DNA of 64,000 nt from the NCBI RefSeq assembly GCF_000332235.1, contig NZ_CM001775.1, forward strand, positions 3,500,804 to 3,564,803, written 5' to 3'. Below are positions 1 through 64,000 of the stretch, piece after piece. The notes beneath the pieces were generated by a model. It searched no databases. It saw only the letters and a list, made by a program, of their open reading frames with translations, and was not told the origin of the DNA. Each line of letters starts with the position of its first letter. Within the stretch, counting starts at the first letter, position 1. This DNA comes from Geminocystis herdmanii PCC 6308. Its GTDB lineage: Bacteria > Cyanobacteriota > Cyanobacteriia > Cyanobacteriales > Cyanobacteriaceae. Position numbers and translations under genes: made by a program.

Positions 1-416
1 GAACGCCACCCATTTATTTGGGGACTAAAAATAAAATAGCCTCCAAATAAAATTAGTAAAGCAGTAGCTGTTTTCCATTGATTATTTTTAATAAAATTCA
101 GCAAATTTTGAAAGAATTTATTATCTTTATTAGATAAAGAGGTATAACACTTTTTCGACAAATCTACTGTTAAATTCCAAATATTTCCTAGTTTATTATC
201 TGTGTTTAAATTCTCTGAATTAGACTTTACTTCTAAAAGAACAAAAATATCGATCGCTTTATTGCCTTCTATATCAAAATCTACTCTGAGATTCTTTTTA
301 GGCAGTGAGTCTGTATCTGTCCAATTACTTTTAGTAAAAGTATAACCTTTTCCGTCATCACCAGAAATATAGCCGAGATCATTTTCTACTGAATAGTCAA
401 GAATTGTTCCTTTCAT
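1..416 (-). CDS. Cold-shock-domain membrane protein (partial, C-terminus outside window)
   Basis: An open frame runs from an ATG at 416 off the left edge, preceded by a good GAGGAG ribosome site at about 427-432. The first 65 residues look like a cold-shock OB-fold: it starts MKGTI, has the aromatic stretch GYISG and ends in a strand with IDIFVL. A polar linker follows, then a hydrophobic segment at about residues 119-132 (ALLILFGGYFIF) that is probably a membrane helix. Cold-shock domains fused to membrane domains (DUF1294 or TM2 type) occur in bacteria, but the missing C-terminus prevents assignment. It is the last visible gene of a minus-strand group with the TerB-like and kinase genes. 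Nucleic-acid binding is inferred from the fold only. Confidence 0.65.
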   Translation of the reverse strand, partial: MKGTILDYSVENDLGYISGDDGKGYTFTKSNWTDTDSLPKKNLRVDFDIEGNKAIDIFVLLEVKSNSENLNTDNKLGNIWNLTVDLSKKCYTSLSNKDNKFFQNLLNFIKNNQWKTATALLILFGGYFIFSPQINGWR

Positions 417-439
417 AATCTTTTTTCTCCTCTTTTAAA

Positions 440-1438
440 TTAACTTTCTGCACGATAATAATTTAATCTTTTAACTAGCTGTTTAAAAGCCGTTTCCCAA
501 TCATCAAAAACTCTGACACTATCATCATTATTATCAGCAATAATTTGTTCTGATAAGGATTTTTTCGAGTTATTAAATAGATAAAAACCACCTAACATTT
601 TATATTTCTGATTGTTATAAATAATCAGAGGAAAACATTGAGATTGAGGAATAAAACCGTATTCTTCTATATCTTCGGGAAATTCATCTTCTGTGAGTAA
701 TAAAACTTCGCCACCATAATTAAAAGTTAGGCGAATTAAATTGAAAATTAAGGCTTTTTCATTGTCTTTTAAACGGGGATAAATCTCGTATAATGCCTCA
801 TCGGACATATTGCGGATAAAGTTATGGGGTTTATAACCTAAATCTTTTCTTCCTAAGTCTAATTCAAAATCAAAATACCATTCTCTACGTTTTTCCATAA
901 ACCAACCTCTGACTATATTTTTATTGATTTGATAGTCTAAGAGTTCGATTTCTTGTCCATAGTTTTTACTTAATAAATCCTGTAATAATTCTCTGCGAGT
1001 TGGTTCTTTTTTCTCTGGTTTTTGTTCTACTTTTGGAGGTATCAATTCTTTAAATTTTTTCTCGACAACCCCTGCGATTAATTCCTCTAAATTTTGATCA
1101 ATTAAGCGATGATCGATTTCTACTTTGAAATTTTTACTATCATTGGGGTTATCTTCTACATAATTAACGGGATTTCTACCTTGCCATTTTAAAGGAGGAT
1201 TAACGGTTTCAATCTTGGCATTTTTAAAGCCTAAATATAATTTATTATTTTCGTTTCTTTGACTCGTTTGTGGATCATATTCGGCTTTAATTGCTAAACT
1301 TCCATCCCAATTATAAACTTCGATGTTCGTTAAATTTTCGTCTCTAAATTTTGCGATCGTCCACCAACCGCTACCCCCTTGTTTTAAGAGTTGGGTTAAA
1401 TCTTTTTTTGTTCTGACTCTTACTGTTAAGTTACTCAT
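440..1438 (-). CDS. Uncharacterised protein, 332 aa
   Basis: I do not recognise a family. The protein is soluble-looking with no signal peptide or membrane helix. The N-terminal 80 residues are rich in beta-type sequence with Trp and Tyr (GGSGWWTIAKF, EVYNWDGSL). A charged Pro/Lys/Glu linker lies near residues 135-150, followed by a mixed alpha/beta C-terminal half with the phrases NFIRNMSDEALYEIYPRL and LTFNYGGEVLLL. It sits 23 bases upstream of the cold-shock-domain gene and 68 bases downstream of the TerB-like gene, all on the same strand, so co-expression is likely. Its role is unknown. Confidence 0.6.
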   Translation of the reverse strand: MSNLTVRVRTKKDLTQLLKQGGSGWWTIAKFRDENLTNIEVYNWDGSLAIKAEYDPQTSQRNENNKLYLGFKNAKIETVNPPLKWQGRNPVNYVEDNPNDSKNFKVEIDHRLIDQNLEELIAGVVEKKFKELIPPKVEQKPEKKEPTRRELLQDLLSKNYGQEIELLDYQINKNIVRGWFMEKRREWYFDFELDLGRKDLGYKPHNFIRNMSDEALYEIYPRLKDNEKALIFNLIRLTFNYGGEVLLLTEDEFPEDIEEYGFIPQSQCFPLIIYNNQKYKMLGGFYLFNNSKKSLSEQIIADNNDDSVRVFDDWETAFKQLVKRLNYYRAES

Positions 1439-1482
1439 TTTTTCTATTTTTTATGTTTGATGAATGGATAATTTTTTGATGT

Positions 1483-1499
1483 GGTGGGCAATGCCCACC
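1483..1499. repeat. GGTGGGC-AAT-GCCCACC palindrome, copy 1
   Basis: A perfect 7-bp stem with a 3-base loop lies between the TerB-like gene and the 332-aa gene. The same palindrome recurs at 56211-56227 and, with one change, at 61839-61855. It is always intergenic, so it may act as a hairpin terminator or be a small dispersed repeat. Confidence 0.7.
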
Positions 1500-1506
1500 C
1501 TACTTT

Positions 1507-1917
1507 TTAGCCTTTATTTTTAATTATCATTACTTCGATAATTTTCTTCGCTTTTGCTTTTGTTACTGATAATTTATCGGCTAACAATAACATCGCATTT
1601 TCTTCTGATTCGCTCACATTTCCATCGGACATGATAATATCAACAGAAACAGCAAAGGCGGTGTCGTGTAAGTCTTTGGGTAAGGATGCAATACTTTCTC
1701 CTAATGCCTCCCCAGGATTCGTTAATAAATATTTCATGGATTTTTCTAGCAGTTGTTTCATACTACCTCGATACGATCGAAATGTGTTCATTCGTGCTAA
1801 GACGTTAACGATGATGTCCATTTCTTGCTCATCTAAGCTACCATCACCTATGGCGCTAAACAAAACAATTATGGTAAAGGCTTCGGCGGCGGGTAAACTG
1901 GCTGTTTTTCTTGCCAT
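1507..1917 (-). CDS. TerB-like tellurite-resistance family protein
   Basis: This 136-aa all-helical protein has the two acidic loops typical of the TerB fold: IGDGSLDEQE at about residues 22-31 and MSDGNVSESEE at about 96-106. In TerB these loops coordinate divalent metal. The length matches a single TerB domain with nothing fused to it. It lies between a Ser/Thr kinase gene and an unrecognised gene on the same strand. TerB proteins are associated with stress and phage-resistance Ter complexes together with kinases and VWA proteins; a role in such a module here is inference, since no TerC, TerD or VWA gene is visible in the window. Confidence 0.7.
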   Translation of the reverse strand: MARKTASLPAAEAFTIIVLFSAIGDGSLDEQEMDIIVNVLARMNTFRSYRGSMKQLLEKSMKYLLTNPGEALGESIASLPKDLHDTAFAVSVDIIMSDGNVSESEENAMLLLADKLSVTKAKAKKIIEVMIIKNKG

Positions 1918-2226
1918 GATACAATATTCTCCAATATTAATTAATGTTCTATATACTTATCAGGTTGATTCGATGATTTTATGCAGTAACATTAATGTTA
2001 TTTTTGCTAATCGTTGATCGACTGATTTTTTTATGTTTGTCGGGACATAATAAATATATTATGCCCGTAAGGCTTTAGCCGTTAATCGCTCTAAAGAGCG
2101 TACTACGAACTTGTTTAGGGATCATGATCCCTTTTTATGATTAAATTATTTATTCTCATGAGAAATAAAAACTTTTACAAAATAGAATAGGAGATTGCTT
2201 CGTGCCTCGCAATGACACAATATCAT
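1918..2226. other. Intergenic, contains dispersed REP-like repeat
   Basis: About 310 bases without a convincing gene between the kinase and TerB-like genes. A repeat at 2191-2217 (starting GAGATTGCTTCG and ending CGCAATGACA) has a 24-base exact reverse-complement match at 34682-34705. The rest is AT-rich with no clear promoter. Confidence 0.6.
2191..2217. repeat. REP-like dispersed repeat, copy 1
   Basis: The reverse complement of this stretch occurs at 34682-34705. Intergenic sequence of the type ATTGCGAGG...GAAGCAATCTC is a widespread short bacterial repeat. Function is unknown. Confidence 0.6.
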
Positions 2227-3723
2227 TTAAAATAAATCTTTAAATTTACCTAAATCTTTACCTTTTTTCTGTTCTTCTTTTTGAGGAATACGCATTTGAT
2301 CAATCGCCGTATCTAATAACGCATTATTAGATACGGCAGGGGCTTTTTTATTAGTCATTAATTCTCTAGCTCGATCGAGGATTTTCTCTTTTTTCGGTGA
2401 AATACCTCTCAATGTTTTTAGCTCATATTTATCCTCTTTTCCATCTTTTAAAATAATGGCAAAATTAAGATTATTTTCATCATTAAAATAAAGTCTAATT
2501 AAGGTTTTTTTCTCGTCATTATCAATATTAATACCACAAAATTCTACAGTATCTTTTAATTTTAAACGAGTGTCATCTAAACCATTATTTTTTATGATTC
2601 TTTTGATAATATTAAATCCATCAACTTCTTTTTGAGTCGTAATAATTTGATTAATTTTATTATCTTTTGCGACTTGCTTTATCCCAGATTTTTCATGCTT
2701 AAAATCTTTATCTTGAGTTTTTAATTGCCCTTTAAGTCTCTCAATTTCTTTGCGCATCTTTTCCATTTCATTTTTCGCATGATTAGCTCCCATAGCCATA
2801 TATTGAGCATTTTTTATCTGAAGTAATGTCTCACGCATTTCTTGGGCAGATTCAAAACGATTTTGAGGTAAAACAGCTAAAGATTCTTGGATAAAAACAG
2901 TTAAAATTTTCCCAATAATTTCTTCTAAACCGTCTAATCTGACCTTAGCATTTTGCGGATCAACAATGGGATTTGGTTCAATTTTAAAACCATGGGCACC
3001 AATACCCGTTAAACAAACTAACATTGTCATTCCTACGGCAAATAAATCACTCTGATACATGGCTTTGCCACACATTTGTTCTAAAGGGCAATATCCCATA
3101 GTTCCTGCTTGAGTACCTGTTTGATCTAAAGTAGAGTAAGATACCTCTTTAATTAAACCAAAATCTATTAAAACTGGTTTATTATCACCTTCTCTTAAAA
3201 TGATATTTTGAGGTTTAATATCACGGTGAATCACGTTTTCTCCGTGAACTTTAATTAATACTTCTAGTAAGGATAAAATAATATCGATAATTTCTTGAGA
3301 AGAAAATGTTGATTTTTTCTGCACTTTTGCCATTAAAACATCGGCTAAAGTTTGCCCTTTTACATACTCTTGAATTAAGTAAAAATTTCCTTCAAATTCA
3401 AAAAAGTCAAATAAAGAGGGGATTTGTCCATGCGCACTACCTAATTTTTGTAACGTCTGAGATTCTCTCTTAAATCTAGTAATTAAATCTTGATTTTGAG
3501 CAGGATTATTGGTTAATTTTTGGGCTTTAGCAACATAGTTAACTGATACATTAGCGGTTAAACTTTTGACTAAAAAAGCCGCCCCAAAACCTCCTTCACC
3601 TATTTTTTTGATAACTTCGTATTTATCCGCTAAACGATAACCTTTATCTATCGTTGATAAATCTCTCGTACTTTTTTTGTCGTTTTTTTTGTTGCGATCG
3701 CCGCCAGCAAACATTCCTAACAT
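2227..3723 (-). CDS. Serine/threonine protein kinase (Hanks type)
   Basis: A complete kinase domain spans about residues 35-305: glycine loop GEGGFG at 42-47, ATP-binding Lys in VAKAQK near 66, catalytic HRDIKPQN with Asp168, and DFG at 187-189, followed by an activation segment ending GYCPLEQ. A coiled coil of about 35 residues follows (roughly 315-350). The last 150 residues form an unrecognised domain rich in beta-type sequence. There is no membrane helix, so it is cytosolic, unlike classical PknB. It is the first gene of a minus-strand group with a TerB-like protein. Substrates are unknown; regulation by the C-terminal domain is inference. Confidence 0.9.
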   Translation of the reverse strand: MLGMFAGGDRNKKNDKKSTRDLSTIDKGYRLADKYEVIKKIGEGGFGAAFLVKSLTANVSVNYVAKAQKLTNNPAQNQDLITRFKRESQTLQKLGSAHGQIPSLFDFFEFEGNFYLIQEYVKGQTLADVLMAKVQKKSTFSSQEIIDIILSLLEVLIKVHGENVIHRDIKPQNIILREGDNKPVLIDFGLIKEVSYSTLDQTGTQAGTMGYCPLEQMCGKAMYQSDLFAVGMTMLVCLTGIGAHGFKIEPNPIVDPQNAKVRLDGLEEIIGKILTVFIQESLAVLPQNRFESAQEMRETLLQIKNAQYMAMGANHAKNEMEKMRKEIERLKGQLKTQDKDFKHEKSGIKQVAKDNKINQIITTQKEVDGFNIIKRIIKNNGLDDTRLKLKDTVEFCGINIDNDEKKTLIRLYFNDENNLNFAIILKDGKEDKYELKTLRGISPKKEKILDRARELMTNKKAPAVSNNALLDTAIDQMRIPQKEEQKKGKDLGKFKDLF

Positions 3724-3876
3724 GGCTTTTTCTTTAATTAATGACTAAATATGACATAGAAGTATTATAGTCTTTAAATTAAAAATGTCTAACGAAACAT
3801 CAACAATTGTTTACAATCTGGACTTAGCCAGTAGAATACAATAAAAAAAGTATTTGATTCTGGGGTTACGTTATTC

Positions 3877-4065
3877 TTAACCCAACCTGCCACACGATCG
3901 ATTTTTCATGGCTTCTGACAAAACTTTACAAGCGTGATCAGCACAACAACCGCAATCAGTGGAAACTGAAGTCACCTCACAGAGTTTTTCTAAGGAAGAA
4001 ATTCCTTGCTCTACGGCTTGATGAATGTCTTTTTCTGTTATACCTTTGCAAATACAAACGTACAT
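3877..4065 (-). CDS. bfd: Bacterioferritin-associated ferredoxin-like [2Fe-2S] protein
   Basis: The 62-aa protein has the BFD cluster motif C-X-C-X31-C-X2-C (Cys4, Cys6, Cys38, Cys41), plus extra cysteines at 40 and near the end. Family members accept electrons and help release iron from bacterioferritin, or serve as small redox partners. The length equals a stand-alone Bfd. No bacterioferritin gene is visible nearby. A Cys-rich tail (CADHAC) beyond the canonical motif is slightly unusual. Confidence 0.85.
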   Translation of the reverse strand: MYVCICKGITEKDIHQAVEQGISSLEKLCEVTSVSTDCGCCADHACKVLSEAMKNRSCGRLG

Positions 4066-4186
4066 ATTATTTATTTAAAAATTTTGGGATTATTGAGAAA
4101 TAATATCATTATTATTGGTTAATTGTCAAGATTTTTTTTGCGTATTCTTTGCGCCTTTGCGTCTTTGCGTGAGATATTCTCAAAAC

Positions 4187-5431
4187 TTAGAGTTCGATCG
4201 AAATACTCAGATCGGATGACAAAAGAGTTTCGGCGGCGGTTAACATATCGGGGACAATATCCCGTAAATCATCCCTATTATTAAGATAAGTGGATAATGC
4301 CGAAAGAGGGTCTAAACTTTTGCCGATGCCTAATTCTGGTAGTCGAGGACGAGCTAATTGGGTGATTAGCTCAGGTTTGATGGTATAATTATGAGCCAGA
4401 CATAGTTTTTGTTTGACTTCTGTGGTAGAAATTAACTCTATTTGTTCCGATCGAATCTTGTAAATTAATCGCACTACGGCATCTTCAATATTGTGTTTTT
4501 CGATGGCTTTTAACAAGTGATATTGAGGGGTAGAACTTTCACTTAAATCCACTTCAATAGTGATAAAAGGACGAGCGGGTAAAATGCAAAATTCCCAAGC
4601 AACTTTTTTCTGATTAATATTAATTAAAACATAGCCTTTTTCTTCTTTTTCTTCTGAAAAGTCCACCCTTTCAATGCTACCGGGATACACCACAGGAGGA
4701 TTGTTTTTTTTGTTCAAATTTTGATGTTTATGAACGTGACCTAAAGCTACATAGTCGAACTCAGAACGTGCTAGGATAGATAAAGGCACTTGAAAACCTT
4801 TTCCCACTGCCAAAAATCTTTCTGCCCCTAAATTAGCTCTTTCTGCCATGACATGGGCTAATAAAATTGTGGGAATTTCGGTATTTAATTTTCTGATTTC
4901 TGCCTCTAAAATAGGTTCAATTTTTTGAATCAATAACTTATTAATATCCTCAGCCGATAACCCTTCGGTTTCAGGGCGTGTTAGTAAAATCGATCGAGTT
5001 AACCAAGGTAATGTAATAACCTGTATTTGCCCTGATTTAGTATTAATTAAATGGGTTGCTAATTTTTCTCCGACAATAAAATTAGGCACTCCTAAAGTAT
5101 GATAAATCGATAAACTTGCTCCGCCTTGCCTCTGACTATGACTGTGTTGATCATGATTTCCTACTAATAAGACTGTGGGAATTTGAGCTTCTACTAGGCG
5201 ACAAAATTCCCTCGCAAATGCTGATTGAATATAGGGTGCTGGAGTACTATCAGGAAAGGCATCTCCCCCAAATAACACCAAATCCACTTTATCATCAATG
5301 GCTCGATCGATGCAGATACTTAAACAGTGAATAAAATCTTCTAACCTTGTATTTAACCCCGTTTCTGGGTTAATTTTTCCGTGACTAAAACTACTGCCTA
5401 AATGTATGTCGCTTAAATGGAGAATCTTCAT
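4187..5431 (-). CDS. sbcD: SbcD/Mre11-family DNA repair exonuclease
   Basis: It carries the metallophosphoesterase motifs in order: LSDIHLG at residues 5-11, GGDAFP, LVGNHDQHSH and LGHVHKH, which ligate two Mn ions in Mre11/SbcD nucleases. Its length of 414 aa is usual for SbcD. I start at the ATG at 5431 (MKILHLSD); the longer open frame begins at a TTG in the heptamer repeat two codons upstream. SbcD normally works with the SMC-like ATPase SbcC, but no sbcC is adjacent, so the partner must be elsewhere. Confidence 0.85.
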   Translation of the reverse strand: MKILHLSDIHLGSSFSHGKINPETGLNTRLEDFIHCLSICIDRAIDDKVDLVLFGGDAFPDSTPAPYIQSAFAREFCRLVEAQIPTVLLVGNHDQHSHSQRQGGASLSIYHTLGVPNFIVGEKLATHLINTKSGQIQVITLPWLTRSILLTRPETEGLSAEDINKLLIQKIEPILEAEIRKLNTEIPTILLAHVMAERANLGAERFLAVGKGFQVPLSILARSEFDYVALGHVHKHQNLNKKNNPPVVYPGSIERVDFSEEKEEKGYVLININQKKVAWEFCILPARPFITIEVDLSESSTPQYHLLKAIEKHNIEDAVVRLIYKIRSEQIELISTTEVKQKLCLAHNYTIKPELITQLARPRLPELGIGKSLDPLSALSTYLNNRDDLRDIVPDMLTAAETLLSSDLSISIEL

Positions 5432-5436
5432 ATACA

Positions 5437-5470
5437 ATTAAGAATTAAGAATTAAGAATTAAGAATTAAA
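5437..5470. repeat. Heptamer tandem repeat (AATTAAG)n
   Basis: About four to five copies of a 7-base unit lie immediately upstream of the sbcD start. This is like the short tandemly repeated repetitive (STRR) sequences of cyanobacteria. Confidence 0.75.
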
Positions 5471-5508
5471 AATGAACAATGTATCCCCCTAACTCCCTAA
5501 TTCCCCCC

Positions 5509-6030
5509 CTAATTCCCTAAATATTTCTCATAGCCCAATTCATCTAACTTGGCTTGTTTTTCATTTACCATATTTTCTAATTTTTGGCTATATTCTTTAA
5601 CTTTTTGTAACAATTCGGGTTGTTGACTAGCTAAAATTCTCACCGCCAATAAACCGGCATTTTCGGCATTACCAATGGCTACTGTCGCAACGGGAATTCC
5701 CCTCGGCATTTGCACGATCGAATACAAAGAATCAACACCTTGTAACTGTTTCGTTGAAACGGGTACACCAATGACAGGTAAAGGGGTTAAAGAGGCAACC
5801 ATACCGGGTAAATGGGCAGCACCTCCCGCCCCAGCGATAATAACTTTGATGCCTCTAGTATGGGCGTTTTGGGCGTATTCTACCATTTTTAAGGGAGTGC
5901 GATGGGCGGAAACTATCTCTACTTCATAAGCTACTGCAAATTCTTCGCAAATGATGATGGCACTTTTCATGGTGGGTAAATCGGAATCGCTACCCATAAT
6001 TATGGCTATTTCGGGAGATGTGTGAGACAT
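5509..6030 (-). CDS. purE: N5-carboxyaminoimidazole ribonucleotide mutase PurE
   Basis: The 173-aa protein has the PurE signature GSDSDLP at residues 13-19, SAHRTP and the glycine-rich [11 protein letters not shown] loop. It converts N5-CAIR to 4-carboxyaminoimidazole ribonucleotide in purine synthesis. The length matches class I bacterial PurE. purK is not adjacent. It is divergent from no gene and may be transcribed alone. Confidence 0.95.
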
Positions 6031-6098
6031 TGATTAATAATTTCGATCGAATTAAATAAGTATGATTATACTATACTGCTCCTCAATAATTTGTTAGC

Positions 6099-6129
6099 AA
6101 AAAAAAGCGATCGAAATCACGATCGCTTA
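6099..6129 (-). terminator. Rho-independent terminator of the porin gene
   Basis: A perfect 8-bp stem (AGCGATCG/CGATCGCT, 6106-6113 and 6120-6127) with a 6-base loop is followed on the minus strand by a run of eight T. It lies about 40 bases after the porin stop codon. Both arms contain CGATCG, so the HIP1-type motif doubles as the terminator stem. Confidence 0.8.
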
Positions 6130-6167
6130 AAATAAGAATAAGGTATAAAAAACAAAAGGGGGGGCAA

Positions 6168-7721
6168 CTAGAATCTAAAAGTAGTTCTAATTGCACCTAC
6201 CCATATGGCATCGTTACGACTATCATGGTTAGGATTAACTACCACATACGCCCCCGGGGTAATGATAATATTGTCTGTAATGGGATACTTGTATTGTAGT
6301 TCAAGCGTGTAAGATGTATTTCGATCGTCTGAGGCTTTAGGAGGCATACCCCCTAGAAAAGATAAAATAGCGCCTTCTTTGCCGACATCAAGTAAAGAAA
6401 CATTACCAGCCCATGTCCATAAATCAGTACTACTTCGGTTACTTCTACCAGTGCCTTGACGTTGCAAATTATCGGCAGAGGCATAACCACCCCAACCAGA
6501 GATATTAACTTTATTGCCAATTAACCAACTACCTTGTAAACCAACTCGATTAGCTGTTACCGCACTACCATCAAAAGGATTGCTTCCCCTTGGGCTTCCT
6601 GTACTATCAGTTAAATTCACATTTCCTTCAGGCTCATAGGTGTAAAGATAAGCTACAGATAAATTAATGGGTTTACTAGGAGAAAAACCAATCTGAGCGC
6701 CTGTACTAAAAGCACCATTGAAAAAACCTCGCCCTTCTTCGGGATTAGATGCGTTTCGTGCTACATAAAGAGTATTAAAGTTCCATTGATTATTTAATTT
6801 AATTTTAACACCGCCTCCTGCTCCTTCCGGTCCACGAAATACTAATGGATTACGACGGAAAAAGCGAGTTAAAGTACCAGTAGCATCACTTTCTAAGTAA
6901 GGATTATCCACATTAAAAACTTTATCAATATTCATGGCATTAGTACCAACAAAAGCGGTTACTTTGTTACCAATGGGAAAACGATAGAATAAATCATCTA
7001 ATACGACATCATTGCTGGTATTGGTGTCATAACTTAATCGTGTCATATCAGTATTTTTGTTAAAAGCCTGAATATTTGCTCCTTGAATACGCACTCTTAG
7101 TCTATCTTTTCCCATGAAACTGGTATCAAAATTGAAACGCGCTCGATTGGCTAATACGGCTTGATTTTCATTAACTGGCTTTGAGCCCTTAATTAAACCA
7201 TCATAGCTAGAAGCCTTTGAATTAAAGGCATTTGCCAAGCTAATAATTACTTCTCCACTGAGTTTCGTGGTAGTAGAGAACTGATGATCTTCTAAGAAAG
7301 CGACTCTACCTTCTAGGTTATCAACTCTTGCTCCTAAAGTGGCTAATTCTGTTTCAAATTCTTGCATTAATCGCTTTAATTTCTCAATATCTTCTCTCAT
7401 AACTGATTCACTAGCGGCAATTAGTCTTTCCATTTGTTGCATACAAGCGTTTAATCCTGCGGCAAATTCATAGCGACTTAAAGCACGATTCCCTCGAAAA
7501 GTTCGATCGGGATACCCTACAATACACCCGTAACGCTCCACCAAACTTCTCAAGGCTTCAAATGCCCAATCGGTAGGGGATACATCCCGTAATTGGGAGA
7601 CTGAATTAACTTGACTCATTTCTGAATCTAAGTTCATAGGTACTTCGATCGCACCTACAGAAGAAGCCATCAATGCGGAGATAATCCCCATAACGGAGAC
7701 TTTTCTTAGATATTGCGACAT
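6168..7721 (-). CDS. SLH-domain outer-membrane porin (OprB/iron-uptake porin type)
   Basis: A signal peptide of about 25 residues is followed by one SLH domain (about 40-95, with DWAFEALRSLVERYGCIVGYPD), which anchors to peptidoglycan or its linked polymer. A short coiled coil follows (about 105-145), then a beta-barrel of about 370 residues ending in Phe (TTFRF), the typical outer-membrane assembly signal. This matches cyanobacterial SomA/SomB-type major porins, some of which take up iron or small solutes. The stop is followed by a strong hairpin terminator at 6099-6129. Confidence 0.9.
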   Translation of the reverse strand: MSQYLRKVSVMGIISALMASSVGAIEVPMNLDSEMSQVNSVSQLRDVSPTDWAFEALRSLVERYGCIVGYPDRTFRGNRALSRYEFAAGLNACMQQMERLIAASESVMREDIEKLKRLMQEFETELATLGARVDNLEGRVAFLEDHQFSTTTKLSGEVIISLANAFNSKASSYDGLIKGSKPVNENQAVLANRARFNFDTSFMGKDRLRVRIQGANIQAFNKNTDMTRLSYDTNTSNDVVLDDLFYRFPIGNKVTAFVGTNAMNIDKVFNVDNPYLESDATGTLTRFFRRNPLVFRGPEGAGGGVKIKLNNQWNFNTLYVARNASNPEEGRGFFNGAFSTGAQIGFSPSKPINLSVAYLYTYEPEGNVNLTDSTGSPRGSNPFDGSAVTANRVGLQGSWLIGNKVNISGWGGYASADNLQRQGTGRSNRSSTDLWTWAGNVSLLDVGKEGAILSFLGGMPPKASDDRNTSYTLELQYKYPITDNIIITPGAYVVVNPNHDSRNDAIWVGAIRTTFRF

Positions 7722-8061
7722 AAAATCCTCACACTTAATTCATATTTTATTGACTTTATTATTCAATAAAGAATAACCTATTTCAAAAATAAATGCAAGT
7801 AAATGGCAATAACAGGAGGAAATTTTCAAAGTTGGGGTAAAATGAGTTGATTGGTGAAAGGAAGTAACAGACAATAAAGTTTCATCGTTTTTTATAGAGA
7901 AACTTCTCAATCCCCCAATACCCTAATACTCCAATACCCCAATCCCCTAATTCCCCAATCCCCACATTTTTTCGGTATCGATCGTTGATGGTGAATTGCT
8001 ATAATGCAAATAAGATTTCCTCACATCTTTGATTAATACGACTAAAATCCGCCAATCTTGG
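7722..8061. other. Divergent intergenic region, porin / TamB-like gene
   Basis: About 340 bases should hold the promoters of both genes. A loose tandem repeat of a CCCCAATA-type unit occupies about 7911-7966. I could not fix promoter boxes with confidence. Confidence 0.5.
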
Positions 8062-11000
8062 ATGTATAAGATTATGATTAATTCCCCTTATTCTCTTTCT
8101 CAAAACCCAGACGACAAAAACGAAACCCCCTCAGACATCACCCAAAATAATAATTTTTGGCGTTGGCTTACTTATTTGATACTTTTATCTTTGGGGGGGG
8201 GTGTTAGTTATAGTTGGTATTTTTTCACTCAACAATTAATCCCCTCGATCGAAAAATCCGTTACTGATTTTATCTCTCGTCCTGTTAAACTAGGTAAAAT
8301 AGAGGCAATTTCTTTCAATACCATTAGACTAGGGGAAAGCAGTATTGAAACAACCAAAATAGAGAATGATTTTGTCATTGCCGAGGGAGTAGAAATCAAA
8401 TTCAATCCCCTACAATTATTAGCTAATCAAGAGATAAATATTGGACTTAATATCTTAAATCCTCAAGGATTTTTACAACAAAATAAAGATGATAGTTGGA
8501 TTCAACTTAACCTAAATGATGAGATAAGTAATGAATTTTTAGGAAAATCTATTCATATAAATAATATCTCTTTAATTGATGGATTTATTAACATAAAATC
8601 AAGAAAAAGTCAAGGTAATTATCAAGAAAATATTACAAAAATTAACCTAGAGTTGGCAAACATAAATTTTGAAAAAAATAAACAATTTTTTGAAGTTAAT
8701 GGAAGATTAAATAATCAAAATAAAATAGCAGTTACTGGTTTACATTATCCCGAAAAAACACAATGGTTACTGAGAATAAATACTGAAAATTTAGCAACAA
8801 ATATTCTTAATGATTTTGTAGAATTGCCTGTAGGCATAGATTCTGGCGATATTAACGGGGACTTTAGTTTAAATTTTGTTCAAGAAAAATTAGAGAATTT
8901 GGAAGCTAATTTAGACTTTAATTTAGTTAATTTAACCTTACCAAATATAGCTAATAAATTAACAAAAAGTGCAGGAAATTTGCAAATTCGCAACGAAGTT
9001 ATTAATTTAAAAAATGTCGAAACTAACCTTGATTTAATTCCTGCAAAAGTTAACGGTAGTATCAATAATAATCAATTAAATTTGCAAGTGAGTGCGAAAA
9101 ATCCTCTAGAAATTAGCCAAGTTTTTTCTAGTCTCAAAATTGACACGGGGGATTTAGTCACGAAAGGCAAAATCGCAGCAGACTTGACAATCACGGGGGA
9201 TATTAATCAACCAAAAATAGCGACAAAAATTAGAAGTGTTGGTAAGACACAAGTTGATAAGATAATTTTTGATAAAATCTCAGCTGACTTCGATATTTTT
9301 TCTCAAGGATTAGTGATTAATAATTTTGAGTTGTTGCCAACTATCGGCGGAAAAGTTAACGGCAATGGCAAGGTAAATTTAAGCAAAAAAGATGACAGTT
9401 TTTCCCTCGCATTTAGGGGGATAGATATAGAAGGAGAAAAAGTAGCGACTCTTTATCAGCAAGAGTTGCCGATGAAGATTGGCTTAGTTAATGGAGATTA
9501 TCAGTTATTCGGCAATTGGCATAATTTATCACAAAGTAAATTAACTGGAAATTCTAGCTTAGAGTTAGAAACGGGAAAGGCGATGATTAATAATTTCGAG
9601 ATTAATCCCGACACTTGGAGAGGAGAGGTTAAGGTGTCGGGGGTAAGGTTAACACAATTACCTAATCTCGATTGTGAAAAATTTGGTTGCGATGACTCTT
9701 TATTAAATGGAGAATTTTTTGTCAGGGGAAGACGGCAGGAGATAACCGCAGAAAATATTGATTTGACGGGAAAATTTAATTTTGACTTGGCGGGGGGAAG
9801 GGTTATCTTTCATAACACCAGTTTGACTCAGGGAAGTTGGCAAACCCAGATGACACTCGATAATTTGTCACTGTCTCAGTTGCCTTCTCTTAATTTGTCT
9901 TCAGGCTCGATCGAAACTGCCATAATTACAGGAGAGTTGCGAGCTGGAGGGGTGTTAAATAAAGATGATGAGATGATGATTCAAGGAAAAGGAAATTTAT
10001 TTTTGCCTCAAGGGAAGGTAGAGATAGATAACTTTACTTTGCAAAAGGATAACTTTACAGCGCAAACTAATTTGACAAATTTTTCTTTAGCGGATTTCGG
10101 GGATAACTTTCGGGGGGGAGTCACCGGAGAAATTAGTTGGAGGGGGGATGTTAATAATTTGACAGCAGATAACCTTAACCTAGAAGGCAATTTAATTTTT
10201 AGTCAGGGTATTGATATTATTCATCAACCTTTATTTACAGATTTTATCTGGAATGGTAAAGCCTTAGAGATTCAAGAGGTTAGGTTCGATCGAACTGCCC
10301 CCCTTTACGATAAAGTTTATGGTAGAGGGAGAATAAGCTATGACAAAGAAACCGAAACATTAAAAGAAGTCAACTTAGAAATTATTGCCAAAGGGATAGA
10401 CTTAAAAACCTTACCCCTACCCTCCTCTTTAGATGTGATTAAATATCAAGGAAACATAGACTTTCAAGGCAGACTTATGGGAGATATATCACAACCAAAC
10501 CTAACAGGAAAAATCAATCTCAATAAATTTCAACTAGCCAATATAGACTTTTCACCCTTAACAGGAAATTTAACAACTTCTGCAAAAAAAGGTATAAATA
10601 TCAAACTAGACTCGATAACAGCAGAAGATAAACTTTATATAGATATAGATAACCAAAACCAACCTCAAAAAATAGAGATACAAAACAACAATAGTAGAAT
10701 AGAAGCCGTCAGGAAAAATGAGACTTTAGCCGTGACAGCGAATAATATCCCCTTAGATAAAGTAACAAAAACTTGGTTAACCTATCTTCCCGATGACATC
10801 AAAAAAATAGGGGGGAATTTTTCGGCAGACATAGAAGTCAACTTAATAGACAATAACTTTATTGCCTCCAATATTCTTATCGAAAAACCTATAGTAAATA
10901 ATTTTCAAGGAGATACCCTTACCACCAAATTAATTTCGGAAGGGGATGTTATTAAAATTGAAGAAGGAAAAATCCAACATCGAGAAAATGAATATCTATT

Positions 11001-14000
11001 TAATGGAGAATTAATTTCTTTAGCAAACAATCCCCAAGTCAAAGGAAAAGTAGAAATCAAAGAAGGAGACATTCAGAATTTTTTGCGTAGCTGGGAGATT
11101 TTTGACTTAAAAGATTTTTCCTCCCCATGGCAACCTCAACAATATGGAAAAGCAAAAGACTTATATTCTTCTCCAGTTGTCTCCCATTCTGCTAACCAAG
11201 AGGAAAAGACAACCCTTCCAGTTGCCTCCCATTCGGATAACTCAAAAGAAAAGTTAACATCTCTAGTTGTCTCTAATTCTGATAACCAAGAGGAAAAGTC
11301 AACATCTCTAGTTGTCTCTAATTCTGATAACCAAAAGGAAAAGAGTCACCCCCCAGTTGCCTCCAATTCTGATAACCAAGAGGAAAAGTTAACATCTCCA
11401 GTTGCCTCCCATTCGGATAACTCAAAAGAAAAGTTAACATCTCCAGTTGTCTTCAATTCGGATAACTCAAAAGAAAAGTCAACATCTCCAGTTGTCTTCA
11501 ATTCGGATAACTCAAAAGAAAAGTCAACATCTCCAGTTGTCTCCAATTCTGATAACCAAAAGGAAAAGAGTCACCCTCCAGTTGTCTTCAATTCTGATAA
11601 CTCAAAAGAAAAGTCAACATCTCCAGTTGCCTCCAATTCTGATAACCAAGAGGAAAAGTCAACATCTCCAGTTGTCTCCAATTCTGATAACCAAGAAGAA
11701 AAGTCAACATCTCCAGTTGTCTCTAATTCTGATAACCAAGAGGAAAAGTCAACATCTCCAGTTGCCTCCCATTCGGATAACCAAAAGGAAAAGAGTCACC
11801 CCCCAGTTGTCTCCAATTCTGATAACCAAGAAGAAAAGTCAACATCTCCAGTTGTCTCTAATTCTGATAACCAAAAGGAAAAGTTAACATCTCCAGTTGT
11901 CTCCCATTCGGATAACTCAAAAGAAAAGTCAACATCTCCAGTTGTCTCCAATTCTGTTAACCAAGAGGAAAAGTCAACATCTCCAGTTGTCTCCAATTCT
12001 GATAACCAAAAGGAAAAGAGTCACCCTCCAGTTGTCTTCAATTCTGATAACTCAAAAGAAAAGTCAACATCTCCAGTTGCCTCCAATTCTGATAACCAAG
12101 AGGAAAAGTCAACATCTCCAGTTGCCTCCCATTCGGATAACCAAAAGGAAAAGAGTCACCCCCCAGTTGTCTCCAATTCTGATAACCAAGAAGAAAAGTC
12201 AACATCTCCAGTTGTCTCTAATTCTGATAACCAAGAGGAAAAGTCAACATCTCCAGTTGCCTCCCATTCGGATAACCAAAAGGAAAAGAGTCACCCCCCA
12301 GTTGTCTCCAATTCTGATAACCAAGAAGAAAAGTCAACATCTCCAGTTGTCTCTAATTCTGATAACCAAAAGGAAAAGTTAACATCTCCAGTTGTCTCCC
12401 ATTCGGATAACTCAAAAGAAAAGTCAACATCTCCAGTTGTCTCCAATTCTGTTAACCAAGAGGAAAAGTCAACATCTCCAGTTGTCTCCAATTCTGCTAA
12501 CCAAGAGGAAAAGTCAACATCTCCAGTTGTCTCCAATTCTGCTAACCAAGAGGAAAAGTCAACATCTCCAGTTGTTTCCAATTCTGATAACCAAGAGGAA
12601 AAGTTAACATCTCCAGTTGTCTCCCATTCTGATAACCAAGAGGAAAAGTTAACATCTCCAGTTGTCTCCCATTCTGCTAACCAAGAGGAAAAGTTAACAT
12701 CTCCAGTTGTCTCCCATTCTGTTAACCAAGAAGAAAAGTCAACATCTTCAGTTGTCTCTAATTTCGATAATGAATTCAAACCTTTAGCTTCGATTCACAG
12801 TGATGAAGATTCTTTATTAGATACCTTAGATTTATTCGGAAAAATTCAAGCTGAGTTAAAACAACAACAAGCTAACCGCATTCATGCCAATATTCCTGTT
12901 TTAGAAGATTTAGACGGAAAATTTCGGGGTAATGTTGATTTTTCTTTTTCTTTTAATAACGGTTTTCAAGGTGAGTTTGATTTTCGTGGGGATGATTGGC
13001 AATGGGGAAAATATCAGGCAAATTTTGTTCAAGCTAGTGGTAGTTTTGGCAATGGTTTATTGACTTTATTACCTATCCAAATTCAAAATAATGATAGCAT
13101 TTTATCTTTAAGTGGTACTTATTCAAAAGAAAGAATTTCAGGTGATATTAAGTTATCAGATTTTTCTATTTCTCAACTTAAAGAAATTATAAGTTTGCCT
13201 AACAATTTTAATATAGAGGGTAATATTAACGCAACAATTGCTATTAGTGGAAGTGAAAAAAAACCTCTTGCAAAGGGCAATATAGAAATTATTGACTCAA
13301 AGATAAATGGTACTAAAATTGATGAAACAAGAGCTAGTTTTGGTTTTAGAAACTCTCGTTTTGATTTTTTAGCTAATAGTAATTTAACAGATAATTCTCA
13401 ACCTTTAAAAATAATTGGTAGTTTACCTTTTCAATTATTCCCTAATTCTATTATTGCTGATAATAATGAATTTCAAGTAAGTTTAAATTTAGCGAAAGAA
13501 GGTTTTAGTTTATTAAATATAGTCACAAATAATCAGCTTAATTGGCTTAGTGGAAATGGTAATATTAATTTAGATATTAATGGAAAATACTATCAATTAA
13601 CTAATACAATTACTAATGTTGAAACTCAGGGCATTGCTACTTTTGAAAATGGTGTTATTGATGGTAAAATTCTCGCTGATAAATCTATTAAGGATATTAA
13701 TGGAGAAGTTTTATTCGATTTTTCTCAGTTGACTATTCCGAATTTGACTGGTAATTTTAATGGTGGAAATATTCATATTAGTGGTAGTTTACCTATTATT
13801 GATAGTGGTTTTTCTAATGAATTTTTAACTATTAGTATTGATGATTTGGCTTTGGATATTGATAATTTATATCAAGGAAATACTCAAGCGATGGTATTCA
13901 TTAGGGGAAGTTCGATCGAGCCTAAAATTGGCGGTAAAATCAAATTATACAATGGAGAAATTTCTCTTAATAATAAATTCAATGATTATCAAAATAATAG

Positions 14001-14850
14001 TGAAAATAATGGCATATTATCTAATGTAAAAATTGATAACTTAGATTTGACACTAGGTAACAATATTAGTATCACTCAATCACCATTACTTTATTTAAAA
14101 GCGGAGGGAAGTTTGAAATTAAATGGAGATTTAAGCACTTTAAATCCCGAAGGAATTATTAATTTAACAGGAGGCAATCTTAATCTTTTTACCAGCCAAT
14201 TTAACTTAGCTAATGGAAATAATATCGCTAAATTTACTCCAGATAATGGCTTTAATCCTTATTTGGATATACAGTTAGAAAGTCGAGTAACAGAAACAAA
14301 TCGTTATAAATTAACTAATAATTATCATCCGAATGAAATTGAAGATTTTAGCAATTCTTCTTTTAATACCGCTCAAACTGTCAGAATAAATGCCAGTATT
14401 AAAGGTTGGAGTGATAACTTAGAAAATAATATAATTTTAAGCAGTAGCCCTCAAAGAAATCAAACTGAAATTATTGCTCTTTTAGGAGGAGGTTTTTTCG
14501 ATAATTTTACGGAAGGAGATAGTAGTTTAGGATTGGCTAATTTGGCTAGTGCTGCTCTTTTAGGTAGTGTACAAGGGCAGTTACAGCAAAACTTTGGTTT
14601 TAATCAATTAAGGCTATTTCCTACGCAAATTTTTGATAGTGAAAAACGCACTTCTAGTCTTGCTTTTGGTGCTGAATTAGGTTTAGATATTACTAAGGAT
14701 TTTTCTTTATCTATTACTAAAATTCTCACGGATGAACAAGCACCTCAATATAATATCCTTTATCGTCTTAATGATAAAACTATTTTACGAGGTTCTAGTG
14801 ATTTCGATCGAGATAGTCGAGGAGTGGTAGAATTTGAACATCGATTTTAA
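8062..14850 (+). CDS. TamB-like (DUF490) translocation/assembly protein with long internal repeat region
   Basis: A very large protein (about 2262 aa from the ATG at 8062; an in-frame TTG at 8029 would add 11). One N-terminal membrane helix (about 32-56, LTYLILLSLGGGVSYSWYFF) is followed by a long series of AsmA/TamB-like beta repeats. The C-terminal 400 residues carry the DUF490/TamB domain, with LLGGGFFDNF, a glycine-rich helix, and an ending in HRF. TamB proteins bridge inner and outer membranes and move lipid or help assemble outer-membrane proteins. Residues 1039-1568 are an insert of 15-residue repeats not usual for the family, and account for most of the excess size. Start uncertain: no clear ribosome site. 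Confidence 0.85.
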   Translation: MYKIMINSPYSLSQNPDDKNETPSDITQNNNFWRWLTYLILLSLGGGVSYSWYFFTQQLIPSIEKSVTDFISRPVKLGKIEAISFNTIRLGESSIETTKIENDFVIAEGVEIKFNPLQLLANQEINIGLNILNPQGFLQQNKDDSWIQLNLNDEISNEFLGKSIHINNISLIDGFINIKSRKSQGNYQENITKINLELANINFEKNKQFFEVNGRLNNQNKIAVTGLHYPEKTQWLLRINTENLATNILNDFVELPVGIDSGDINGDFSLNFVQEKLENLEANLDFNLVNLTLPNIANKLTKSAGNLQIRNEVINLKNVETNLDLIPAKVNGSINNNQLNLQVSAKNPLEISQVFSSLKIDTGDLVTKGKIAADLTITGDINQPKIATKIRSVGKTQVDKIIFDKISADFDIFSQGLVINNFELLPTIGGKVNGNGKVNLSKKDDSFSLAFRGIDIEGEKVATLYQQELPMKIGLVNGDYQLFGNWHNLSQSKLTGNSSLELETGKAMINNFEINPDTWRGEVKVSGVRLTQLPNLDCEKFGCDDSLLNGEFFVRGRRQEITAENIDLTGKFNFDLAGGRVIFHNTSLTQGSWQTQMTLDNLSLSQLPSLNLSSGSIETAIITGELRAGGVLNKDDEMMIQGKGNLFLPQGKVEIDNFTLQKDNFTAQTNLTNFSLADFGDNFRGGVTGEISWRGDVNNLTADNLNLEGNLIFSQGIDIIHQPLFTDFIWNGKALEIQEVRFDRTAPLYDKVYGRGRISYDKETETLKEVNLEIIAKGIDLKTLPLPSSLDVIKYQGNIDFQGRLMGDISQPNLTGKINLNKFQLANIDFSPLTGNLTTSAKKGINIKLDSITAEDKLYIDIDNQNQPQKIEIQNNNSRIEAVRKNETLAVTANNIPLDKVTKTWLTYLPDDIKKIGGNFSADIEVNLIDNNFIASNILIEKPIVNNFQGDTLTTKLISEGDVIKIEEGKIQHRENEYLFNGELISLANNPQVKGKVEIKEGDIQNFLRSWEIFDLKDFSSPWQPQQYGKAKDLYSSPVVSHSANQEEKTTLPVASHSDNSKEKLTSLVVSNSDNQEEKSTSLVVSNSDNQKEKSHPPVASNSDNQEEKLTSPVASHSDNSKEKLTSPVVFNSDNSKEKSTSPVVFNSDNSKEKSTSPVVSNSDNQKEKSHPPVVFNSDNSKEKSTSPVASNSDNQEEKSTSPVVSNSDNQEEKSTSPVVSNSDNQEEKSTSPVASHSDNQKEKSHPPVVSNSDNQEEKSTSPVVSNSDNQKEKLTSPVVSHSDNSKEKSTSPVVSNSVNQEEKSTSPVVSNSDNQKEKSHPPVVFNSDNSKEKSTSPVASNSDNQEEKSTSPVASHSDNQKEKSHPPVVSNSDNQEEKSTSPVVSNSDNQEEKSTSPVASHSDNQKEKSHPPVVSNSDNQEEKSTSPVVSNSDNQKEKLTSPVVSHSDNSKEKSTSPVVSNSVNQEEKSTSPVVSNSANQEEKSTSPVVSNSANQEEKSTSPVVSNSDNQEEKLTSPVVSHSDNQEEKLTSPVVSHSANQEEKLTSPVVSHSVNQEEKSTSSVVSNFDNEFKPLASIHSDEDSLLDTLDLFGKIQAELKQQQANRIHANIPVLEDLDGKFRGNVDFSFSFNNGFQGEFDFRGDDWQWGKYQANFVQASGSFGNGLLTLLPIQIQNNDSILSLSGTYSKERISGDIKLSDFSISQLKEIISLPNNFNIEGNINATIAISGSEKKPLAKGNIEIIDSKINGTKIDETRASFGFRNSRFDFLANSNLTDNSQPLKIIGSLPFQLFPNSIIADNNEFQVSLNLAKEGFSLLNIVTNNQLNWLSGNGNINLDINGKYYQLTNTITNVETQGIATFENGVIDGKILADKSIKDINGEVLFDFSQLTIPNLTGNFNGGNIHISGSLPIIDSGFSNEFLTISIDDLALDIDNLYQGNTQAMVFIRGSSIEPKIGGKIKLYNGEISLNNKFNDYQNNSENNGILSNVKIDNLDLTLGNNISITQSPLLYLKAEGSLKLNGDLSTLNPEGIINLTGGNLNLFTSQFNLANGNNIAKFTPDNGFNPYLDIQLESRVTETNRYKLTNNYHPNEIEDFSNSSFNTAQTVRINASIKGWSDNLENNIILSSSPQRNQTEIIALLGGGFFDNFTEGDSSLGLANLASAALLGSVQGQLQQNFGFNQLRLFPTQIFDSEKRTSSLAFGAELGLDITKDFSLSITKILTDEQAPQYNILYRLNDKTILRGSSDFDRDSRGVVEFEHRF
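11176..12765 (+). repeat. 36 phased 45-bp repeats inside the TamB-like gene
   Basis: The unit encodes 15 residues of the type SPVVSNSDNQEEKST and recurs from 11176 to 12751 at exact 45-base spacing with no indel. Variants include SHSDNSKEK and KSHPP. A 334-base block at 11668-12001 is identical to 12163-12496 (offset 495, eleven units). Another at 11521-11674 matches 11971-12124 (offset 450, ten units), indicating recent segmental amplification by slippage or unequal recombination. Confidence 0.95.
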
Positions 14851-14886
14851 TAGCTTTCTGATTTATTCAGCAGACCCTACTTATTA

Positions 14887-15591
14887 CTACACAAATAATA
14901 AAGGTTTATCTTTGAGAGGGGCGAAAGCCTTACTATCAAAGCGATACAGCGTAGCTGGCCTTCCTGCACCTTTGTTCGCTTTTTCTCCTGTATCGATTAA
15001 AAACCCTAATTTGAGCAATCGTGAGCGAAAATTGGAGTAATCTGTGAAATTTTCACCTAAAACTGTGATATAAAGTTGATAAAGGTCATAAAGGGTGAAT
15101 AATTCAGGTAACACATCAAAAGCGATCGGACTATACTCTAACTTATTGCGTAGTCTCTGATAACCATATTCTAAAATATTATTATGATCGAAAGCAAGGG
15201 AGGGGATGGCATTTAAGTTTATCCATGTCACGGTTTTAATATTTTTAGTAATTTTTGCGTCTTCATACCGCATAAATGCAAAATAAGTTACACAAAGGTA
15301 TCGATCGAACTCCTGATTAGATATATGATCGAAGGTGTATAATTGCTCTAAGTAAAGATTCTTGACGGTGATTTTTTCTGCAAGGGTGCGATAAGCCGCC
15401 GATTCTAAAGACTCATCTTGTTTGACTAAAGTGCCGGGTAAACTCCAATATTCTTTAAATGGTTCTTCTTCACGTTTTACCAGTAAAATTAAAAGTTGAT
15501 TCTTGATAGTGTCCACAGAAAAGATAACATTATCAACTCCTACTTTAAATTGTGCTAGATTTTGCTTCACTTTAACAACTTGATTCGTCAT
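14887..15591 (-). CDS. nrtR: NrtR-type Nudix regulator of NAD metabolism
   Basis: An N-terminal Nudix fold (about 15-140) is fused to a C-terminal winged-helix domain (about 155-225, DYSNFRSRLLKLGFL followed by RPATLYRF), the architecture of the transcriptional regulator NrtR. The Nudix box is degenerate: after G...E...R the conserved glutamates are partly replaced (RTLAEKI), as in NrtR proteins that bind ADP-ribose without hydrolysing it. It overlaps the upstream nadD by 20 bases, which supports a role in NAD biosynthesis control. Length is 234 aa. A catalytic ADP-ribose pyrophosphatase is less likely. Confidence 0.85.
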   Translation of the reverse strand: MTNQVVKVKQNLAQFKVGVDNVIFSVDTIKNQLLILLVKREEEPFKEYWSLPGTLVKQDESLESAAYRTLAEKITVKNLYLEQLYTFDHISNQEFDRYLCVTYFAFMRYEDAKITKNIKTVTWINLNAIPSLAFDHNNILEYGYQRLRNKLEYSPIAFDVLPELFTLYDLYQLYITVLGENFTDYSNFRSRLLKLGFLIDTGEKANKGAGRPATLYRFDSKAFAPLKDKPLLFV

Positions 15592-16147
15592 TCAAATATA
15601 AACGATTTTTGTGAATATAGCTCTTTACTTTATCAGTTAACACCGCGCTATCGTGATTATAACGATAATCCGTAGAAGAAAATGGCGGTATTTCACAAGG
15701 AGCGATCGAACATCCTAAACTACGAGATATAATGTGATCGATGGTTTCCTGCTCAATTCTATAACCTTCCCTTGGTATTAACAAAACTTTCACTTGTCGC
15801 CATAATTTTTCCGCTTCATACCATGTAAAAATTTGTTGTGCCAAATCTCCCCCTATCACCATTGTCAAATCAATATCTTCCCCCCATTTTTCCCTTGCCT
15901 TTACAACGGTATTAATTGTACGTCTATCACTAATATCCTGACAATTAACAATATTACTCAGTTTAATATCTTGTATGAGTAATTCTAGCATTTTGGTTCG
16001 ATCGAGCAAAGCACAACCATGACTTTTAAAAGGGTTATCGGAAGCATAAACCCCTACTAAATCATAATTTTGACTCAAATAACATAATATACTTTTATGC
16101 GCGATCGTTGGTGGATCAGCACTTGTACCAAATAAAGCAACAAACAT
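15572..16147 (-). CDS. nadD: Nicotinate-nucleotide adenylyltransferase NadD
   Basis: The nucleotidyltransferase motif GTSADPPTIAH at residues 7-17 is a GxFDPxHxxH variant, and the late SSTDYR corresponds to the ISSTxIR motif. The enzyme adenylates nicotinate mononucleotide in NAD synthesis. At 191 aa it has the normal length. Translational coupling to the downstream nrtR is suggested by the 20-base overlap. The first His of the motif is replaced by Thr, as in some cyanobacterial members. Confidence 0.85.
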   Translation of the reverse strand: MFVALFGTSADPPTIAHKSILCYLSQNYDLVGVYASDNPFKSHGCALLDRTKMLELLIQDIKLSNIVNCQDISDRRTINTVVKAREKWGEDIDLTMVIGGDLAQQIFTWYEAEKLWRQVKVLLIPREGYRIEQETIDHIISRSLGCSIAPCEIPPFSSTDYRYNHDSAVLTDKVKSYIHKNRLYLNDESSC

Positions 16148-16194
16148 AGTGGTAGGTTAGGGAGTTGGGGTGTTAGGGTGTAACGGAAGAAAAA

Positions 16195-16250
16195 TTATTA
16201 ATTGTTAATTCTCCATTCTCCATTCTCCATTCTCAATTCTCCATTCTTTT
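16195..16250. repeat. Heptamer tandem repeat (TTCTCCA)n
   Basis: Five or more copies of a 7-base CTCCATT-type unit run into the 3' end of the winged-helix membrane protein gene, so the repeat partly encodes its last residues. Confidence 0.7.
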
Positions 16251-17540
16251 ACGCCATTCATCATCAATCTTATTTTTTTGCTCTAACTGTTGATCTAATA
16301 AATCTTTTTCTGTAGAATAGGCTAAATTATCTTGACTAATTATTGTCTGATTAGCAAAATTTTGAGCATAATTAATCTTTAACTCTAACTCTTTACTAGA
16401 TTCTAATAAATTCGCTTTTTCTTCTCGATAGTAATTTCTCTCCTTAACTTTATTATTGCGATTTTGTAACCAAAAATAACGAATTAAAGGAATACCTAAA
16501 TAACTTACAGCATAGGTTAATAATAATGGATAAAGAAACTCAATAAATAAAATAAAACCACCAATTTCTTCAGCTATATCTGATGTTAATAATGAGCCTA
16601 ATACTAAAGCTAATACAATATTAACAGCACCCAAACCAACCGCTAACATTTTTTGACTGCTAGTAGCTAAACTAAATGTCCATAAATTTTCTTTTAAATA
16701 AGGAGATACCGATACTTTTTCTCTTTCTTGTGCCTTAACTTGCAACTCTGGAAAATAATAAATAATCTCTCCTTCTTCCGATACTTCAGGATAACCATTA
16801 AAACGAGTTAATACTGGTAAAATATAACCCTCATCCCCTTCACTATAATTATTAATATTATCTAAATAAGGAGCTAATTGTTCTGCTATAATCGCACCAT
16901 TATTATTTTCAATGACTGTAGTTATACTGCGCCAACGTTTATCTTCTAAATTAGAGTTAGGGTTGCCATCACCAAAAAGAAAAGAGTAAATTGATTCTAA
17001 AAAATTAAGCTCATTTTCTGCTGAATTACTCAGTTGTCTTTGATAACGTCTTTGTTGATAATCAGGGGTAAATATCCAGAAAATATCCGGGGAAAACCAA
17101 AAACGAGGGAAAAAGAAAAATCCTCCTCCTCCTCCTCCTCGACTTGAGTTATTATCATTATCGTCATTTCCTTTACTATTAATCGCAATAACTATTACCA
17201 CGATGGCAATTAGCATTAAGAGAATAGAGGATACCAATAATATACCAAAGGATATTCTAATCAAATAAAAGACTATTTTCCACGTTTTTTCTAAGGCTTT
17301 TTGCCCACGTAATTGCCAATACTTATTATTTAAAATACTACGAAAATTTTTAGGAAATAAATAAGCTATATCTCCCGTTTCTGCTACCTGCAAATTACCG
17401 TTAGTATCTTCTGCTAATTTTAATAATTCTTTTTGAACTATGTTTAAATCCAAGCCTGATTTAGTGGCAACATCTCCCACGGTAACACGATAATTTAATT
17501 GTTCGATCGACTGCATAATAGCAGTATTTGGACTATTCAT
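16233..17540 (-). CDS. Winged-helix and membrane-domain protein, conserved cyanobacterial type
   Basis: The first 70 residues resemble a winged helix (VTVGDVATKSGLDLNIVQKEL, then GNLQVAETGDIAYLFP). A long hydrophobic hairpin follows at about 88-122, then a Gly-rich and Phe-rich stretch (GGGGGGFFFFP). A second copy of the winged-helix-like unit appears near 225-270 and ends IIYYFPEL. Two more membrane helices lie at about 296-352 and a charged helical tail completes it. Function is unknown. The paired xxYxFP endings of the two winged units are the clearest feature. Confidence 0.6.
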   Translation of the reverse strand: MNSPNTAIMQSIEQLNYRVTVGDVATKSGLDLNIVQKELLKLAEDTNGNLQVAETGDIAYLFPKNFRSILNNKYWQLRGQKALEKTWKIVFYLIRISFGILLVSSILLMLIAIVVIVIAINSKGNDDNDNNSSRGGGGGGFFFFPRFWFSPDIFWIFTPDYQQRRYQRQLSNSAENELNFLESIYSFLFGDGNPNSNLEDKRWRSITTVIENNNGAIIAEQLAPYLDNINNYSEGDEGYILPVLTRFNGYPEVSEEGEIIYYFPELQVKAQEREKVSVSPYLKENLWTFSLATSSQKMLAVGLGAVNIVLALVLGSLLTSDIAEEIGGFILFIEFLYPLLLTYAVSYLGIPLIRYFWLQNRNNKVKERNYYREEKANLLESSKELELKINYAQNFANQTIISQDNLAYSTEKDLLDQQLEQKNKIDDEWRKRMEN

Positions 17541-17547
17541 AATTAAT

Positions 17548-17643
17548 TAGGTGTTAGGTATTAGGTATTAGGTATTAGGGTATTAGGGTATTAGGGTATT
17601 AGGTATTAGGGTATTAGGGTATTAGGGTATTAGGGTATTAGGG
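17548..17643. repeat. Tandem repeat (TATTAGGG)n
   Basis: About twelve copies of a TATTAGG(G) unit, 7 or 8 bases, lie just upstream of the winged-helix membrane protein gene. It resembles cyanobacterial STRR tracts and could alter the distance between promoter and start codon. Confidence 0.85.
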
Positions 17644-17749
17644 AAGTTAATAATTGTTAATTGTTCACTATTCACTATTGAACTTTTTTTTAGTGTTTAC
17701 GTCTGTTTAATTTAAGTAGATTAAAATTATCCTTATCAATATATTGTAT

Positions 17750-18274
17750 ATGTTTTCCTTAACTCGTTACGGTCTTCTCCTTTCTATTTTAATTGGTTTT
17801 GTCTTCAATCCTGTTCAAAAAGCCCTAGGTGCTGAACAAATTGTTTTAAAATATAGTATGTTACGCCCTTCCATCCCCGTGGCAGACTTAACCAGTTTTT
17901 GTGACACTGGGGATGTCTCATCAGCTTTAGCCTATTACTTACGATTGGCAAATCAAAAAGAAGATAATGTTAAAAATGCCCTCTGTCGCAAAATTCCCGT
18001 AGATGGCGTTATGTTATCAAAAATGTTAAATAACCCCATTGGCGGTATTGTCTTAAATGTCTTTGCTGAAGTCATTACTACCCCCAGTGACAGAGCAAGT
18101 AAAGAATCTTTGAGGGGTGCGATCGTAACTTCTGCTTTAAAGGATAATAATATTAGTATCATGGAAGTTGCTCAAAACTATCCTACCGAAGAAGTCCACA
18201 TCAACGGTGATCGCTTAATGGAAATTTACAATCAAATAAACGGTATCTTAGGAAGTCTCCCTTTGCCAAAATAA
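17750..18274 (+). CDS. Stand-alone DUF1400 secreted protein
   Basis: Start taken at the ATG at 17750 (a TTG two codons earlier also opens the frame). A signal peptide of about 27 residues is followed by a DUF1400 region: LKYSMLRPSIPVADL, an SALAYYL helix and the closing YPTEEVHINGDRL. DUF1400 normally forms the N-terminus of cyanobacterial secreted alpha/beta hydrolases of about 550 aa. Here the protein ends after 174 residues with no hydrolase domain, and the downstream 270 bases do not encode one. It is either a naturally single-domain version or an old truncation. Confidence 0.75.
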   Translation: MFSLTRYGLLLSILIGFVFNPVQKALGAEQIVLKYSMLRPSIPVADLTSFCDTGDVSSALAYYLRLANQKEDNVKNALCRKIPVDGVMLSKMLNNPIGGIVLNVFAEVITTPSDRASKESLRGAIVTSALKDNNISIMEVAQNYPTEEVHINGDRLMEIYNQINGILGSLPLPK

Positions 18275-18509
18275 ATCAAATAAAGGAGAAAAATTTTGCT
18301 TTTTCCCTTGACTTTTTTCTAATTTTTGGTAATAATAAAAAATATAAAGATCATAATGGGAATCTTTTTATCTAAATTTAAAAAATAAAATATTCCCATT
18401 ATAAATAATATATCATTTTTGTCAAGTCTTGTCAAAGGTTTTTGGAAAATTTTTTGACATTCGTTTTTAATATTACAAACCAACAATAAAAAGGACTTCA
18501 CCTAACACC

Positions 18510-18550
18510 GAAAACCTTTCTTCATCAAAAGACTATGAGGCAAACCCTAA
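18510..18550. repeat. Solo end related to the 22608 and 47451 mobile elements
   Basis: On the minus strand this stretch reads GGGTTTGCCTCATAGTCTTT, closely matching the end at 47451-47470 and sharing GTCTTTTGATGA with 22608. No second end is visible nearby, so it is probably a remnant. Confidence 0.55.
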
Positions 18551-19365
18551 TTACAATATAAAATATTTAACTCCCCTTGCATCTCATTCACCACTCGATC
18601 GAAACACTTTTGTACATAAGCTCGATCGAGACTCGCCTCCAAGCCGTAGTTATCAAAATAAATAGGATTACAAACTCTGGTGGTCATGGGTACTGGTAAT
18701 GGTATATTAGGTAAAGGACCTAAGGCTAAACCCCATGGTAAACCTAGATAAATAGGGAATGTTTTAGGATCAAGATCGAAAATCCAAGGAAATAAGCCCT
18801 GTTTATTCAGCTTTTTCACGTCTTCATATAAATCGGCTAGAACAAAAATACTCTCGTGAGCGCCCTTTGAGATAAGAGGTACGATGGGTAAAGAATAACG
18901 TAAGGCTAGTTTAATAAAACCCTTTCTACCGACAAATTTTATTTTATTTCTTTCTGTATAAGGACGAAACACATCTTCAGCTCCTCCCGGATATACTAAT
19001 ACACTAGCACCAGATTCGATCGCCTTGATCGCCATCTTCGGATTCGCTCGAATTGCCCCAGTTTTCGCCGCCATATTGGTAATACCTTGATAAGCAGTCC
19101 ATGCGATAGGGTGCATTAAACCATAGGCTAATCGTTCAGTACCAAAACGCCTAAACCAATCATACATCATCATGACCATATCAGGGGCTGCGATACCGCC
19201 ATTATGAGAGCCGACTAACAAAACTTGTCCATGGGGGATGTTTTCCCAACCACTGGTTTCCACTCGAAAATAATACTTATAGAGAATTTCCCAAAATGGC
19301 ATTAATTGTTTTATTGTATCAGGGTCTCGTTGGTTTAATGACCAACCAAAAAAATTTTTATCCAT
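18547..19365 (-). CDS. Lysophospholipid/diacylglycerol acyltransferase family protein
   Basis: The 272-aa protein has the acyltransferase active-site region GSHNGG with His54, a glycerol-binding-like AIRANPK, and YPGGAEDVFRP in place of the PEG motif. This pattern is closer to the DAGAT/phytyl-ester-synthase branch of the superfamily than to PlsC (which has HX4D). It has no obvious signal peptide and is probably membrane-associated. Likely it transfers acyl groups to diacylglycerol, phytol or quinol, but the exact acceptor cannot be read from sequence. Confidence 0.75.
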   Translation of the reverse strand: MDKNFFGWSLNQRDPDTIKQLMPFWEILYKYYFRVETSGWENIPHGQVLLVGSHNGGIAAPDMVMMMYDWFRRFGTERLAYGLMHPIAWTAYQGITNMAAKTGAIRANPKMAIKAIESGASVLVYPGGAEDVFRPYTERNKIKFVGRKGFIKLALRYSLPIVPLISKGAHESIFVLADLYEDVKKLNKQGLFPWIFDLDPKTFPIYLGLPWGLALGPLPNIPLPVPMTTRVCNPIYFDNYGLEASLDRAYVQKCFDRVVNEMQGELNILYCN

Positions 19366-19458
19366 TAAAATTGCGATCGAGTTTAGATTACTTTTTATCC
19401 TTAATTTTAACTAAAATATAGCAGTCAGTTATGAGTTGTGAAAATTATCTTATCATCA

Positions 19459-19487
19459 AAGGCAAGAGGCAAAAGGCAAAAGGCAAG
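19459..19487. repeat. Heptamer tandem repeat (GGCAAAA)n
   Basis: About four copies of a 7-base GGCAAAA/GGCAAGA unit lie in the divergent region between the acyltransferase and the glycosyltransferase fusion. The rest of this 290-base region is AT-rich without other visible structure. Confidence 0.65.
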
Positions 19488-19652
19488 ATTAGTCGTATCT
19501 TCGATATTTTTTCTAATAATTTATTTCTCACAAATGATTCCTGATTGCTATATTAATAAAATTGTTAGTAAAATTAACTAAATTATTGACCTTTTTCTAG
19601 TATGATTTTTAATCAATGATTCTTAATTTATATTCGTCTTATTATCAAAAAT

Positions 19653-22604
19653 ATGAAAGTATTTATCGCTGATTTCGATTTATTTTTAAAAATAGGAGGA
19701 GGACAAACTTTTTATCGTCAAATTATCGAAAAAAATCCTCACATTAATTTCTATTATCTCATCGATCGAGAAGATATTAACAATCTTCGTCCTGAAAATG
19801 CCCATAGCATCCCCTATAAACCCATTTATGATCTTCAAAACCTTCATCATTATATCAATGTAACCCCTCCTCGTTGGGTATATCGATCGTTTATTTTAGC
19901 TAGTAATATCGCTAATTCCGTGACTGGTTATGAATTTGATGTGGTAGATGCGCCAGATTATGAACAATATACCCTCTTTTTGCGTCCTGCTTTGGCATTT
20001 CATCGGGTAAAGTGTGAAAAAGTCGCCCTATCTATGCACGGCAAAATATCCACTACTTTAAGATTAGATTGGTTTGGTTCAAATGATGTTAATATCCCCT
20101 TAGATTTAGAGGAAAAAATGCAGTTTAAAACGGCGGATATTCGCTATGGTATTAGTAAAAGTTACCTTAAAGAATGGGCAGATTTAGTAAGTTTAGAAAC
20201 TCAATATTTTAATCCTTTACACTTTATTGATTTACCTCAAAATCAACCTTTAACTAATCAAAATCAACAACCTAATTTATATTTTATCGGTAGAACAGAA
20301 AAAAGAAAAGGAGCAGATATTTTTATTAATTTAGTATGGTGGTTATCTTCTCAATCTTATCATCAAGCTAGTATCATTGGTCCTCATAGTTATAGTGAAT
20401 TTGGTGATTCTTCTGAGTCTTTACTTCGATCGATGATAAATAAAAGACTAATTAATATTACCATTGAACCGTCAAAACCTCGTGAAGAACTAACAAAACT
20501 TTTTGCTAAACCTGCCATTACTTTTTTACCTTCTCGTTACGATACTTTAAATTTATTGGCTCTTGAATCTTTATTTTCAGGATGCCCTACTGCTATCGGT
20601 AGTGGTGCAGGAGTTTGTCAATTTTTAGATGAAAATTTTCCTCAATTACCCTATATTAAAATTGATGTGGATAATACTTATAATTGTTTGCCTGAGTTAA
20701 CAGAAATCTTAGCAAATTATCACGATTATCGACAACATTTAAACGAGATTTTATTAACCCTTAATACTAATACGAATGATCCTAATTTAAGCGACATTTA
20801 TCAAGTTGAAAGTACAGAAAATCAAGAGACATCCGCAGAGTTAAATGAGTGGTATAGTCAATTAATTAGTTACGTTAAATCTCACTCTGAAAAACAAAGT
20901 TTAGCAAAAAATATTCAGTCAACAATTATTCAAAAAATTATCAAACCTCCCTTACGAAAAGTAAAACAAAAAGTACTTAGTTATGGAGAAGATACCCGCT
21001 CTTATCAACTACTAAAATCCCCCTTTTTAACATCTCAATATCAGAAAGTATTTGCTTTAAGTGAACAATCAGAATTAGACTTAGAAAAAAAACTGCAACA
21101 AGTATGGAATTTAGCAGAAACTTTTGAACCAGAAGCCAAAGGAATTAAAGGTAAAATACAGAGTGCTTTTCGCATTGACAGAGTAAGAGTTTGGCGAGAA
21201 ATTGCCCGTTTAGAAAGAATGCGAGGGAATGATTTAGTTGCCTCAACCTATTACCTTAGAAGCATGAGGGCTTTAGGTTATGACAGATTTAATGAGTTAC
21301 CTTATGTTGTTAAAACTTTAGTAGAAAAAGGGTTTAAACCTGAAGCAAAAACTGCGGAAGCGATGTTTAAAGACATCCATCAACAAACAGAAAAATGTTT
21401 TAATCTTTTGAATGAAACTTATCAAAATAACCTCGAATATTCAGAGGAAGAATACGAATTTTTAGAGGAAAAAAGGCACAAAGAAAGTTATCGAGTCTCA
21501 GTGATAGTTTCTCTTTATAATGCCTCCGATAAATTACCCTTATTTTTAAGAGTTTTAGCTGATCAAACTTTAGTCAAAAAAGGTGAAGTTGAAATCATTT
21601 TAGTCGATAGTGGTTCGCCCGATCGAGAATACCAAGTTTTTCAACAACTGCAAGAAGAATTAAACTTAGAAATCGTCTATTTACGCTCCCATAATCGAGA
21701 AACTATCCAAAAAGCATGGAATCGAGGGATTTTACTATCTCGATCGAACTATATCACCTTTTTAGGGGTTGATGAGACGATTTTGCCCGAATGTTTAGAA
21801 ATATTAGCAGAAGAATTAGAGCAAAATCCAGACATCGACTGGGTAATAAGTCATAGTTTAGTTACCGATGTGGATTTACAAGGCAACCATGTTAATGATA
21901 TTATGCTGTACGATCGAACTAATTATGACCAAAATTTAGTTTACCTCGATACTTGTTACCTTTCCCTCGTAGGCGGTTTATACCGTAAAAATATTCATCA
22001 ACGCTTTGGTTACTATGACTCTAGCTATCGTGGCGCTGGAGATACAGAGTTTAAAAACCGAGTGTTACCCCATATCAAAACAAAAATGGTTAACCAAGTT
22101 TTAGGGCTATTTTGGAATTACCCTGACGAGCGCACAACTCAAAGCCCGATGGCAGAAGTGGAGGATATTCGGGCTTGGTATTTACATCGCACTTTAGGAG
22201 GCATTAAATACGCTTTCAATAACAAAAATCCTGAAGAAATAGAACAATTTTTATATAAAACTTTAGCCTATAGAAAATCTTATTGTAACCACATCAGCAG
22301 TGATTTAGAATATAGCTATAATTTAGTTAATTTTTTAGGAGAAATAAAACCTTCTTCTCCTCTTTTACAGTTAAAACCAACTATTGACGAGCTATTTTTA
22401 GCCTATCGACAACTAGATTGGATAGAAGACTTAACAACTTTTTCATCAGGTAAAATGCTATGGCAAACGAAAAAGTTAGGGGAAAAAATTACTAATTTAC
22501 ACCATCAAATCGCCAATAAATTAGGCAATAATAACTTCAATCTTAACTATGATATTTTCCATGATAATCGTCATGAACAACACGCTAATTTATGGAAAAC
22601 CTAA
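19653..22604 (+). CDS. Two-domain glycosyltransferase (GT4-like plus GT2)
   Basis: The N-terminal 400 residues resemble a GT-B family 4 enzyme: KIGGGQTFYRQI at the start, IGRTEKRKGADIF near 212, and ALESLFSGCPTAIGSGAGV near 310. A basic helical linker (about 420-600) joins a GT-A family 2 domain beginning at about 614 with VSVIVSLYNASDKLP, then ILVDSGSPD, and GVDETILPE near 710. The length of 983 aa equals two enzymes. Likely role is assembly of a surface polysaccharide or glycoconjugate. No other sugar gene is adjacent. The GT4 part is atypical and may be inactive. Confidence 0.8.
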   Translation: MKVFIADFDLFLKIGGGQTFYRQIIEKNPHINFYYLIDREDINNLRPENAHSIPYKPIYDLQNLHHYINVTPPRWVYRSFILASNIANSVTGYEFDVVDAPDYEQYTLFLRPALAFHRVKCEKVALSMHGKISTTLRLDWFGSNDVNIPLDLEEKMQFKTADIRYGISKSYLKEWADLVSLETQYFNPLHFIDLPQNQPLTNQNQQPNLYFIGRTEKRKGADIFINLVWWLSSQSYHQASIIGPHSYSEFGDSSESLLRSMINKRLINITIEPSKPREELTKLFAKPAITFLPSRYDTLNLLALESLFSGCPTAIGSGAGVCQFLDENFPQLPYIKIDVDNTYNCLPELTEILANYHDYRQHLNEILLTLNTNTNDPNLSDIYQVESTENQETSAELNEWYSQLISYVKSHSEKQSLAKNIQSTIIQKIIKPPLRKVKQKVLSYGEDTRSYQLLKSPFLTSQYQKVFALSEQSELDLEKKLQQVWNLAETFEPEAKGIKGKIQSAFRIDRVRVWREIARLERMRGNDLVASTYYLRSMRALGYDRFNELPYVVKTLVEKGFKPEAKTAEAMFKDIHQQTEKCFNLLNETYQNNLEYSEEEYEFLEEKRHKESYRVSVIVSLYNASDKLPLFLRVLADQTLVKKGEVEIILVDSGSPDREYQVFQQLQEELNLEIVYLRSHNRETIQKAWNRGILLSRSNYITFLGVDETILPECLEILAEELEQNPDIDWVISHSLVTDVDLQGNHVNDIMLYDRTNYDQNLVYLDTCYLSLVGGLYRKNIHQRFGYYDSSYRGAGDTEFKNRVLPHIKTKMVNQVLGLFWNYPDERTTQSPMAEVEDIRAWYLHRTLGGIKYAFNNKNPEEIEQFLYKTLAYRKSYCNHISSDLEYSYNLVNFLGEIKPSSPLLQLKPTIDELFLAYRQLDWIEDLTTFSSGKMLWQTKKLGEKITNLHHQIANKLGNNNFNLNYDIFHDNRHEQHANLWKT

Positions 22605-22864
22605 ATAGGGGTTGCTGACAAAGTCTTTTGATGAGGATAGGAGAGAGGAGTCAGGAGACAGGAGATAGGAGAAATACTGAAACATCAAGATTTTGATGCG
22701 GTTGATAGATAGAATGAGTATAGTTGTATTTAAAAAAATAGGTCAAAAGTGTCGAATTTTTGAATAAAAATCCTCAAAACGGCGCACTTTTTCACTAATG
22801 TATGATGTCTAGTCTAAACCGTTGATTTTAATAGCTTTCTGATTTATTCAGCAAACCCTAAATA
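22602..22864. mobile_element. Small inverted-repeat element with 6-bp target duplication (MITE-like)
   Basis: The element spans 22608-22858 (251 bp). Its ends are GGGGTTGCTGA and, inverted, GGGTTTGCTGA. It is flanked by TAAATA at 22602-22607 and 22859-22864, a clean 6-base target duplication. It encodes no transposase. Its left half resembles 47451-47555 and its right end matches 14851-14879. The left duplication contains the stop codon of the glycosyltransferase gene. Confidence 0.75.
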
Positions 22865-23025
22865 GTGAATAATGTTATTCATCTTCAAAAATTTTGAGTT
22901 CAATTTATTGAACGAGCAATGTTAGCCGTGTAATGAATTACACGGTGGATTATTGATTAATGCCTCTTTATTTTTTAAAATTACAATAAAACTTTGCGTC
23001 TTTGCGTCTTTGCGTGAAATTATAA
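22865..23025. other. Intergenic with GCGTCTTT tandem repeat
   Basis: Downstream of the HicB gene, at about 22994-23016, three copies of a TTTGCGTC unit occur. A similar tract (ctttgcg repeated) lies at 4147-4170. No gene is visible. Confidence 0.5.
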
Positions 23026-23247
23026 TTATTGAAGCAAACCTGATATTAAACGCTCTTTTGGTTTGGGGATTTCCCTTCCTAATTCTTGGGCGGTTTCAAT
23101 CCATTCTTGAATGATTATCTCGGCATTTTTAACAGCTTCTTCATAAGTTTTACCGTCTGCCATACAACCTGACAATTCTGGTACTTCCACCACAAAACTA
23201 TTATCTATTTCACTCCAGTAAATAATTAATTCATATTTAATTGACAT
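23026..23247 (-). CDS. HicB-family antitoxin-like protein (orphan)
   Basis: The sequence NSFVVEVPELSGC followed by KTYEEAVKNAEIIIQEWI is the conserved partial RNase H-like fold of HicB. I take the second Met (23247); the longer frame starts at 23262. In a canonical module HicB antagonises the mRNA interferase HicA. There is no hicA on either side: upstream is nfu and downstream only about 160 bases of repeats. It is therefore an orphan or acts as a regulator of another kind. Confidence 0.75.
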   Translation of the reverse strand: MSIKYELIIYWSEIDNSFVVEVPELSGCMADGKTYEEAVKNAEIIIQEWIETAQELGREIPKPKERLISGLLQ

Positions 23248-23303
23248 TCTTTTATATTTCATCTTGACTTCACTACTATTAATTCCTAACTCCTAAAGCC
23301 CTA

Positions 23304-23540
23304 CTAAATAACTTGCTCAATTTCAGCGATTTCGGGGATATATTCTTTTAAACGGCGCTCAATACCCATTCTCAGAGTCATTGCCGAACTAGGGCAAGAG
23401 CCACAAGCACCTTGTAATCTTAATTTTACAGTAGGTCCGTCAATTTCGACTAATTCCACATTACCACCATCAGCCATGAGGTAAGGGCGTAATTCGTCTA
23501 ATACTTGTTCTACATTTTCGTTGGTTAAGGCTAAAGACAT
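23304..23540 (-). CDS. nfu: NifU-like C-terminal domain Fe-S scaffold (Nfu)
   Basis: The 78-aa protein is a lone Nfu domain with the CxxC cluster-binding motif (Cys46 and Cys49, GACGSCPSS) and the preceding GGNVELVEI strand. Cyanobacterial and chloroplast Nfu proteins assemble [4Fe-4S] clusters, notably for photosystem I. The length matches single-domain cyanobacterial Nfu. It lies 42 bases from the HicB-like gene, though the two need not be functionally linked. Confidence 0.9.
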
Positions 23541-23662
23541 AATTGATAATAATTACTATGGTCTAATATTGTTAATTATACCTAGTTAGGACTTGGATCG
23601 ATCGAACCAGAAAAAGATTTTGAGGGCTGACAAAACAGGAGGCTTTTCTTTTTCAAAAAAGT

Positions 23663-24094
23663 TTACTTATCTGTGGGAAATTTTTGATGATAATTCCTAT
23701 TTTCCTTAATAAAATTGATCATTTTTAAATCTTCCCCCTTAATGTGATGAATTAACCAATCTGTCATAAATTGAGATACTTTCACCGTTAAAAATTTTTC
23801 CTTCTCCTTAAATAATTTTTGCAGAGTTAATACATCCTCCCTTAATTCTCTATGCTTTTGTTTGTGTAAAACAATATTGGGGTATTCATATTTTTCCATC
23901 AAGGCTTCTTCGGTTACAAAATGTTCAGATGTATATGTTGCCAATTTATCTAAAGTTTTTCCCAAAATTTCTCGACCTTCACCACTAATCATAGCATCAT
24001 GTAATTCATTGATTATGCTAAACAAGATTTGATGTTGTGTATCAATTTCTTGCTCTCCGGTAATATATTCATCTCGCCAAAATGCGATCGGCAT
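23663..24094 (-). CDS. Bacteriohemerythrin
   Basis: All di-iron ligands of the family can be placed: His21, His58, Glu62, His77, His81, His117 and Asp122 (pattern H...HFVTE...HKQKH...HIKGED). The 143-aa length fits a single-domain oxygen-binding hemerythrin. It probably binds O2 or senses oxygen in the cytosol. It stands alone, with no methyl-accepting partner fused. Confidence 0.9.
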   Translation of the reverse strand: MPIAFWRDEYITGEQEIDTQHQILFSIINELHDAMISGEGREILGKTLDKLATYTSEHFVTEEALMEKYEYPNIVLHKQKHRELREDVLTLQKLFKEKEKFLTVKVSQFMTDWLIHHIKGEDLKMINFIKENRNYHQKFPTDK

Positions 24095-24283
24095 ATGTTG
24101 ATAATCTCCACTTAAAAATTGAGAATTGTTAAACTAATACATTTTAATTCCCACCTTGTTCACCTGTCCACCTGTCAACCTTTGTCTCTCATTAATTTTA
24201 GCCAACTAGGGAAAATTTGCTATATAATCTAGTTATGTTTAATCAAATCCTCAAGTTAACATTCCTTCTAAATAATTGAAAAT

Positions 24284-24589
24284 ATGACTCCAACGGTTTT
24301 AGGAAGTACAATTATTGCCCCCACTAAATCCAGTCAAGTTATTCGTAAACATTATCCTAATTTTAAGGTAATTGTTCTCAATGACGATTTTAACACTTTT
24401 GATCATGTAGCGAATTGTTTGCTGAAATATATTCCCAATATGACAGAAGATTTGGCATGGGAATTAACCAATCAAGTACATTTTGACGGACAAGCCTTAG
24501 TGTGGTGTGGCTCTTTGGAACAGGCTGAATTATATCATCAACAATTAAGACGAGAAGGCTTAACAATGGCACCTTTGGAGGAAGCATGA
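24284..24589 (+). CDS. clpS: Clp protease adaptor ClpS
   Basis: The core FKVIVLNDDFNTFDHV, followed by the LTNQVHFDGQA helix, is the ClpS fold that binds N-degron residues and delivers substrates to ClpC/ClpP. The length of 101 aa is typical of cyanobacterial ClpS; cyanobacteria have two paralogues and I do not decide which. It overlaps the next gene by four bases (ATGA at 24586-24589), implying translational coupling. Confidence 0.93.
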   Translation: MTPTVLGSTIIAPTKSSQVIRKHYPNFKVIVLNDDFNTFDHVANCLLKYIPNMTEDLAWELTNQVHFDGQALVWCGSLEQAELYHQQLRREGLTMAPLEEA

Positions 24590-24882
24590 GTAAATCATCC
24601 GATGGTAGAATCGTTTGGAATCACTCCACCCACCTTGACGGTTTAATTGCGATTTTGGAAAAACTTGTTACCTATGAGGGTATCAAAACTGTTACTCCTG
24701 CGGTATTAAGTCGATCGCGCAGTCATATTCCTCACATGAAACTCAAGGTATCTGTACCCATTCGGGGGGGTTATAAACTCATCGCTAGATGTGGTAAAAG
24801 TGTACAGGAAGTTTTTATTATTACCACTTTAGAGCAAACAGAATTAGAGTCTATTATTACAAAGATTGTGGACGATCGATGA
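24586..24882 (+). CDS. DUF2103 protein
   Basis: This 98-aa basic protein resembles the cyanobacterial DUF2103 family: a start with IVWNHSTHLDGLI, the SRSRSHIPHMKLKV stretch, then GYKLIARCGKSVQEVF. Family members are annotated as metal-binding on the basis of conserved His and Cys; the function is unknown. Its start codon overlaps the clpS stop, so it may be a functional companion of ClpS. Confidence 0.75.
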   Translation: MSKSSDGRIVWNHSTHLDGLIAILEKLVTYEGIKTVTPAVLSRSRSHIPHMKLKVSVPIRGGYKLIARCGKSVQEVFIITTLEQTELESIITKIVDDR

Positions 24883-25166
24883 TCTTGCTGATATACAACG
24901 GAAGTCATCAAAAATTAAGCTACACCTTAAAACCTAATCGATCGACTTTTTCAGCAGACTCTAATTAAAAGTAATCTTTCAATGCTAATTGAGTTAGAAT
25001 TAATTGATAGCATATATTAAGATGAATAAAATAGCCTAGTGTTGAGATGCGTAAATAAAAAAGATGTTTTGAATTGTCAATTTGACATTCTAAATAGTGC
25101 ATTTTAACCCTAGTTTATAAGTAAAAATACTTAAATTAAATTTCAGTTATTTAGAGGCAAGATTCC
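24883..25166. other. Intergenic upstream of first chemoreceptor
   Basis: This stretch contains a solo element end at about 24950-24962 (TTTTTCAGCAGACTC), related to the inverted repeat of the 22608 element. It should also contain the promoter of the chemoreceptor gene, but no box is clear. Confidence 0.4.
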
Positions 25167-28100
25167 ATGACTCAGACTTCCCCCCAACAACCCAATCAAC
25201 TTAACCCAGAAACCCAAACCAATAATTTACCAACAAATATTCGCAATTCTACGTCGGAAAATAATGTTAATGGAATCAAACCCTCCCCAGAAAATAATCA
25301 GAATTCCTCTTCAAAACAAGGTTTAATTTCATGGGTTGAATCGAAAAATCTGCGGTTTAAATTTATTTCTTCCGCAGTGGCGTTGGGAGTGATACCAATT
25401 ATAGTAGTAGGTTCGATCGTCTCAGTATTAGTAAGTACATCATTTAAAGCCCAAATCAAGTTAAACGAAGAAGAAAAAGTTAACTCTATCTCCACAGAAG
25501 TTAATCTTTTGGTGAGAGATCGTTTATTAGACATCGAAACTTTAGGTGATACATTTTCGTTTTTCCCAGCATTTCGCAATAGAAATAAAGCAGAATTAAC
25601 GAAAAAACTTACGGCTTATCAAGAACAATATGGTTATTATGATACTCTTTCTATTTTAGATAATCAAGGAAATGTCATCGCTCAAACCAAAGGCACACCC
25701 ATCCCTAACTTAGCTCAAAGAAATTATATCCTAGCAGCAAAAGCCGCTAATGGCACGATCGTAAGTCAACCCATGACATCTTTAGTAGATGGCACTTATG
25801 GAGTTTATTTTATCACAGTACTCAAAAATCCCATTACAGGACAAAGTGAGGGGTTTCTTCGGGCTAGAGTGCCAGTAAAAATCCTTCAAGAAATGATGGC
25901 TAAACGTCAAAATACAGATGGGGAAATCTATTATATGGCTGACGAAGATGATCAAATATTTGTATCCTCAGAAGCTGAAATTCTCACCCCTCGAACTACG
26001 ATCGATTCCGTTCAAAAAGAAGCCGACTCCGTTACCTTAGAAAAACTTTTTCCTCAGTTAGAATTGGAAGACATGGCAAGTGAAGTTCTCCATGTAACAA
26101 CAAGGAATACATCAACAAACAGTCAACAATTTGTGACGATTAAGGCTTTAGAGAATGAAGCAAGTATGGGGGAACAAGTTACCCCCATCGATTTGGATTG
26201 GAAGATAGTAGTTGGTGGAAATACTGGGGTCGTACTAAAACCAGTGGATCAAGCATTAAATTCTATCTTCTTAGGGATATTAGTCTCCGCTATAGGAGTT
26301 GGTTATATTGCTTATCTTTTAGCTGGGAGATTTGTGACTCCCATTGAAGAAACTACCTTAGCGGTAAAACAAATTAGTCAAGGGGATTTAGATATACAAG
26401 TACCCGTGTCAGGAAAAGATGAATTAGCTGATTTAGGTAATAGTATCAATGATATGACTTCCCAGTTAAAAACTCTCTTATCGGAACAACAAATGTTTGC
26501 TAGTCAGTCAACTTTACTGAAAAATATGACTCTTGAAATGACGAAAGCCTTTAATATTAGTGAGGTTTTTGAAATTGCGGTGACGGAAATTCGTCAGGCT
26601 TTGCAGTCCGATCGAGTTGTTGTCTATAGTTTTGATGAGAACTGGCAAGGTACAATCATTGCTGAATCCGTCGATCGAAATTATCCCCAAGCCTTGGGAG
26701 CAAGAATCCTTGATCCTTGTTTTGCTGATAAATATGTAGAAAAATATATTCAAGGGAGAGTACAGGCAACCCCCGATATTTATAAAGCAGGGTTAACAGA
26801 ATGTCACCTCAAACAGTTAGAACCCTTTGCGGTGAAAGCTAATTTAGTCGCTCCCATTGTGGCTAACGGTAAATTATTAGGATTACTCATTGCCCATCAA
26901 TGTTCAGCACCCCGTAACTGGGAACTAAACGAAATCGAGTTTTTCGCCCAAACAGCAACCCAAATGGGACTGGCTTTAGAGCGTGTAATGTTAATGCAGT
27001 CTCAACAATTGGATACTTTCTTGTCCACAAAACTCAAAGATATTAGTTTCAAAATTGCTGAATCTTTGACGAAAGAGAAAATTTTTGAAGTGGCTACTAA
27101 TATGGGCAGGGAAGCCTTAAAAACCGATCGAGTTATCATTTATACCTTTGATCAAGACTGGAAAGGTACAGTAATTGTAGAATCCGTCGATCCTAAATAT
27201 CCTAGAGCCTTGGGAGCAAATATTAAAGACCCTTGTTTTGCTGATAAATATGTTGATAAATATAAACAAGGAAGAGTACAGGCCACCAATAACATTTATA
27301 CTGCTGGGTTAACCAGTTGTCATATTCAACAGTTAGAACCTTTTGAAGTGAAAGCGAACCTTGTTACTCCAGTTATTGTGGAAGGTAGTTTACTCGGTTT
27401 ACTCATTGCTCACCAATGCGATGCTCCCCGTCAATGGACAGAGTCCGAGTCGATTTTCCTCTCTCAGTTAGCCACTCAAATTGGTCCTGCTTTAGAAAGG
27501 ATACAACTGTTAGCTAAACAAAGACAATCGGAGTTAGAACAAAGACAAGCCCGAGAAATTATCCAACAACGAGCTTTAGAGCTACTCATGCAGGTTGATC
27601 CTGTTTCTCAAGGAGATTTAACTATTCGTGCTACGGTGACGGAAGATGAAATTGGTACGATCGCTGATTCCTATAATGCCACGATCGAAAGTTTAAGAAG
27701 AATTGTAACTCAAGTACAAGGGGGTACAAAAGCTGTAAATGATGTGGTAAACCAACAAGAACAGTTTGTAGAAAATCTGGCAACAGAGATTATTCGACAA
27801 GCCGATGACATCAACATAGCTTTAGAAAAAATCCAAACTTTAGCCTTTAGCGCCAGAATGGTATTAGATAACGCTGAACAAGCAGAAGAAGCGGTTAAAC
27901 AGGCAAACCGCAGTGTAGAAGAAGGGGAAGTTGCCATGAACCGTACCGTTGATGGTATTCTGGCAATTCGAGAAACCGTAGCCGAAACCGCTAAAAAAGT
28001 AAAACGTTTAGGAGAGTCCACCCAGAAAATTTCTAAGGTAGTTAACCTCATCGGTAGTTTTGCGGATCAAACTAACCTGTTAGCGTTGAATGCTTCCATT

Positions 28101-28547
28101 GAGGCGGCGCACGCAGGGGAAGAAGGACGAGGTTTTGCGGTGGTTGCGGAAGAAGTTCGATCGCTTGCTCGTCAGTCAGCACAAGCAACGGCAGAAATTG
28201 AAAAGGTGGTAGCCGAGATTCAAGAAGAAACTAACGATGTAGTTAAAGCGATGGAATCTGGTACAGAGCAAGTAGTAGAAGGTACAAGACTGGTGGAAGA
28301 AACTAGAGCATCTTTAACCAACATTACTGCCGCTTCAGCTCAAATTAACCAATTAGTAACGGCGATCGCAGCTGCTGCGGCTGAACAATCTCAAACCTCC
28401 GAAGATATTACCGAAACGATGGCAGATGTTGCCATTATTTCCAATGAAACTTCGACGGCGGTAACTCAGGTATCTCGAACTTTTAAAAAGTTACTTAAAG
28501 TATCAGAGAACTTACAACAGAGTGTGAGTAAGTTTAAAGTGAATTAA
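25167..28547 (+). CDS. PixJ-like methyl-accepting protein with two DXCF bilin-type GAF domains
   Basis: In order: a disordered N-terminus; membrane helix near 70-93; a Cache-like periplasmic domain; a second helix near 365-385; HAMP; GAF1; GAF2; a second HAMP-like unit; and a full MCP signalling domain with [20 protein letters not shown]. Each GAF has both cyanobacteriochrome cysteines: DPCF (Cys518, Cys690) and a CH motif (Cys546, Cys718), 28 residues apart, the same spacing as the Cys494/Cys522 pair of TePixJ. DXCF domains typically bind phycoviolobilin and sense blue/green light. The likely role is phototaxis. Other pix genes (response regulators, CheW, CheA) are not nearby. Confidence 0.88.
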
Positions 28548-28582
28548 GGAAGAGTTGCAAAGTTTTTTTGTGATGATAGGTA

Positions 28583-28617
28583 TTCGGTATCAGGTGTTAG
28601 GTGTTAGGTATTAGGCT
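28583..28617. repeat. Heptamer tandem repeat (GTGTTAG/GTATTAG)n
   Basis: Four to five copies of a 7-base unit lie just after the first chemoreceptor gene. The unit is related to the TATTAGG tract at 17548. Confidence 0.6.
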
Positions 28618-28639
28618 AAGGAAAATGGAATTTTGAATC

Positions 28640-28840
28640 ATGACTAAAAAATTAGAAATGATGACTGATAAAGAATTGCGTCAATATCTATCGAATCATC
28701 GTGATAATGAAAAAGCCTTTAGTGAAGCTCTGGAAATTTTAATGAATCGCAAAAAAAATCCTTTTTCCTATCCTCCAGTTTCTTCTATGAATGAGAAAGA
28801 ATTGGAAAATATATTTAAGGCAAAAATTCAATCAATATAA
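28640..28840 (+). CDS. Small DUF6887-like protein
   Basis: This 66-aa acidic and helical protein carries MTDKELRQYLSNHRDNEKAF, the core of a small cyanobacterial family (DUF6887-like) often found near mobile or toxin-antitoxin genes. Function is unknown. It lies between the chemoreceptor gene and an Uma2 gene, next to a 201-bp inverted-repeat element. Confidence 0.6.
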   Translation: MTKKLEMMTDKELRQYLSNHRDNEKAFSEALEILMNRKKNPFSYPPVSSMNEKELENIFKAKIQSI

Positions 28841-28870
28841 TAGTCATCTCCAAAAATTAATAAAATAATA

Positions 28871-29071
28871 CCTCAGTTCGACATAAAGAAAATGATGAAA
28901 ACTAGACAGGTGGACAAGTGGACAAGTGGACAGGGAGAAAAATTCTCAATATTTGATGTACTTTTGAGAGAATTTTATTCATTCATCAGAAATACAATCT
29001 TCCTGTCTTCCTGTCTTCCTGTCTTCCTGTCTTCCAAGTCAGCCCTCACCTATTTTTATATCGAACTCAGG
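28871..29071. mobile_element. 201-bp inverted-repeat element, copy 1 (MITE-like)
   Basis: The ends are CCTCAGTTCGACATAA at 28871 and its near-complement TTATATCGAACTCAGG ending at 29071. A second copy lies at 47559-47751. Internally it holds tandem GGACAAGT units and a TTCCTGTC octamer repeat. No transposase is encoded; a 60-codon frame inside it is not a gene. Confidence 0.75.
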
Positions 29072-29107
29072 TGAATAATAGTCTTTTTTGGGAGAGGTTT
29101 AATAATT

Positions 29108-29140
29108 ATTCATTATTCATTATTCATTATTCATTAATTA
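29108..29140. repeat. Heptamer tandem repeat (ATTATTC)n
   Basis: About four copies of a 7-base unit lie directly upstream of the Uma2 start codon. Confidence 0.7.
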
Positions 29141-29142
29141 CC

Positions 29143-29751
29143 ATGACAGCCGTTATTACCAAACCGAAATTATCTTTTTCTCAATTTATTAATCAATTAC
29201 CAGATGAGGAGGGTTGCTACGAGTTAGTTAATGGAGAAATTATGCGCAAACAACCAACAAGAAAACATGATGATATTGCCGATGAAATAGCGGATATTTT
29301 GAAAATGGAAGCTAAACGATCGAATCTCAATTATCGTATCAGTGGTCGAATAGTTATACGCACCGAGACACAAACAGGACAAGAACAAGGACGTTATCCC
29401 GATTTAGCGGTAGTAGATAAAGATGTTTGGGAGTCTAATTTAACGGCTCAATCGGTTTTATATGATGCCCCAGTGTTAGTGGTGGAGGTTGTTTCTACTA
29501 ATTGGGAAGATGACTATATCGATAAGTTAACGGAGTATCAGTTATTAGGTATTAAGGAATATTGGTTAATTGATTATCTTGCTGTAGCTAGTCGATCGTG
29601 GTTAGGAAATCCAAAACAACCCACTATTTTTGTTTGTACCTTAGATGAAAATAATATTTATCAAATAAAATCCTATCAAGGAGACAACCGAATAGAATCC
29701 TCAACTTTTCCCAAATTAAAGTTAACTCCGTTAGAACTATTTGAAAAATAA
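29143..29751 (+). CDS. Uma2-family (DUF820) PD-(D/E)XK nuclease-like protein
   Basis: Start chosen at the ATG at 29143; the longer frame begins at a GTG inside the neighbouring mobile element. The 202-aa protein has the Uma2 core: GCYELVNGEIMRK, then GRYPDLAVVD with the active-site Asp, VLVVEVVSTN with the Glu, and YLIDKLTEYQ-type helix (DKLTEYQLLGIKEYWLID). Cyanobacterial genomes carry many such genes. They are predicted nucleases, often horizontally spread, with no settled role. Confidence 0.85.
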   Translation: MTAVITKPKLSFSQFINQLPDEEGCYELVNGEIMRKQPTRKHDDIADEIADILKMEAKRSNLNYRISGRIVIRTETQTGQEQGRYPDLAVVDKDVWESNLTAQSVLYDAPVLVVEVVSTNWEDDYIDKLTEYQLLGIKEYWLIDYLAVASRSWLGNPKQPTIFVCTLDENNIYQIKSYQGDNRIESSTFPKLKLTPLELFEK

Positions 29752-29811
29752 GCAAATATAATTATTACTAGATATTGATCTAAATTAACTCCCATTCGGA
29801 TTAAGGCAATT

Positions 29812-29857
29812 TCTTAATTCTTAATTCTTAATTCTTAATTCTTAATTCTTAATTCTT
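29812..29857. repeat. Heptamer tandem repeat (TTAATTC)n
   Basis: About six copies of a 7-base unit end three bases before the start codon of the second chemoreceptor, so the repeat takes the place of a normal ribosome-binding region. Confidence 0.8.
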
Positions 29858-29860
29858 ATC

Positions 29861-32800
29861 ATGACTCAAGCACCCGAAAAACCTAAATTCAACACTTCTT
29901 CCGTATCTGTAAATAAAGCTCCCATTCCAGTAGTTATAAAACCAACCCCGAAAAAAGAGCCATTGCCCATTGTTACATGGTTTTATAACATCTCCATTCG
30001 GAAAAAACAGGTATTTGTATTAGTCACAGCCCAAGCAATATCGATCGCAGCGTTATTAGGGGTAGGATTTATTCAAGTTGTTCAAGGAGGTAGAGAGCAA
30101 TTAGCTAACCAGTCTATCTCTGAGTTAGAAGCAACTAAAATTAACTACAGTATCAAAGTTAATCAAATGGGGTTCGGTTTTCGTGGGCAATCGGATAACC
30201 TTGCGATTATCAATGCGGCTTTGACTAAGGTTAATGGGGGAACTTTAAGCCCTCAAGATCGATCGATCGTGCGTCAAATTTTGCAAAATGAGATCAAAGC
30301 GCGTAATATTGAATATGCGACCCTTGTGGGATTAGATCAAAGAATTATTGTCAATGCTAATAACGATCGAACTGGACAAGTATTTAATCCTAATAATTTA
30401 GTCTCTCAAGTTATCAACAATCCCCAACAAATTAAAACCACAGAAATTAAGCCTTGGGCAGATTTAGTTAAAGAATTACCTCCCATTTTTTCTAGTCTTT
30501 CTCAAAATCAAGATGTCTTAATTCGTTATACCTTTACCCCTGTTTTTCGTCCGGGTACTCAACAAGTAATTGGAGTGTTAATATCTGGAGACGTTGTTGA
30601 CGGCAAATTTTCCATCGTAGAAGATACCCTCAAGGTATTCCAAGGAGGGTATAGTGCGATTTATAAAATCACTGGAAACAAAGATTTTAAATTATCCAGT
30701 GCCTTAACAGAAACGGAAACTGAAAGAGGACAACCTTTAGCTACCAATGCACTTTTTGAACTCGCCATCCAAAATCCCGATGAAATTGTCTCTATCAGGG
30801 ATAAAGTAGGAGATACAACCTATACTCTGACAGGGCAGATTCTTAAAAATTTTCAAGAGCAACCTGTGGGAATTTTGGTGAGGGGGACATCAGAAAAAGC
30901 TCTCAATCAAATTATTTCTAATAGTTTAAGCGCTCAAGGGCAAACAGCAGTAGCTGTACTTATTGTCAATCTTCTCTTAATTTTAGTGTTAGGGCGTGTG
31001 ATTGCAAAACCCATTGAATCTTTACAGCTAACCGCAGAAAAATTTGCCGAAGGAGATTATAGTAGAAGAACTACTGTTCAAGGAGATGATGAAATAGGGA
31101 AGTTAGCTCGTACTTTTAATGTCTTGGCGGATAATATTGAAGAAAGTGAGTCTTTTTTGATGTTAGATGCAAGTAAAGTTAGTCTTTTCCAAGATATTAC
31201 TGGCTCAACTACTCTGGATGAGGATGATGTTAATAAAGTGTTCGATCGAGCTTTACCCAAAGCGAAGGAAATATTACAGGTCGATCGACTGGTAATCTAT
31301 CGTTTTAAAGGTGATTGGAGTGGTTACATTAGTAATGAAGCAGGAGACCTTGATTTACCTAGTGCCGTTGACGAAAAAATCAATGATCCTTGTATTCCAC
31401 CAGAATTAAGACAGGCTTATATTAACGGTCGAGTTGTACCCACAGAAAACGTCTATACCGCAGGTTTTGCTCCCGAACACGAAGCCCTAATGTACCGACT
31501 ACAAATTAAATCTAATTTAGTAGTTCCCATCGTAACTCAAGGACAACTATTTGCTCTGTTAATCGCCCATCACTGTCGTAAACATCATGAATGGGAAGAA
31601 AGAGAAATTGCCTTTTTAGGTCAAATTGCCCTAAGATTTGGGGTAATCTTAGACAGGGTAAACATCCTCAAAAATCAGATTGCCGCAGCAAATCGAGCTG
31701 ATCAATTAAAAGAAATTACCCTTTCTCTTGCCTCTAGTTTAAATCGTCAACAGGTACTAGATTCGGCAGTTAAAGAAATTCGTACTGCCTTAAAAACCGA
31801 TCGAACTATAGTCTATGAATTTGATGAAAATTGGCAAGGTACAATTACGGCTGAATCCGTAAGTTTAAATTATCCCGTTGCTTTAGGGGCTCAAATTCTT
31901 GATCCTTGTTTTGCTGACAACTATGTAGAAAAATATCAACAGGGTAGAGTACAAGCCACTCCAGACATTTATAAAGCTGGTTTAACAACTTGTCACCTCA
32001 AACAATTAGAACCTTTTGCGGTGAGAGCAAATTTAGTCGCGCCTATTTTAGTGAACCGTAAATTAATCGGGTTGCTTATTTGTCATCAATGTTCTGATGT
32101 GCGTAACTGGGAATCTGCGGAAATTGAGCTATTTTCCCAACTAGCAACCCAAGTCGGTTTAAGTTTAGAGCGGGTAAAACTTCTCGATTTACAGTTAAAT
32201 GCGGAAAAAATCCAACGGGAAGGAAAAGAGTTATTACAAAGACGAGCTTTAGAATTACTCATGCAAGTTGATCCCGTATCCCAAGGAGACTTAACCATTC
32301 GGGCATCTGTAACAGAAGATGAAATTGGCACGATCGCCGACTCCTATAATGCTACGATCGAGAGTCTCAGAAAAATTGTTGCTCAGGTACAAACAGCGGC
32401 GGGAGAAGTGTCTCAAACTACCAGTAATAACGAAAATGATGTCAGAATTTTGCGTCAAGAAATTGAAGAACAGGTAGGAAGTATCACTGATGTATTAAGT
32501 ACTATTAAGCAAATGAGTCGATCGAGTAATCTTGTCGCAGAAAGTGCCGAACAAGCGGAAGAAGCACTGCAAAAAGCCCAAGAAAGTGTGGAAATGGGGG
32601 ATTCCGCCATGAATCGTACTGTTCGATCGATTTTAGAAATCAGAGTCACAGTACAACAAGCCGCCGAACAAGTGAAAAAATTAGGGGATACCACCCAAAA
32701 TATCGCTACCGTTGTGGGTTTAATCGGACGTTTTGCCGCCCAAACTCACCTTTTGGCTTTAAAAGCCTCGATCGAAGCCGCACGGGCAGGAGAGCAGGGA

Positions 32801-33220
32801 ACGGGCTTTGCCGTAATCGCTGAAGAAGTAAGGGCATTAGCCACCCAATCCGCTCAAGCAACCTCGGATATTGATAAACTGGTTAACGAGATTCTCAATG
32901 AAACTAAAGTGGTTGTTACCGCTATGGAGGAAGGTAGTGAGCAGGTAATCGAAGGGAGTAAACTGGTGGAAGAAACCCGTCAAAGTTTAAACCAGATTGC
33001 GGCGGCTACTATTCAAATTAACGAATTAGTAGAAGCGATTGCGGCGGCAGCTTTTGAGCAATCAGAAAACTCCGAAGAAGTAAAATCTAAAATGGAGGAT
33101 GTTGCTAGAATTGCTGAGAAAACGACTATTTCGGTAACTCAATTATCCGATTCTTTTGTAGAATTACAAGACGTTGCTCGAAAATTAGAATCTAACGTTT
33201 CTCAGTTTAAAGTCAGCTAA
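29861..33220 (+). CDS. PixJ-like methyl-accepting protein with one degenerate and one DXCF GAF domain
   Basis: The architecture parallels the gene at 25167: membrane helix near 46-68, periplasmic sensor region, second helix near 365-385, HAMP, GAF1, GAF2, a HAMP-like unit and the MCP domain. GAF2 retains both bilin cysteines, DPCF (Cys683) and CH (Cys711), 28 apart. GAF1 has DPCI and an EH in place of CH, so the canonical bilin Cys is absent. The signalling tip is altered (HLLALKASIEAARAGEQGTG instead of NLLALNA...GRG), which may weaken CheA/CheW contact. The MCP and GAF2 regions are close to those of the first gene, suggesting tandem duplication and divergence. Confidence 0.88.
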   Translation: MTQAPEKPKFNTSSVSVNKAPIPVVIKPTPKKEPLPIVTWFYNISIRKKQVFVLVTAQAISIAALLGVGFIQVVQGGREQLANQSISELEATKINYSIKVNQMGFGFRGQSDNLAIINAALTKVNGGTLSPQDRSIVRQILQNEIKARNIEYATLVGLDQRIIVNANNDRTGQVFNPNNLVSQVINNPQQIKTTEIKPWADLVKELPPIFSSLSQNQDVLIRYTFTPVFRPGTQQVIGVLISGDVVDGKFSIVEDTLKVFQGGYSAIYKITGNKDFKLSSALTETETERGQPLATNALFELAIQNPDEIVSIRDKVGDTTYTLTGQILKNFQEQPVGILVRGTSEKALNQIISNSLSAQGQTAVAVLIVNLLLILVLGRVIAKPIESLQLTAEKFAEGDYSRRTTVQGDDEIGKLARTFNVLADNIEESESFLMLDASKVSLFQDITGSTTLDEDDVNKVFDRALPKAKEILQVDRLVIYRFKGDWSGYISNEAGDLDLPSAVDEKINDPCIPPELRQAYINGRVVPTENVYTAGFAPEHEALMYRLQIKSNLVVPIVTQGQLFALLIAHHCRKHHEWEEREIAFLGQIALRFGVILDRVNILKNQIAAANRADQLKEITLSLASSLNRQQVLDSAVKEIRTALKTDRTIVYEFDENWQGTITAESVSLNYPVALGAQILDPCFADNYVEKYQQGRVQATPDIYKAGLTTCHLKQLEPFAVRANLVAPILVNRKLIGLLICHQCSDVRNWESAEIELFSQLATQVGLSLERVKLLDLQLNAEKIQREGKELLQRRALELLMQVDPVSQGDLTIRASVTEDEIGTIADSYNATIESLRKIVAQVQTAAGEVSQTTSNNENDVRILRQEIEEQVGSITDVLSTIKQMSRSSNLVAESAEQAEEALQKAQESVEMGDSAMNRTVRSILEIRVTVQQAAEQVKKLGDTTQNIATVVGLIGRFAAQTHLLALKASIEAARAGEQGTGFAVIAEEVRALATQSAQATSDIDKLVNEILNETKVVVTAMEEGSEQVIEGSKLVEETRQSLNQIAAATIQINELVEAIAAAAFEQSENSEEVKSKMEDVARIAEKTTISVTQLSDSFVELQDVARKLESNVSQFKVS

Positions 33221-33227
33221 AGAGAAA

Positions 33228-33256
33228 TGAGTAATGAGTAATGAGTAATGAGTAAG
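33228..33256. repeat. Heptamer tandem repeat (GTAATGA)n
   Basis: About four copies of a 7-base unit lie just after the stop codon of the second chemoreceptor. Confidence 0.7.
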
Positions 33257-33404
33257 AAGTAAAAATTTACACAATAATAGAGGTATTCTGATTCTGTCAT
33301 TTATGTAGAAAAAGAAAAGCCTCTCTTACCATAAAGATAAAAAGAGACTCAACTTCTTTATTTATAAATATTTACTTCTTTTATCCCCTATCTCCTCTCT
33401 TTTA

Positions 33405-34481
33405 TTAAAGTACGTTTCCTTGTAAAGACTCGGAATCAATGGGCTTAATGAAGTATAAGCGGATAAATTGACTAGCGTTAGACAAGAATAAAGGCAATTT
33501 ACGAAGGAATTTGATAGGTGCGATCGAATTACTAGCATCAATAGCTCGTAATTTTTCACAATTACTTACACAAATTTCTAAACTATCATAGAAAGCAGGA
33601 TTGTCCACATCAATGATGACAGGGAAAACTCGCCCTGCGGTATGATTAGTTTTCTCAATGACGTGTTTGTCATAACTTCTCGCATCTAAACCAATGGAAG
33701 CATAAAAGTCAGATCGTTGTAAATCATTAAGGTACATTGTGGCAAATACCGATAACAAGAAGAAACGACACCACAACTTCGCTTTCCAATCATTTAAATA
33801 TTCAGGTTTAGCTTTGAGAATAGCATCAAAGAAATCACCGTGACGGTTTTCATCTTGACACCAATTTTCAAAAAACTTGAAGATAGGATAAATACGACTT
33901 TCGGGATTTTGCTCTAAATGACGATAAATAGTGATATAACGCCAATAACCAATTTTTTCAGATAAATAGGTAGCGTAGAAAATAAATTTAGGTTGGAAGA
34001 AAGTATAGTCACGACTCTTGGTTAAAAATCCTAAATCTAAGGATAAGTTAAAGTCAGACATAGCTTTATTCAAGAAACCAGCGTGACGGGCTTCATCTCT
34101 TGACATTAAGTTAAAACACTCAGCCAACACAGGGCTTTTATGTTTTAAACGTCTGCCCAATTCCTTATACAATAAAAATCCCGAAAATTCAGCAGTACAA
34201 GAGCGTTCAAGAAATTCTACAAATAATTGGCGAGTTTCACCATCAATATGATCCCATGATTGATCAAAATCGGCATTACGGACAAAATGATGACGATTAT
34301 AATCCACTTTGAACTCGGCTAGAATTGCTTGTAATTCTTCCTCGTTGACGGCAATGTCCATTTTTGCCATAGCATCAAAATCTGTGGTGTAGAAACGGGG
34401 TGTTAGGATAGTTTCTTTCGCTGGTGCTTTGACTCCCGGACGTATTTCTTCGTATTCGGGTTTTTGTACTGTTGTTACCAT
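33405..34481 (-). CDS. acsF: Mg-protoporphyrin IX monomethyl ester oxidative cyclase
   Basis: The 358-aa protein is the aerobic di-iron cyclase (AcsF/ChlA) that forms the isocyclic ring of chlorophyll. Its start, with [22 protein letters not shown], is characteristic, and the carboxylate/histidine motifs ([11 protein letters not shown] and DENRHGDFF) supply the di-iron site. It acts at the thylakoid with Ycf54. The gene stands alone, divergent from psbM about 400 bases away. Cyanobacteria often have a second, low-oxygen paralogue; none is seen here. Confidence 0.95.
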
Positions 34482-34895
34482 AATATTTTTAAAAAACTAT
34501 ATTTATTGCTATTCGATCGAGCAGTTTCATGATCGAAAAATCTAAGTTAAATCTAAGTTTAACAAAATCTTTACCATGTCACGAATCTATTTTATTAAGA
34601 GTTGTAACAATCCTTGAGAATGGAGAATTAAGAATGGAGAATTGAGAATGATTTTTTTTGTCATTGCGGTGAGGTGCGTAGCATTGCGAGGCACGAAGCA
34701 ATCTCTCAAAACTCAATTTCCCTAGTTGGTTAAAAAACAATAATGTTAACAGTTTTTATGTTTCATTAGTTATTAAATAAAAAATGTCAAGTAAAATTTA
34801 CAATTATTTATATATATTTTTTTCTCTATCAAGAGTGAAAATACAAAATTATGATATTCTAGTTATCGTCAGTTGAGTTCTGAGAATAATAAAAA
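34482..34895. other. Divergent region acsF / psbM with REP-like repeat
   Basis: Holds the upstream regions of two photosynthesis genes. Contains a heptamer-like GAGAATGGAGAATT tract near 34615-34650 and the REP-like repeat. Promoter boxes were not assigned. Confidence 0.5.
34660..34705. repeat. REP-like dispersed repeat, copy 2
   Basis: The last 24 bases (34682-34705) are the exact reverse complement of part of 2191-2217. The first part (TCATTGCGGTGAGG) is a second, imperfect unit of the same repeat. Confidence 0.65.
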
Positions 34896-35000
34896 ATGCA
34901 AGTTAATGATTTAGGCTTTGTTGCCACCCTTTTATTTGTGCTTGTGCCTACGGTTTTTCTCTTGATTTTATATATTCAAACTGGAAAAAACGAGGCTTAA
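34896..35000 (+). CDS. psbM: Photosystem II protein PsbM
   Basis: A 34-residue frame begins [19 protein letters not shown] and continues with a single membrane helix ending in YIQTGKNEA. This matches PsbM almost along its full length. PsbM is a one-helix subunit at the PSII dimer interface. The gene is too short for usual ORF thresholds. A weak hairpin (AAAATC/GATTTT) followed by T-rich sequence at 35076-35102 may terminate it. Confidence 0.95.
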
Positions 35001-35138
35001 TAAACCTATTTAAGAAAAACATAGATAATTTACTGTTACAGTTGTTATCTCAACAGGAGAGATTATTACTAGGATAAAATCACTTTTGATTTTAGTTTTT
35101 TTAAACTATTTTTCCTAGTTTTTCTCTTTTAAATTCTT

Positions 35139-35555
35139 CTATATTTGTTTTCTTCGATCGAAATATTTACCCCAACCGCGCCACGATAAGACATAATTAA
35201 TTTCAGCTCGATCGAGTACCCACTGAACATAAGTATTACTGTTAGGACCCGGATAATAACGATACACATTATTATAAGGATAAAATAAGGGAGATTCTTG
35301 AATAACCTGTCTTAAATTTTGGGCTTCTTCCCCTTGCCATTGAATTTCTAACCAACTCTCCCCATTGCCAACGCCCCTAGTTGCCGTCATCAAATTATAA
35401 TGTAAATGCCCCCAACTACTAGGCACTAAATTTTGACTTTGCCACACTTCCCACCGTTGTTGACAACCGTCTTCCTCAATCACAAACCAATAATGAACAG
35501 CAATATAACCGATAAAAGGGATTTTTGCAACTCTCAAATCAACATTTAAAGTCAT
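35139..35555 (-). CDS. DUF3750-like protein
   Basis: The 138-aa protein contains YYPGPNSNTYVQWVL, the core phrase of the DUF3750 family, and a C-terminal WRGWGKYF. It has no signal peptide or clear membrane helix. The function is unknown. It precedes a small coiled-coil membrane protein on the same strand. Confidence 0.65.
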   Translation of the reverse strand: MTLNVDLRVAKIPFIGYIAVHYWFVIEEDGCQQRWEVWQSQNLVPSSWGHLHYNLMTATRGVGNGESWLEIQWQGEEAQNLRQVIQESPLFYPYNNVYRYYPGPNSNTYVQWVLDRAEINYVLSWRGWGKYFDRRKQI

Positions 35556-35611
35556 GATATTATCTGAGTTTAATTAAATAAAGAGGCAATATTAGTGCCT
35601 TTTAGGGGAGA

Positions 35612-35908
35612 TTAACTGAGTAGGTTGGGATAAAGTATTTTACTTAACCCCAATAACAAGGCAACTAAAATCCCTCCAATAACACTTCGAGCGATAAACT
35701 CAAGGTTATCTAACCTTTTACTCAGTGCCTCTTTAGTTTCATCTAATCTTTTACCTAATCCATTAACATCACTTTTCACAGTAGCAATATCTACTTTTAT
35801 AGATGTTAACTCCTCAAAGACTTTTTCAAATTTACGATCGACTTGTTCAAATTTAGAATTAATTAAATCTTTTAACTCTTTTAAATCATTATCTGTTATG
35901 GTACTCAT
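35612..35908 (-). CDS. Small coiled-coil protein with C-terminal membrane anchor
   Basis: Start chosen at the ATG at 35908 (MSTITDNDLKELK). A continuous amphipathic coiled coil (about 5-70, with repeats of FEQVDRKFEK type) is followed by one hydrophobic helix (IGGILVALLLGLSKILY). Such tail-anchored coiled-coil proteins are common in cyanobacteria and have no assigned role. Length is 98 aa. Confidence 0.65.
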   Translation of the reverse strand: MSTITDNDLKELKDLINSKFEQVDRKFEKVFEELTSIKVDIATVKSDVNGLGKRLDETKEALSKRLDNLEFIARSVIGGILVALLLGLSKILYPNLLS

Positions 35909-36081
35909 GTTAAAACCTAATGAAGATATTTGTTGCAAATATTACCCATAATAATAATTGTAAAACTATTCCCTCTTTCCTATTTTGATCATTCGACTTT
36001 TTTGATTAACCCCTAATTACCCGCTATAGAATATAATGTCTTAAATTGTGTCTATTTGTTGTTAACCTTGTGTGAGGAGTA

Positions 36082-36702
36082 ATGTTTAATCTGATTGTCA
36101 GAATAACTCGATCGTTCAAGTCTAAAATATATTTATCGGGTTTATTAATAGCGACACTAACTCTAATTATTGCCCATAATTTTATTATCACCAAACTTGA
36201 AGCGGTACAAGCTCAACAAGCTGTACCCATTACTGCTTCTTGGAGTCAAGCCTCTTTTCCTGTGGAGAATTTTCAAGCCTATACCTCTGGTTTTGGTTAT
36301 CGCATACATCCTATTTCTGGAGATAGACGAATGCACCAAGGCTTAGATTTAGCCGCCCCTCTTGGTAGTTATGTTCGTAATTGGTGGAGTGGACAAGTTG
36401 TTCACTTATCAGATCACACAGGGTGTGGTACGATGATTAGAATTAAATCAGGAAATTGGACTCACGAATATTGTCACCTTATGGGTACAGTAGAAAATAC
36501 AACTAGAGGACAGGCTTTGATCGATCGAAATGGCGGTATTATGTTATTCATGGGGCAAAATATTCCAGCTGGGGCAAGAATTGGTAGAGTAGGCATGACA
36601 GGAAGCACCACAGGACCTCATTTACACTGGGGATTGATGTATAATGGTAGATATATTGATCCTGCCGATGTATTAAGACAAATGTTCGCTCAAAGAATTT
36701 AA
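36082..36702 (+). CDS. M23-family (LytM) peptidoglycan endopeptidase
   Basis: A membrane or signal helix near 18-36 exports the protein. The LytM zinc site is intact: His85 and Asp89 (MHQGLDLA), and His180/His182 (GPHLHWG), with the additional catalytic His132 (EYCHL). The 206-aa length gives one catalytic domain with no LysM or coiled coil. It has a good GAGGAG ribosome site. It probably cleaves peptidoglycan cross-links in the periplasm. Confidence 0.9.
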   Translation: MFNLIVRITRSFKSKIYLSGLLIATLTLIIAHNFIITKLEAVQAQQAVPITASWSQASFPVENFQAYTSGFGYRIHPISGDRRMHQGLDLAAPLGSYVRNWWSGQVVHLSDHTGCGTMIRIKSGNWTHEYCHLMGTVENTTRGQALIDRNGGIMLFMGQNIPAGARIGRVGMTGSTTGPHLHWGLMYNGRYIDPADVLRQMFAQRI

Positions 36703-36722
36703 TTTAGCTACAACTAATTGTA

Positions 36723-36744
36723 GAGACGTAAAATTTTACGTCTC
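36723..36744. terminator. Perfect 22-base palindrome between convergent genes
   Basis: The arms GAGACGTAAAA and TTTTACGTCTC form a perfect inverted repeat between the M23 peptidase and truB stops. A degraded relative occurs near 54913-54938. It may act as a bidirectional terminator or be a dispersed cyanobacterial palindrome. Confidence 0.6.
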
Positions 36745-36754
36745 CTCCTCTAAT

Positions 36755-37642
36755 TTACGAAGATAGAACAACTTTTGGTTTAAATAATTTTATCGTGTCA
36801 TCAATTTTTAATTCACTGATACCCATAAACTCAGAAAGATTATTATAGGTACGATAAAATTCTCCTGAATACTCATCTTCAGTAACGATTTTTTGTCCTT
36901 GATTCCATCGTTTAGTATCATCTTCTCCTAAATAAATACTCGGTAAATTTTGTAAGGGATAATCAAGATTAATTAAACTAAAATTATCCGTTTCTTTGCC
37001 TTGTATAATATCCTCAAAATTATAGCTATTTTCTAACCTCATACCACAGCTAAGAGTTCGATTTAACGAAGCTAAAGTTGCCCCCTTACCTAGTTTTTCC
37101 CCTAAATCTCGTGCGATCGATCTTATGTAAGTACCACTACCACAGTCGATATTTAAAACTAATTCTGGAAACTCTCCACTTTGCCAAGATAAAACCTCAA
37201 TATTCGTAATGTTTACCAATCGTTTCGGTATATCAATTATTTCTCCTTTTCGTGCTAATTCATAAAGTTTTTTACCATCTTTTTTGATAGCACTATAAGC
37301 AGGAGGATATTGCTCTATTTCTCCGATAAACTCTTGTAAATAAGGGATAATTTTTTCTAAAGTCAAATCTGTAGCAGATTTTTTACTAATAATATCCCCT
37401 TCTAAATCATCCGTAGTTGTGACAATACCAAATCTAATGGTTGCTTGGTAAGCCTTTTGGGTGGGCAAAAACTGTAATAAACGGGTTGCTTTGCCGATCG
37501 CAATAGGTAATACTCCCGTAGCCAATGGGTCTAATGTACCACCATGACCAATTTTTTTGGTTTTTAAAATTTTTCTCAATTTAGCGACGCAATCATGGGA
37601 AGTGAAATTTTGAGGTTTATTAAGATTCAGAAAACCATCCAT
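36755..37642 (-). CDS. truB: tRNA pseudouridine-55 synthase TruB
   Basis: The catalytic motif GHGGTLDPLATGVLP with Asp38 and the start GFLNLNKPQNFTSHDC identify TruB, which forms pseudouridine 55 in the tRNA T-loop. The 295-aa length is standard. Confidence 0.95.
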   Translation of the reverse strand: MDGFLNLNKPQNFTSHDCVAKLRKILKTKKIGHGGTLDPLATGVLPIAIGKATRLLQFLPTQKAYQATIRFGIVTTTDDLEGDIISKKSATDLTLEKIIPYLQEFIGEIEQYPPAYSAIKKDGKKLYELARKGEIIDIPKRLVNITNIEVLSWQSGEFPELVLNIDCGSGTYIRSIARDLGEKLGKGATLASLNRTLSCGMRLENSYNFEDIIQGKETDNFSLINLDYPLQNLPSIYLGEDDTKRWNQGQKIVTEDEYSGEFYRTYNNLSEFMGISELKIDDTIKLFKPKVVLSS

Positions 37643-37815
37643 TATTATTTATCGAGAAATATAGGTTGAAGTTCAGTTTCAAGTCGTTTCAATAGTTTAT
37701 CATAATAGCAATCTTAAATTACTTGTAAAATAAACATAGTTTGAGTAAAGAATTAGACTTAGATTAATATTTTTATTGGTATGATAAGAATAAATAAAAA
37801 ATTAAGAGTACAATT

Positions 37816-38001
37816 ATGATTGTCAAAAAAACAATATAAGCCGAAATTGACAAAATACCTGAGTCAGAACTTAATGAAATTTATCAATTAATTAAGGAAT
37901 ATAATGATAAAAAAAATAGTTTAAAACAAGGAGTTTTATCAAAAATTAAACAGATAAAAATACAAGCCCCAATAGATTTTTCTGTCAACTTTGACAACTG
38001 A
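37816..38001 (+). pseudogene. Antitoxin-like small gene with an in-frame stop at codon 8
   Basis: From ATG 37816 the frame reads MIVKKTI, then TAA at 37837, then 53 codons beginning AEIDKIPESELNEIYQLIKEY and closing APIDFSVNFDN before TGA at 37999. The post-stop sequence resembles the small antitoxin-like proteins common in cyanobacteria. One substitution explains the loss. No toxin gene follows. Initiation downstream of the stop seems unlikely as no ATG is present nearby. Confidence 0.6.
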
Positions 38002-38064
38002 TAATCATTTTAACCAAGCAGGTTTTTCTATATTATAGCAATCAATAATCAGTTATAAGAAGAT

Positions 38065-38622
38065 TTATGATAGATGTTCAATTAAAATTTTAACACCAAT
38101 TCCAATTAAGATTATCCCACCAATTATTTCTGCTTGTTTTTCAAATAAATGACCAAATTTATTCCCTACAAATACTCCGAATAAACAGATTAAAAAAGTT
38201 ATAACTCCAATAATAACTGATGCTTCCACAATGGGAGTTTGAATCACGGAAAATGTTAAACCTACCGCTAAAGCATCAATACTGGTGGCAACGGCTAAGG
38301 TTGATAAAACGTATAAATTACGAAAATCTGTTCCTTCGTCTTCTTCTTCATCTTGGTAAGATTCATAAAGCATTTTACCACCAATTAGAGTTAATAAACC
38401 AAAGGCAATCCAATGATCAAAACTGATAATAAAATCTCGAAAAAATAACCCTGAAAACCAACCTAATAAGGGCATGATAAACTGAAAACCACCAAAAAAA
38501 GTGGCAATAACGATCGCATCTTTTGGGGTAACTTTTTTTAAAGAAATACCACCTCCAATAGAGACAGCAAAAGCATCCATTGCTAATCCGATCGAAGTCA
38601 AAAAAATTGTAATTAAATTCAT
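38065..38622 (-). CDS. mntP: Putative manganese efflux pump MntP
   Basis: The 185-aa protein has six predicted membrane helices and the two MntP signature repeats SIGLAMDAFAVSIGGG and ATSIDALAVGLTF, with the conserved Asp residues in the membrane. MntP exports Mn2+. It lies 18 bases after the S4-domain gene, probably in one operon. No yybP-ykoY riboswitch is visible. Confidence 0.9.
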   Translation of the reverse strand: MNLITIFLTSIGLAMDAFAVSIGGGISLKKVTPKDAIVIATFFGGFQFIMPLLGWFSGLFFRDFIISFDHWIAFGLLTLIGGKMLYESYQDEEEDEGTDFRNLYVLSTLAVATSIDALAVGLTFSVIQTPIVEASVIIGVITFLICLFGVFVGNKFGHLFEKQAEIIGGIILIGIGVKILIEHLS

Positions 38623-38640
38623 TAAAAGTTCACCTTTTTT

Positions 38641-39420
38641 TTATACAAATCTTGTTAAATTAATGCGATAACGTTCTTTTTTGGTAACTTCAATATTGCC
38701 AATTTCTAGTCTGCCTTTACCTCGAAAAGAAACTAAATCATTCTGTTTGATATTATAACTAGGTTGGGTAATTTCCTTCCAATTAACTCGCACATCACCG
38801 TTACTAATTGCCTCCGCCATTTTGCCACGAGACAAGCCAAAACCAAAGGAAGCCACCGCATCTAATCTTAAAGAAGCCTCTACTGTTGTCATTTCTTTAA
38901 TTTTGGGAGGGCGAATTTTTAACTCGGTTAACTCAATTCTGCTAGTTTTCACAGGAACTGAACGCACTTGTACTAAATATATTTCCAGAAAATCGGCAAT
39001 TTCTTCCACGACAATTACTTGAGCACCTCTTTCTCCCAAGACGATTATATCTCCTACTTTTTCCCTTACAATACCCGTGCCTAAAATTGAGCCTAAAAAG
39101 TCTCGATGGGTTGCCGTATCAAACAAAAAATTTCCTGCGATGTCTAAAGCCACTAAGGGGATTTGTGTTTCATCAGCAAAAACTTCCTCTCGATGAATGC
39201 CGACTCTTTGCCTTTCTGCTTGAGGATAGCCCCCCCAAGGAATAACTTTAACTTCCGTGAGACTAGAAAAGATTTGATTAACTTCTGCTAATACTGGGGG
39301 AGAGAGAAAGTCTGTGACGACTAATTCCCATGTTTTGATTGCTTTTTCCGCTTTATCGATGATTTTGGCGATTTCTTCTCGATTTTCGACTCTTTTAAGT
39401 AATTCTTCTCTGGGTAACAT
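38641..39420 (-). CDS. S4 RNA-binding protein (YlmH / photosystem II S4 type)
   Basis: Start chosen at ATG 39420 (MLPREELLKRVENREEI), giving 259 aa. The open frame extends 41 codons further, but that part is unlike the family. The body has the YlmH fold with GGYPQAERQR, and the C-terminus is an S4 domain (RLDAVASFGFGLSRGKMAEAI). Cyanobacterial and plastid homologues are called photosystem II S4 domain proteins; bacterial YlmH/RqcP acts on stalled ribosomes. Confidence 0.85.
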   Translation of the reverse strand: MLPREELLKRVENREEIAKIIDKAEKAIKTWELVVTDFLSPPVLAEVNQIFSSLTEVKVIPWGGYPQAERQRVGIHREEVFADETQIPLVALDIAGNFLFDTATHRDFLGSILGTGIVREKVGDIIVLGERGAQVIVVEEIADFLEIYLVQVRSVPVKTSRIELTELKIRPPKIKEMTTVEASLRLDAVASFGFGLSRGKMAEAISNGDVRVNWKEITQPSYNIKQNDLVSFRGKGRLEIGNIEVTKKERYRINLTRFV

Positions 39421-39558
39421 TGATGATTTTACTGTTTTAACAATCCATAAGTTCCTAAGTATAACCTGAGTGAACCATAAAATGATAAAAATAAGAGGGG
39501 AAAGAGGGGACAGAAAATGCTTTAAAACCCTTACTACAAACATTTTTTTTGGAATAAG

Positions 39559-42500
39559 TTATACTTCGCTAATAAGACCAAGTAATTGATCTGTGGAAAT
39601 TTTGCCACTGACTTCACTTCCTTCTAGTAAGCTATCGGCTAAATCTCGTTTTTGGCTATGTAAATCAACAATTTTTTCCTCGATCGTATTCTTAGCGACA
39701 AGACGATATATTGTAACAGGGCGTTTTTGTCCTATACGATGCGCTCGATCGGACGCTTGATCTTCGACAGCAGGATTCCACCAAGGGTCCATATGAATAA
39801 CGTAATCGGCAGCGGTTAAATTAAGCCCTGTCCCCCCTGCTTTTAAACTAATGAGAAAAATGTCTCCTTCCCCTGATTGGAAGGCGTTAACTCGTTTTTG
39901 TCTTTCTTTGACAGGAGTACTACCATCAAGATATTGATAGGTAATGTTTTGTCGATCGAGATATTCTCTGATAATGTGTAAATGATCGACAAATTGACTG
40001 AAAACTAAAGCCTTATGACGATTTTCGAGTAACTCTGTGACAATTTCCCCGAAAGCCTCTAATTTTGTGCTTTTTAGTCCATAATCTCCTTTGACTAAAC
40101 TAGGATGACAACAAGCCCTTCTTAAACGCATAATTTCAGCTAACACTTGTAAATGTTTCGCCCCTGCCTGTGCATCGTTATTTTCTAACTTAGCGATGGC
40201 ATCCCGTCTCAAAGCCTCATAGAAAGCCATTTCTTCTTTGCTCAATTCTACCGCTAAGGTAATTTCTGTGCGCGGTGGTAATTCCGTTAAAACTTGGCTT
40301 TTTGTGCGTCGCAGTAGGAAAGGTTGAATTAATTTTTTCAACTGCTGACGGGCGTTTTTGTCCTTATTTCTCTCGATGGCATTGGCAAAACGTTCATTAA
40401 ATTTCTCCATCGTGCCGAGTAACCCCGGATTGATAAAGCGAAATAAATTCCACAATTCCCCTAGATGATTTTCGATCGGTGTGCCTGTAGTAATCAGTTT
40501 AAATTCAGCTTGCAGTTTCATCGCGCCCTGAGAGCGTTTTGTGGTAATGTTTTTAATGGCTTGGGCTTCATCGAGTACGATCGTCTGCCACTGCACTTGA
40601 GCCAACATTTCTGCTACTTCCTCTTGTTGTAATAATCCATAGGTACAGATGACTAAATCAAAGGGTTGTAACTGATTTAAAGTTTCTTGTCGATCGCCCG
40701 TACCAAACATAATCGGATTGAGGGTAGGAGCAAATTTTCCTGCCTCACTTTCCCAGTTGAAACAGACAGAAGTGGGCGCAATAATCAAACTTGCCCCCTG
40801 ATTGGCACGGGTGAGAATAACCGCTAAGGCTTGTAAGGTTTTCCCTAAACCCATATCATCCGCTAAACAAGCGCCTACCCCCCAATAAGATAAACGAGCT
40901 AACCAATTAAAACCGTCTATCTGATAATCTCTCAATTCTGCTTGTAAGGTAGAAGGAATTTGAGGTTCAAAATCCCTCATTTCTTTTAACTTTTGACGAT
41001 GATTTTCCCAATTTCGATCGACTTTCACTTGTCCTAATTCATCGATAAATTCTTCCATAGCAAGGGAAGCAAGGGGATGAAAACGTCTGCCTTTACCCTG
41101 TTTTTCCGAAAAGGCTTTTAATTCTTCTAACCGTTGACGAAATTCGTGAGTTAAAGCGATAAATTCCCCATCGCTGAGGGCAATAAAACGACTAGGACTC
41201 TCATCTAATAATTCGAGTAATTGTTGTAACTCTAACACTGAATTTTCATCTAACTGCAATTCTCCCTCCACGGAAAACCAGTCTTTTTGTCCTCGAATTT
41301 GTAACCGCAGACTATCAAAATTAGCTTGGTGAGTCACTTTGAATTTTTGCCCTTGAGGCCATTCCACGATAACTTGATCATCTAAGGCTTGTAACTCTAA
41401 CAATAATTCTAAACATTCCTCTGGATTCTCAATCAACCATTCCCCTTGTTCTCCAGAGTATAAAATCAAAGTAGGACATTGCTTAATAACATCTTGGGCT
41501 AATTTTTTTTCTAAGGATAAATCTCGTTTGGTTTGTAATCTTTCTCCTTTAATTTCTGCAATTACCCTTTCTCCTCCATTGCCCGGAGTATAGTAAATAC
41601 CTTCATCCCCAAAAGGACGACACAATAAGGCAACTCTTAAACCTTCTGCAACGGGCAAAAGATGAATGTGGGGTATAGCATGGGAAGGCACTTCGGGGAT
41701 ATTTTCCACTTCTCCGCCTATGTCAGAATGAATCGTCACAAGGTTAGAGATACGCCCGATCGCCTCTAGTATTTTTGATTCTGCTTTAGCAGGAAGGGTT
41801 AGTTTATTCTTTGAACCGATAATTTCTTGAATACGTTTATGTTGAGATTGTATATAAATAACTTTAAGACGAGTGGGAGTTTCTTTCATAAAAATTACGT
41901 CTCTTAAAGTCTCTAAAGAGGGATTAAGTTGTAAAGTTATTTGATTGGAGGAACTTCTTTTAACTAATAATTCAGGTTCACCCTTTACAATTTCTATAGG
42001 TATATTAGGTTGATCTTCCCAGAAAACTAGGGGATGCCCGATTAAATCTACGATCGCCCTTTCCCTGATTTCGTATTCTATGCCACCATAATACGGAGTT
42101 CCGTCAATATTTTGACAAACTTTCATATCTTGGGAGGTAATATAATCAAATTCTTCAGGGGTTTTAGTTAGTCTTTTGAGGGCAATATTACGCCCTTTAC
42201 CCCATGCTCCCGTTTTATTAATACTTTGTTCTTTCGGTTGTATTTTTAACCCATAATTCCCTAGTTGTAGAAACCACGCTAATCGTTTTTCTTTGATAGT
42301 AGCAGTAGCAGAGGTATCATGGGGTTGCAATTCCATCAATGCTTTTAAGGTTAATTCCCATTCTTCGGGAGCGTGAATTAACCCTGATAAAGTTGGTATT
42401 CCCAAATCTTGAGACAACTTCAAAACTTCAGGTTTGATGTCTAATTTTTTATTGGGTTGCAGGGTATTTAATAATAGATAGGCTTCCTTTGCTATCCAAT

Positions 42501-43773
42501 AGTAGCCCGAATTTTGAGCATCTTTGAAAAGGGGTAAGACATACTTGGTTAAGGTAGTTTTGGCGGTTTTTTCATCTACCCAGTAATGACACAAACAAGA
42601 GATAAGAGTTTTAAGGGGAGTATTTCCTTTATCTTTATAATATAGGATTCCTCTGGAGAGAATAACTTGTTTTTGTCTCAAATCTCCTGATAAGAAATCT
42701 AGCAATGATCTCAAATATTTATATATATCCTGTAACCAACTTTGATCTTCGTTGGCGACAATATTAACATATTCTTTTGCTTTTTGTAAATTTTGACTAG
42801 AACTGTCTTTAATTAAGGCAAAAATATAAAAGATACCGGAAACAGTATTAAAATAAATTTTCTTCTTCCGTGATAATTTTTGATATGTTTTATAGGCATC
42901 GGCATAAAGCTCGATCGACTTATCGTTGTCACCAGTAACAAAGTAACGCCAAGCTAAATACAATTTTTTATCCTGTTGATGTTCAGAGCTTATTCTGTCT
43001 AAATAATTATCTAATATGTCCCAATTACCTTGTAATAATAGTTGTTGTGATAACAACATCAAAAGATAATCAGATTGATTTTTTCCTCCTTCCAAACATT
43101 CATCGAGAAAAACTTGAAAAGCATCCCCCGCAGGTATTAATTTATTTTCCGATTCAAAGATAATCCCTGAGATTATCTCCTCGTACAATTTTAAGGGTTG
43201 ATTTTTTAACCATTCACCATCGAAAGGATTATTACCAATGGTTAAAACTACATCACTCCAAGATAAAGAAGGATGTCCACCATTATATTGATAATATCGA
43301 TCGTACTCATCCAACATCCCGTCAACATCACCTAGATAGAGATGAATCCGAAAAAGTTGTAAAAAATAAGCTGAATTTTGACCACGGTAAAGGGTATATT
43401 TATCCTTCGGGGTTAATTGTGTTTTAAGTGTTTTGACAACATCATTAAACCATCCTTCTTTAATCGCATCACGAGTCGCAATTTCCGCTAACAGGGGATT
43501 ACATTGAGGGCTTTTGTCTATTTGTCCTTGAGTAATTAAATTTAATTTTGTAAATTTGTCATAGTAGGGCTGAAGTGTAGTTAAGGTGAAATAAGCATTT
43601 CGATCGTCCCTAATCTCTAATGATCTCAAACACAATACGAAGCTCGATCGACTAATGGGAGCATAAATAATCGAAAACAGTTGTACCATCTTTTTTTGAG
43701 TCGATGGTAATTGTTGATAGGTTTTAGTTAATTGTTGACGAATTTCACTAGGATTGATGTAAGAATTAAGCAT
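39559..43773 (-). CDS. SNF2-family DEAD/DEAH-box helicase, 1404 aa
   Basis: The C-terminal 450 residues are a complete Swi2/Snf2 ATPase: DDMGLGKT (Walker A, near 975), DEAQAIKN (Walker B, near 1065), TGTPIENHLGELW, and the helicase-C part with QFVDHLHIIREYL and DRAHRIGQKRPV. About 900 preceding residues include helical, TPR-like sequence and a SNF2-associated N-terminal domain. Stand-alone bacterial Snf2 proteins of the RapA/HepA-like class remodel nucleoprotein complexes; no methylase or DISARM/Dnd partner lies next to it, so a housekeeping role is more likely than defence. Confidence 0.88.
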   Translation of the reverse strand: MLNSYINPSEIRQQLTKTYQQLPSTQKKMVQLFSIIYAPISRSSFVLCLRSLEIRDDRNAYFTLTTLQPYYDKFTKLNLITQGQIDKSPQCNPLLAEIATRDAIKEGWFNDVVKTLKTQLTPKDKYTLYRGQNSAYFLQLFRIHLYLGDVDGMLDEYDRYYQYNGGHPSLSWSDVVLTIGNNPFDGEWLKNQPLKLYEEIISGIIFESENKLIPAGDAFQVFLDECLEGGKNQSDYLLMLLSQQLLLQGNWDILDNYLDRISSEHQQDKKLYLAWRYFVTGDNDKSIELYADAYKTYQKLSRKKKIYFNTVSGIFYIFALIKDSSSQNLQKAKEYVNIVANEDQSWLQDIYKYLRSLLDFLSGDLRQKQVILSRGILYYKDKGNTPLKTLISCLCHYWVDEKTAKTTLTKYVLPLFKDAQNSGYYWIAKEAYLLLNTLQPNKKLDIKPEVLKLSQDLGIPTLSGLIHAPEEWELTLKALMELQPHDTSATATIKEKRLAWFLQLGNYGLKIQPKEQSINKTGAWGKGRNIALKRLTKTPEEFDYITSQDMKVCQNIDGTPYYGGIEYEIRERAIVDLIGHPLVFWEDQPNIPIEIVKGEPELLVKRSSSNQITLQLNPSLETLRDVIFMKETPTRLKVIYIQSQHKRIQEIIGSKNKLTLPAKAESKILEAIGRISNLVTIHSDIGGEVENIPEVPSHAIPHIHLLPVAEGLRVALLCRPFGDEGIYYTPGNGGERVIAEIKGERLQTKRDLSLEKKLAQDVIKQCPTLILYSGEQGEWLIENPEECLELLLELQALDDQVIVEWPQGQKFKVTHQANFDSLRLQIRGQKDWFSVEGELQLDENSVLELQQLLELLDESPSRFIALSDGEFIALTHEFRQRLEELKAFSEKQGKGRRFHPLASLAMEEFIDELGQVKVDRNWENHRQKLKEMRDFEPQIPSTLQAELRDYQIDGFNWLARLSYWGVGACLADDMGLGKTLQALAVILTRANQGASLIIAPTSVCFNWESEAGKFAPTLNPIMFGTGDRQETLNQLQPFDLVICTYGLLQQEEVAEMLAQVQWQTIVLDEAQAIKNITTKRSQGAMKLQAEFKLITTGTPIENHLGELWNLFRFINPGLLGTMEKFNERFANAIERNKDKNARQQLKKLIQPFLLRRTKSQVLTELPPRTEITLAVELSKEEMAFYEALRRDAIAKLENNDAQAGAKHLQVLAEIMRLRRACCHPSLVKGDYGLKSTKLEAFGEIVTELLENRHKALVFSQFVDHLHIIREYLDRQNITYQYLDGSTPVKERQKRVNAFQSGEGDIFLISLKAGGTGLNLTAADYVIHMDPWWNPAVEDQASDRAHRIGQKRPVTIYRLVAKNTIEEKIVDLHSQKRDLADSLLEGSEVSGKISTDQLLGLISEV

Positions 43774-43875
43774 GAAATTTATAGATAATTAATGAAAAAT
43801 TGAGAATGGAGAATTAAAAACGAATAAATGTTGCTTTCTTCCTGTCCACCTGTCTCCCCATCTCTCCATCAATCA

Positions 43876-46074
43876 TCAAAACCAGTCGTCATCGTCTTCC
43901 CAACCATTTTCGTAGGGGATATTTCTTTTCTTTCCTACATTGTAACCTCGATCGCCTCTTTCTCCTCGATCGTTCTCTGGGGGATAATCTTCATAACGGC
44001 GAGGTTGAGAACGAGATGAAGTTGGTTGCGAACCTCTGGAATTTCGAGGATTTGATAAGCCTCCGCTACCATAACCATAGTTGTTAGGATTATCATAATC
44101 TCGCTCATACCTAGGGGGATTTACTTTTGCACCGTATAAAGTGGTATCAGGGTTACGATATACTCGATCTCGATCTTTATCTCGATAGTTATAATCATCG
44201 TCATCATCGCCGATGAAAGTCTTTTTAATAGACTCGAAAAATCCTTCTTCCTGATCATCATATTGTAATCTGACTTCTCGGTTTAATTCATAGAGAACAT
44301 CCTGCAAATCTGCTTGGCTTCTGTCTAAGCGTCGATCGTCGTCTTTCTCTAAACTGTCGAGAATTTCACTACAAAGATTTTCTATATCTCGACGATAAGG
44401 ATTAGTAAATTGACTACCAAAATCTAGGGTAACTTCCCGTAGTCTGCGTTGGGCTTGATCTGTTAAAGCCTTGGCACTATTACGTTTTTCCACTCTATCC
44501 CGTCTTTCTCTATCTTCCTTAGAAAATTCTTGAGCTTCTTGCATCATTCGATCGACCTCCGACTGTGATAAAGTGGAAGCCCCTTGAACAATAATTCTTT
44601 GCTCTCTCCCCGTAGTTTTATCTCTAGCAATCACCTGTAAAATACCGTTAGAGTCAATATCAAAAGATACTTGAATTTGTGGTACACCACGAGGTGCAGG
44701 AGGAATGCCCGTTAACTTGAAACGTCCTAAAGACTTATTATCTTCTGCCATTTCTCGTTCTCCTTGCACTACATGGATTTCCACAGACGTTTGATTATTT
44801 TCTGAAGTAGAGAATATGTCCGATCGTCTTACGGGAATTGTAGTATTTCGGGGTAAAAGTTTTTTTGTTACACCGCCGATGGTTTCCACACCGATGGATA
44901 AAGGAGTCACATCAAGGAGTAAAATGTCTTTGACCTCTCCTCCTAAAATTCCAGCTTGAACCGCCGCACCCACCGCTACAACCTCATCAGGATTAACATT
45001 TTGATTTGGCTCAATATCGATAAAACTACGCACGAGTTCTTGTACCAGAGGAATACGAGTTGAGCCACCCACTAACACAACTTCATCGATTTGCACGGGG
45101 CTTAAACCAGCGTCTTTCAAAGCTCGTTGAATAGGGCGACGAAGACGAGACACTAAATCCCCTGATAACTCCTCAAATTTAGCACGACTAAGGGTTGTTT
45201 CGATATGTTTTGGACCATCTTCCGTAGCGGTAATAAAGGGTAAATTAATTTCCGTGTTACTCACCCCAGAAAGCTCAATTTTTGCCTTTTCAGCGGCTTC
45301 CGTTAACCGTTGCAAAGATTGTCTATCTCGTCTTAAATCCACCCCTTCTTTTTCCAGAAAATCCTCAGCCAGATAGTCAACAATTCTTCGATCGAAATCA
45401 TTGCCTCCTAATTGAGTATCACCGCTAGTCGCCCTCACTTCTAAAACTCCGTCTCCCACTTCAAGGATAGAAACATCAAAAGTGCCTCCCCCTAAGTCAA
45501 ATACTAAAATTTTCTCACTGCGTCTTTTTTCTAAACCATAGGCGAGGGAAGCCGCCGTAGGCTCGTTCACAATTCTTAATACTTCTAACCCTGCGATTTT
45601 TCCTGCGTCTTTGGTGGCTTGACGTTGAGCATCATTAAAGTAAGCTGGTACTGTAATTACAGCGCCCGTGACTTCTTCCCCTAAATATCTCTCCGCTTCT
45701 TCCGCCAGTTTGCGTAATATCATTGCCGACACTTCTTCGGGAGCAAATTCTTTCTTGAGACGGGGGCAACGAATTTTGATATTATCTATTTCATCACGGC
45801 GAATAGTGTAGGGTACACGTTTTGATTCTTCATTTAATTCTGTATATTTGCGTCCCATGAAACGCTTAATACCATAGTAGGTATTTTGGGGATTTAAGAC
45901 TCCTTGTCGTCTTGCCATTTGCCCAATGACTAACTCGCTATCTTTGTTAAAACCTACCACAGAGGGGGTAGTGCGACTGCCTTCGGAATTAGGAATAACA
46001 AGAGGTTTTCCCCCTTCCATCACTGCTACTACTGAGTTTGTTGTGCCTAAATCGATTCCAACGACTCTACCCAT
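43876..46074 (-). CDS. dnaK: DnaK-type Hsp70 chaperone with extended acidic/Arg-rich tail
   Basis: All Hsp70 signatures are present: [26 protein letters not shown] and [13 protein letters not shown], plus a substrate-binding domain. The C-terminus departs from classical DnaK: instead of EEVD-like endings, residues about 630-732 are low-complexity, rich in Asp, Arg, Tyr, Asn and Pro, ending DDDDWF. Such tails mark the cyanobacterial DnaK1/DnaK3 paralogues rather than the main heat-shock DnaK2. Thylakoid association as in DnaK3 is inference. No dnaJ or grpE is adjacent. Confidence 0.9.
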
Positions 46075-46184
46075 TGTTACTTTTTTTCTCCAGTTTTTTC
46101 GTTATCTATCCTGCCTCGATCGAGGTTTTTCTAGTTTACTATTTATTTAGTCTATCTTGAAAATGTTAAAAAGATGACTCTCAT

Positions 46185-46294
46185 TAGACTTCTTGCAAAA
46201 GTCGAGTAATGAGTAATAACTAATAAATAATAAGTTAGAAATTTATGTTTTCCACTCTAAAATAGATTCTACTTTTTATTTTGCAAGAGGTCTA
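46185..46294. mobile_element. 110-bp inverted-repeat element (MITE-like)
   Basis: The ends TAGACTTCTTGCAAAA and TTTTGCAAGAGGTCTA are near-perfect inverted copies. The interior is a short AT-rich stretch with GTAATGA heptamers. It sits in the divergent region between dnaK and the VKOR gene and could affect either promoter. No transposase is encoded. Confidence 0.7.
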
Positions 46295-46388
46295 TTATAT
46301 TTCTTCTTCAAAAATAAGTTAACCTGAGTTAATCATAAATTTATTGTTAAAATTTCAATAGCCTTAAAATCCATTATTAAAAATTATT

Positions 46389-47393
46389 ATGATACGTCGT
46401 CGCCGTAACCTGCCTTGGATTCAACGTCAATCCCGATTTATTATCGGTGCGATCGCCATTGTGGGTTTAATTTTAACTATCTATTTAACTTTAAGTAAAC
46501 TAGGAGGGGCTGAAATAGCCTGTACGGCTGGTGCTGGAGGCTGTGATAGCGTCTTAGACAGTGCCTATGCCTATCCATTTGATCCTCAAGGCAAAACAGG
46601 GCCTCCCCTAAGTATCTTAGGCTCATTTGCCTATTTGAGTATGGCAATTTTTGCTTTAACTCCTTTATTTATCAATCCAGAAAAAAACAAAGAATTAAGA
46701 CAAAAATTAGAAAAGTCCACATGGTGGCTCATGGTAATGGGTAGCTTTGCTATGGCAGCCTTTAGCAGTTACTTAATGTTCGTTTTAGCCTTTAAAATTC
46801 AAGCTGTATGCCCTTATTGTATCGGGTCAGCATTATTTTCATTTAGTTTACTCACTTTAACGATTATTGGACACGAATGGGAAGATATGGGACAAATATT
46901 GTTTACGGGGATTGCGATCGCACTAATTACCTTGGTGAGTGCTTTGGGAGTTTATGCTAATGTAGCTCCAGTTATCACAGAAAACCCGAATATTGAATTA
47001 CCAGAGGGGCAAAAAATCCCCATTCCTCAAGCTCAAACAGCACCTCAACCGCCTTTAGGATGGGAAATCACCACCACATCAGGGGAAGCCGAAATTGCTT
47101 TAGCGAAACACTTAGCGGAAAATAACGCCGTCATGTATTCAGCTTACTGGTGTCCTCATTGTTATGATCAAAAACTACTATTTGGGAAAGAAGCCTTTAA
47201 AGAAATGGCAAAAGTAGAATGTGATCCCAAAGGTGTTGCTCCTGCACCTCAAAAATGTATTGATGCCAAAGTGAGGGCTTTTCCCACATGGGTTATTGAT
47301 GGTACTATCTATGAAGGGGTACAAAGTTTAGAAAAACTAGCAGAATTAACAGGTTATACAGGTAATACTGATTTTAAATACGGAATGCGCTAG
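46389..47393 (+). CDS. VKOR-thioredoxin fusion (disulfide-forming)
   Basis: The membrane part has loop cysteines 45 and 52, and the quinone-proximal CPYC pair (Cys141, Cys144). It is followed by a periplasmic/lumenal thioredoxin-like domain with CPHC (Cys255, Cys258). This is the cyanobacterial bacterial-VKOR arrangement in which quinone oxidises the membrane CxxC and the thioredoxin domain then oxidises client proteins. Length 334 aa with four to five helices. In plants the homologue LTO1 assists photosystem II assembly. Confidence 0.93.
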   Translation: MIRRRRNLPWIQRQSRFIIGAIAIVGLILTIYLTLSKLGGAEIACTAGAGGCDSVLDSAYAYPFDPQGKTGPPLSILGSFAYLSMAIFALTPLFINPEKNKELRQKLEKSTWWLMVMGSFAMAAFSSYLMFVLAFKIQAVCPYCIGSALFSFSLLTLTIIGHEWEDMGQILFTGIAIALITLVSALGVYANVAPVITENPNIELPEGQKIPIPQAQTAPQPPLGWEITTTSGEAEIALAKHLAENNAVMYSAYWCPHCYDQKLLFGKEAFKEMAKVECDPKGVAPAPQKCIDAKVRAFPTWVIDGTIYEGVQSLEKLAELTGYTGNTDFKYGMR

Positions 47394-47450
47394 AGTAGGA
47401 GATTTTTATCCTCAAATTTTTGGTTAAGGGAAAGTGATGAGTAATAAGTA

Positions 47451-47558
47451 GGGGTTGCCTCATAGTCTTTATCGATTAGGGAGATAGGAGTTAGGAGACA
47501 GGAGATAGGAGAAATACTGAAACATCAAGGTTTTGATGCTGTTAATAGATAAAATGAA
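47451..47558. repeat. Left half of the 22608-type element, abutting the 201-bp-type element
   Basis: It begins GGGGTTGCCTCATAG and shares a long stretch with 22608-22720, including GGAGACAGGAGATAGGAG and TACTGAAACATCAAG. It runs directly into the second copy of the other element family at 47559, suggesting one inserted into the other and the right half was lost. Confidence 0.65.
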
Positions 47559-47751
47559 CCTCAGTTCGACATAAAGAAAATGATGAAAACTAGACAGGTG
47601 GACAAGTGGACAAGTCGAATGGTAGAAAAATTCCTAATATTTCGATGCCCTTTAAAATAATTTTATTGATTTATGCAAAGTACAATCTTCCTGTCTTCTT
47701 GTCTGCCTGTCTTCCAAGTCATTCATCATCTATTTTTATAGTTCACTCAGG
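47559..47751. mobile_element. 201-bp-type inverted-repeat element, copy 2
   Basis: The start CCTCAGTTCGACATAA and about 50 following bases equal copy 1 (28871). The right end TTCACTCAGG has diverged from its partner. Interior differs by several substitutions and small indels. It has no coding capacity. Confidence 0.7.
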
Positions 47752-47834
47752 TTAAAACTGCGGAGTTTTAAGGCTTTGGATAGACAAAGTTAAACGAATA
47801 TATTTTAAGTATAAAAATTAAAAAAATACTCATT

Positions 47835-49724
47835 TTACGAGTTAAAAATAAAAGTATAAAATTCTAATTCGTTGTCTAAAGCACGTTTAATATTTTCTGC
47901 TTTTCTAAAGCCGTGAGATTCGTCAGGAAAGGTGACATAAAGAGTTTTAATGCCTTTTTTTTCAAGAGCTTTAACCATCATTTCTGCTTGATTTGGAGGA
48001 ACAATTTTATCTTCTAATCCTTGAAAAAATGCCACAGGACAAGATAATTTCTCTATGTAATTAATGGGCGATCGAGCTTGATAAATAGCTTTTTCTTCGG
48101 GATATTTACCAATTAAATTGTCTAAATAGCGAGACTCAAACTTATGGGTATCTTTTGCCAATGCCTCCAAATCACTGACACCATAATAACTAGCACCAGC
48201 TTTAAAGGTATCATAAAAAGTGAGAGCCGCTAAAGTGGTATAACCTCCAGCACTACCACCAGAAATTGCTAATTTATTTTCGTCAACTTCCCCTTGTTTA
48301 GCTAAATATTTAGCAACATTAATGCAATCTTCCACATCCACAATACCCCAATTTTTATTTAACCTCTGGCGATAATCTCTCCCGTAACCAGTACTACCAC
48401 CATAGTTAACATCGACAAAAGCAAAACCTCGACTTGTCCAGTATTGTATCCTTAAATTATAACTGGCGGTGGTTGCTGCGGTAGGTCCTCCATGACTTTT
48501 GACTAAGAGGGGAGGTAATGTGTCTTCAGGTGCAGAAAAATCTTTATTTTGAGGAGGATAATACCATGCAAAGGCGGTTTTGCCGTTACTGGTGGGAAAT
48601 TCAATTTGTTGGGGTTGGCTTAAATAACCCTTGTCAATATCTAAGTTACTCGATTGTTGCAGGATTTTGGTTTCTCCTGTGGCAACGTCTAATTGTACAA
48701 CGCTTGTGGGTTGGGTGGGTGAACCTCCTGTGAATAGGATTTGATCTCTTTGGACTTCTAAATAGGCGATGTTGGTAAAAGGAATGTTAAGATCGGTTAG
48801 GCTTTTATTGTGGGTGTCTAAACTGGCTAAATGAGAAATGCCGTCTTGATTGTAGGTACAAATGATGGTGTTTTCATCGGCAAAACCATAAACTGATTCT
48901 CCGAAAACCCAATGGGGATAACCAAATTCGGCATCGAGGGGATATAAGGATTCTATGTTACCGTCTTTTTCTCTACGATATATATTCCACCAATTACGTC
49001 GATCGCTACTAAAATATAATACACCATCAGGGCTAAATTCGGGCTGACAGATGGATTCATTTTTGCCTCCTGCCACTAAGGTTATATCGGTTAAGTTACC
49101 ATCAGGGTTTATATTTGCTAGGTATAATTCTGTAGTATCCCAAGGCATATTCGGATGATGCCAAGCTATCCACGCTAATTGAGAGTTATCGGGAGAGAGA
49201 CGGGGGGATGTATAAAAATCTGCACCTGTAACGAGGTTTTTCACTTCTCCTGTGGTTAAATCGATCGAAACTAGCTTATTTTCAGGTTCGGTGTTATTAT
49301 TACTGTGATCTTCGGCAACGGAAATTAAACGATGACGAGATTTATCTAAGACAAAATCGGCATAGCGCAAAGAGGATTCGGCGGTAAGAGGTTGAGGCGT
49401 TTCCCCTTTTTTGTGTACATATATCCTTTGATCTGTAAAATTGGTAAAGTAGATGATACTTTCATGGATGAGAAACGCACCTCCTCCGTATTCATGAACA
49501 CGACTACGCACATTAAAGGGTTTTGGGGTAATATCTTCTGTTGTACCATCTTCATTTAAGCATACCAGAGTCGATCGACCGCCTTCGGAGGGGCGACTTT
49601 CTAGCCAATATCTATCATTATCATCAAATTTTACGGCGCTTAAACCGATTGTACCAGATACGATCGAATCTGAAGTAATGCTCGATCGCCATGTGCCATA
49701 ATTTGCGATTGTCGTTGGTGTCAT
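47835..49724 (-). CDS. S9-family prolyl oligopeptidase / dipeptidyl aminopeptidase
   Basis: The 629-aa protein has an N-terminal beta-propeller (with repeated LSPDNSQLAWIAW-type blades) and a C-terminal alpha/beta hydrolase domain. The nucleophile motif is GGSAGGY (Ser near 488), the His lies in DESHGFR near the end, and the Asp near EDKIVPP. There is no signal peptide, so it is a cytosolic peptidase cleaving short peptides. Confidence 0.92.
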   Translation of the reverse strand: MTPTTIANYGTWRSSITSDSIVSGTIGLSAVKFDDNDRYWLESRPSEGGRSTLVCLNEDGTTEDITPKPFNVRSRVHEYGGGAFLIHESIIYFTNFTDQRIYVHKKGETPQPLTAESSLRYADFVLDKSRHRLISVAEDHSNNNTEPENKLVSIDLTTGEVKNLVTGADFYTSPRLSPDNSQLAWIAWHHPNMPWDTTELYLANINPDGNLTDITLVAGGKNESICQPEFSPDGVLYFSSDRRNWWNIYRREKDGNIESLYPLDAEFGYPHWVFGESVYGFADENTIICTYNQDGISHLASLDTHNKSLTDLNIPFTNIAYLEVQRDQILFTGGSPTQPTSVVQLDVATGETKILQQSSNLDIDKGYLSQPQQIEFPTSNGKTAFAWYYPPQNKDFSAPEDTLPPLLVKSHGGPTAATTASYNLRIQYWTSRGFAFVDVNYGGSTGYGRDYRQRLNKNWGIVDVEDCINVAKYLAKQGEVDENKLAISGGSAGGYTTLAALTFYDTFKAGASYYGVSDLEALAKDTHKFESRYLDNLIGKYPEEKAIYQARSPINYIEKLSCPVAFFQGLEDKIVPPNQAEMMVKALEKKGIKTLYVTFPDESHGFRKAENIKRALDNELEFYTFIFNS

Positions 49725-49824
49725 ATTTCCCTTTATAATTTCTTAATCTTTATCTTGACACAAAATTTCAAGACTCAACGATTTAATTCTCTGACGAGTA
49801 TAGAAGTGATATATGTTAATTAAA

Positions 49825-50904
49825 TTAATTTAACAAAGCTATTTTTATCTGTTTTGCGATCGATTCAATGACAGGAATAGATACAGAATTACCAATTTGT
49901 TTATATTGATGACTTCTTGAAACAATATTCTCCGCAGGAAAACTGAAGTCAGCAGGAAACCCTTGCAACCTAAGACATTCTTTCGGAGTTAATTTTCTAA
50001 TGCCTTTGTTATCTTTAATAATCGGCACATTATGACCTCCAGTACCCATATTTGCTGTTAAAGTAGGACAAACTCCGCTTTTATTTTCTCTTACATATTT
50101 TCTCCGCCATTGATATACCGTATTGTATTTAATTACATCATTTTTAAGTTTAGAAAATAGTGGTTTATCATTATAGTAAAAGTAATCATCTATTTCTCGT
50201 TTTTCTAAAATAGATTCTAATGTTTTGGTTAGTTTAATCGGTTTAGGAAATTGAAATTTATTAAAATCTTTTTCTTCTTTAAATGCTAAAATATAAAGTC
50301 TTTCTCTATTCTGTGGTAAATTGCCATAGTCCATTGTATTCATTACTTTTTCTGTAACAAAATAACCCTCTTTTTCGATTAATATTTTTATTTGTTCGTA
50401 AGTTTTTCCCTTATCATGATTCAATAAATTTTTAACATTTTCTAAAAAAATTATTCTAGGCTTTTTGATTTTTATAATATTGATAATATAGAAAATTAAA
50501 TCTCCTCTACCTATATCTTGAAAACCTTGTCGATACCCTGCAATAGAAAAAGATTGACAGGGAAATCCCCCACATAAAATATCATGAGATGGTATTTGAT
50601 AAGGATTTTGCTTTGTTATATCATGATTGAATAAAATATTATCCATTTCATCAAAAAGAATAGGATTATCTTTATAAAAATTATATTTATAGGTTTGACG
50701 TGCTTTTTCATCTATTTCACTGACAAAAACACAATTAAAACCCTGATTTTTTAGGGCATAATGAAAACCTCCTATTCCTGCAAAAAGATCAATAAATTTG
50801 ATTTCTTGAGTTTTATTAATATTCACTATTAGAGAATTTATACCTAACTTATTGTTTGGTATTTCCTGAGTTATTGTAGTTTCTAAATCTTTAATTAACA
50901 TCAT
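49825..50904 (-). CDS. DNA (cytosine-5) methyltransferase of a type II R-M system
   Basis: All key m5C motifs are present: FIDLFAGIGGFHYAL (motif I), GGFPCQSFS with the catalytic Cys (IV), LENVKN (VI), QNRERLYI (VIII) and GNSVSIPV (X). The 359-aa length gives a small target-recognition region between motifs VIII and IX. The preceding gene, 35 bases away on the same strand, encodes a PD-(D/E)XK nuclease-like protein, so the two probably form a restriction-modification pair. Specificity cannot be read from sequence. Confidence 0.92.
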   Translation of the reverse strand: MMLIKDLETTITQEIPNNKLGINSLIVNINKTQEIKFIDLFAGIGGFHYALKNQGFNCVFVSEIDEKARQTYKYNFYKDNPILFDEMDNILFNHDITKQNPYQIPSHDILCGGFPCQSFSIAGYRQGFQDIGRGDLIFYIINIIKIKKPRIIFLENVKNLLNHDKGKTYEQIKILIEKEGYFVTEKVMNTMDYGNLPQNRERLYILAFKEEKDFNKFQFPKPIKLTKTLESILEKREIDDYFYYNDKPLFSKLKNDVIKYNTVYQWRRKYVRENKSGVCPTLTANMGTGGHNVPIIKDNKGIRKLTPKECLRLQGFPADFSFPAENIVSRSHQYKQIGNSVSIPVIESIAKQIKIALLN

Positions 50905-50939
50905 ATATTTTACTATTATTCAACTTAAATAAGAATGAT

Positions 50940-51686
50940 CTAAAGAACTTTTTGTTTGATAACATCCCAATTTTCTTTATAGGTATAAATATCTTCTAAT
51001 TTTATATTTACACAATGGTTATCATCCAATCTATCAGCCCAATCCATCGGAATAATATAACATATTCCCACTTGCTTATCCACCGCCACAAAAATGTCAC
51101 AATCTTGAGATGTAATTCTTTTTCCTCTATTTCTTTCATTTGTATAATCTATTCCTTGCCCTCCTCTATCTCTGTCTTTAAAACTAATATTATTTCCTGT
51201 GCTAATTCCTTTTATTTGAACTCTTAAAAGTTTATTATTATAATCTATAATTGCATCATATCTGCTACTTCTAACATCTACACTACTACAATTAAATCCT
51301 GCTAAAATTGCCCTAGCTACAAAAATAAATTCAGCACTATCTCCAGCATTAGAAGTCATTATTCCACTATCAATATTATTGATATTAACTTTAAAACCAT
51401 TAGTTACTGCTATATACAAACATTTTTCTAAAATATTTTTAAATTCTGTTTTGATAAACTTGAATTTTTGTTTCTTATCTTCAGAAATCATTTTTTCTAT
51501 TTCCTGAATATTAATTTCCGTTAATTTTTTCAAATCAATATCTTCTGCAATTTCAGAAAAAAAAGTTAAAGTGTAAAATTTTTTTAACTCAGATTTTGGT
51601 ATTTTATATTTTTCTGCAATATCTCCTATAGCTCTTTTTACATAATTGTTATCAATAAGTTCTTTAATTAAATCAATATCATTCAT
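50940..51686 (-). CDS. Probable restriction endonuclease, PD-(D/E)-QxK type
   Basis: In the 248-aa protein, Glu119 (in GDSAEFIFVARAIL), Asp144 (SRYDAII) and Gln157-x-Lys159 (LLRVQIKG) fit the PD-(D/E)-QxK active site found in the group I intron endonuclease I-Ssp6803I and relatives (PDDEXK_5-like). The N-terminal 110 residues are helical and unrecognised, possibly DNA-binding. Its position immediately before a cytosine methyltransferase on the same strand argues for a restriction enzyme rather than a homing enzyme. No intron is nearby. Confidence 0.75.
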   Translation of the reverse strand: MNDIDLIKELIDNNYVKRAIGDIAEKYKIPKSELKKFYTLTFFSEIAEDIDLKKLTEINIQEIEKMISEDKKQKFKFIKTEFKNILEKCLYIAVTNGFKVNINNIDSGIMTSNAGDSAEFIFVARAILAGFNCSSVDVRSSRYDAIIDYNNKLLRVQIKGISTGNNISFKDRDRGGQGIDYTNERNRGKRITSQDCDIFVAVDKQVGICYIIPMDWADRLDDNHCVNIKLEDIYTYKENWDVIKQKVL

Positions 51687-51755
51687 AATATTTATATAAT
51701 TTTTTTAAGGTTTATTAATTTATTATATTATTCTATAATAATTTACATAAAAAAA

Positions 51756-53282
51756 TCAATCCTGTTTTGTTTCTTCATCTAAAATAGCCTCAACATTATT
51801 GTAAATATCTTCGGCTTCTGCCGATGAATTGCCAATACTGGTTAAGCCAACTTTACCAAATTCTGATAAAGCGCCCATTAGATGAAATACTGTTCCCGTT
51901 TTGGTGCTACTATCAAAATGTAAATGATGTTTAGCAATAATATCCATTAAATCGTAAGGTAATAATCCATGATATTGGGGTTTTTGTAAATTGTCGGAAG
52001 CGATATAATATTTTATCTTTTCTTCGGGGCTATAAAATAAACCATCTTCACAATTATAGTTGCCATTGGTTAAAAATTTTAACGTCATAAATGGGTGAGT
52101 TGTGCCTCCTTTTCTGAGGTTAATTTCTATGGCATATAATAACCATTTATTATTCTCTTTTATCGCTAAAAAATCGGCAGAATATCTCTCCATTGCTCCT
52201 TTTTTTGCTAATGCTAACCCTATTTTTAAACCTAATTCTTGCAGTTGTAAACGATAATCTTCTAAGGCGGGAAAACTGCAACCTAGATAAATTTGTCCGT
52301 CTTCTCCTCCTAAAATTTGATCATGGGTAGAAATTATTTCGACTTTTCCACTAGGGGTTATATAGCCTTGCATACTAGGGGAAAATTTGATTTCTCCTTC
52401 AATAAATTCCTCGACAATAACTCCTAATTCGGGGATTCGATCGCAAAAAGTTACCCATGTATCTCCTACTCCTTGCACTTTTGCTTCGTGAATAATTTGA
52501 CTAACTAAATTGAGTTGTTTTTCTAAACTTAAATCAACAGAAAATAAGCCCGAAATTCCACTAACATCTAAAACAGCATTTCCTTCTCCTGAAAAACCTT
52601 CATTGAGTTTAATTACTACTTTTTTTAAATAGGGTTTTCTGGTTAATAATAAGGTAGTTTCTCTAATTAAATCATCGATATTATAAACTAATGGACTGCC
52701 ATCGGGATGAAGAATATTGCAGTCAGCAAAAATTTCTCTACTGCCTCCTTTCGAGCCCCAATACAATAATTCTGGGCTAGAAGCCAACAAAGGAATATCT
52801 AATTTTACTGATAATTCTTGTTCTAAAACGGTAGAATTAAAACATACCATATAACTCTTATTTGGTCGTAAAAAGTTTTTAATTTTCTTAATTAAACGTG
52901 GTCTTTCTAATATCTTTTGTGTTAATGCTTTTTGGGAAGAATCATAGGTTGTTAATAATAATAATCGCTCTCTGGCATGGGAAAAAGGTATGCCAGGTAA
53001 TAGTTGTAAATAGTAGTCAATAATAATAGGTGAAAGGGGTTGAGCCGTGACATAAATTAGACGAGTATGAGGATTTCTTAAACGAATTAAGGAAAATAAT
53101 AGTCTTTCTTCATAATGTAAAAAACCAACAACTTTTTTGCCTACTTCTTGATCTATACTAAAGGAGGGAATTACTAAAATATCTTGATCATCTTCTTCTA
53201 ATATATCTCCTTGTTGCCAATAATTTCTTAATTGATTTTGTAACGATCGAAAATGCTCTTTATCTTCAAGGGTAATAGCCAT
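51756..53282 (-). CDS. PGM1-related ATP-grasp peptide ligase-like protein
   Basis: The 508-aa protein has an ATP-grasp core near residues 225-395 (KVVIKLNEGFSGEGNAVLD, then EEFIEGEIKFSPSMQ and YAIEINLRKGGTTHPF). The N-terminal 200 residues resemble those of cyanobacterial and actinobacterial proteins related to the peptide ligase PGM1 of pheganomycin synthesis. The reaction would be ATP-dependent amide-bond formation; the substrate is unknown. No other natural-product gene is adjacent. Confidence 0.75.
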   Translation of the reverse strand: MAITLEDKEHFRSLQNQLRNYWQQGDILEEDDQDILVIPSFSIDQEVGKKVVGFLHYEERLLFSLIRLRNPHTRLIYVTAQPLSPIIIDYYLQLLPGIPFSHARERLLLLTTYDSSQKALTQKILERPRLIKKIKNFLRPNKSYMVCFNSTVLEQELSVKLDIPLLASSPELLYWGSKGGSREIFADCNILHPDGSPLVYNIDDLIRETTLLLTRKPYLKKVVIKLNEGFSGEGNAVLDVSGISGLFSVDLSLEKQLNLVSQIIHEAKVQGVGDTWVTFCDRIPELGVIVEEFIEGEIKFSPSMQGYITPSGKVEIISTHDQILGGEDGQIYLGCSFPALEDYRLQLQELGLKIGLALAKKGAMERYSADFLAIKENNKWLLYAIEINLRKGGTTHPFMTLKFLTNGNYNCEDGLFYSPEEKIKYYIASDNLQKPQYHGLLPYDLMDIIAKHHLHFDSSTKTGTVFHLMGALSEFGKVGLTSIGNSSAEAEDIYNNVEAILDEETKQD

Positions 53283-53726
53283 ATTTTTTACCTTAATACT
53301 TTATTCTAATATAGGAGTCGATCGAGCTTAAAATCGATAATATTTACAATTTTTATCATTTTTTAATAATATTTACCACAAAATGAGTCTCTTATCAGTT
53401 ACGATCTAAAATAGACATCAAAAATAATCTTAACGAATAACTTGTTAAATAAAACATTAAATTTTCTTAGTCAATATACTGAAAATCTAGTTTTTTTTTA
53501 GAGACAGAAGGCAAAAAAAATTAAGGGAAATTGCCATTTTAAATTATGAAGATAAAGTTATTTATAATGGTTTTATGAAAGAGCATTATTATAAGAAAAA
53601 TATCAAAATTAATTTAAAATCTTTAGGGATAATTGTTGCAGAAATTAACGAAATTTTGAGGAATAAAACTATTATATGTCATCAGTCTCTAAGCACGATC
53701 GAAATCTTCAGAAACTAGAAAACAAA
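53283..53726. other. Intergenic region, 444 bases
   Basis: Very AT-rich. The only notable frame is 53575-53718 (+), 47 codons beginning MKEHYYKKNIKINLKSL, without a ribosome site or recognisable family. It may be a gene fragment. I see no RNA gene or repeat. Confidence 0.4.
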
Positions 53727-54836
53727 TCATTCAAAAATCACTAAATTATCTCGGTGAATAACAGTTTCTACGCCAAAATAGCCCAAAATACTAGCAATAT
53801 CTCCCGATTTTTGCCCTTTAATTTTAGTTAATTCTTCACTGCTATAATTTACGATGCCTTTACCTATTTCTTGCCCTTGTTGATTGACTAATTCCACAGC
53901 TTCATTGGCGCCAAACTCTCCTTCAAGATGGGTGACTCCAGCCGGTAATAAAGACTTGCCTTGATGACATAAGGCTTTGACGGCGCCATCGTCTAGGTAA
54001 ATTTTGCCCATAGCAACTAAGCCGTTGGCAATCCATCTTTTTCGTGCGTTGTCGGTTTTCGGTTGGGCAGTAAACTTAGTACCGATCGAATCTCCTGCTA
54101 AAATCTTAGGTATGTTATCAGGATTTTTGCCGTTAGTAATTACTGTTGTCACTCCTGCACTAGAGGCGATGCGTGCCGCTCGTAATTTCGTAATCATTCC
54201 CCCCGTACCCCAACCACTTCCACTATTAGTAACATCAACTTGTAACTGTTTAAATTCTTCACTATTAACCAAATCAATGGGGGTTGCTGATGGTACAATA
54301 CGAGGATCAGCAGAATACAACTTATCGACATCCGTGAGTAAAAACAACCAATCAGCGTTAACTAAATTGGCAACTAAAGCGGATAAAGTGTCGTTATCAC
54401 CGAATTTTAATTCTTCTGTGGCGACAGTGTCATTTTCGTTGACAATGGGAATTACCCCTAAATCTAATAAAGCGTTAAAGGTATTACTAGCATTAACATA
54501 ACAACTCCTATCCACCAAATCTCTGCGGGTGAGGAGAATTTGAGCTATAGGTTGTCCTAAATGACTAAACAAATCATCATAGACTCTAATCAATCTTCCT
54601 TGCCCTACGGCGGCGATAGCTTGTTTTAGGTTAATATTCTTAGGTCGATCGATCATATTTAATCTAGCACAACCGACTCCCACAGCACCAGAAGAAACTA
54701 AAATAACTTGATAACCGTTTCGACGTAAGCTGGTTAAAGTTTCTACTAAAGAAGCGATGGTAGAAAGGGCTAAATTTCCTGATTCTGGGCGAGTTAAGCT
54801 AGATGTACCGATTTTGATAACGATGGTTTGTGCCAT
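53727..54836 (-). CDS. proB: Glutamate 5-kinase ProB
   Basis: The amino-acid kinase domain (start [10 protein letters not shown], then [10 protein letters not shown] and NENDTV) is followed by a C-terminal PUA domain (about 275-369). ProB phosphorylates glutamate in the first step of proline synthesis. The 369-aa length is standard. proA is not adjacent. Confidence 0.95.
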
Positions 54837-55087
54837 AGGGGGTTAGAAGTTATTTAATAGAAATTAGAAGTGAGAGTTATCCATAAATTAAATTTTTAGA
54901 CAGTGAAATCATTGTAGAGGCGTAAAATTTATAGCATCTACGGGCATTTTTTGACATGAGGTATCTAATAATTGATTGACTATTCATCGATGAAAATTTG
55001 ACCAATGAGAGAATTAAAGTCATAATTATTGACAAACTTTAATAAAATTTTGTTTAAGTTAACATTTATCAAAAAAAGATCAATTGA

Positions 55088-56206
55088 ATGCACATTGCTT
55101 GGCTAGGAAAAAAATCTCCCTTTTGTGGCAACGTAACTTATAGCAGAGAAATTACAAACGCTCTGTTAGATAGGGGTTATCAAGTTAGTTTTCTTCACTT
55201 TAGCCAAGAAAATGAAGAATCTAGCCCAGAAAATTATTTAGCGGAAGTTAATCTTCCTTTTCTCTACAAATCTCAAATTTATACTATTCATGCACCAAAA
55301 TCTAGTAAAATCCTATTACGATCGCTCCAAGAATTAAAACCAGATTTAGTTCACGCTTCCCTTACCTTATCTCCCCTTGATTTTACCCTTCCCGAAGTGT
55401 GCCAAAAATTAAATATTCCCCTTGTCGCTACCTTTCACCCTCCTTTTGATAGTCGTTGGCGTAATATCAAATCTGGCACTCAATATCTAACCTATCAACT
55501 TTACGCCCCCTGTTTAGCTAAATATGACTGTACGATCGTATTTTCAGAACTACAAAGAGATTTATTGGTGAAATTGGGAGTACCCTTTGAGAAACTAGCA
55601 ATCATACCCAACGGAGTCGATACTCAAAAATATAGTCAGGGAAACTCTTACTTTAAGCAACAATATCCTCAACAACAAATATATGTATATCAAGGAAGAA
55701 TCGCCACAGAAAAAAACATAGAATCCTTACTCAAGGCTTGGAAACACGCCGAGATGAACCTTCATGGTAAACTAATCATTATCGGCGATGGTAATTTAAC
55801 ACCCACATTAAAACCCTTATATAATGAACAAGATGGAATAATTTGGTTAGGTGCAATTCTCGATGATGAAAAACGCATCGACATTTTAAGAGGTGCAGAT
55901 GTCTTCATTTTACCCTCCCTAGTAGAAGGCTTATCCCTCTCATTATTAGAAGCTATGGCTTGTGGTTTAGCCTGTGTAGCCACCGATGCTGGGGCGGATG
56001 GTGAAGTGTTATCCCATGCTGGTATCGTGATGAGTACTAATGAAGTTACTGCACAATTAAAAACCATTTTACCCTTGTTTGTCCATCATCCAGAAATGAT
56101 TAAACTATTAGGAAATAAAGCCAGAAATCGAGTATTAGAAAAATATACCCTCAAGGATAATCTCACTAAATTAGAAAAACTTTATAGAGAATTACAAATT
56201 AAATAA
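55088..56206 (+). CDS. GT4-family glycosyltransferase
   Basis: A GT-B enzyme of 372 aa with the donor-binding half typical of GT4: YVYQGRIATEKNIESLL and the EX7E-type motif in SLVEGLSLSLLEAMACG. The N-terminal half has SPFCGNVTYSREI, the glycine-containing acceptor loop. The sugar and acceptor are unknown; lipid or polysaccharide glycosylation is likely. It is convergent with htpG, separated by a palindrome. Confidence 0.88.
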   Translation: MHIAWLGKKSPFCGNVTYSREITNALLDRGYQVSFLHFSQENEESSPENYLAEVNLPFLYKSQIYTIHAPKSSKILLRSLQELKPDLVHASLTLSPLDFTLPEVCQKLNIPLVATFHPPFDSRWRNIKSGTQYLTYQLYAPCLAKYDCTIVFSELQRDLLVKLGVPFEKLAIIPNGVDTQKYSQGNSYFKQQYPQQQIYVYQGRIATEKNIESLLKAWKHAEMNLHGKLIIIGDGNLTPTLKPLYNEQDGIIWLGAILDDEKRIDILRGADVFILPSLVEGLSLSLLEAMACGLACVATDAGADGEVLSHAGIVMSTNEVTAQLKTILPLFVHHPEMIKLLGNKARNRVLEKYTLKDNLTKLEKLYRELQIK

Positions 56207-56210
56207 AAAA

Positions 56211-56227
56211 GGTGGGCAATGCCCACC
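56211..56227. terminator. GGTGGGC-AAT-GCCCACC palindrome, copy 2, between convergent genes
   Basis: A perfect 7-bp stem and 3-base loop between the stop codons of the glycosyltransferase and htpG, with an A-run before it and CTACATTTT after. It is well placed as a bidirectional terminator, but the same palindrome is also a dispersed repeat (1483, 61839). Confidence 0.6.
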
Positions 56228-56234
56228 CTACATT

Positions 56235-58193
56235 TTAGCGCTTGGTTAATTTAGTTAACACTTTGTTCGATCGAGCTACGAAATCCGTCATTTCTTCTGC
56301 ATTAAACGCCCGTTGTGCCATCAAAGCCAAATCATAGACGTATTGACACATGAGGTTAACCATTTCCTGAGTAGGAGATTCACCGCTACCTTGAATGATT
56401 GCACCTTTGTTGAGTTGATAGATATTTTCAATCAAAGGGTGTGCGGTGTTAATTACTAACATATGTTCTTCAGGAAACTTCATCTCCCGTTGTTGCATCA
56501 TCGCCGTCATTTCTTGGAAACGGCGCATGGCTTCGGGTAACAATACCATGGCAGGAGGAGTTTCTTCCTGAGTTTCACTTTTTAAGGATTGAGTTTTGAT
56601 GTTAATTTTGGGCTTATTAATGGCTTTCTCAAAAATTTCCTTGATGACTTCCGCACGGGTTTTGTTGCTATTAGCGTCAACAATTTCGTTGGCTTTATCA
56701 TCTTCCACCAAGCTAGAGTCTAACTCCGAATCCACCCTTGAGAATTTCACATCGGTATATTCTCTTTCAAGGAAGGGGATAAAGTAGTTAGTGTCAATGA
56801 AAGAATCCATGAATAAGATTTCAATGCCTTGATTCTTGTATAAATCAACATAAGTGCTTTGAGTTTGAGCATTATTGCAGTAAAACACCCGTTTTTCGTG
56901 TTTTTCTTTGTTACGCTCTAAGTATTCCTTTAAAGTGGTATAAGGTTGGTTATCTTCCGAAGTCACTTCTTTCCAAGCGTCATCACCCGAATCAACTTCT
57001 ACTTTGGGAATTTCTGCTACTTTGTCAGCTTGATAGGTAGTGCGATAGATAATTAAGTCTTCGACTTGTTTCTTAAATTTCTCGTCTCTCAATGCACCAT
57101 ATTTAACAAATGTGCCGACATCTTCCCAACTGCTGATATATTTTGCCTTATCCTCATTGTATAAGGATTTAAGTCGATCGCCGATCTTTTTACTGATAAA
57201 ATCAGCAATGCGTCTGACAGTGCGATGATTAGTTAAAGCACTACGGGAGACGTTTAAAGGAATATCAGGGCTATCGATAACACCTCGTAAGGGCATTAAA
57301 AACTCTGGTATAATTTCTTCACAATGATCACTTACAAAGACTTGGTTACAGAATAACTTAATTTGCCCTTTAGAAACATCAACATCGGGACGTAATTTAG
57401 GGAAAAATAGGATACCGTTGAGTAAAAAAGGATAATCAGTATTGAGATGTACCCATAATAACGGGTCTTCTTGAAAAGGATACAGATAACGATAAAATTC
57501 TAAGTAATCCTCATCGGTGAGATTTTGAGGGGATTCTTTCCATAACGCTTTTTGACGGTTAACTTGCTCATCCCCCATTTTAATGGCAACAGGTACAAAG
57601 TCAGAGTATTTTTTGATGAGGTTTTTAATACGAGATTCCTCTAAATATTCTGTTTCCTCATCCATGATGGTGAGGGTAATAGTTGTGCCGGGGGTAGTGC
57701 GAGGGGAGTCGCTTAATTGAAATTCGGGTGAACCATCACAAGACCAGTGGACAGCAGTTGCACCTTCACGATATGATAAGGTGTCGATTTCTACTTGCTT
57801 CGCTACCATGAAAGCCGAATAGAAGCCTAAACCGAAATGCCCAATTAAATCATTGGCGCTTTTACCGTATCTAGTAATAAAGTCTTCGGCGCTGGAGAAG
57901 GCGACTTGGTTGATATATTTTTTGATTTCATCTACTGTCATGCCGATACCGTTATCGCTGATAGACAGGGTTTTCTTTTCTTTATCAATGGCGACAGTAA
58001 TTTGTGCTTCGGGTAAATCGTTAGTAATTTCTCCTGCTAAGGATGCCATTTTTGCTTTAGAAATAGCGTCAACGGAGTTAGAAATTAACTCTCTTAAAAA
58101 GATTTCATGATCAGTATAAAGGGATTTTTTGATAATGGGAAAAATATTCTCTGTATGGATAGAGATATTTCCTTTTTCTAAAACAGTAGTCAT
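56235..58193 (-). CDS. htpG: Molecular chaperone HtpG (Hsp90)
   Basis: The 652-aa protein has the GHKL ATPase domain (ELISNSVDAISK, SDNGIGMT, GHFGLGFYSAF), the middle domain with SRSAL, and a C-terminal dimerisation domain. It lacks the MEEVD tail, as in all bacterial Hsp90. It supports stress tolerance and phycobilisome assembly in cyanobacteria. Confidence 0.96.
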   Translation of the reverse strand: MTTVLEKGNISIHTENIFPIIKKSLYTDHEIFLRELISNSVDAISKAKMASLAGEITNDLPEAQITVAIDKEKKTLSISDNGIGMTVDEIKKYINQVAFSSAEDFITRYGKSANDLIGHFGLGFYSAFMVAKQVEIDTLSYREGATAVHWSCDGSPEFQLSDSPRTTPGTTITLTIMDEETEYLEESRIKNLIKKYSDFVPVAIKMGDEQVNRQKALWKESPQNLTDEDYLEFYRYLYPFQEDPLLWVHLNTDYPFLLNGILFFPKLRPDVDVSKGQIKLFCNQVFVSDHCEEIIPEFLMPLRGVIDSPDIPLNVSRSALTNHRTVRRIADFISKKIGDRLKSLYNEDKAKYISSWEDVGTFVKYGALRDEKFKKQVEDLIIYRTTYQADKVAEIPKVEVDSGDDAWKEVTSEDNQPYTTLKEYLERNKEKHEKRVFYCNNAQTQSTYVDLYKNQGIEILFMDSFIDTNYFIPFLEREYTDVKFSRVDSELDSSLVEDDKANEIVDANSNKTRAEVIKEIFEKAINKPKINIKTQSLKSETQEETPPAMVLLPEAMRRFQEMTAMMQQREMKFPEEHMLVINTAHPLIENIYQLNKGAIIQGSGESPTQEMVNLMCQYVYDLALMAQRAFNAEEMTDFVARSNKVLTKLTKR

Positions 58194-58531
58194 AGTTTCT
58201 GATTTACTCTTAATTAATATTTTATATATGTAGGTTGGATTGATGAAAAATCTTTAAATTTAGTCGTCTTTTCTAAAGAATAAAACCCAACAAAATAAAG
58301 ACTTACACATTTTACCAACAATTATGAGATTGAGATTCCTTCGTTCGATCGAAATCATATTTTTTTGTTATTATTGGATAAATCGTATAAATACAAAGTT
58401 TGTAGGCTTTAGCCTTTTTTAGTGGTTACTGTAAACTAAAGATTTGATGATGTGTTGGGTTTCGTTTCCTCAACCCAACCTACTTGCTATCATGTCACAC
58501 TCGATCAAACTAAATCAAGATGTGGTTTACC
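58194..58531. other. Intergenic with direct-repeat copy 1
   Basis: About 340 bases upstream of htpG and downstream of the beta-lactamase. It holds the repeat at 58453-58519; otherwise AT-rich with no gene seen. Confidence 0.5.
58453..58519. repeat. Direct repeat flanking the beta-lactamase gene, copy 1
   Basis: It contains an internal hairpin (TTGGGTT/AACCCAA) and matches 59481-59548 in the same orientation with scattered differences. Hairpins of this GTTGGGTTTCGTT type are dispersed in cyanobacteria; a fragment resembles 3859-3884. Confidence 0.65.
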
Positions 58532-59407
58532 CTACTTAAATGCAAAAACCCCTAAATCTTCAAGACAAAGACGAGTTAACTCTAATCTGGCAATACCATC
58601 TTTTTCTTGTTTAATATCAATGTTGGTGGCGAAAAAATAAACGTTGTTTTTTGTTTCCACATAACCCACATACCAACCAATATTTTGAATGTCTGGATTT
58701 CCATAACCAAACCAACCCGTTTTACTTCTAATGGTGTAGTCTGGAGTTTTCTCATTAATCATTATATCTTTGACGATCGAAATTGTCCTGTCAGCAAAAG
58801 GTAAATCGTTATGATGAAGACGACGGAGAAACTGTATCTGTTGTTGAGGAGTTATTTGTAATTTTCCGTTTAACCAAAATTGATCAATGTCTTCTGGATT
58901 GCCTGTATTGTTGTTACCATAGTCAACTTTTTTTATCCATGATGTCATTTGATTATACCCGATGCGACGAGCTAATACTTGATAAAACCAAACACCTGAT
59001 ATTTGAAACGCCTCTTTTAAATTTAAGTCTCGATTCCACACAGGAAGGCTTCTTTCGACTCCATCCCATGTTAAAACAGCAATTTCATCTCTGATGACAG
59101 CAGTTTCTAAGGCAATAAGAGAATTAAGTATTTTAAAGGTAGAAGCAACAGGAAAAGGAGTAATATTACGTTGGGAATTATGTTCAAAGGTTTGATCGAG
59201 TTTCGAGTCATAGATTATAATTGAACCTTCTACTCCTAATTTGTCAAAATGTTGACTAAAATCCCCATCATTTTTTAAGTCTATCTGTTTTTGAGAAAGG
59301 GAAAATCTGTTTTCACTTAACACGGGGGGAGAGAGATTAAATGTGGAAAAAATTAGTAAAATCGGAATGGAAATAAAAAGTTTGAATTGAAGATTTAATA
59401 ACATCAT
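58532..59407 (-). CDS. Class D (OXA-type) beta-lactamase
   Basis: A signal peptide of about 30 residues is followed by all class D motifs: STFK with nucleophile Ser89 and Lys92, SGV (Ser137 to Val139), YGN at 163-165, KTG at 229-231 and the GWYVGY strand. Length 291 aa fits. The intact motifs suggest an active periplasmic serine hydrolase of beta-lactams, or a related penicillin-recognising sensor domain such as BlaR; no membrane signalling part is present, so the enzyme is more likely. It is bracketed by direct repeats. Confidence 0.9.
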   Translation of the reverse strand: MMLLNLQFKLFISIPILLIFSTFNLSPPVLSENRFSLSQKQIDLKNDGDFSQHFDKLGVEGSIIIYDSKLDQTFEHNSQRNITPFPVASTFKILNSLIALETAVIRDEIAVLTWDGVERSLPVWNRDLNLKEAFQISGVWFYQVLARRIGYNQMTSWIKKVDYGNNNTGNPEDIDQFWLNGKLQITPQQQIQFLRRLHHNDLPFADRTISIVKDIMINEKTPDYTIRSKTGWFGYGNPDIQNIGWYVGYVETKNNVYFFATNIDIKQEKDGIARLELTRLCLEDLGVFAFK

Positions 59408-59480
59408 AGTTTCTGGTGAAGAAAAGCATATTTTTGCTACGGATTATAATTTTATCTTCTTTTTATCAGAGATTTGAAGG

Positions 59481-59548
59481 TGTTTTGCGTTTCGTTACCT
59501 CAACCCAATCTACTTGTTATCATATCACAGTCGATCGAACTAGATCAA
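59481..59548. repeat. Direct repeat flanking the beta-lactamase gene, copy 2
   Basis: Same orientation as 58453-58519, with shared phrases TTTCGTT, CCTCAACCCAA and CTACTTG. The internal hairpin is weaker here. Confidence 0.65.
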
Positions 59549-59790
59549 ATATGAATTAATGAAAAATACTCATTTAATTCATAGCTAGTCATACCATTTT
59601 CCCTCATCACAATCACTTGGGGAATGTTTAATTTACTTAATTCTTGGGCTAATCCGATACCATCACAGGAGTTAAATATAGCTAAATTTAATCCTTGTTT
59701 TATAGCTTGATTTAAAGCGGTTTTCAATTCATTAATACTCAGACTTTCTTGAGGATTAATAAAGATAATTTCTTCCTTGGTGATCGATAA
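59545..59790 (-). pseudogene. CHAT-domain caspase-like fragment
   Basis: The frame from 59790 reads EEIIFINPQESLSI, then AIFNSCDGIGLAQEL with the catalytic-type Cys, and IPQVIVMRE: the C-terminal part of a CHAT protease domain. The part with the catalytic His is missing, an in-frame stop lies at 59791-59793, and the C-terminus after VMRENG does not look like CHAT. It is probably the remnant of a larger gene. Confidence 0.65.
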
Positions 59791-59877
59791 TTAACACATA
59801 TTCTTTATGATATTTTACTAAAAAGTTAGCGATAGTTTCTTCTAAATTTTTACCCATATATAAAGGATATATTAAAC

Positions 59878-60195
59878 TTAATTATAAGGATAAATATGCA
59901 CTGCTAACCAAACACAATTAACCGATGTTTTGACTACTTGATGGAGTGTTTGGGAAGGAATAAAAAGATAATCTCCAGCTTGTAAATTAATCAGATCATC
60001 CTTAATCTTTAACTGTGCTTTTCCTTCTAATAAAATTACCCATTCATCTTGATTTTGACAGTAAATTTTATCATCAGGTTGATTACTACTCACAATTCTT
60101 TCGATCGTAATATTACCACATTTGAGCAGTTCAGAAAAGTCTTCGCCATTAGTTAGAGAAGGCAAATTATGCCATAAATTATTAACGGTTTTCAT
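59878..60195 (-). CDS. Small cupin protein
   Basis: Start at ATG 60195 (MKTVNNLWHN); the longer frame begins at a TTG. The 105-aa protein is a single cupin barrel: DEWVILLEGKAQLKI, then LQAGDYLFIPSQTLHQV, with the second-motif His. The first-motif His pair is largely missing, so metal binding is uncertain. Function unknown. Confidence 0.75.
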   Translation of the reverse strand: MKTVNNLWHNLPSLTNGEDFSELLKCGNITIERIVSSNQPDDKIYCQNQDEWVILLEGKAQLKIKDDLINLQAGDYLFIPSQTLHQVVKTSVNCVWLAVHIYPYN

Positions 60196-60367
60196 AGACA
60201 AAATTTATTATTGATGAAAGTAGGGAAAGTCAAATGGGCAATAGGCAATGGTTTTTTGCAACATTAAAGTATAATTGTTACAGGTATATCTCTACAAAAG
60301 ATAGATAGACAAGAAGGATTGCCATAGTTATAGTATATTAAATAAAAATTAAAGATAATGATCAAGA

Positions 60368-60880
60368 ATGAATGCACAATTTTGGATTGAAAAATTAAAC
60401 CTACAAAAACATCCCGAAGGAGGATACTATAAAGAAACTTATCGTAGTCTCGATCGAATTAATCAAGATAAATTATTAACAAGATATGATGGAGATAGAA
60501 ACGTCAGTACAGCTATTTACTATCTTTTATTAGATGAAGAATTTTCCGCTTTTCATAAACTTAAAAGTGATGAAATTTTTCATTTTTATAGTGGCACAAC
60601 CTTAACAGTTCATATCATCGATAATCAAGGAGAATATCACCGATTTAAACTAGGGCAAAACCCCGAAGAAAATGAAGTTTTACAATTAGTAATTCCTCAT
60701 GGTTGTTGGTTTGCCTCCCATGTTAGTCAACCGAATTCCTATAGTTTAATCGGTTGTACCGTATCTCCGGGTTTCGATTTTGCTGACTTCACATTGGGCG
60801 ATCGAACTGAATTAATAAAATTATACCCTCATTTGACAGATATTATTACCAAATTCACTTATAACAATGCTATGGCATGA
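60368..60880 (+). CDS. Cupin_5 / DUF985 protein
   Basis: The phrase LQKHPEGGYYKETYRS followed by AIYYLL and DEIFHFYSG identifies the DUF985 cupin family. The end SPGFDFADFTLGDRTEL is also typical. Length 170 aa equals the family. Its substrate is unknown; some members are annotated as sugar epimerase-like. Confidence 0.88.
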   Translation: MNAQFWIEKLNLQKHPEGGYYKETYRSLDRINQDKLLTRYDGDRNVSTAIYYLLLDEEFSAFHKLKSDEIFHFYSGTTLTVHIIDNQGEYHRFKLGQNPEENEVLQLVIPHGCWFASHVSQPNSYSLIGCTVSPGFDFADFTLGDRTELIKLYPHLTDIITKFTYNNAMA

Positions 60881-61047
60881 GAATTAATCAATAATTTATG
60901 ATGATTAGAGAATAAAATTAACACTTTTGATTGACAGAAAAAAGCAGATAAATTTATAATAGTCATTGACTATAAACTCAAATTATAAATATTGCCTAAA
61001 TAAGTCAACATAAACTCATTATACAACTATAAAAAAGGATAAAAAAA

Positions 61048-61821
61048 ATGGATGGAAATTATCAAAATTATGTAAATAGAGTGGTACAAATGACTGTACC
61101 TTCTAACTATAAACAACAACTAAAAAATATACAGTCATCTCCTAAATTTATTAATGGCAAACCTGTAGAATTTCCTGGATTTAGTATTATTACCCCACCC
61201 CAAGGGGAAGATAATTATAACCAAAAATTTTACCAAGATTTAGAGCTTATTGTCTCTCAACTAAAAGAAAAGTTAGGCTCTGATTTTTTCTTAGGTTTAC
61301 CCTTAGAAAGTTTCCATCTTACCATTGCCGATTTAATTTGGGAGAAAACCTATATTAATGCAGTTAAACAGAATCCTAATTTTGATAGTTTATTAATTGC
61401 AGAAATGGACAAAATTTTTCAAGAATATAAATTTTCTTTAAGAGAAATACCACCTTTAGAATTAGAAGTTTTAGGTTTATCTATTTTCCCTAGGGCTATT
61501 GCAGTATGCCTTTCTCCCACTGAGGCTAGTTATGAGCCTATTATTAAACTGCGTCAATTAATCTATCAAAATGAGCAAATCATGAAGCTAGGCATTGAGC
61601 AACAATATGATTTTGCAGCCCATGTGACATTAGGATATTTTGATAAAATTGATGGGGATATTGATTTAGGAAAAGTAGAATCTGCCATTAAAGAAGTTAA
61701 TGATTTATGGATAGAAAATCCTGCTCATCTTTTTCAATTAAAACAATTTGAGTTAAGAAAATTTACCGATATGATTAATTATAATCGTCAACCAGAATGG
61801 GCAACTATAAAACTTAATTAA
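61048..61821 (+). CDS. 2H phosphoesterase-like protein (DUF1868 type)
   Basis: Two HxT motifs (His90-Leu-Thr92 in SFHLTIADL and His192-Val-Thr194 in AAHVTLGYF) mark the 2H phosphoesterase fold. The body, with FPGFSIITPPQGED, resembles DUF1868. Such enzymes hydrolyse or form 2',3'-cyclic or other phosphodiesters in RNA or nucleotides; the substrate is unknown. Length 257 aa. A clear AAAAGGA ribosome site precedes the ATG. Confidence 0.75.
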   Translation: MDGNYQNYVNRVVQMTVPSNYKQQLKNIQSSPKFINGKPVEFPGFSIITPPQGEDNYNQKFYQDLELIVSQLKEKLGSDFFLGLPLESFHLTIADLIWEKTYINAVKQNPNFDSLLIAEMDKIFQEYKFSLREIPPLELEVLGLSIFPRAIAVCLSPTEASYEPIIKLRQLIYQNEQIMKLGIEQQYDFAAHVTLGYFDKIDGDIDLGKVESAIKEVNDLWIENPAHLFQLKQFELRKFTDMINYNRQPEWATIKLN

Positions 61822-61838
61822 AAACTCAAAATTAGTAG

Positions 61839-61855
61839 GGTGAGCAATGCCCACC
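61839..61855. repeat. GGTGAGC-AAT-GCCCACC palindrome, copy 3
   Basis: One base differs from copies 1 and 2, giving a G-T or A-C pair in the stem. It lies 18 bases after the 2H phosphoesterase stop. Confidence 0.6.
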
Positions 61856-61951
61856 CGCTTCCAAAAATAGTATTTTAATCTCATATAAATAGTTATTTTA
61901 TGTAACTTATAAATTAGAAATTAGACTTATTAATTAATAAATATTATTATT

Positions 61952-62575
61952 TTGTATAGCAATTTAAGTAATCCTATTATCGAAAAAAGTTTTGCCATCA
62001 TCGATAATATTATCGGTAAACATGATCTCAGTGATGCTGAATATAATATTGTACGCCGTATTATTCACACAACAGCGGATTTTGATTTTTTACATCGGCT
62101 TCAGTGTAGTTCCAGTGTCATTAAAAGCTCGATCGAACTTTTAAAAGCAAAAACACCCATTATCACGGATGTTAGCATGATCAAAGAAGGTATCCGTAAT
62201 ATGGTAGCAAAAACCCATGAAAATGAGATAATTGTAGCGGTAAAACAGGTAAAAGAAGCCAAATTAGGACAAACTTTGACAGAAACAGGTTTAATCCAAT
62301 GTTGTGAAAAATATCCTACAGCAATTTATGTAATCGGTAACGCACCCACAGCATTAATAGCTTTGTGCAAACAATATGAAGCTAAAAAAATTAACCCTTC
62401 TTTAGTCATTGGTGCACCCGTAGGATTTGTGTCAGTATTAGAATCTAAGGAATATTTAGCCAAGTTAGACATTCCTCAAATACAAATTATAGGGCATAAA
62501 GGCGGTTCAACGGTTGCCTCTGCCATTGTCAATGCTTTGTTAGTTATGTCAATGAAAGAAAATTTTTTGCCCTAA
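61952..62575 (+). CDS. cbiC: Precorrin-8X methylmutase
   Basis: CbiC/CobH family: FAIIDNIIGKHDLSD, RRIIHTTADFDF with the catalytic-type His39, ITDVSMIKEGI, and the end IIGHKGGSTVASAIVNALL. The enzyme moves the C11 methyl group to C12 in cobalamin synthesis. Length 207 aa is normal. The best start is TTG at 61952; no ATG precedes the conserved sequence in frame and no ribosome site is seen. No other cob gene and no cobalamin riboswitch is nearby. Confidence 0.9.
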   Translation: MYSNLSNPIIEKSFAIIDNIIGKHDLSDAEYNIVRRIIHTTADFDFLHRLQCSSSVIKSSIELLKAKTPIITDVSMIKEGIRNMVAKTHENEIIVAVKQVKEAKLGQTLTETGLIQCCEKYPTAIYVIGNAPTALIALCKQYEAKKINPSLVIGAPVGFVSVLESKEYLAKLDIPQIQIIGHKGGSTVASAIVNALLVMSMKENFLP

Positions 62576-62688
62576 TGGACACGAGTGCAAAATAAAAAGT
62601 AAAATCTATTTTCCTTAATCAAAAAAGAGTAAGAAGTAAGATAAAATTATAAGTACTAATAGAAAATAAATTGTAGATTTGTGAAGTA

Positions 62689-62983
62689 CCTAACACTAAC
62701 CTTGCGGTATAGTGTAGGCTTCTCGTCTCAAATGCCACTGCTTTATCTTACTCCGAACTCAATCTAAGTATGATCAAGACTTACACAGCATCTCTGGTAT
62801 TGCTACCTTTATGGCTTTCGCCAACCCGAGCAGGAAACTGCCTTCCGCAGTCTCATAGAACAAAAAATTCTATTTGCATCTCAACCTTGCCATTACTTGG
62901 TATTGGGCTGATTACTTCCCTAGACTCTGCCGAGTACATACTTTATGCCACAAGGGCGGCCTCTTAGTCAGCTAGGAGGGTCA
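62689..62983 (+). ncRNA. Structured RNA element, probable orphan HEARO / IscB omega RNA
   Basis: About 295 bases are packed with local hairpins: the first at 62689-62718 (CCUAACACUA...UAGUGUAGG), then GGUA-UUGC-UACC, GGC-UUUC-GCC, GCAG-GAAA-CUGC, CUGC-CUUCC-GCAG, AUAGAA...UUCUAU and ACUC-UGCC-GAGU. On the plus strand it ends in AGGAGG at 62974-62979 and an ATG at 62984 opening MTNFIL..., like the start of IscB, but the frame stops after 12 codons. The start follows GTGA, a HEARO insertion site. Several loops are GNRA only on the minus strand, so a minus-strand RNA (for example a TnpB-type 3' end) remains possible. Confidence 0.5.
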
Positions 62984-63022
62984 ATGACCAACTTCATCTT
63001 ACCAAATGGATGTTCTATTTAA
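62984..63022 (+). pseudogene. Possible truncated iscB start (12 codons)
   Basis: An ATG with an excellent AGGAGG ribosome site opens MTNFILPNGCSI and stops. The first six residues resemble the IscB start (M-x-N-F-V-x-V-L). If right, nearly the whole nuclease has been deleted. This is inference from a very short match. Confidence 0.3.
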
Positions 63023-63064
63023 CAATATTTTTTCTGAAAATATCATCAAACAGAACGTTTTTTT
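63012..63064 (+). terminator. Long imperfect hairpin followed by T-run
   Basis: Arms of 20 bases (63012-63031 and 63037-63056) pair with four A-C mismatches on the plus strand, followed by GTTTTTTTG. On the minus strand all four become G-U pairs, giving a fully paired stem. It may be the right-end hairpin of the element above or a terminator. Confidence 0.5.
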
Positions 63065-63230
63065 GCCTACTTACCTTTATTGACTCATCAGCCTTGATAG
63101 TCATTTTTTACTATATTTTTTGTTACAAATAATTGAATAATATTATATGATGTTCTTGTGAGCAATTATGATGTTTGTTAGATGAAGTTATGTCCTTTGA
63201 AATCGATCGACTAAATGTAAGATAATCTGT

Positions 63231-64000
63231 ATGGCTAATTATAATCCCAAAAACTTTCTTATTTTGGCAGTGGATGATAACTCCATTAATCGAATTTTAT
63301 TGGAAAAATTGCTGAAAAAAGAAGGGTATAAAATGACGATATTAAGTAGTAGTGAAGAAGTTATCCCATATTTGAACAAGGTAACTCCCGATCTGATACT
63401 ATTAGATTTAATGATGCCTAATATAAATGGTTTAGAGCTATGTGAGTCTATTAAAATAAACCCAAATTTGCAGGAAATTCCCATTATTTTTATTACCGCT
63501 AGTGACGAAAAAAAAGATTTATTAAAGGCTTTTGATTTAGGAGCAGTTGATTATATTACAAAACCTTTTCATAATCAAGAATTATTAGCAAGAGTTAAAA
63601 ATCATTTAGAATTAAAATTCACGAGAGATGAGTTAAGAAAAGCATTAATCGAGTTAGAGAAATTAGCCAAAACCGATGAGTTAACAGGGATTTCTAACCG
63701 CCGTCATTTTATTGCCTTAGCGCAAAGGGAATTTAATTTAGCCAAAAGACAAAAAAGAGATTTTTCTTTACTAATTCTCGATATTGATTATTTTAAGAAA
63801 ATTAATGACACTTATGGTCATCCCATTGGGGATAAAGTAATTCAGTTTGTTGCTCGAAAATGTGTTGATTGTCTTCGTCAAGAGGATTTATGTGCTAGAT
63901 GGGGAGGAGAGGAGTTTATCGTTTTTCTTTCAGAAACCACCTTAGAAGGTGCGATAATGGCGGCTGATCGTATTAGAATAAGTATTGAAAATGGCACGAT
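63231..64000 (+). CDS. REC-GGDEF response regulator (diguanylate cyclase), C-terminus cut
   Basis: The frame opens at ATG 63231 and runs off the window. A receiver domain (about 9-125; phosphoacceptor Asp59 in LLDLMMPN, TKPF near 110) is followed by a GGDEF domain with the active-site GGEEF at 225-229. A product-inhibition RxxD site (RQED, 216-219) is present five residues before it. The protein is a WspR/PleD-like cyclase making cyclic di-GMP, probably controlled by a histidine kinase not in the window. Confidence 0.92.
   Translation, partial: MANYNPKNFLILAVDDNSINRILLEKLLKKEGYKMTILSSSEEVIPYLNKVTPDLILLDLMMPNINGLELCESIKINPNLQEIPIIFITASDEKKDLLKAFDLGAVDYITKPFHNQELLARVKNHLELKFTRDELRKALIELEKLAKTDELTGISNRRHFIALAQREFNLAKRQKRDFSLLILDIDYFKKINDTYGHPIGDKVIQFVARKCVDCLRQEDLCARWGGEEFIVFLSETTLEGAIMAADRIRISIENGT

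Follow-up and report, generated by a model that had tools for sequence, protein, structure and literature searches.

What kind of element is the compact non-coding block at positions 62681-63064 of the 64,000-nt stretch of the Geminocystis herdmanii PCC 6308 genome that we analysed (hereafter, the window), and which nuclease, if any, would its RNA serve? The first-pass annotation had presented it as an orphan HEARO/IscB omega RNA without its nuclease; the observation was confirmed, and the interpretation was partly supported. The block is a non-autonomous element of the IS200/IS605 type; its RNA belongs to the minus strand and has the architecture of a TnpB reRNA.

The window element, its copies and its RNA

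The block is a real and sharply bounded element, since the own genome (4.26 Mb) contains, at another place, a copy (L002) that is 99% identical over 62679-63066 and has different flanks. Three more copies in this genome are 71-82% identical across most or part of the block, which is also matched there by one fragment and five right ends. Loci L007-L011 have in common with the block just its first 42 bases, with the right-end hairpin matching at 83-91%; tnpB is complete in L009, incomplete in L007 and L008, and reduced to remains in L010 and L011. At L008 (2-1527), a reverse-transcriptase frame of the group II intron type stands directly before the TnpB C-terminal piece, in one open frame of 877 amino acids. 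The window element has no protein gene. A left-end hairpin and TTTAA site are readable in L002 and missing from the window copy, which, to judge from this loss of the left end, is probably immobile, yet could still make RNA. The parts of the element are listed in Table 1. Just behind the precorrin-type ORF (GGACACGAGTGCAAAATAAAAAGTAAAATC region), the stretch 62573-62612 is found, nearly unchanged, at dozens of places across the genus; the window neighbourhood showed no synteny within the genus.

Table 1 Features of the window element and of its edges
Feature	Position	Strand	Remarks
Left-end remnant, AT-rich inverted repeat upstream of the RNA	63002..63066	-	Edges by match to L002
-10-like hexamer TAAGAT	62996..63001	-	5 nt before the conserved RNA start; 4/6 TATAAT matches
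Putative RNA, about 310 nt, guide excluded	62681..62990	-	Length 310 in L001 and L002
5' hairpin GGUC-AUU-GACC	62979..62989	-	Conserved start hairpin
Extra 5' domain	62855..62978	-	Alignment A3; more divergence among copies
Stem 1, with loop GGAAG (62842-62846) as 5' side of the pseudoknot	62834..62854	-	Helix 1 of A4
Stem 2 (62785-62790 with 62733-62738), GUAAGUC, stem 3 (62768-62773 with 62746-62751)	62733..62790	-	Helices 5 and 6 of A4
Right-end hairpin, equivalent of TnpB reRNA stem 4, common to tnpB elements	62687..62722	-	
CUUC, 3' side of the pseudoknot, inside terminal CUUCAC	62683..62686	-	
Putative guide (flanking DNA)	62661..62680	-	By analogy with TnpB reRNA, from passages of PMC8612924 and PMC10097598
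12-codon ATG frame	62984..63022	+	Judged accidental; ATG kept in 4/24 copies

Matches to element DNA occurred in 11 of 60 genomes, counting the own genome, and in many of these they covered the end hairpin alone. A 3'-core covariance model of the element RNA (R1; nine sequences, compensatory change in 16/35 pairs) matched 12 of 388 cyanobacterial genomes of the class, again including the own genome. The exact pattern of one core subtype was found in ten stretches of named genomes, with Planktothrix rubescens PCC7821, Anabaena sp. 4-3 (three), Calothrix (three), Scytonema, Pelatocladus and an Oscillatoriales genome bin as hosts; the same pattern, for this one subtype alone, gave no match in viral contigs, and plasmids had no match to the element. 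The analysis covered 34 element loci, after removal of fragments (L006, L014, L027, L028), of rows at the same places as L001-L026 (L050-L052, L062-L064, L069, L070, L074, L076), of weak or partial matches (L059, L060, L079), of rows with flanks and RNA as in L025, L026 and L024 (L133, L136, L137) and of two of the 32 R1 places, which had no assigned locus.

The minus strand of the block folded at -95.6 kcal/mol (z -2.5, none of 100 dinucleotide shuffles as good) and the plus strand at -79.2 kcal/mol (z -1.5, 6/100 as good). Standard pairs formed in 792 of 841 cases on the minus strand vs 688 of 841 on the other, a comparison somewhat favourable to the minus strand, on which the structure was derived. 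The strand, left unsettled at first, is the minus strand because G-U pairs number 121 there vs 17 on the other strand.

The structure that was scored comprised an outer stem, stems 1 (8 bp), 2 and 3, one hairpin and a pseudoknot of 4 bp, in an alignment of 25 of the 29 distinct sequences from the pseudoknot analysis; L002 (a near copy of L001), L067 and L078 (near copies of L058/L075) and L061 (stem 1 not properly found, pseudoknot 3/4) were left out, and one hairpin (GGC/GCC in the window copy), where the alignment was out of register, was omitted from the counts. In these 25 distinct copies 94.2% of the 841 pair cells formed, compared with 73.3% in shuffled alignments, a figure that leans towards the structure because the latter was partly derived from the same sequences. 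Both sides varied in 22 of the 34 pairs (17.2 in shuffled alignments, as high in 1/500), so that the compensatory changes proposed as a check on the hairpins proved abundant, and the covariation score was 0.570 vs 0.189 when shuffled (0/500) and 0.070-0.093 when the structure was slid.

Stem 1 was paired in 99.0% of its cells, with both-side change in six of its eight pairs. The pseudoknot between GAAG of the GGAAG loop and CUUC of the terminal CUUCAC could form all four pairs in 33/34 copies, the exception being L061 with three of four. L056, L130 and L134 have a GGAAC loop with GUUCAC, a compensated C/G switch; the loop finder, which maximised stem pairing in purine-rich loops, favours GAAG-like loops and does not favour this switch. 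Among the 24 full-length copies, near-duplicates included, the last pair of the 5' hairpin was C-G in seven, U-A in nine, U-G in seven and broken in one. About 170 nt at the 3' side of the RNA form a scaffold of the TnpB reRNA type, and about 140 nt at the 5' side form an additional domain.

Relation to the reRNA of TnpB

In the ISDra2 omega RNA, as described in passages of PMC10097598, bases -105 to -103 of the stem-1 loop pair with -5U to -3C immediately before the guide, and stems 2, 3 and 4 follow stem 1. The element RNA has the order expected of a TnpB-type reRNA, namely stem 1 with the 3'-end pseudoknot, stems 2 and 3, and the right-end stem 4, and like the ISDra2 RNA (parts of PMC8612924 and PMC10097598) it then reads UUCAC and the guide position. 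Unlike TnpB reRNAs, which end in GUUCAC, most element copies have CUUCAC with the loop GAAG; most also have two additional hairpins between stems 1 and 2, and the RNA has an extra 5' domain. TnpB reRNA is normally cut from the tnpB transcript itself (passages of PMC10278001), whereas the element RNA lies neither within nor behind a tnpB gene: joint encoding with tnpB on one transcript was found for the element RNA at none of the 34 loci, and a search with one TnpB query found TnpB within no element and in the neighbourhood of a single one, outside its boundary, at L067.

Covariance models of the element RNA and of TnpB reRNA matched each other's cores. The latter model (R2) was built from 13 TnpB-type reRNA cores without the right-end hairpin, one of which, L010, is a tnpB-deleted element. 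On 16 element loci, the 12 best matches of R2 were element cores, on the correct strand, with 14.0-56.3 bits. Ten of the 16 exceeded 15.4 bits, the best match of R2 to a control other than a reRNA; L025 and L026 stayed below this control maximum, L055 and L072 gave partial matches (7.6 and 8.6 bits), and L023 and L066 had no match at the core. The match of the window copy was weak, at 19.0 bits (E 0.025 in 50.7 kb). Two matches above 15.4 bits occurred in the 14 control loci, both at tnpB 3' ends. Conversely, the 15 best matches of R1 on 16 TnpB-type loci were reRNAs. At E<=0.1 in the own genome, R2 found 11 places, none of them an element copy, so that the models establish homology to TnpB reRNA for the element family and not for the window copy taken alone. 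Rfam families gave no match to the element copies (E<=10) or to seven TnpB-type loci (E<=1).

At the right ends of TnpB-type elements, GUAGUUCAC was terminal in 24/25, the odd one (L105) looking spurious. Their loop was mostly GAAC or GAAU, which was not found in L112, L113, one of the two in L114, L119 and L126.

Ends, insertion sites and promoter

End hairpins like those of autonomous elements in the genome, as expected of elements akin to PATEs (palindrome-associated transposable elements), were found at the right end, in common with L007-L011, and at the left end of L002, L003, L005, L024, L026 and the G097 copies. Left ends matched those of TnpB-type loci in three genomes: in the own genome (G000), L005 matched L010 at 85% over 141 nt and the complete tnpB element L109 at 72% over 126 nt; in G048, L026 matched L106 at 80% over 134 nt; and in G097, L077 matched L115 at 91% over 47 nt. 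For most copies of G182, G298, G328, G406 and G011, no convincing left-end match was found to the few TnpB loci compared.

The left end could be located in 21 of the 34 loci. It was preceded by TTTAA in all 15 cases outside G097 and by TTAG in all six in G097; some of these ends had been located with TTTAA in mind, and those of G298, G048, G097 and L056/L130/L134 (same left end, different flanks) are independent of that expectation. In L024, a clean insertion of 464 bp lies in a dioxygenase-like gene, precisely 3' of the short motif TTTAA and with no target duplication: the joined flanks read in frame, and the alignment crosses the junction uninterrupted in 12/12 relatives other than G048 (13 of 60 genomes, G048 included, matched the site). 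Three sites carry near-identical copies of 654-655 bp (L055, L065 and L071). Elsewhere, L025 is an element copy without its left end in a gene whose two pieces read as an ABC-exporter permease, with an intervening stretch apparently missing, and the right end of L003 runs into the 3' end of an exbB/tolQ-like gene, which takes its stop codon from the element.

Near the RNA start, 18 of the 24 full copies have a TATAAT-like hexamer that matches in five or six of six positions (background 10%). The box of the window copy is weak, with four of six, and a promoter and terminator scan of this copy found nothing on the minus strand. These boxes suggest that the element RNA may be transcribed from its own start. 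Locus L010 (1084-1542) keeps the left end, the promoter region and the start of tnpB, joined to the reRNA and right end, and this internal tnpB deletion could represent a first step or intermediate.

In eight of the 34 loci, a ribbon-helix-helix-like frame faces away from the RNA; seven of the eight are related (L066 and L139 not intact) and one (L072) is different. The genes are intact in L054, L055, L065, L068, L071 and L072, and the window copy has none. In Pfam, the L072 protein scored above the cut-off for RHH_1 (23.4 vs 20.5 bits), and the other three small proteins tested were closest to DUF6364, all below its cut-off; tblastn with these proteins found them in no other locus compared. 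Those copies with such a gene that were inspected by eye have a palindrome over the RNA promoter.

A proposed guide RNA in trans and the competing explanations

The sequences support the RNA structure, its strand, family-level homology to TnpB reRNA, a target motif, one clean insertion, the absence of tnpB and, in three genomes, ends in common with TnpB-type elements; that the RNA is transcribed, loads TnpB in trans and leads to cleavage and retention is what we infer from them. Taken together, these elements are probably IS200/IS605-type transposons that have lost tnpB and would express, from a promoter near the left end, a reRNA-like RNA used by TnpB in trans. Transcription from near the left end would yield the structured RNA, which would end where a TnpB reRNA ends and run on into flanking sequence with a match in the empty site next to TTTAA. 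Movement of the element, with insertion after TTTAA, would depend on TnpA from other elements. TnpB, likewise supplied by other elements, would bind the RNA, in which the sequence immediately past the right end would serve as the guide. Once the element has excised, TnpB could cut the vacated site flanked by TTTAA, and repair would copy the element back. For TnpB in general, Karvelis et al. (in passages of PMC8612924) propose such cleavage of the donor joint after excision, with restoration of the element by repair. Both TnpA and TnpB were present in all eight element genomes searched, G048 having a single weak TnpA. The likely function of the RNA, on this analysis, would be to guide resident TnpB in trans and thereby to keep the element in place. 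More tentatively, at somewhat less than an even chance, the elements may be satellite transposons that exploit the TnpA and TnpB of others by means of a promoter-driven guide RNA, their sole cargo apart from the small ribbon-helix-helix-like gene in Nostoc-group hosts; they would achieve programmed retention with no nuclease gene of their own, and a repressor of their own would set the RNA dose.

The RNA might instead act as a decoy that binds resident TnpB without useful cutting and lowers its activity, favouring or limiting the loss of other elements. A TnpB-like scaffold with an added 5' domain would suit such a role, and inhibition of TnpB cleavage by part of the TnpB mRNA is on record (passages of PMC10278001); we regard it as unlikely, given that the 3' end up to its junction with the guide and the pseudoknot are conserved, and that each copy has, in the flank behind it, a guide of its own, as expected of a working guide.

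To the same low degree we would credit the notion that the copies are passive remains, ends-only elements moved by TnpA in which the RNA fold is kept for end function or inherited from a reRNA. PATE-like elements are known, one of which retains the right end and the final 58 nt of tnpB (passages of PMC7290912), and L010 in the own genome is a tnpB-deleted element with its reRNA. Compensatory changes, however, extend beyond the end hairpin across the inner RNA (stems 1 to 3), and the start hairpin and -10-like box are conserved.

The elements stand close to several known systems. They resemble PATEs in having IS200/IS605 ends without transposase or tnpB and in needing TnpA in trans, as passages of PMC7290912 describe, and differ in having a conserved, covarying RNA between the ends and, in some hosts, a small gene. 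They resemble RAGATH-18 in carrying a TnpB guide-RNA scaffold. RAGATH-18 RNAs are the reRNAs of IS607 TnpB, and 10,258 of 16,029 (64%) adjoin an IS607 TnpB according to passages of PMC11061315; the elements differ in the TnpB family, and tnpB-less elements are not described in those passages. Two published findings count against strong novelty: PATE-like elements with parts of a reRNA are already published (in part of PMC7290912), and over a third of RAGATH-18 reRNAs do not stand beside IS607 TnpB (same passages of PMC11061315). In the searched literature, whose coverage left most subscription papers outside, we recognised no description of tnpB-less elements with a conserved standalone reRNA. 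Should the preferred reading, a guide RNA used in trans, hold, OMEGA guides would have become separate, selectable genes outside CRISPR, much as effector and guide are separate in Cas12 systems, and the elements would be a natural source of guides acting in trans, with an added 5' domain and a changed pseudoknot that reveal what TnpB tolerates. They make parasitism of TnpB retention a testable question.

The identity first proposed, a HEARO/IscB omega RNA on the plus strand, was suggested by the GTGA edge, the guide-side flank and an AGGAGG with an ATG frame, and can practically be dismissed: RF02033 gave no match at E<=10 and found all five positive controls, no IscB above cut-off was found in the own genome, G-U pairs favour the minus strand, and the ATG taken for an IscB-like start is not conserved (as CAT on the RNA strand, it occurs in 4/24 full copies, all from the own genome). 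The five controls, cyanobacterial loci with matches of 102.9-162.9 bits upstream of iscB, were those of ten iscB loci whose upstream side lay within the locus. Rfam searches found no family at gathering score over the whole window; at E<=10, they gave three matches in 62570-63230 and five in 13 loci with element copies or pieces, none of them HEARO. An RF02033 search of the own genome was empty, and its controls were equally without match. Like HEARO RNAs, the element RNA would be a guide RNA at a transposon end beside the flank, and it differs from them in strand, in the lack of a covariance-model match and in the lack of iscB. Standalone IscB omega RNAs were reportedly described by Altae-Tran in 2021. 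An IStron or group I/II intron, considered for the GNRA loops and the CAGAGACUA stretch, was rejected, with no Rfam intron match at E<=10.

Much of what the first-pass annotation had seen was nevertheless sound. GTGA at the left edge, AGGAGG (62974-62979), the 12-codon ATG frame, the AT-rich hairpin and the T-run are all present in the sequence. The putative guide flank was rightly positioned near 62680 and wrongly assigned to the 5' side, as it would lie on the 3' side of a minus-strand RNA. The description of a non-autonomous copy with an OMEGA-type guide RNA and no nuclease was right in kind, TnpB being the nuclease absent from the elements, as was the suggestion that a nuclease encoded elsewhere, here putatively TnpB, might serve it. 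The expected copies beside nuclease genes also have a counterpart, in the right-end hairpin that the block has in common with tnpB elements.
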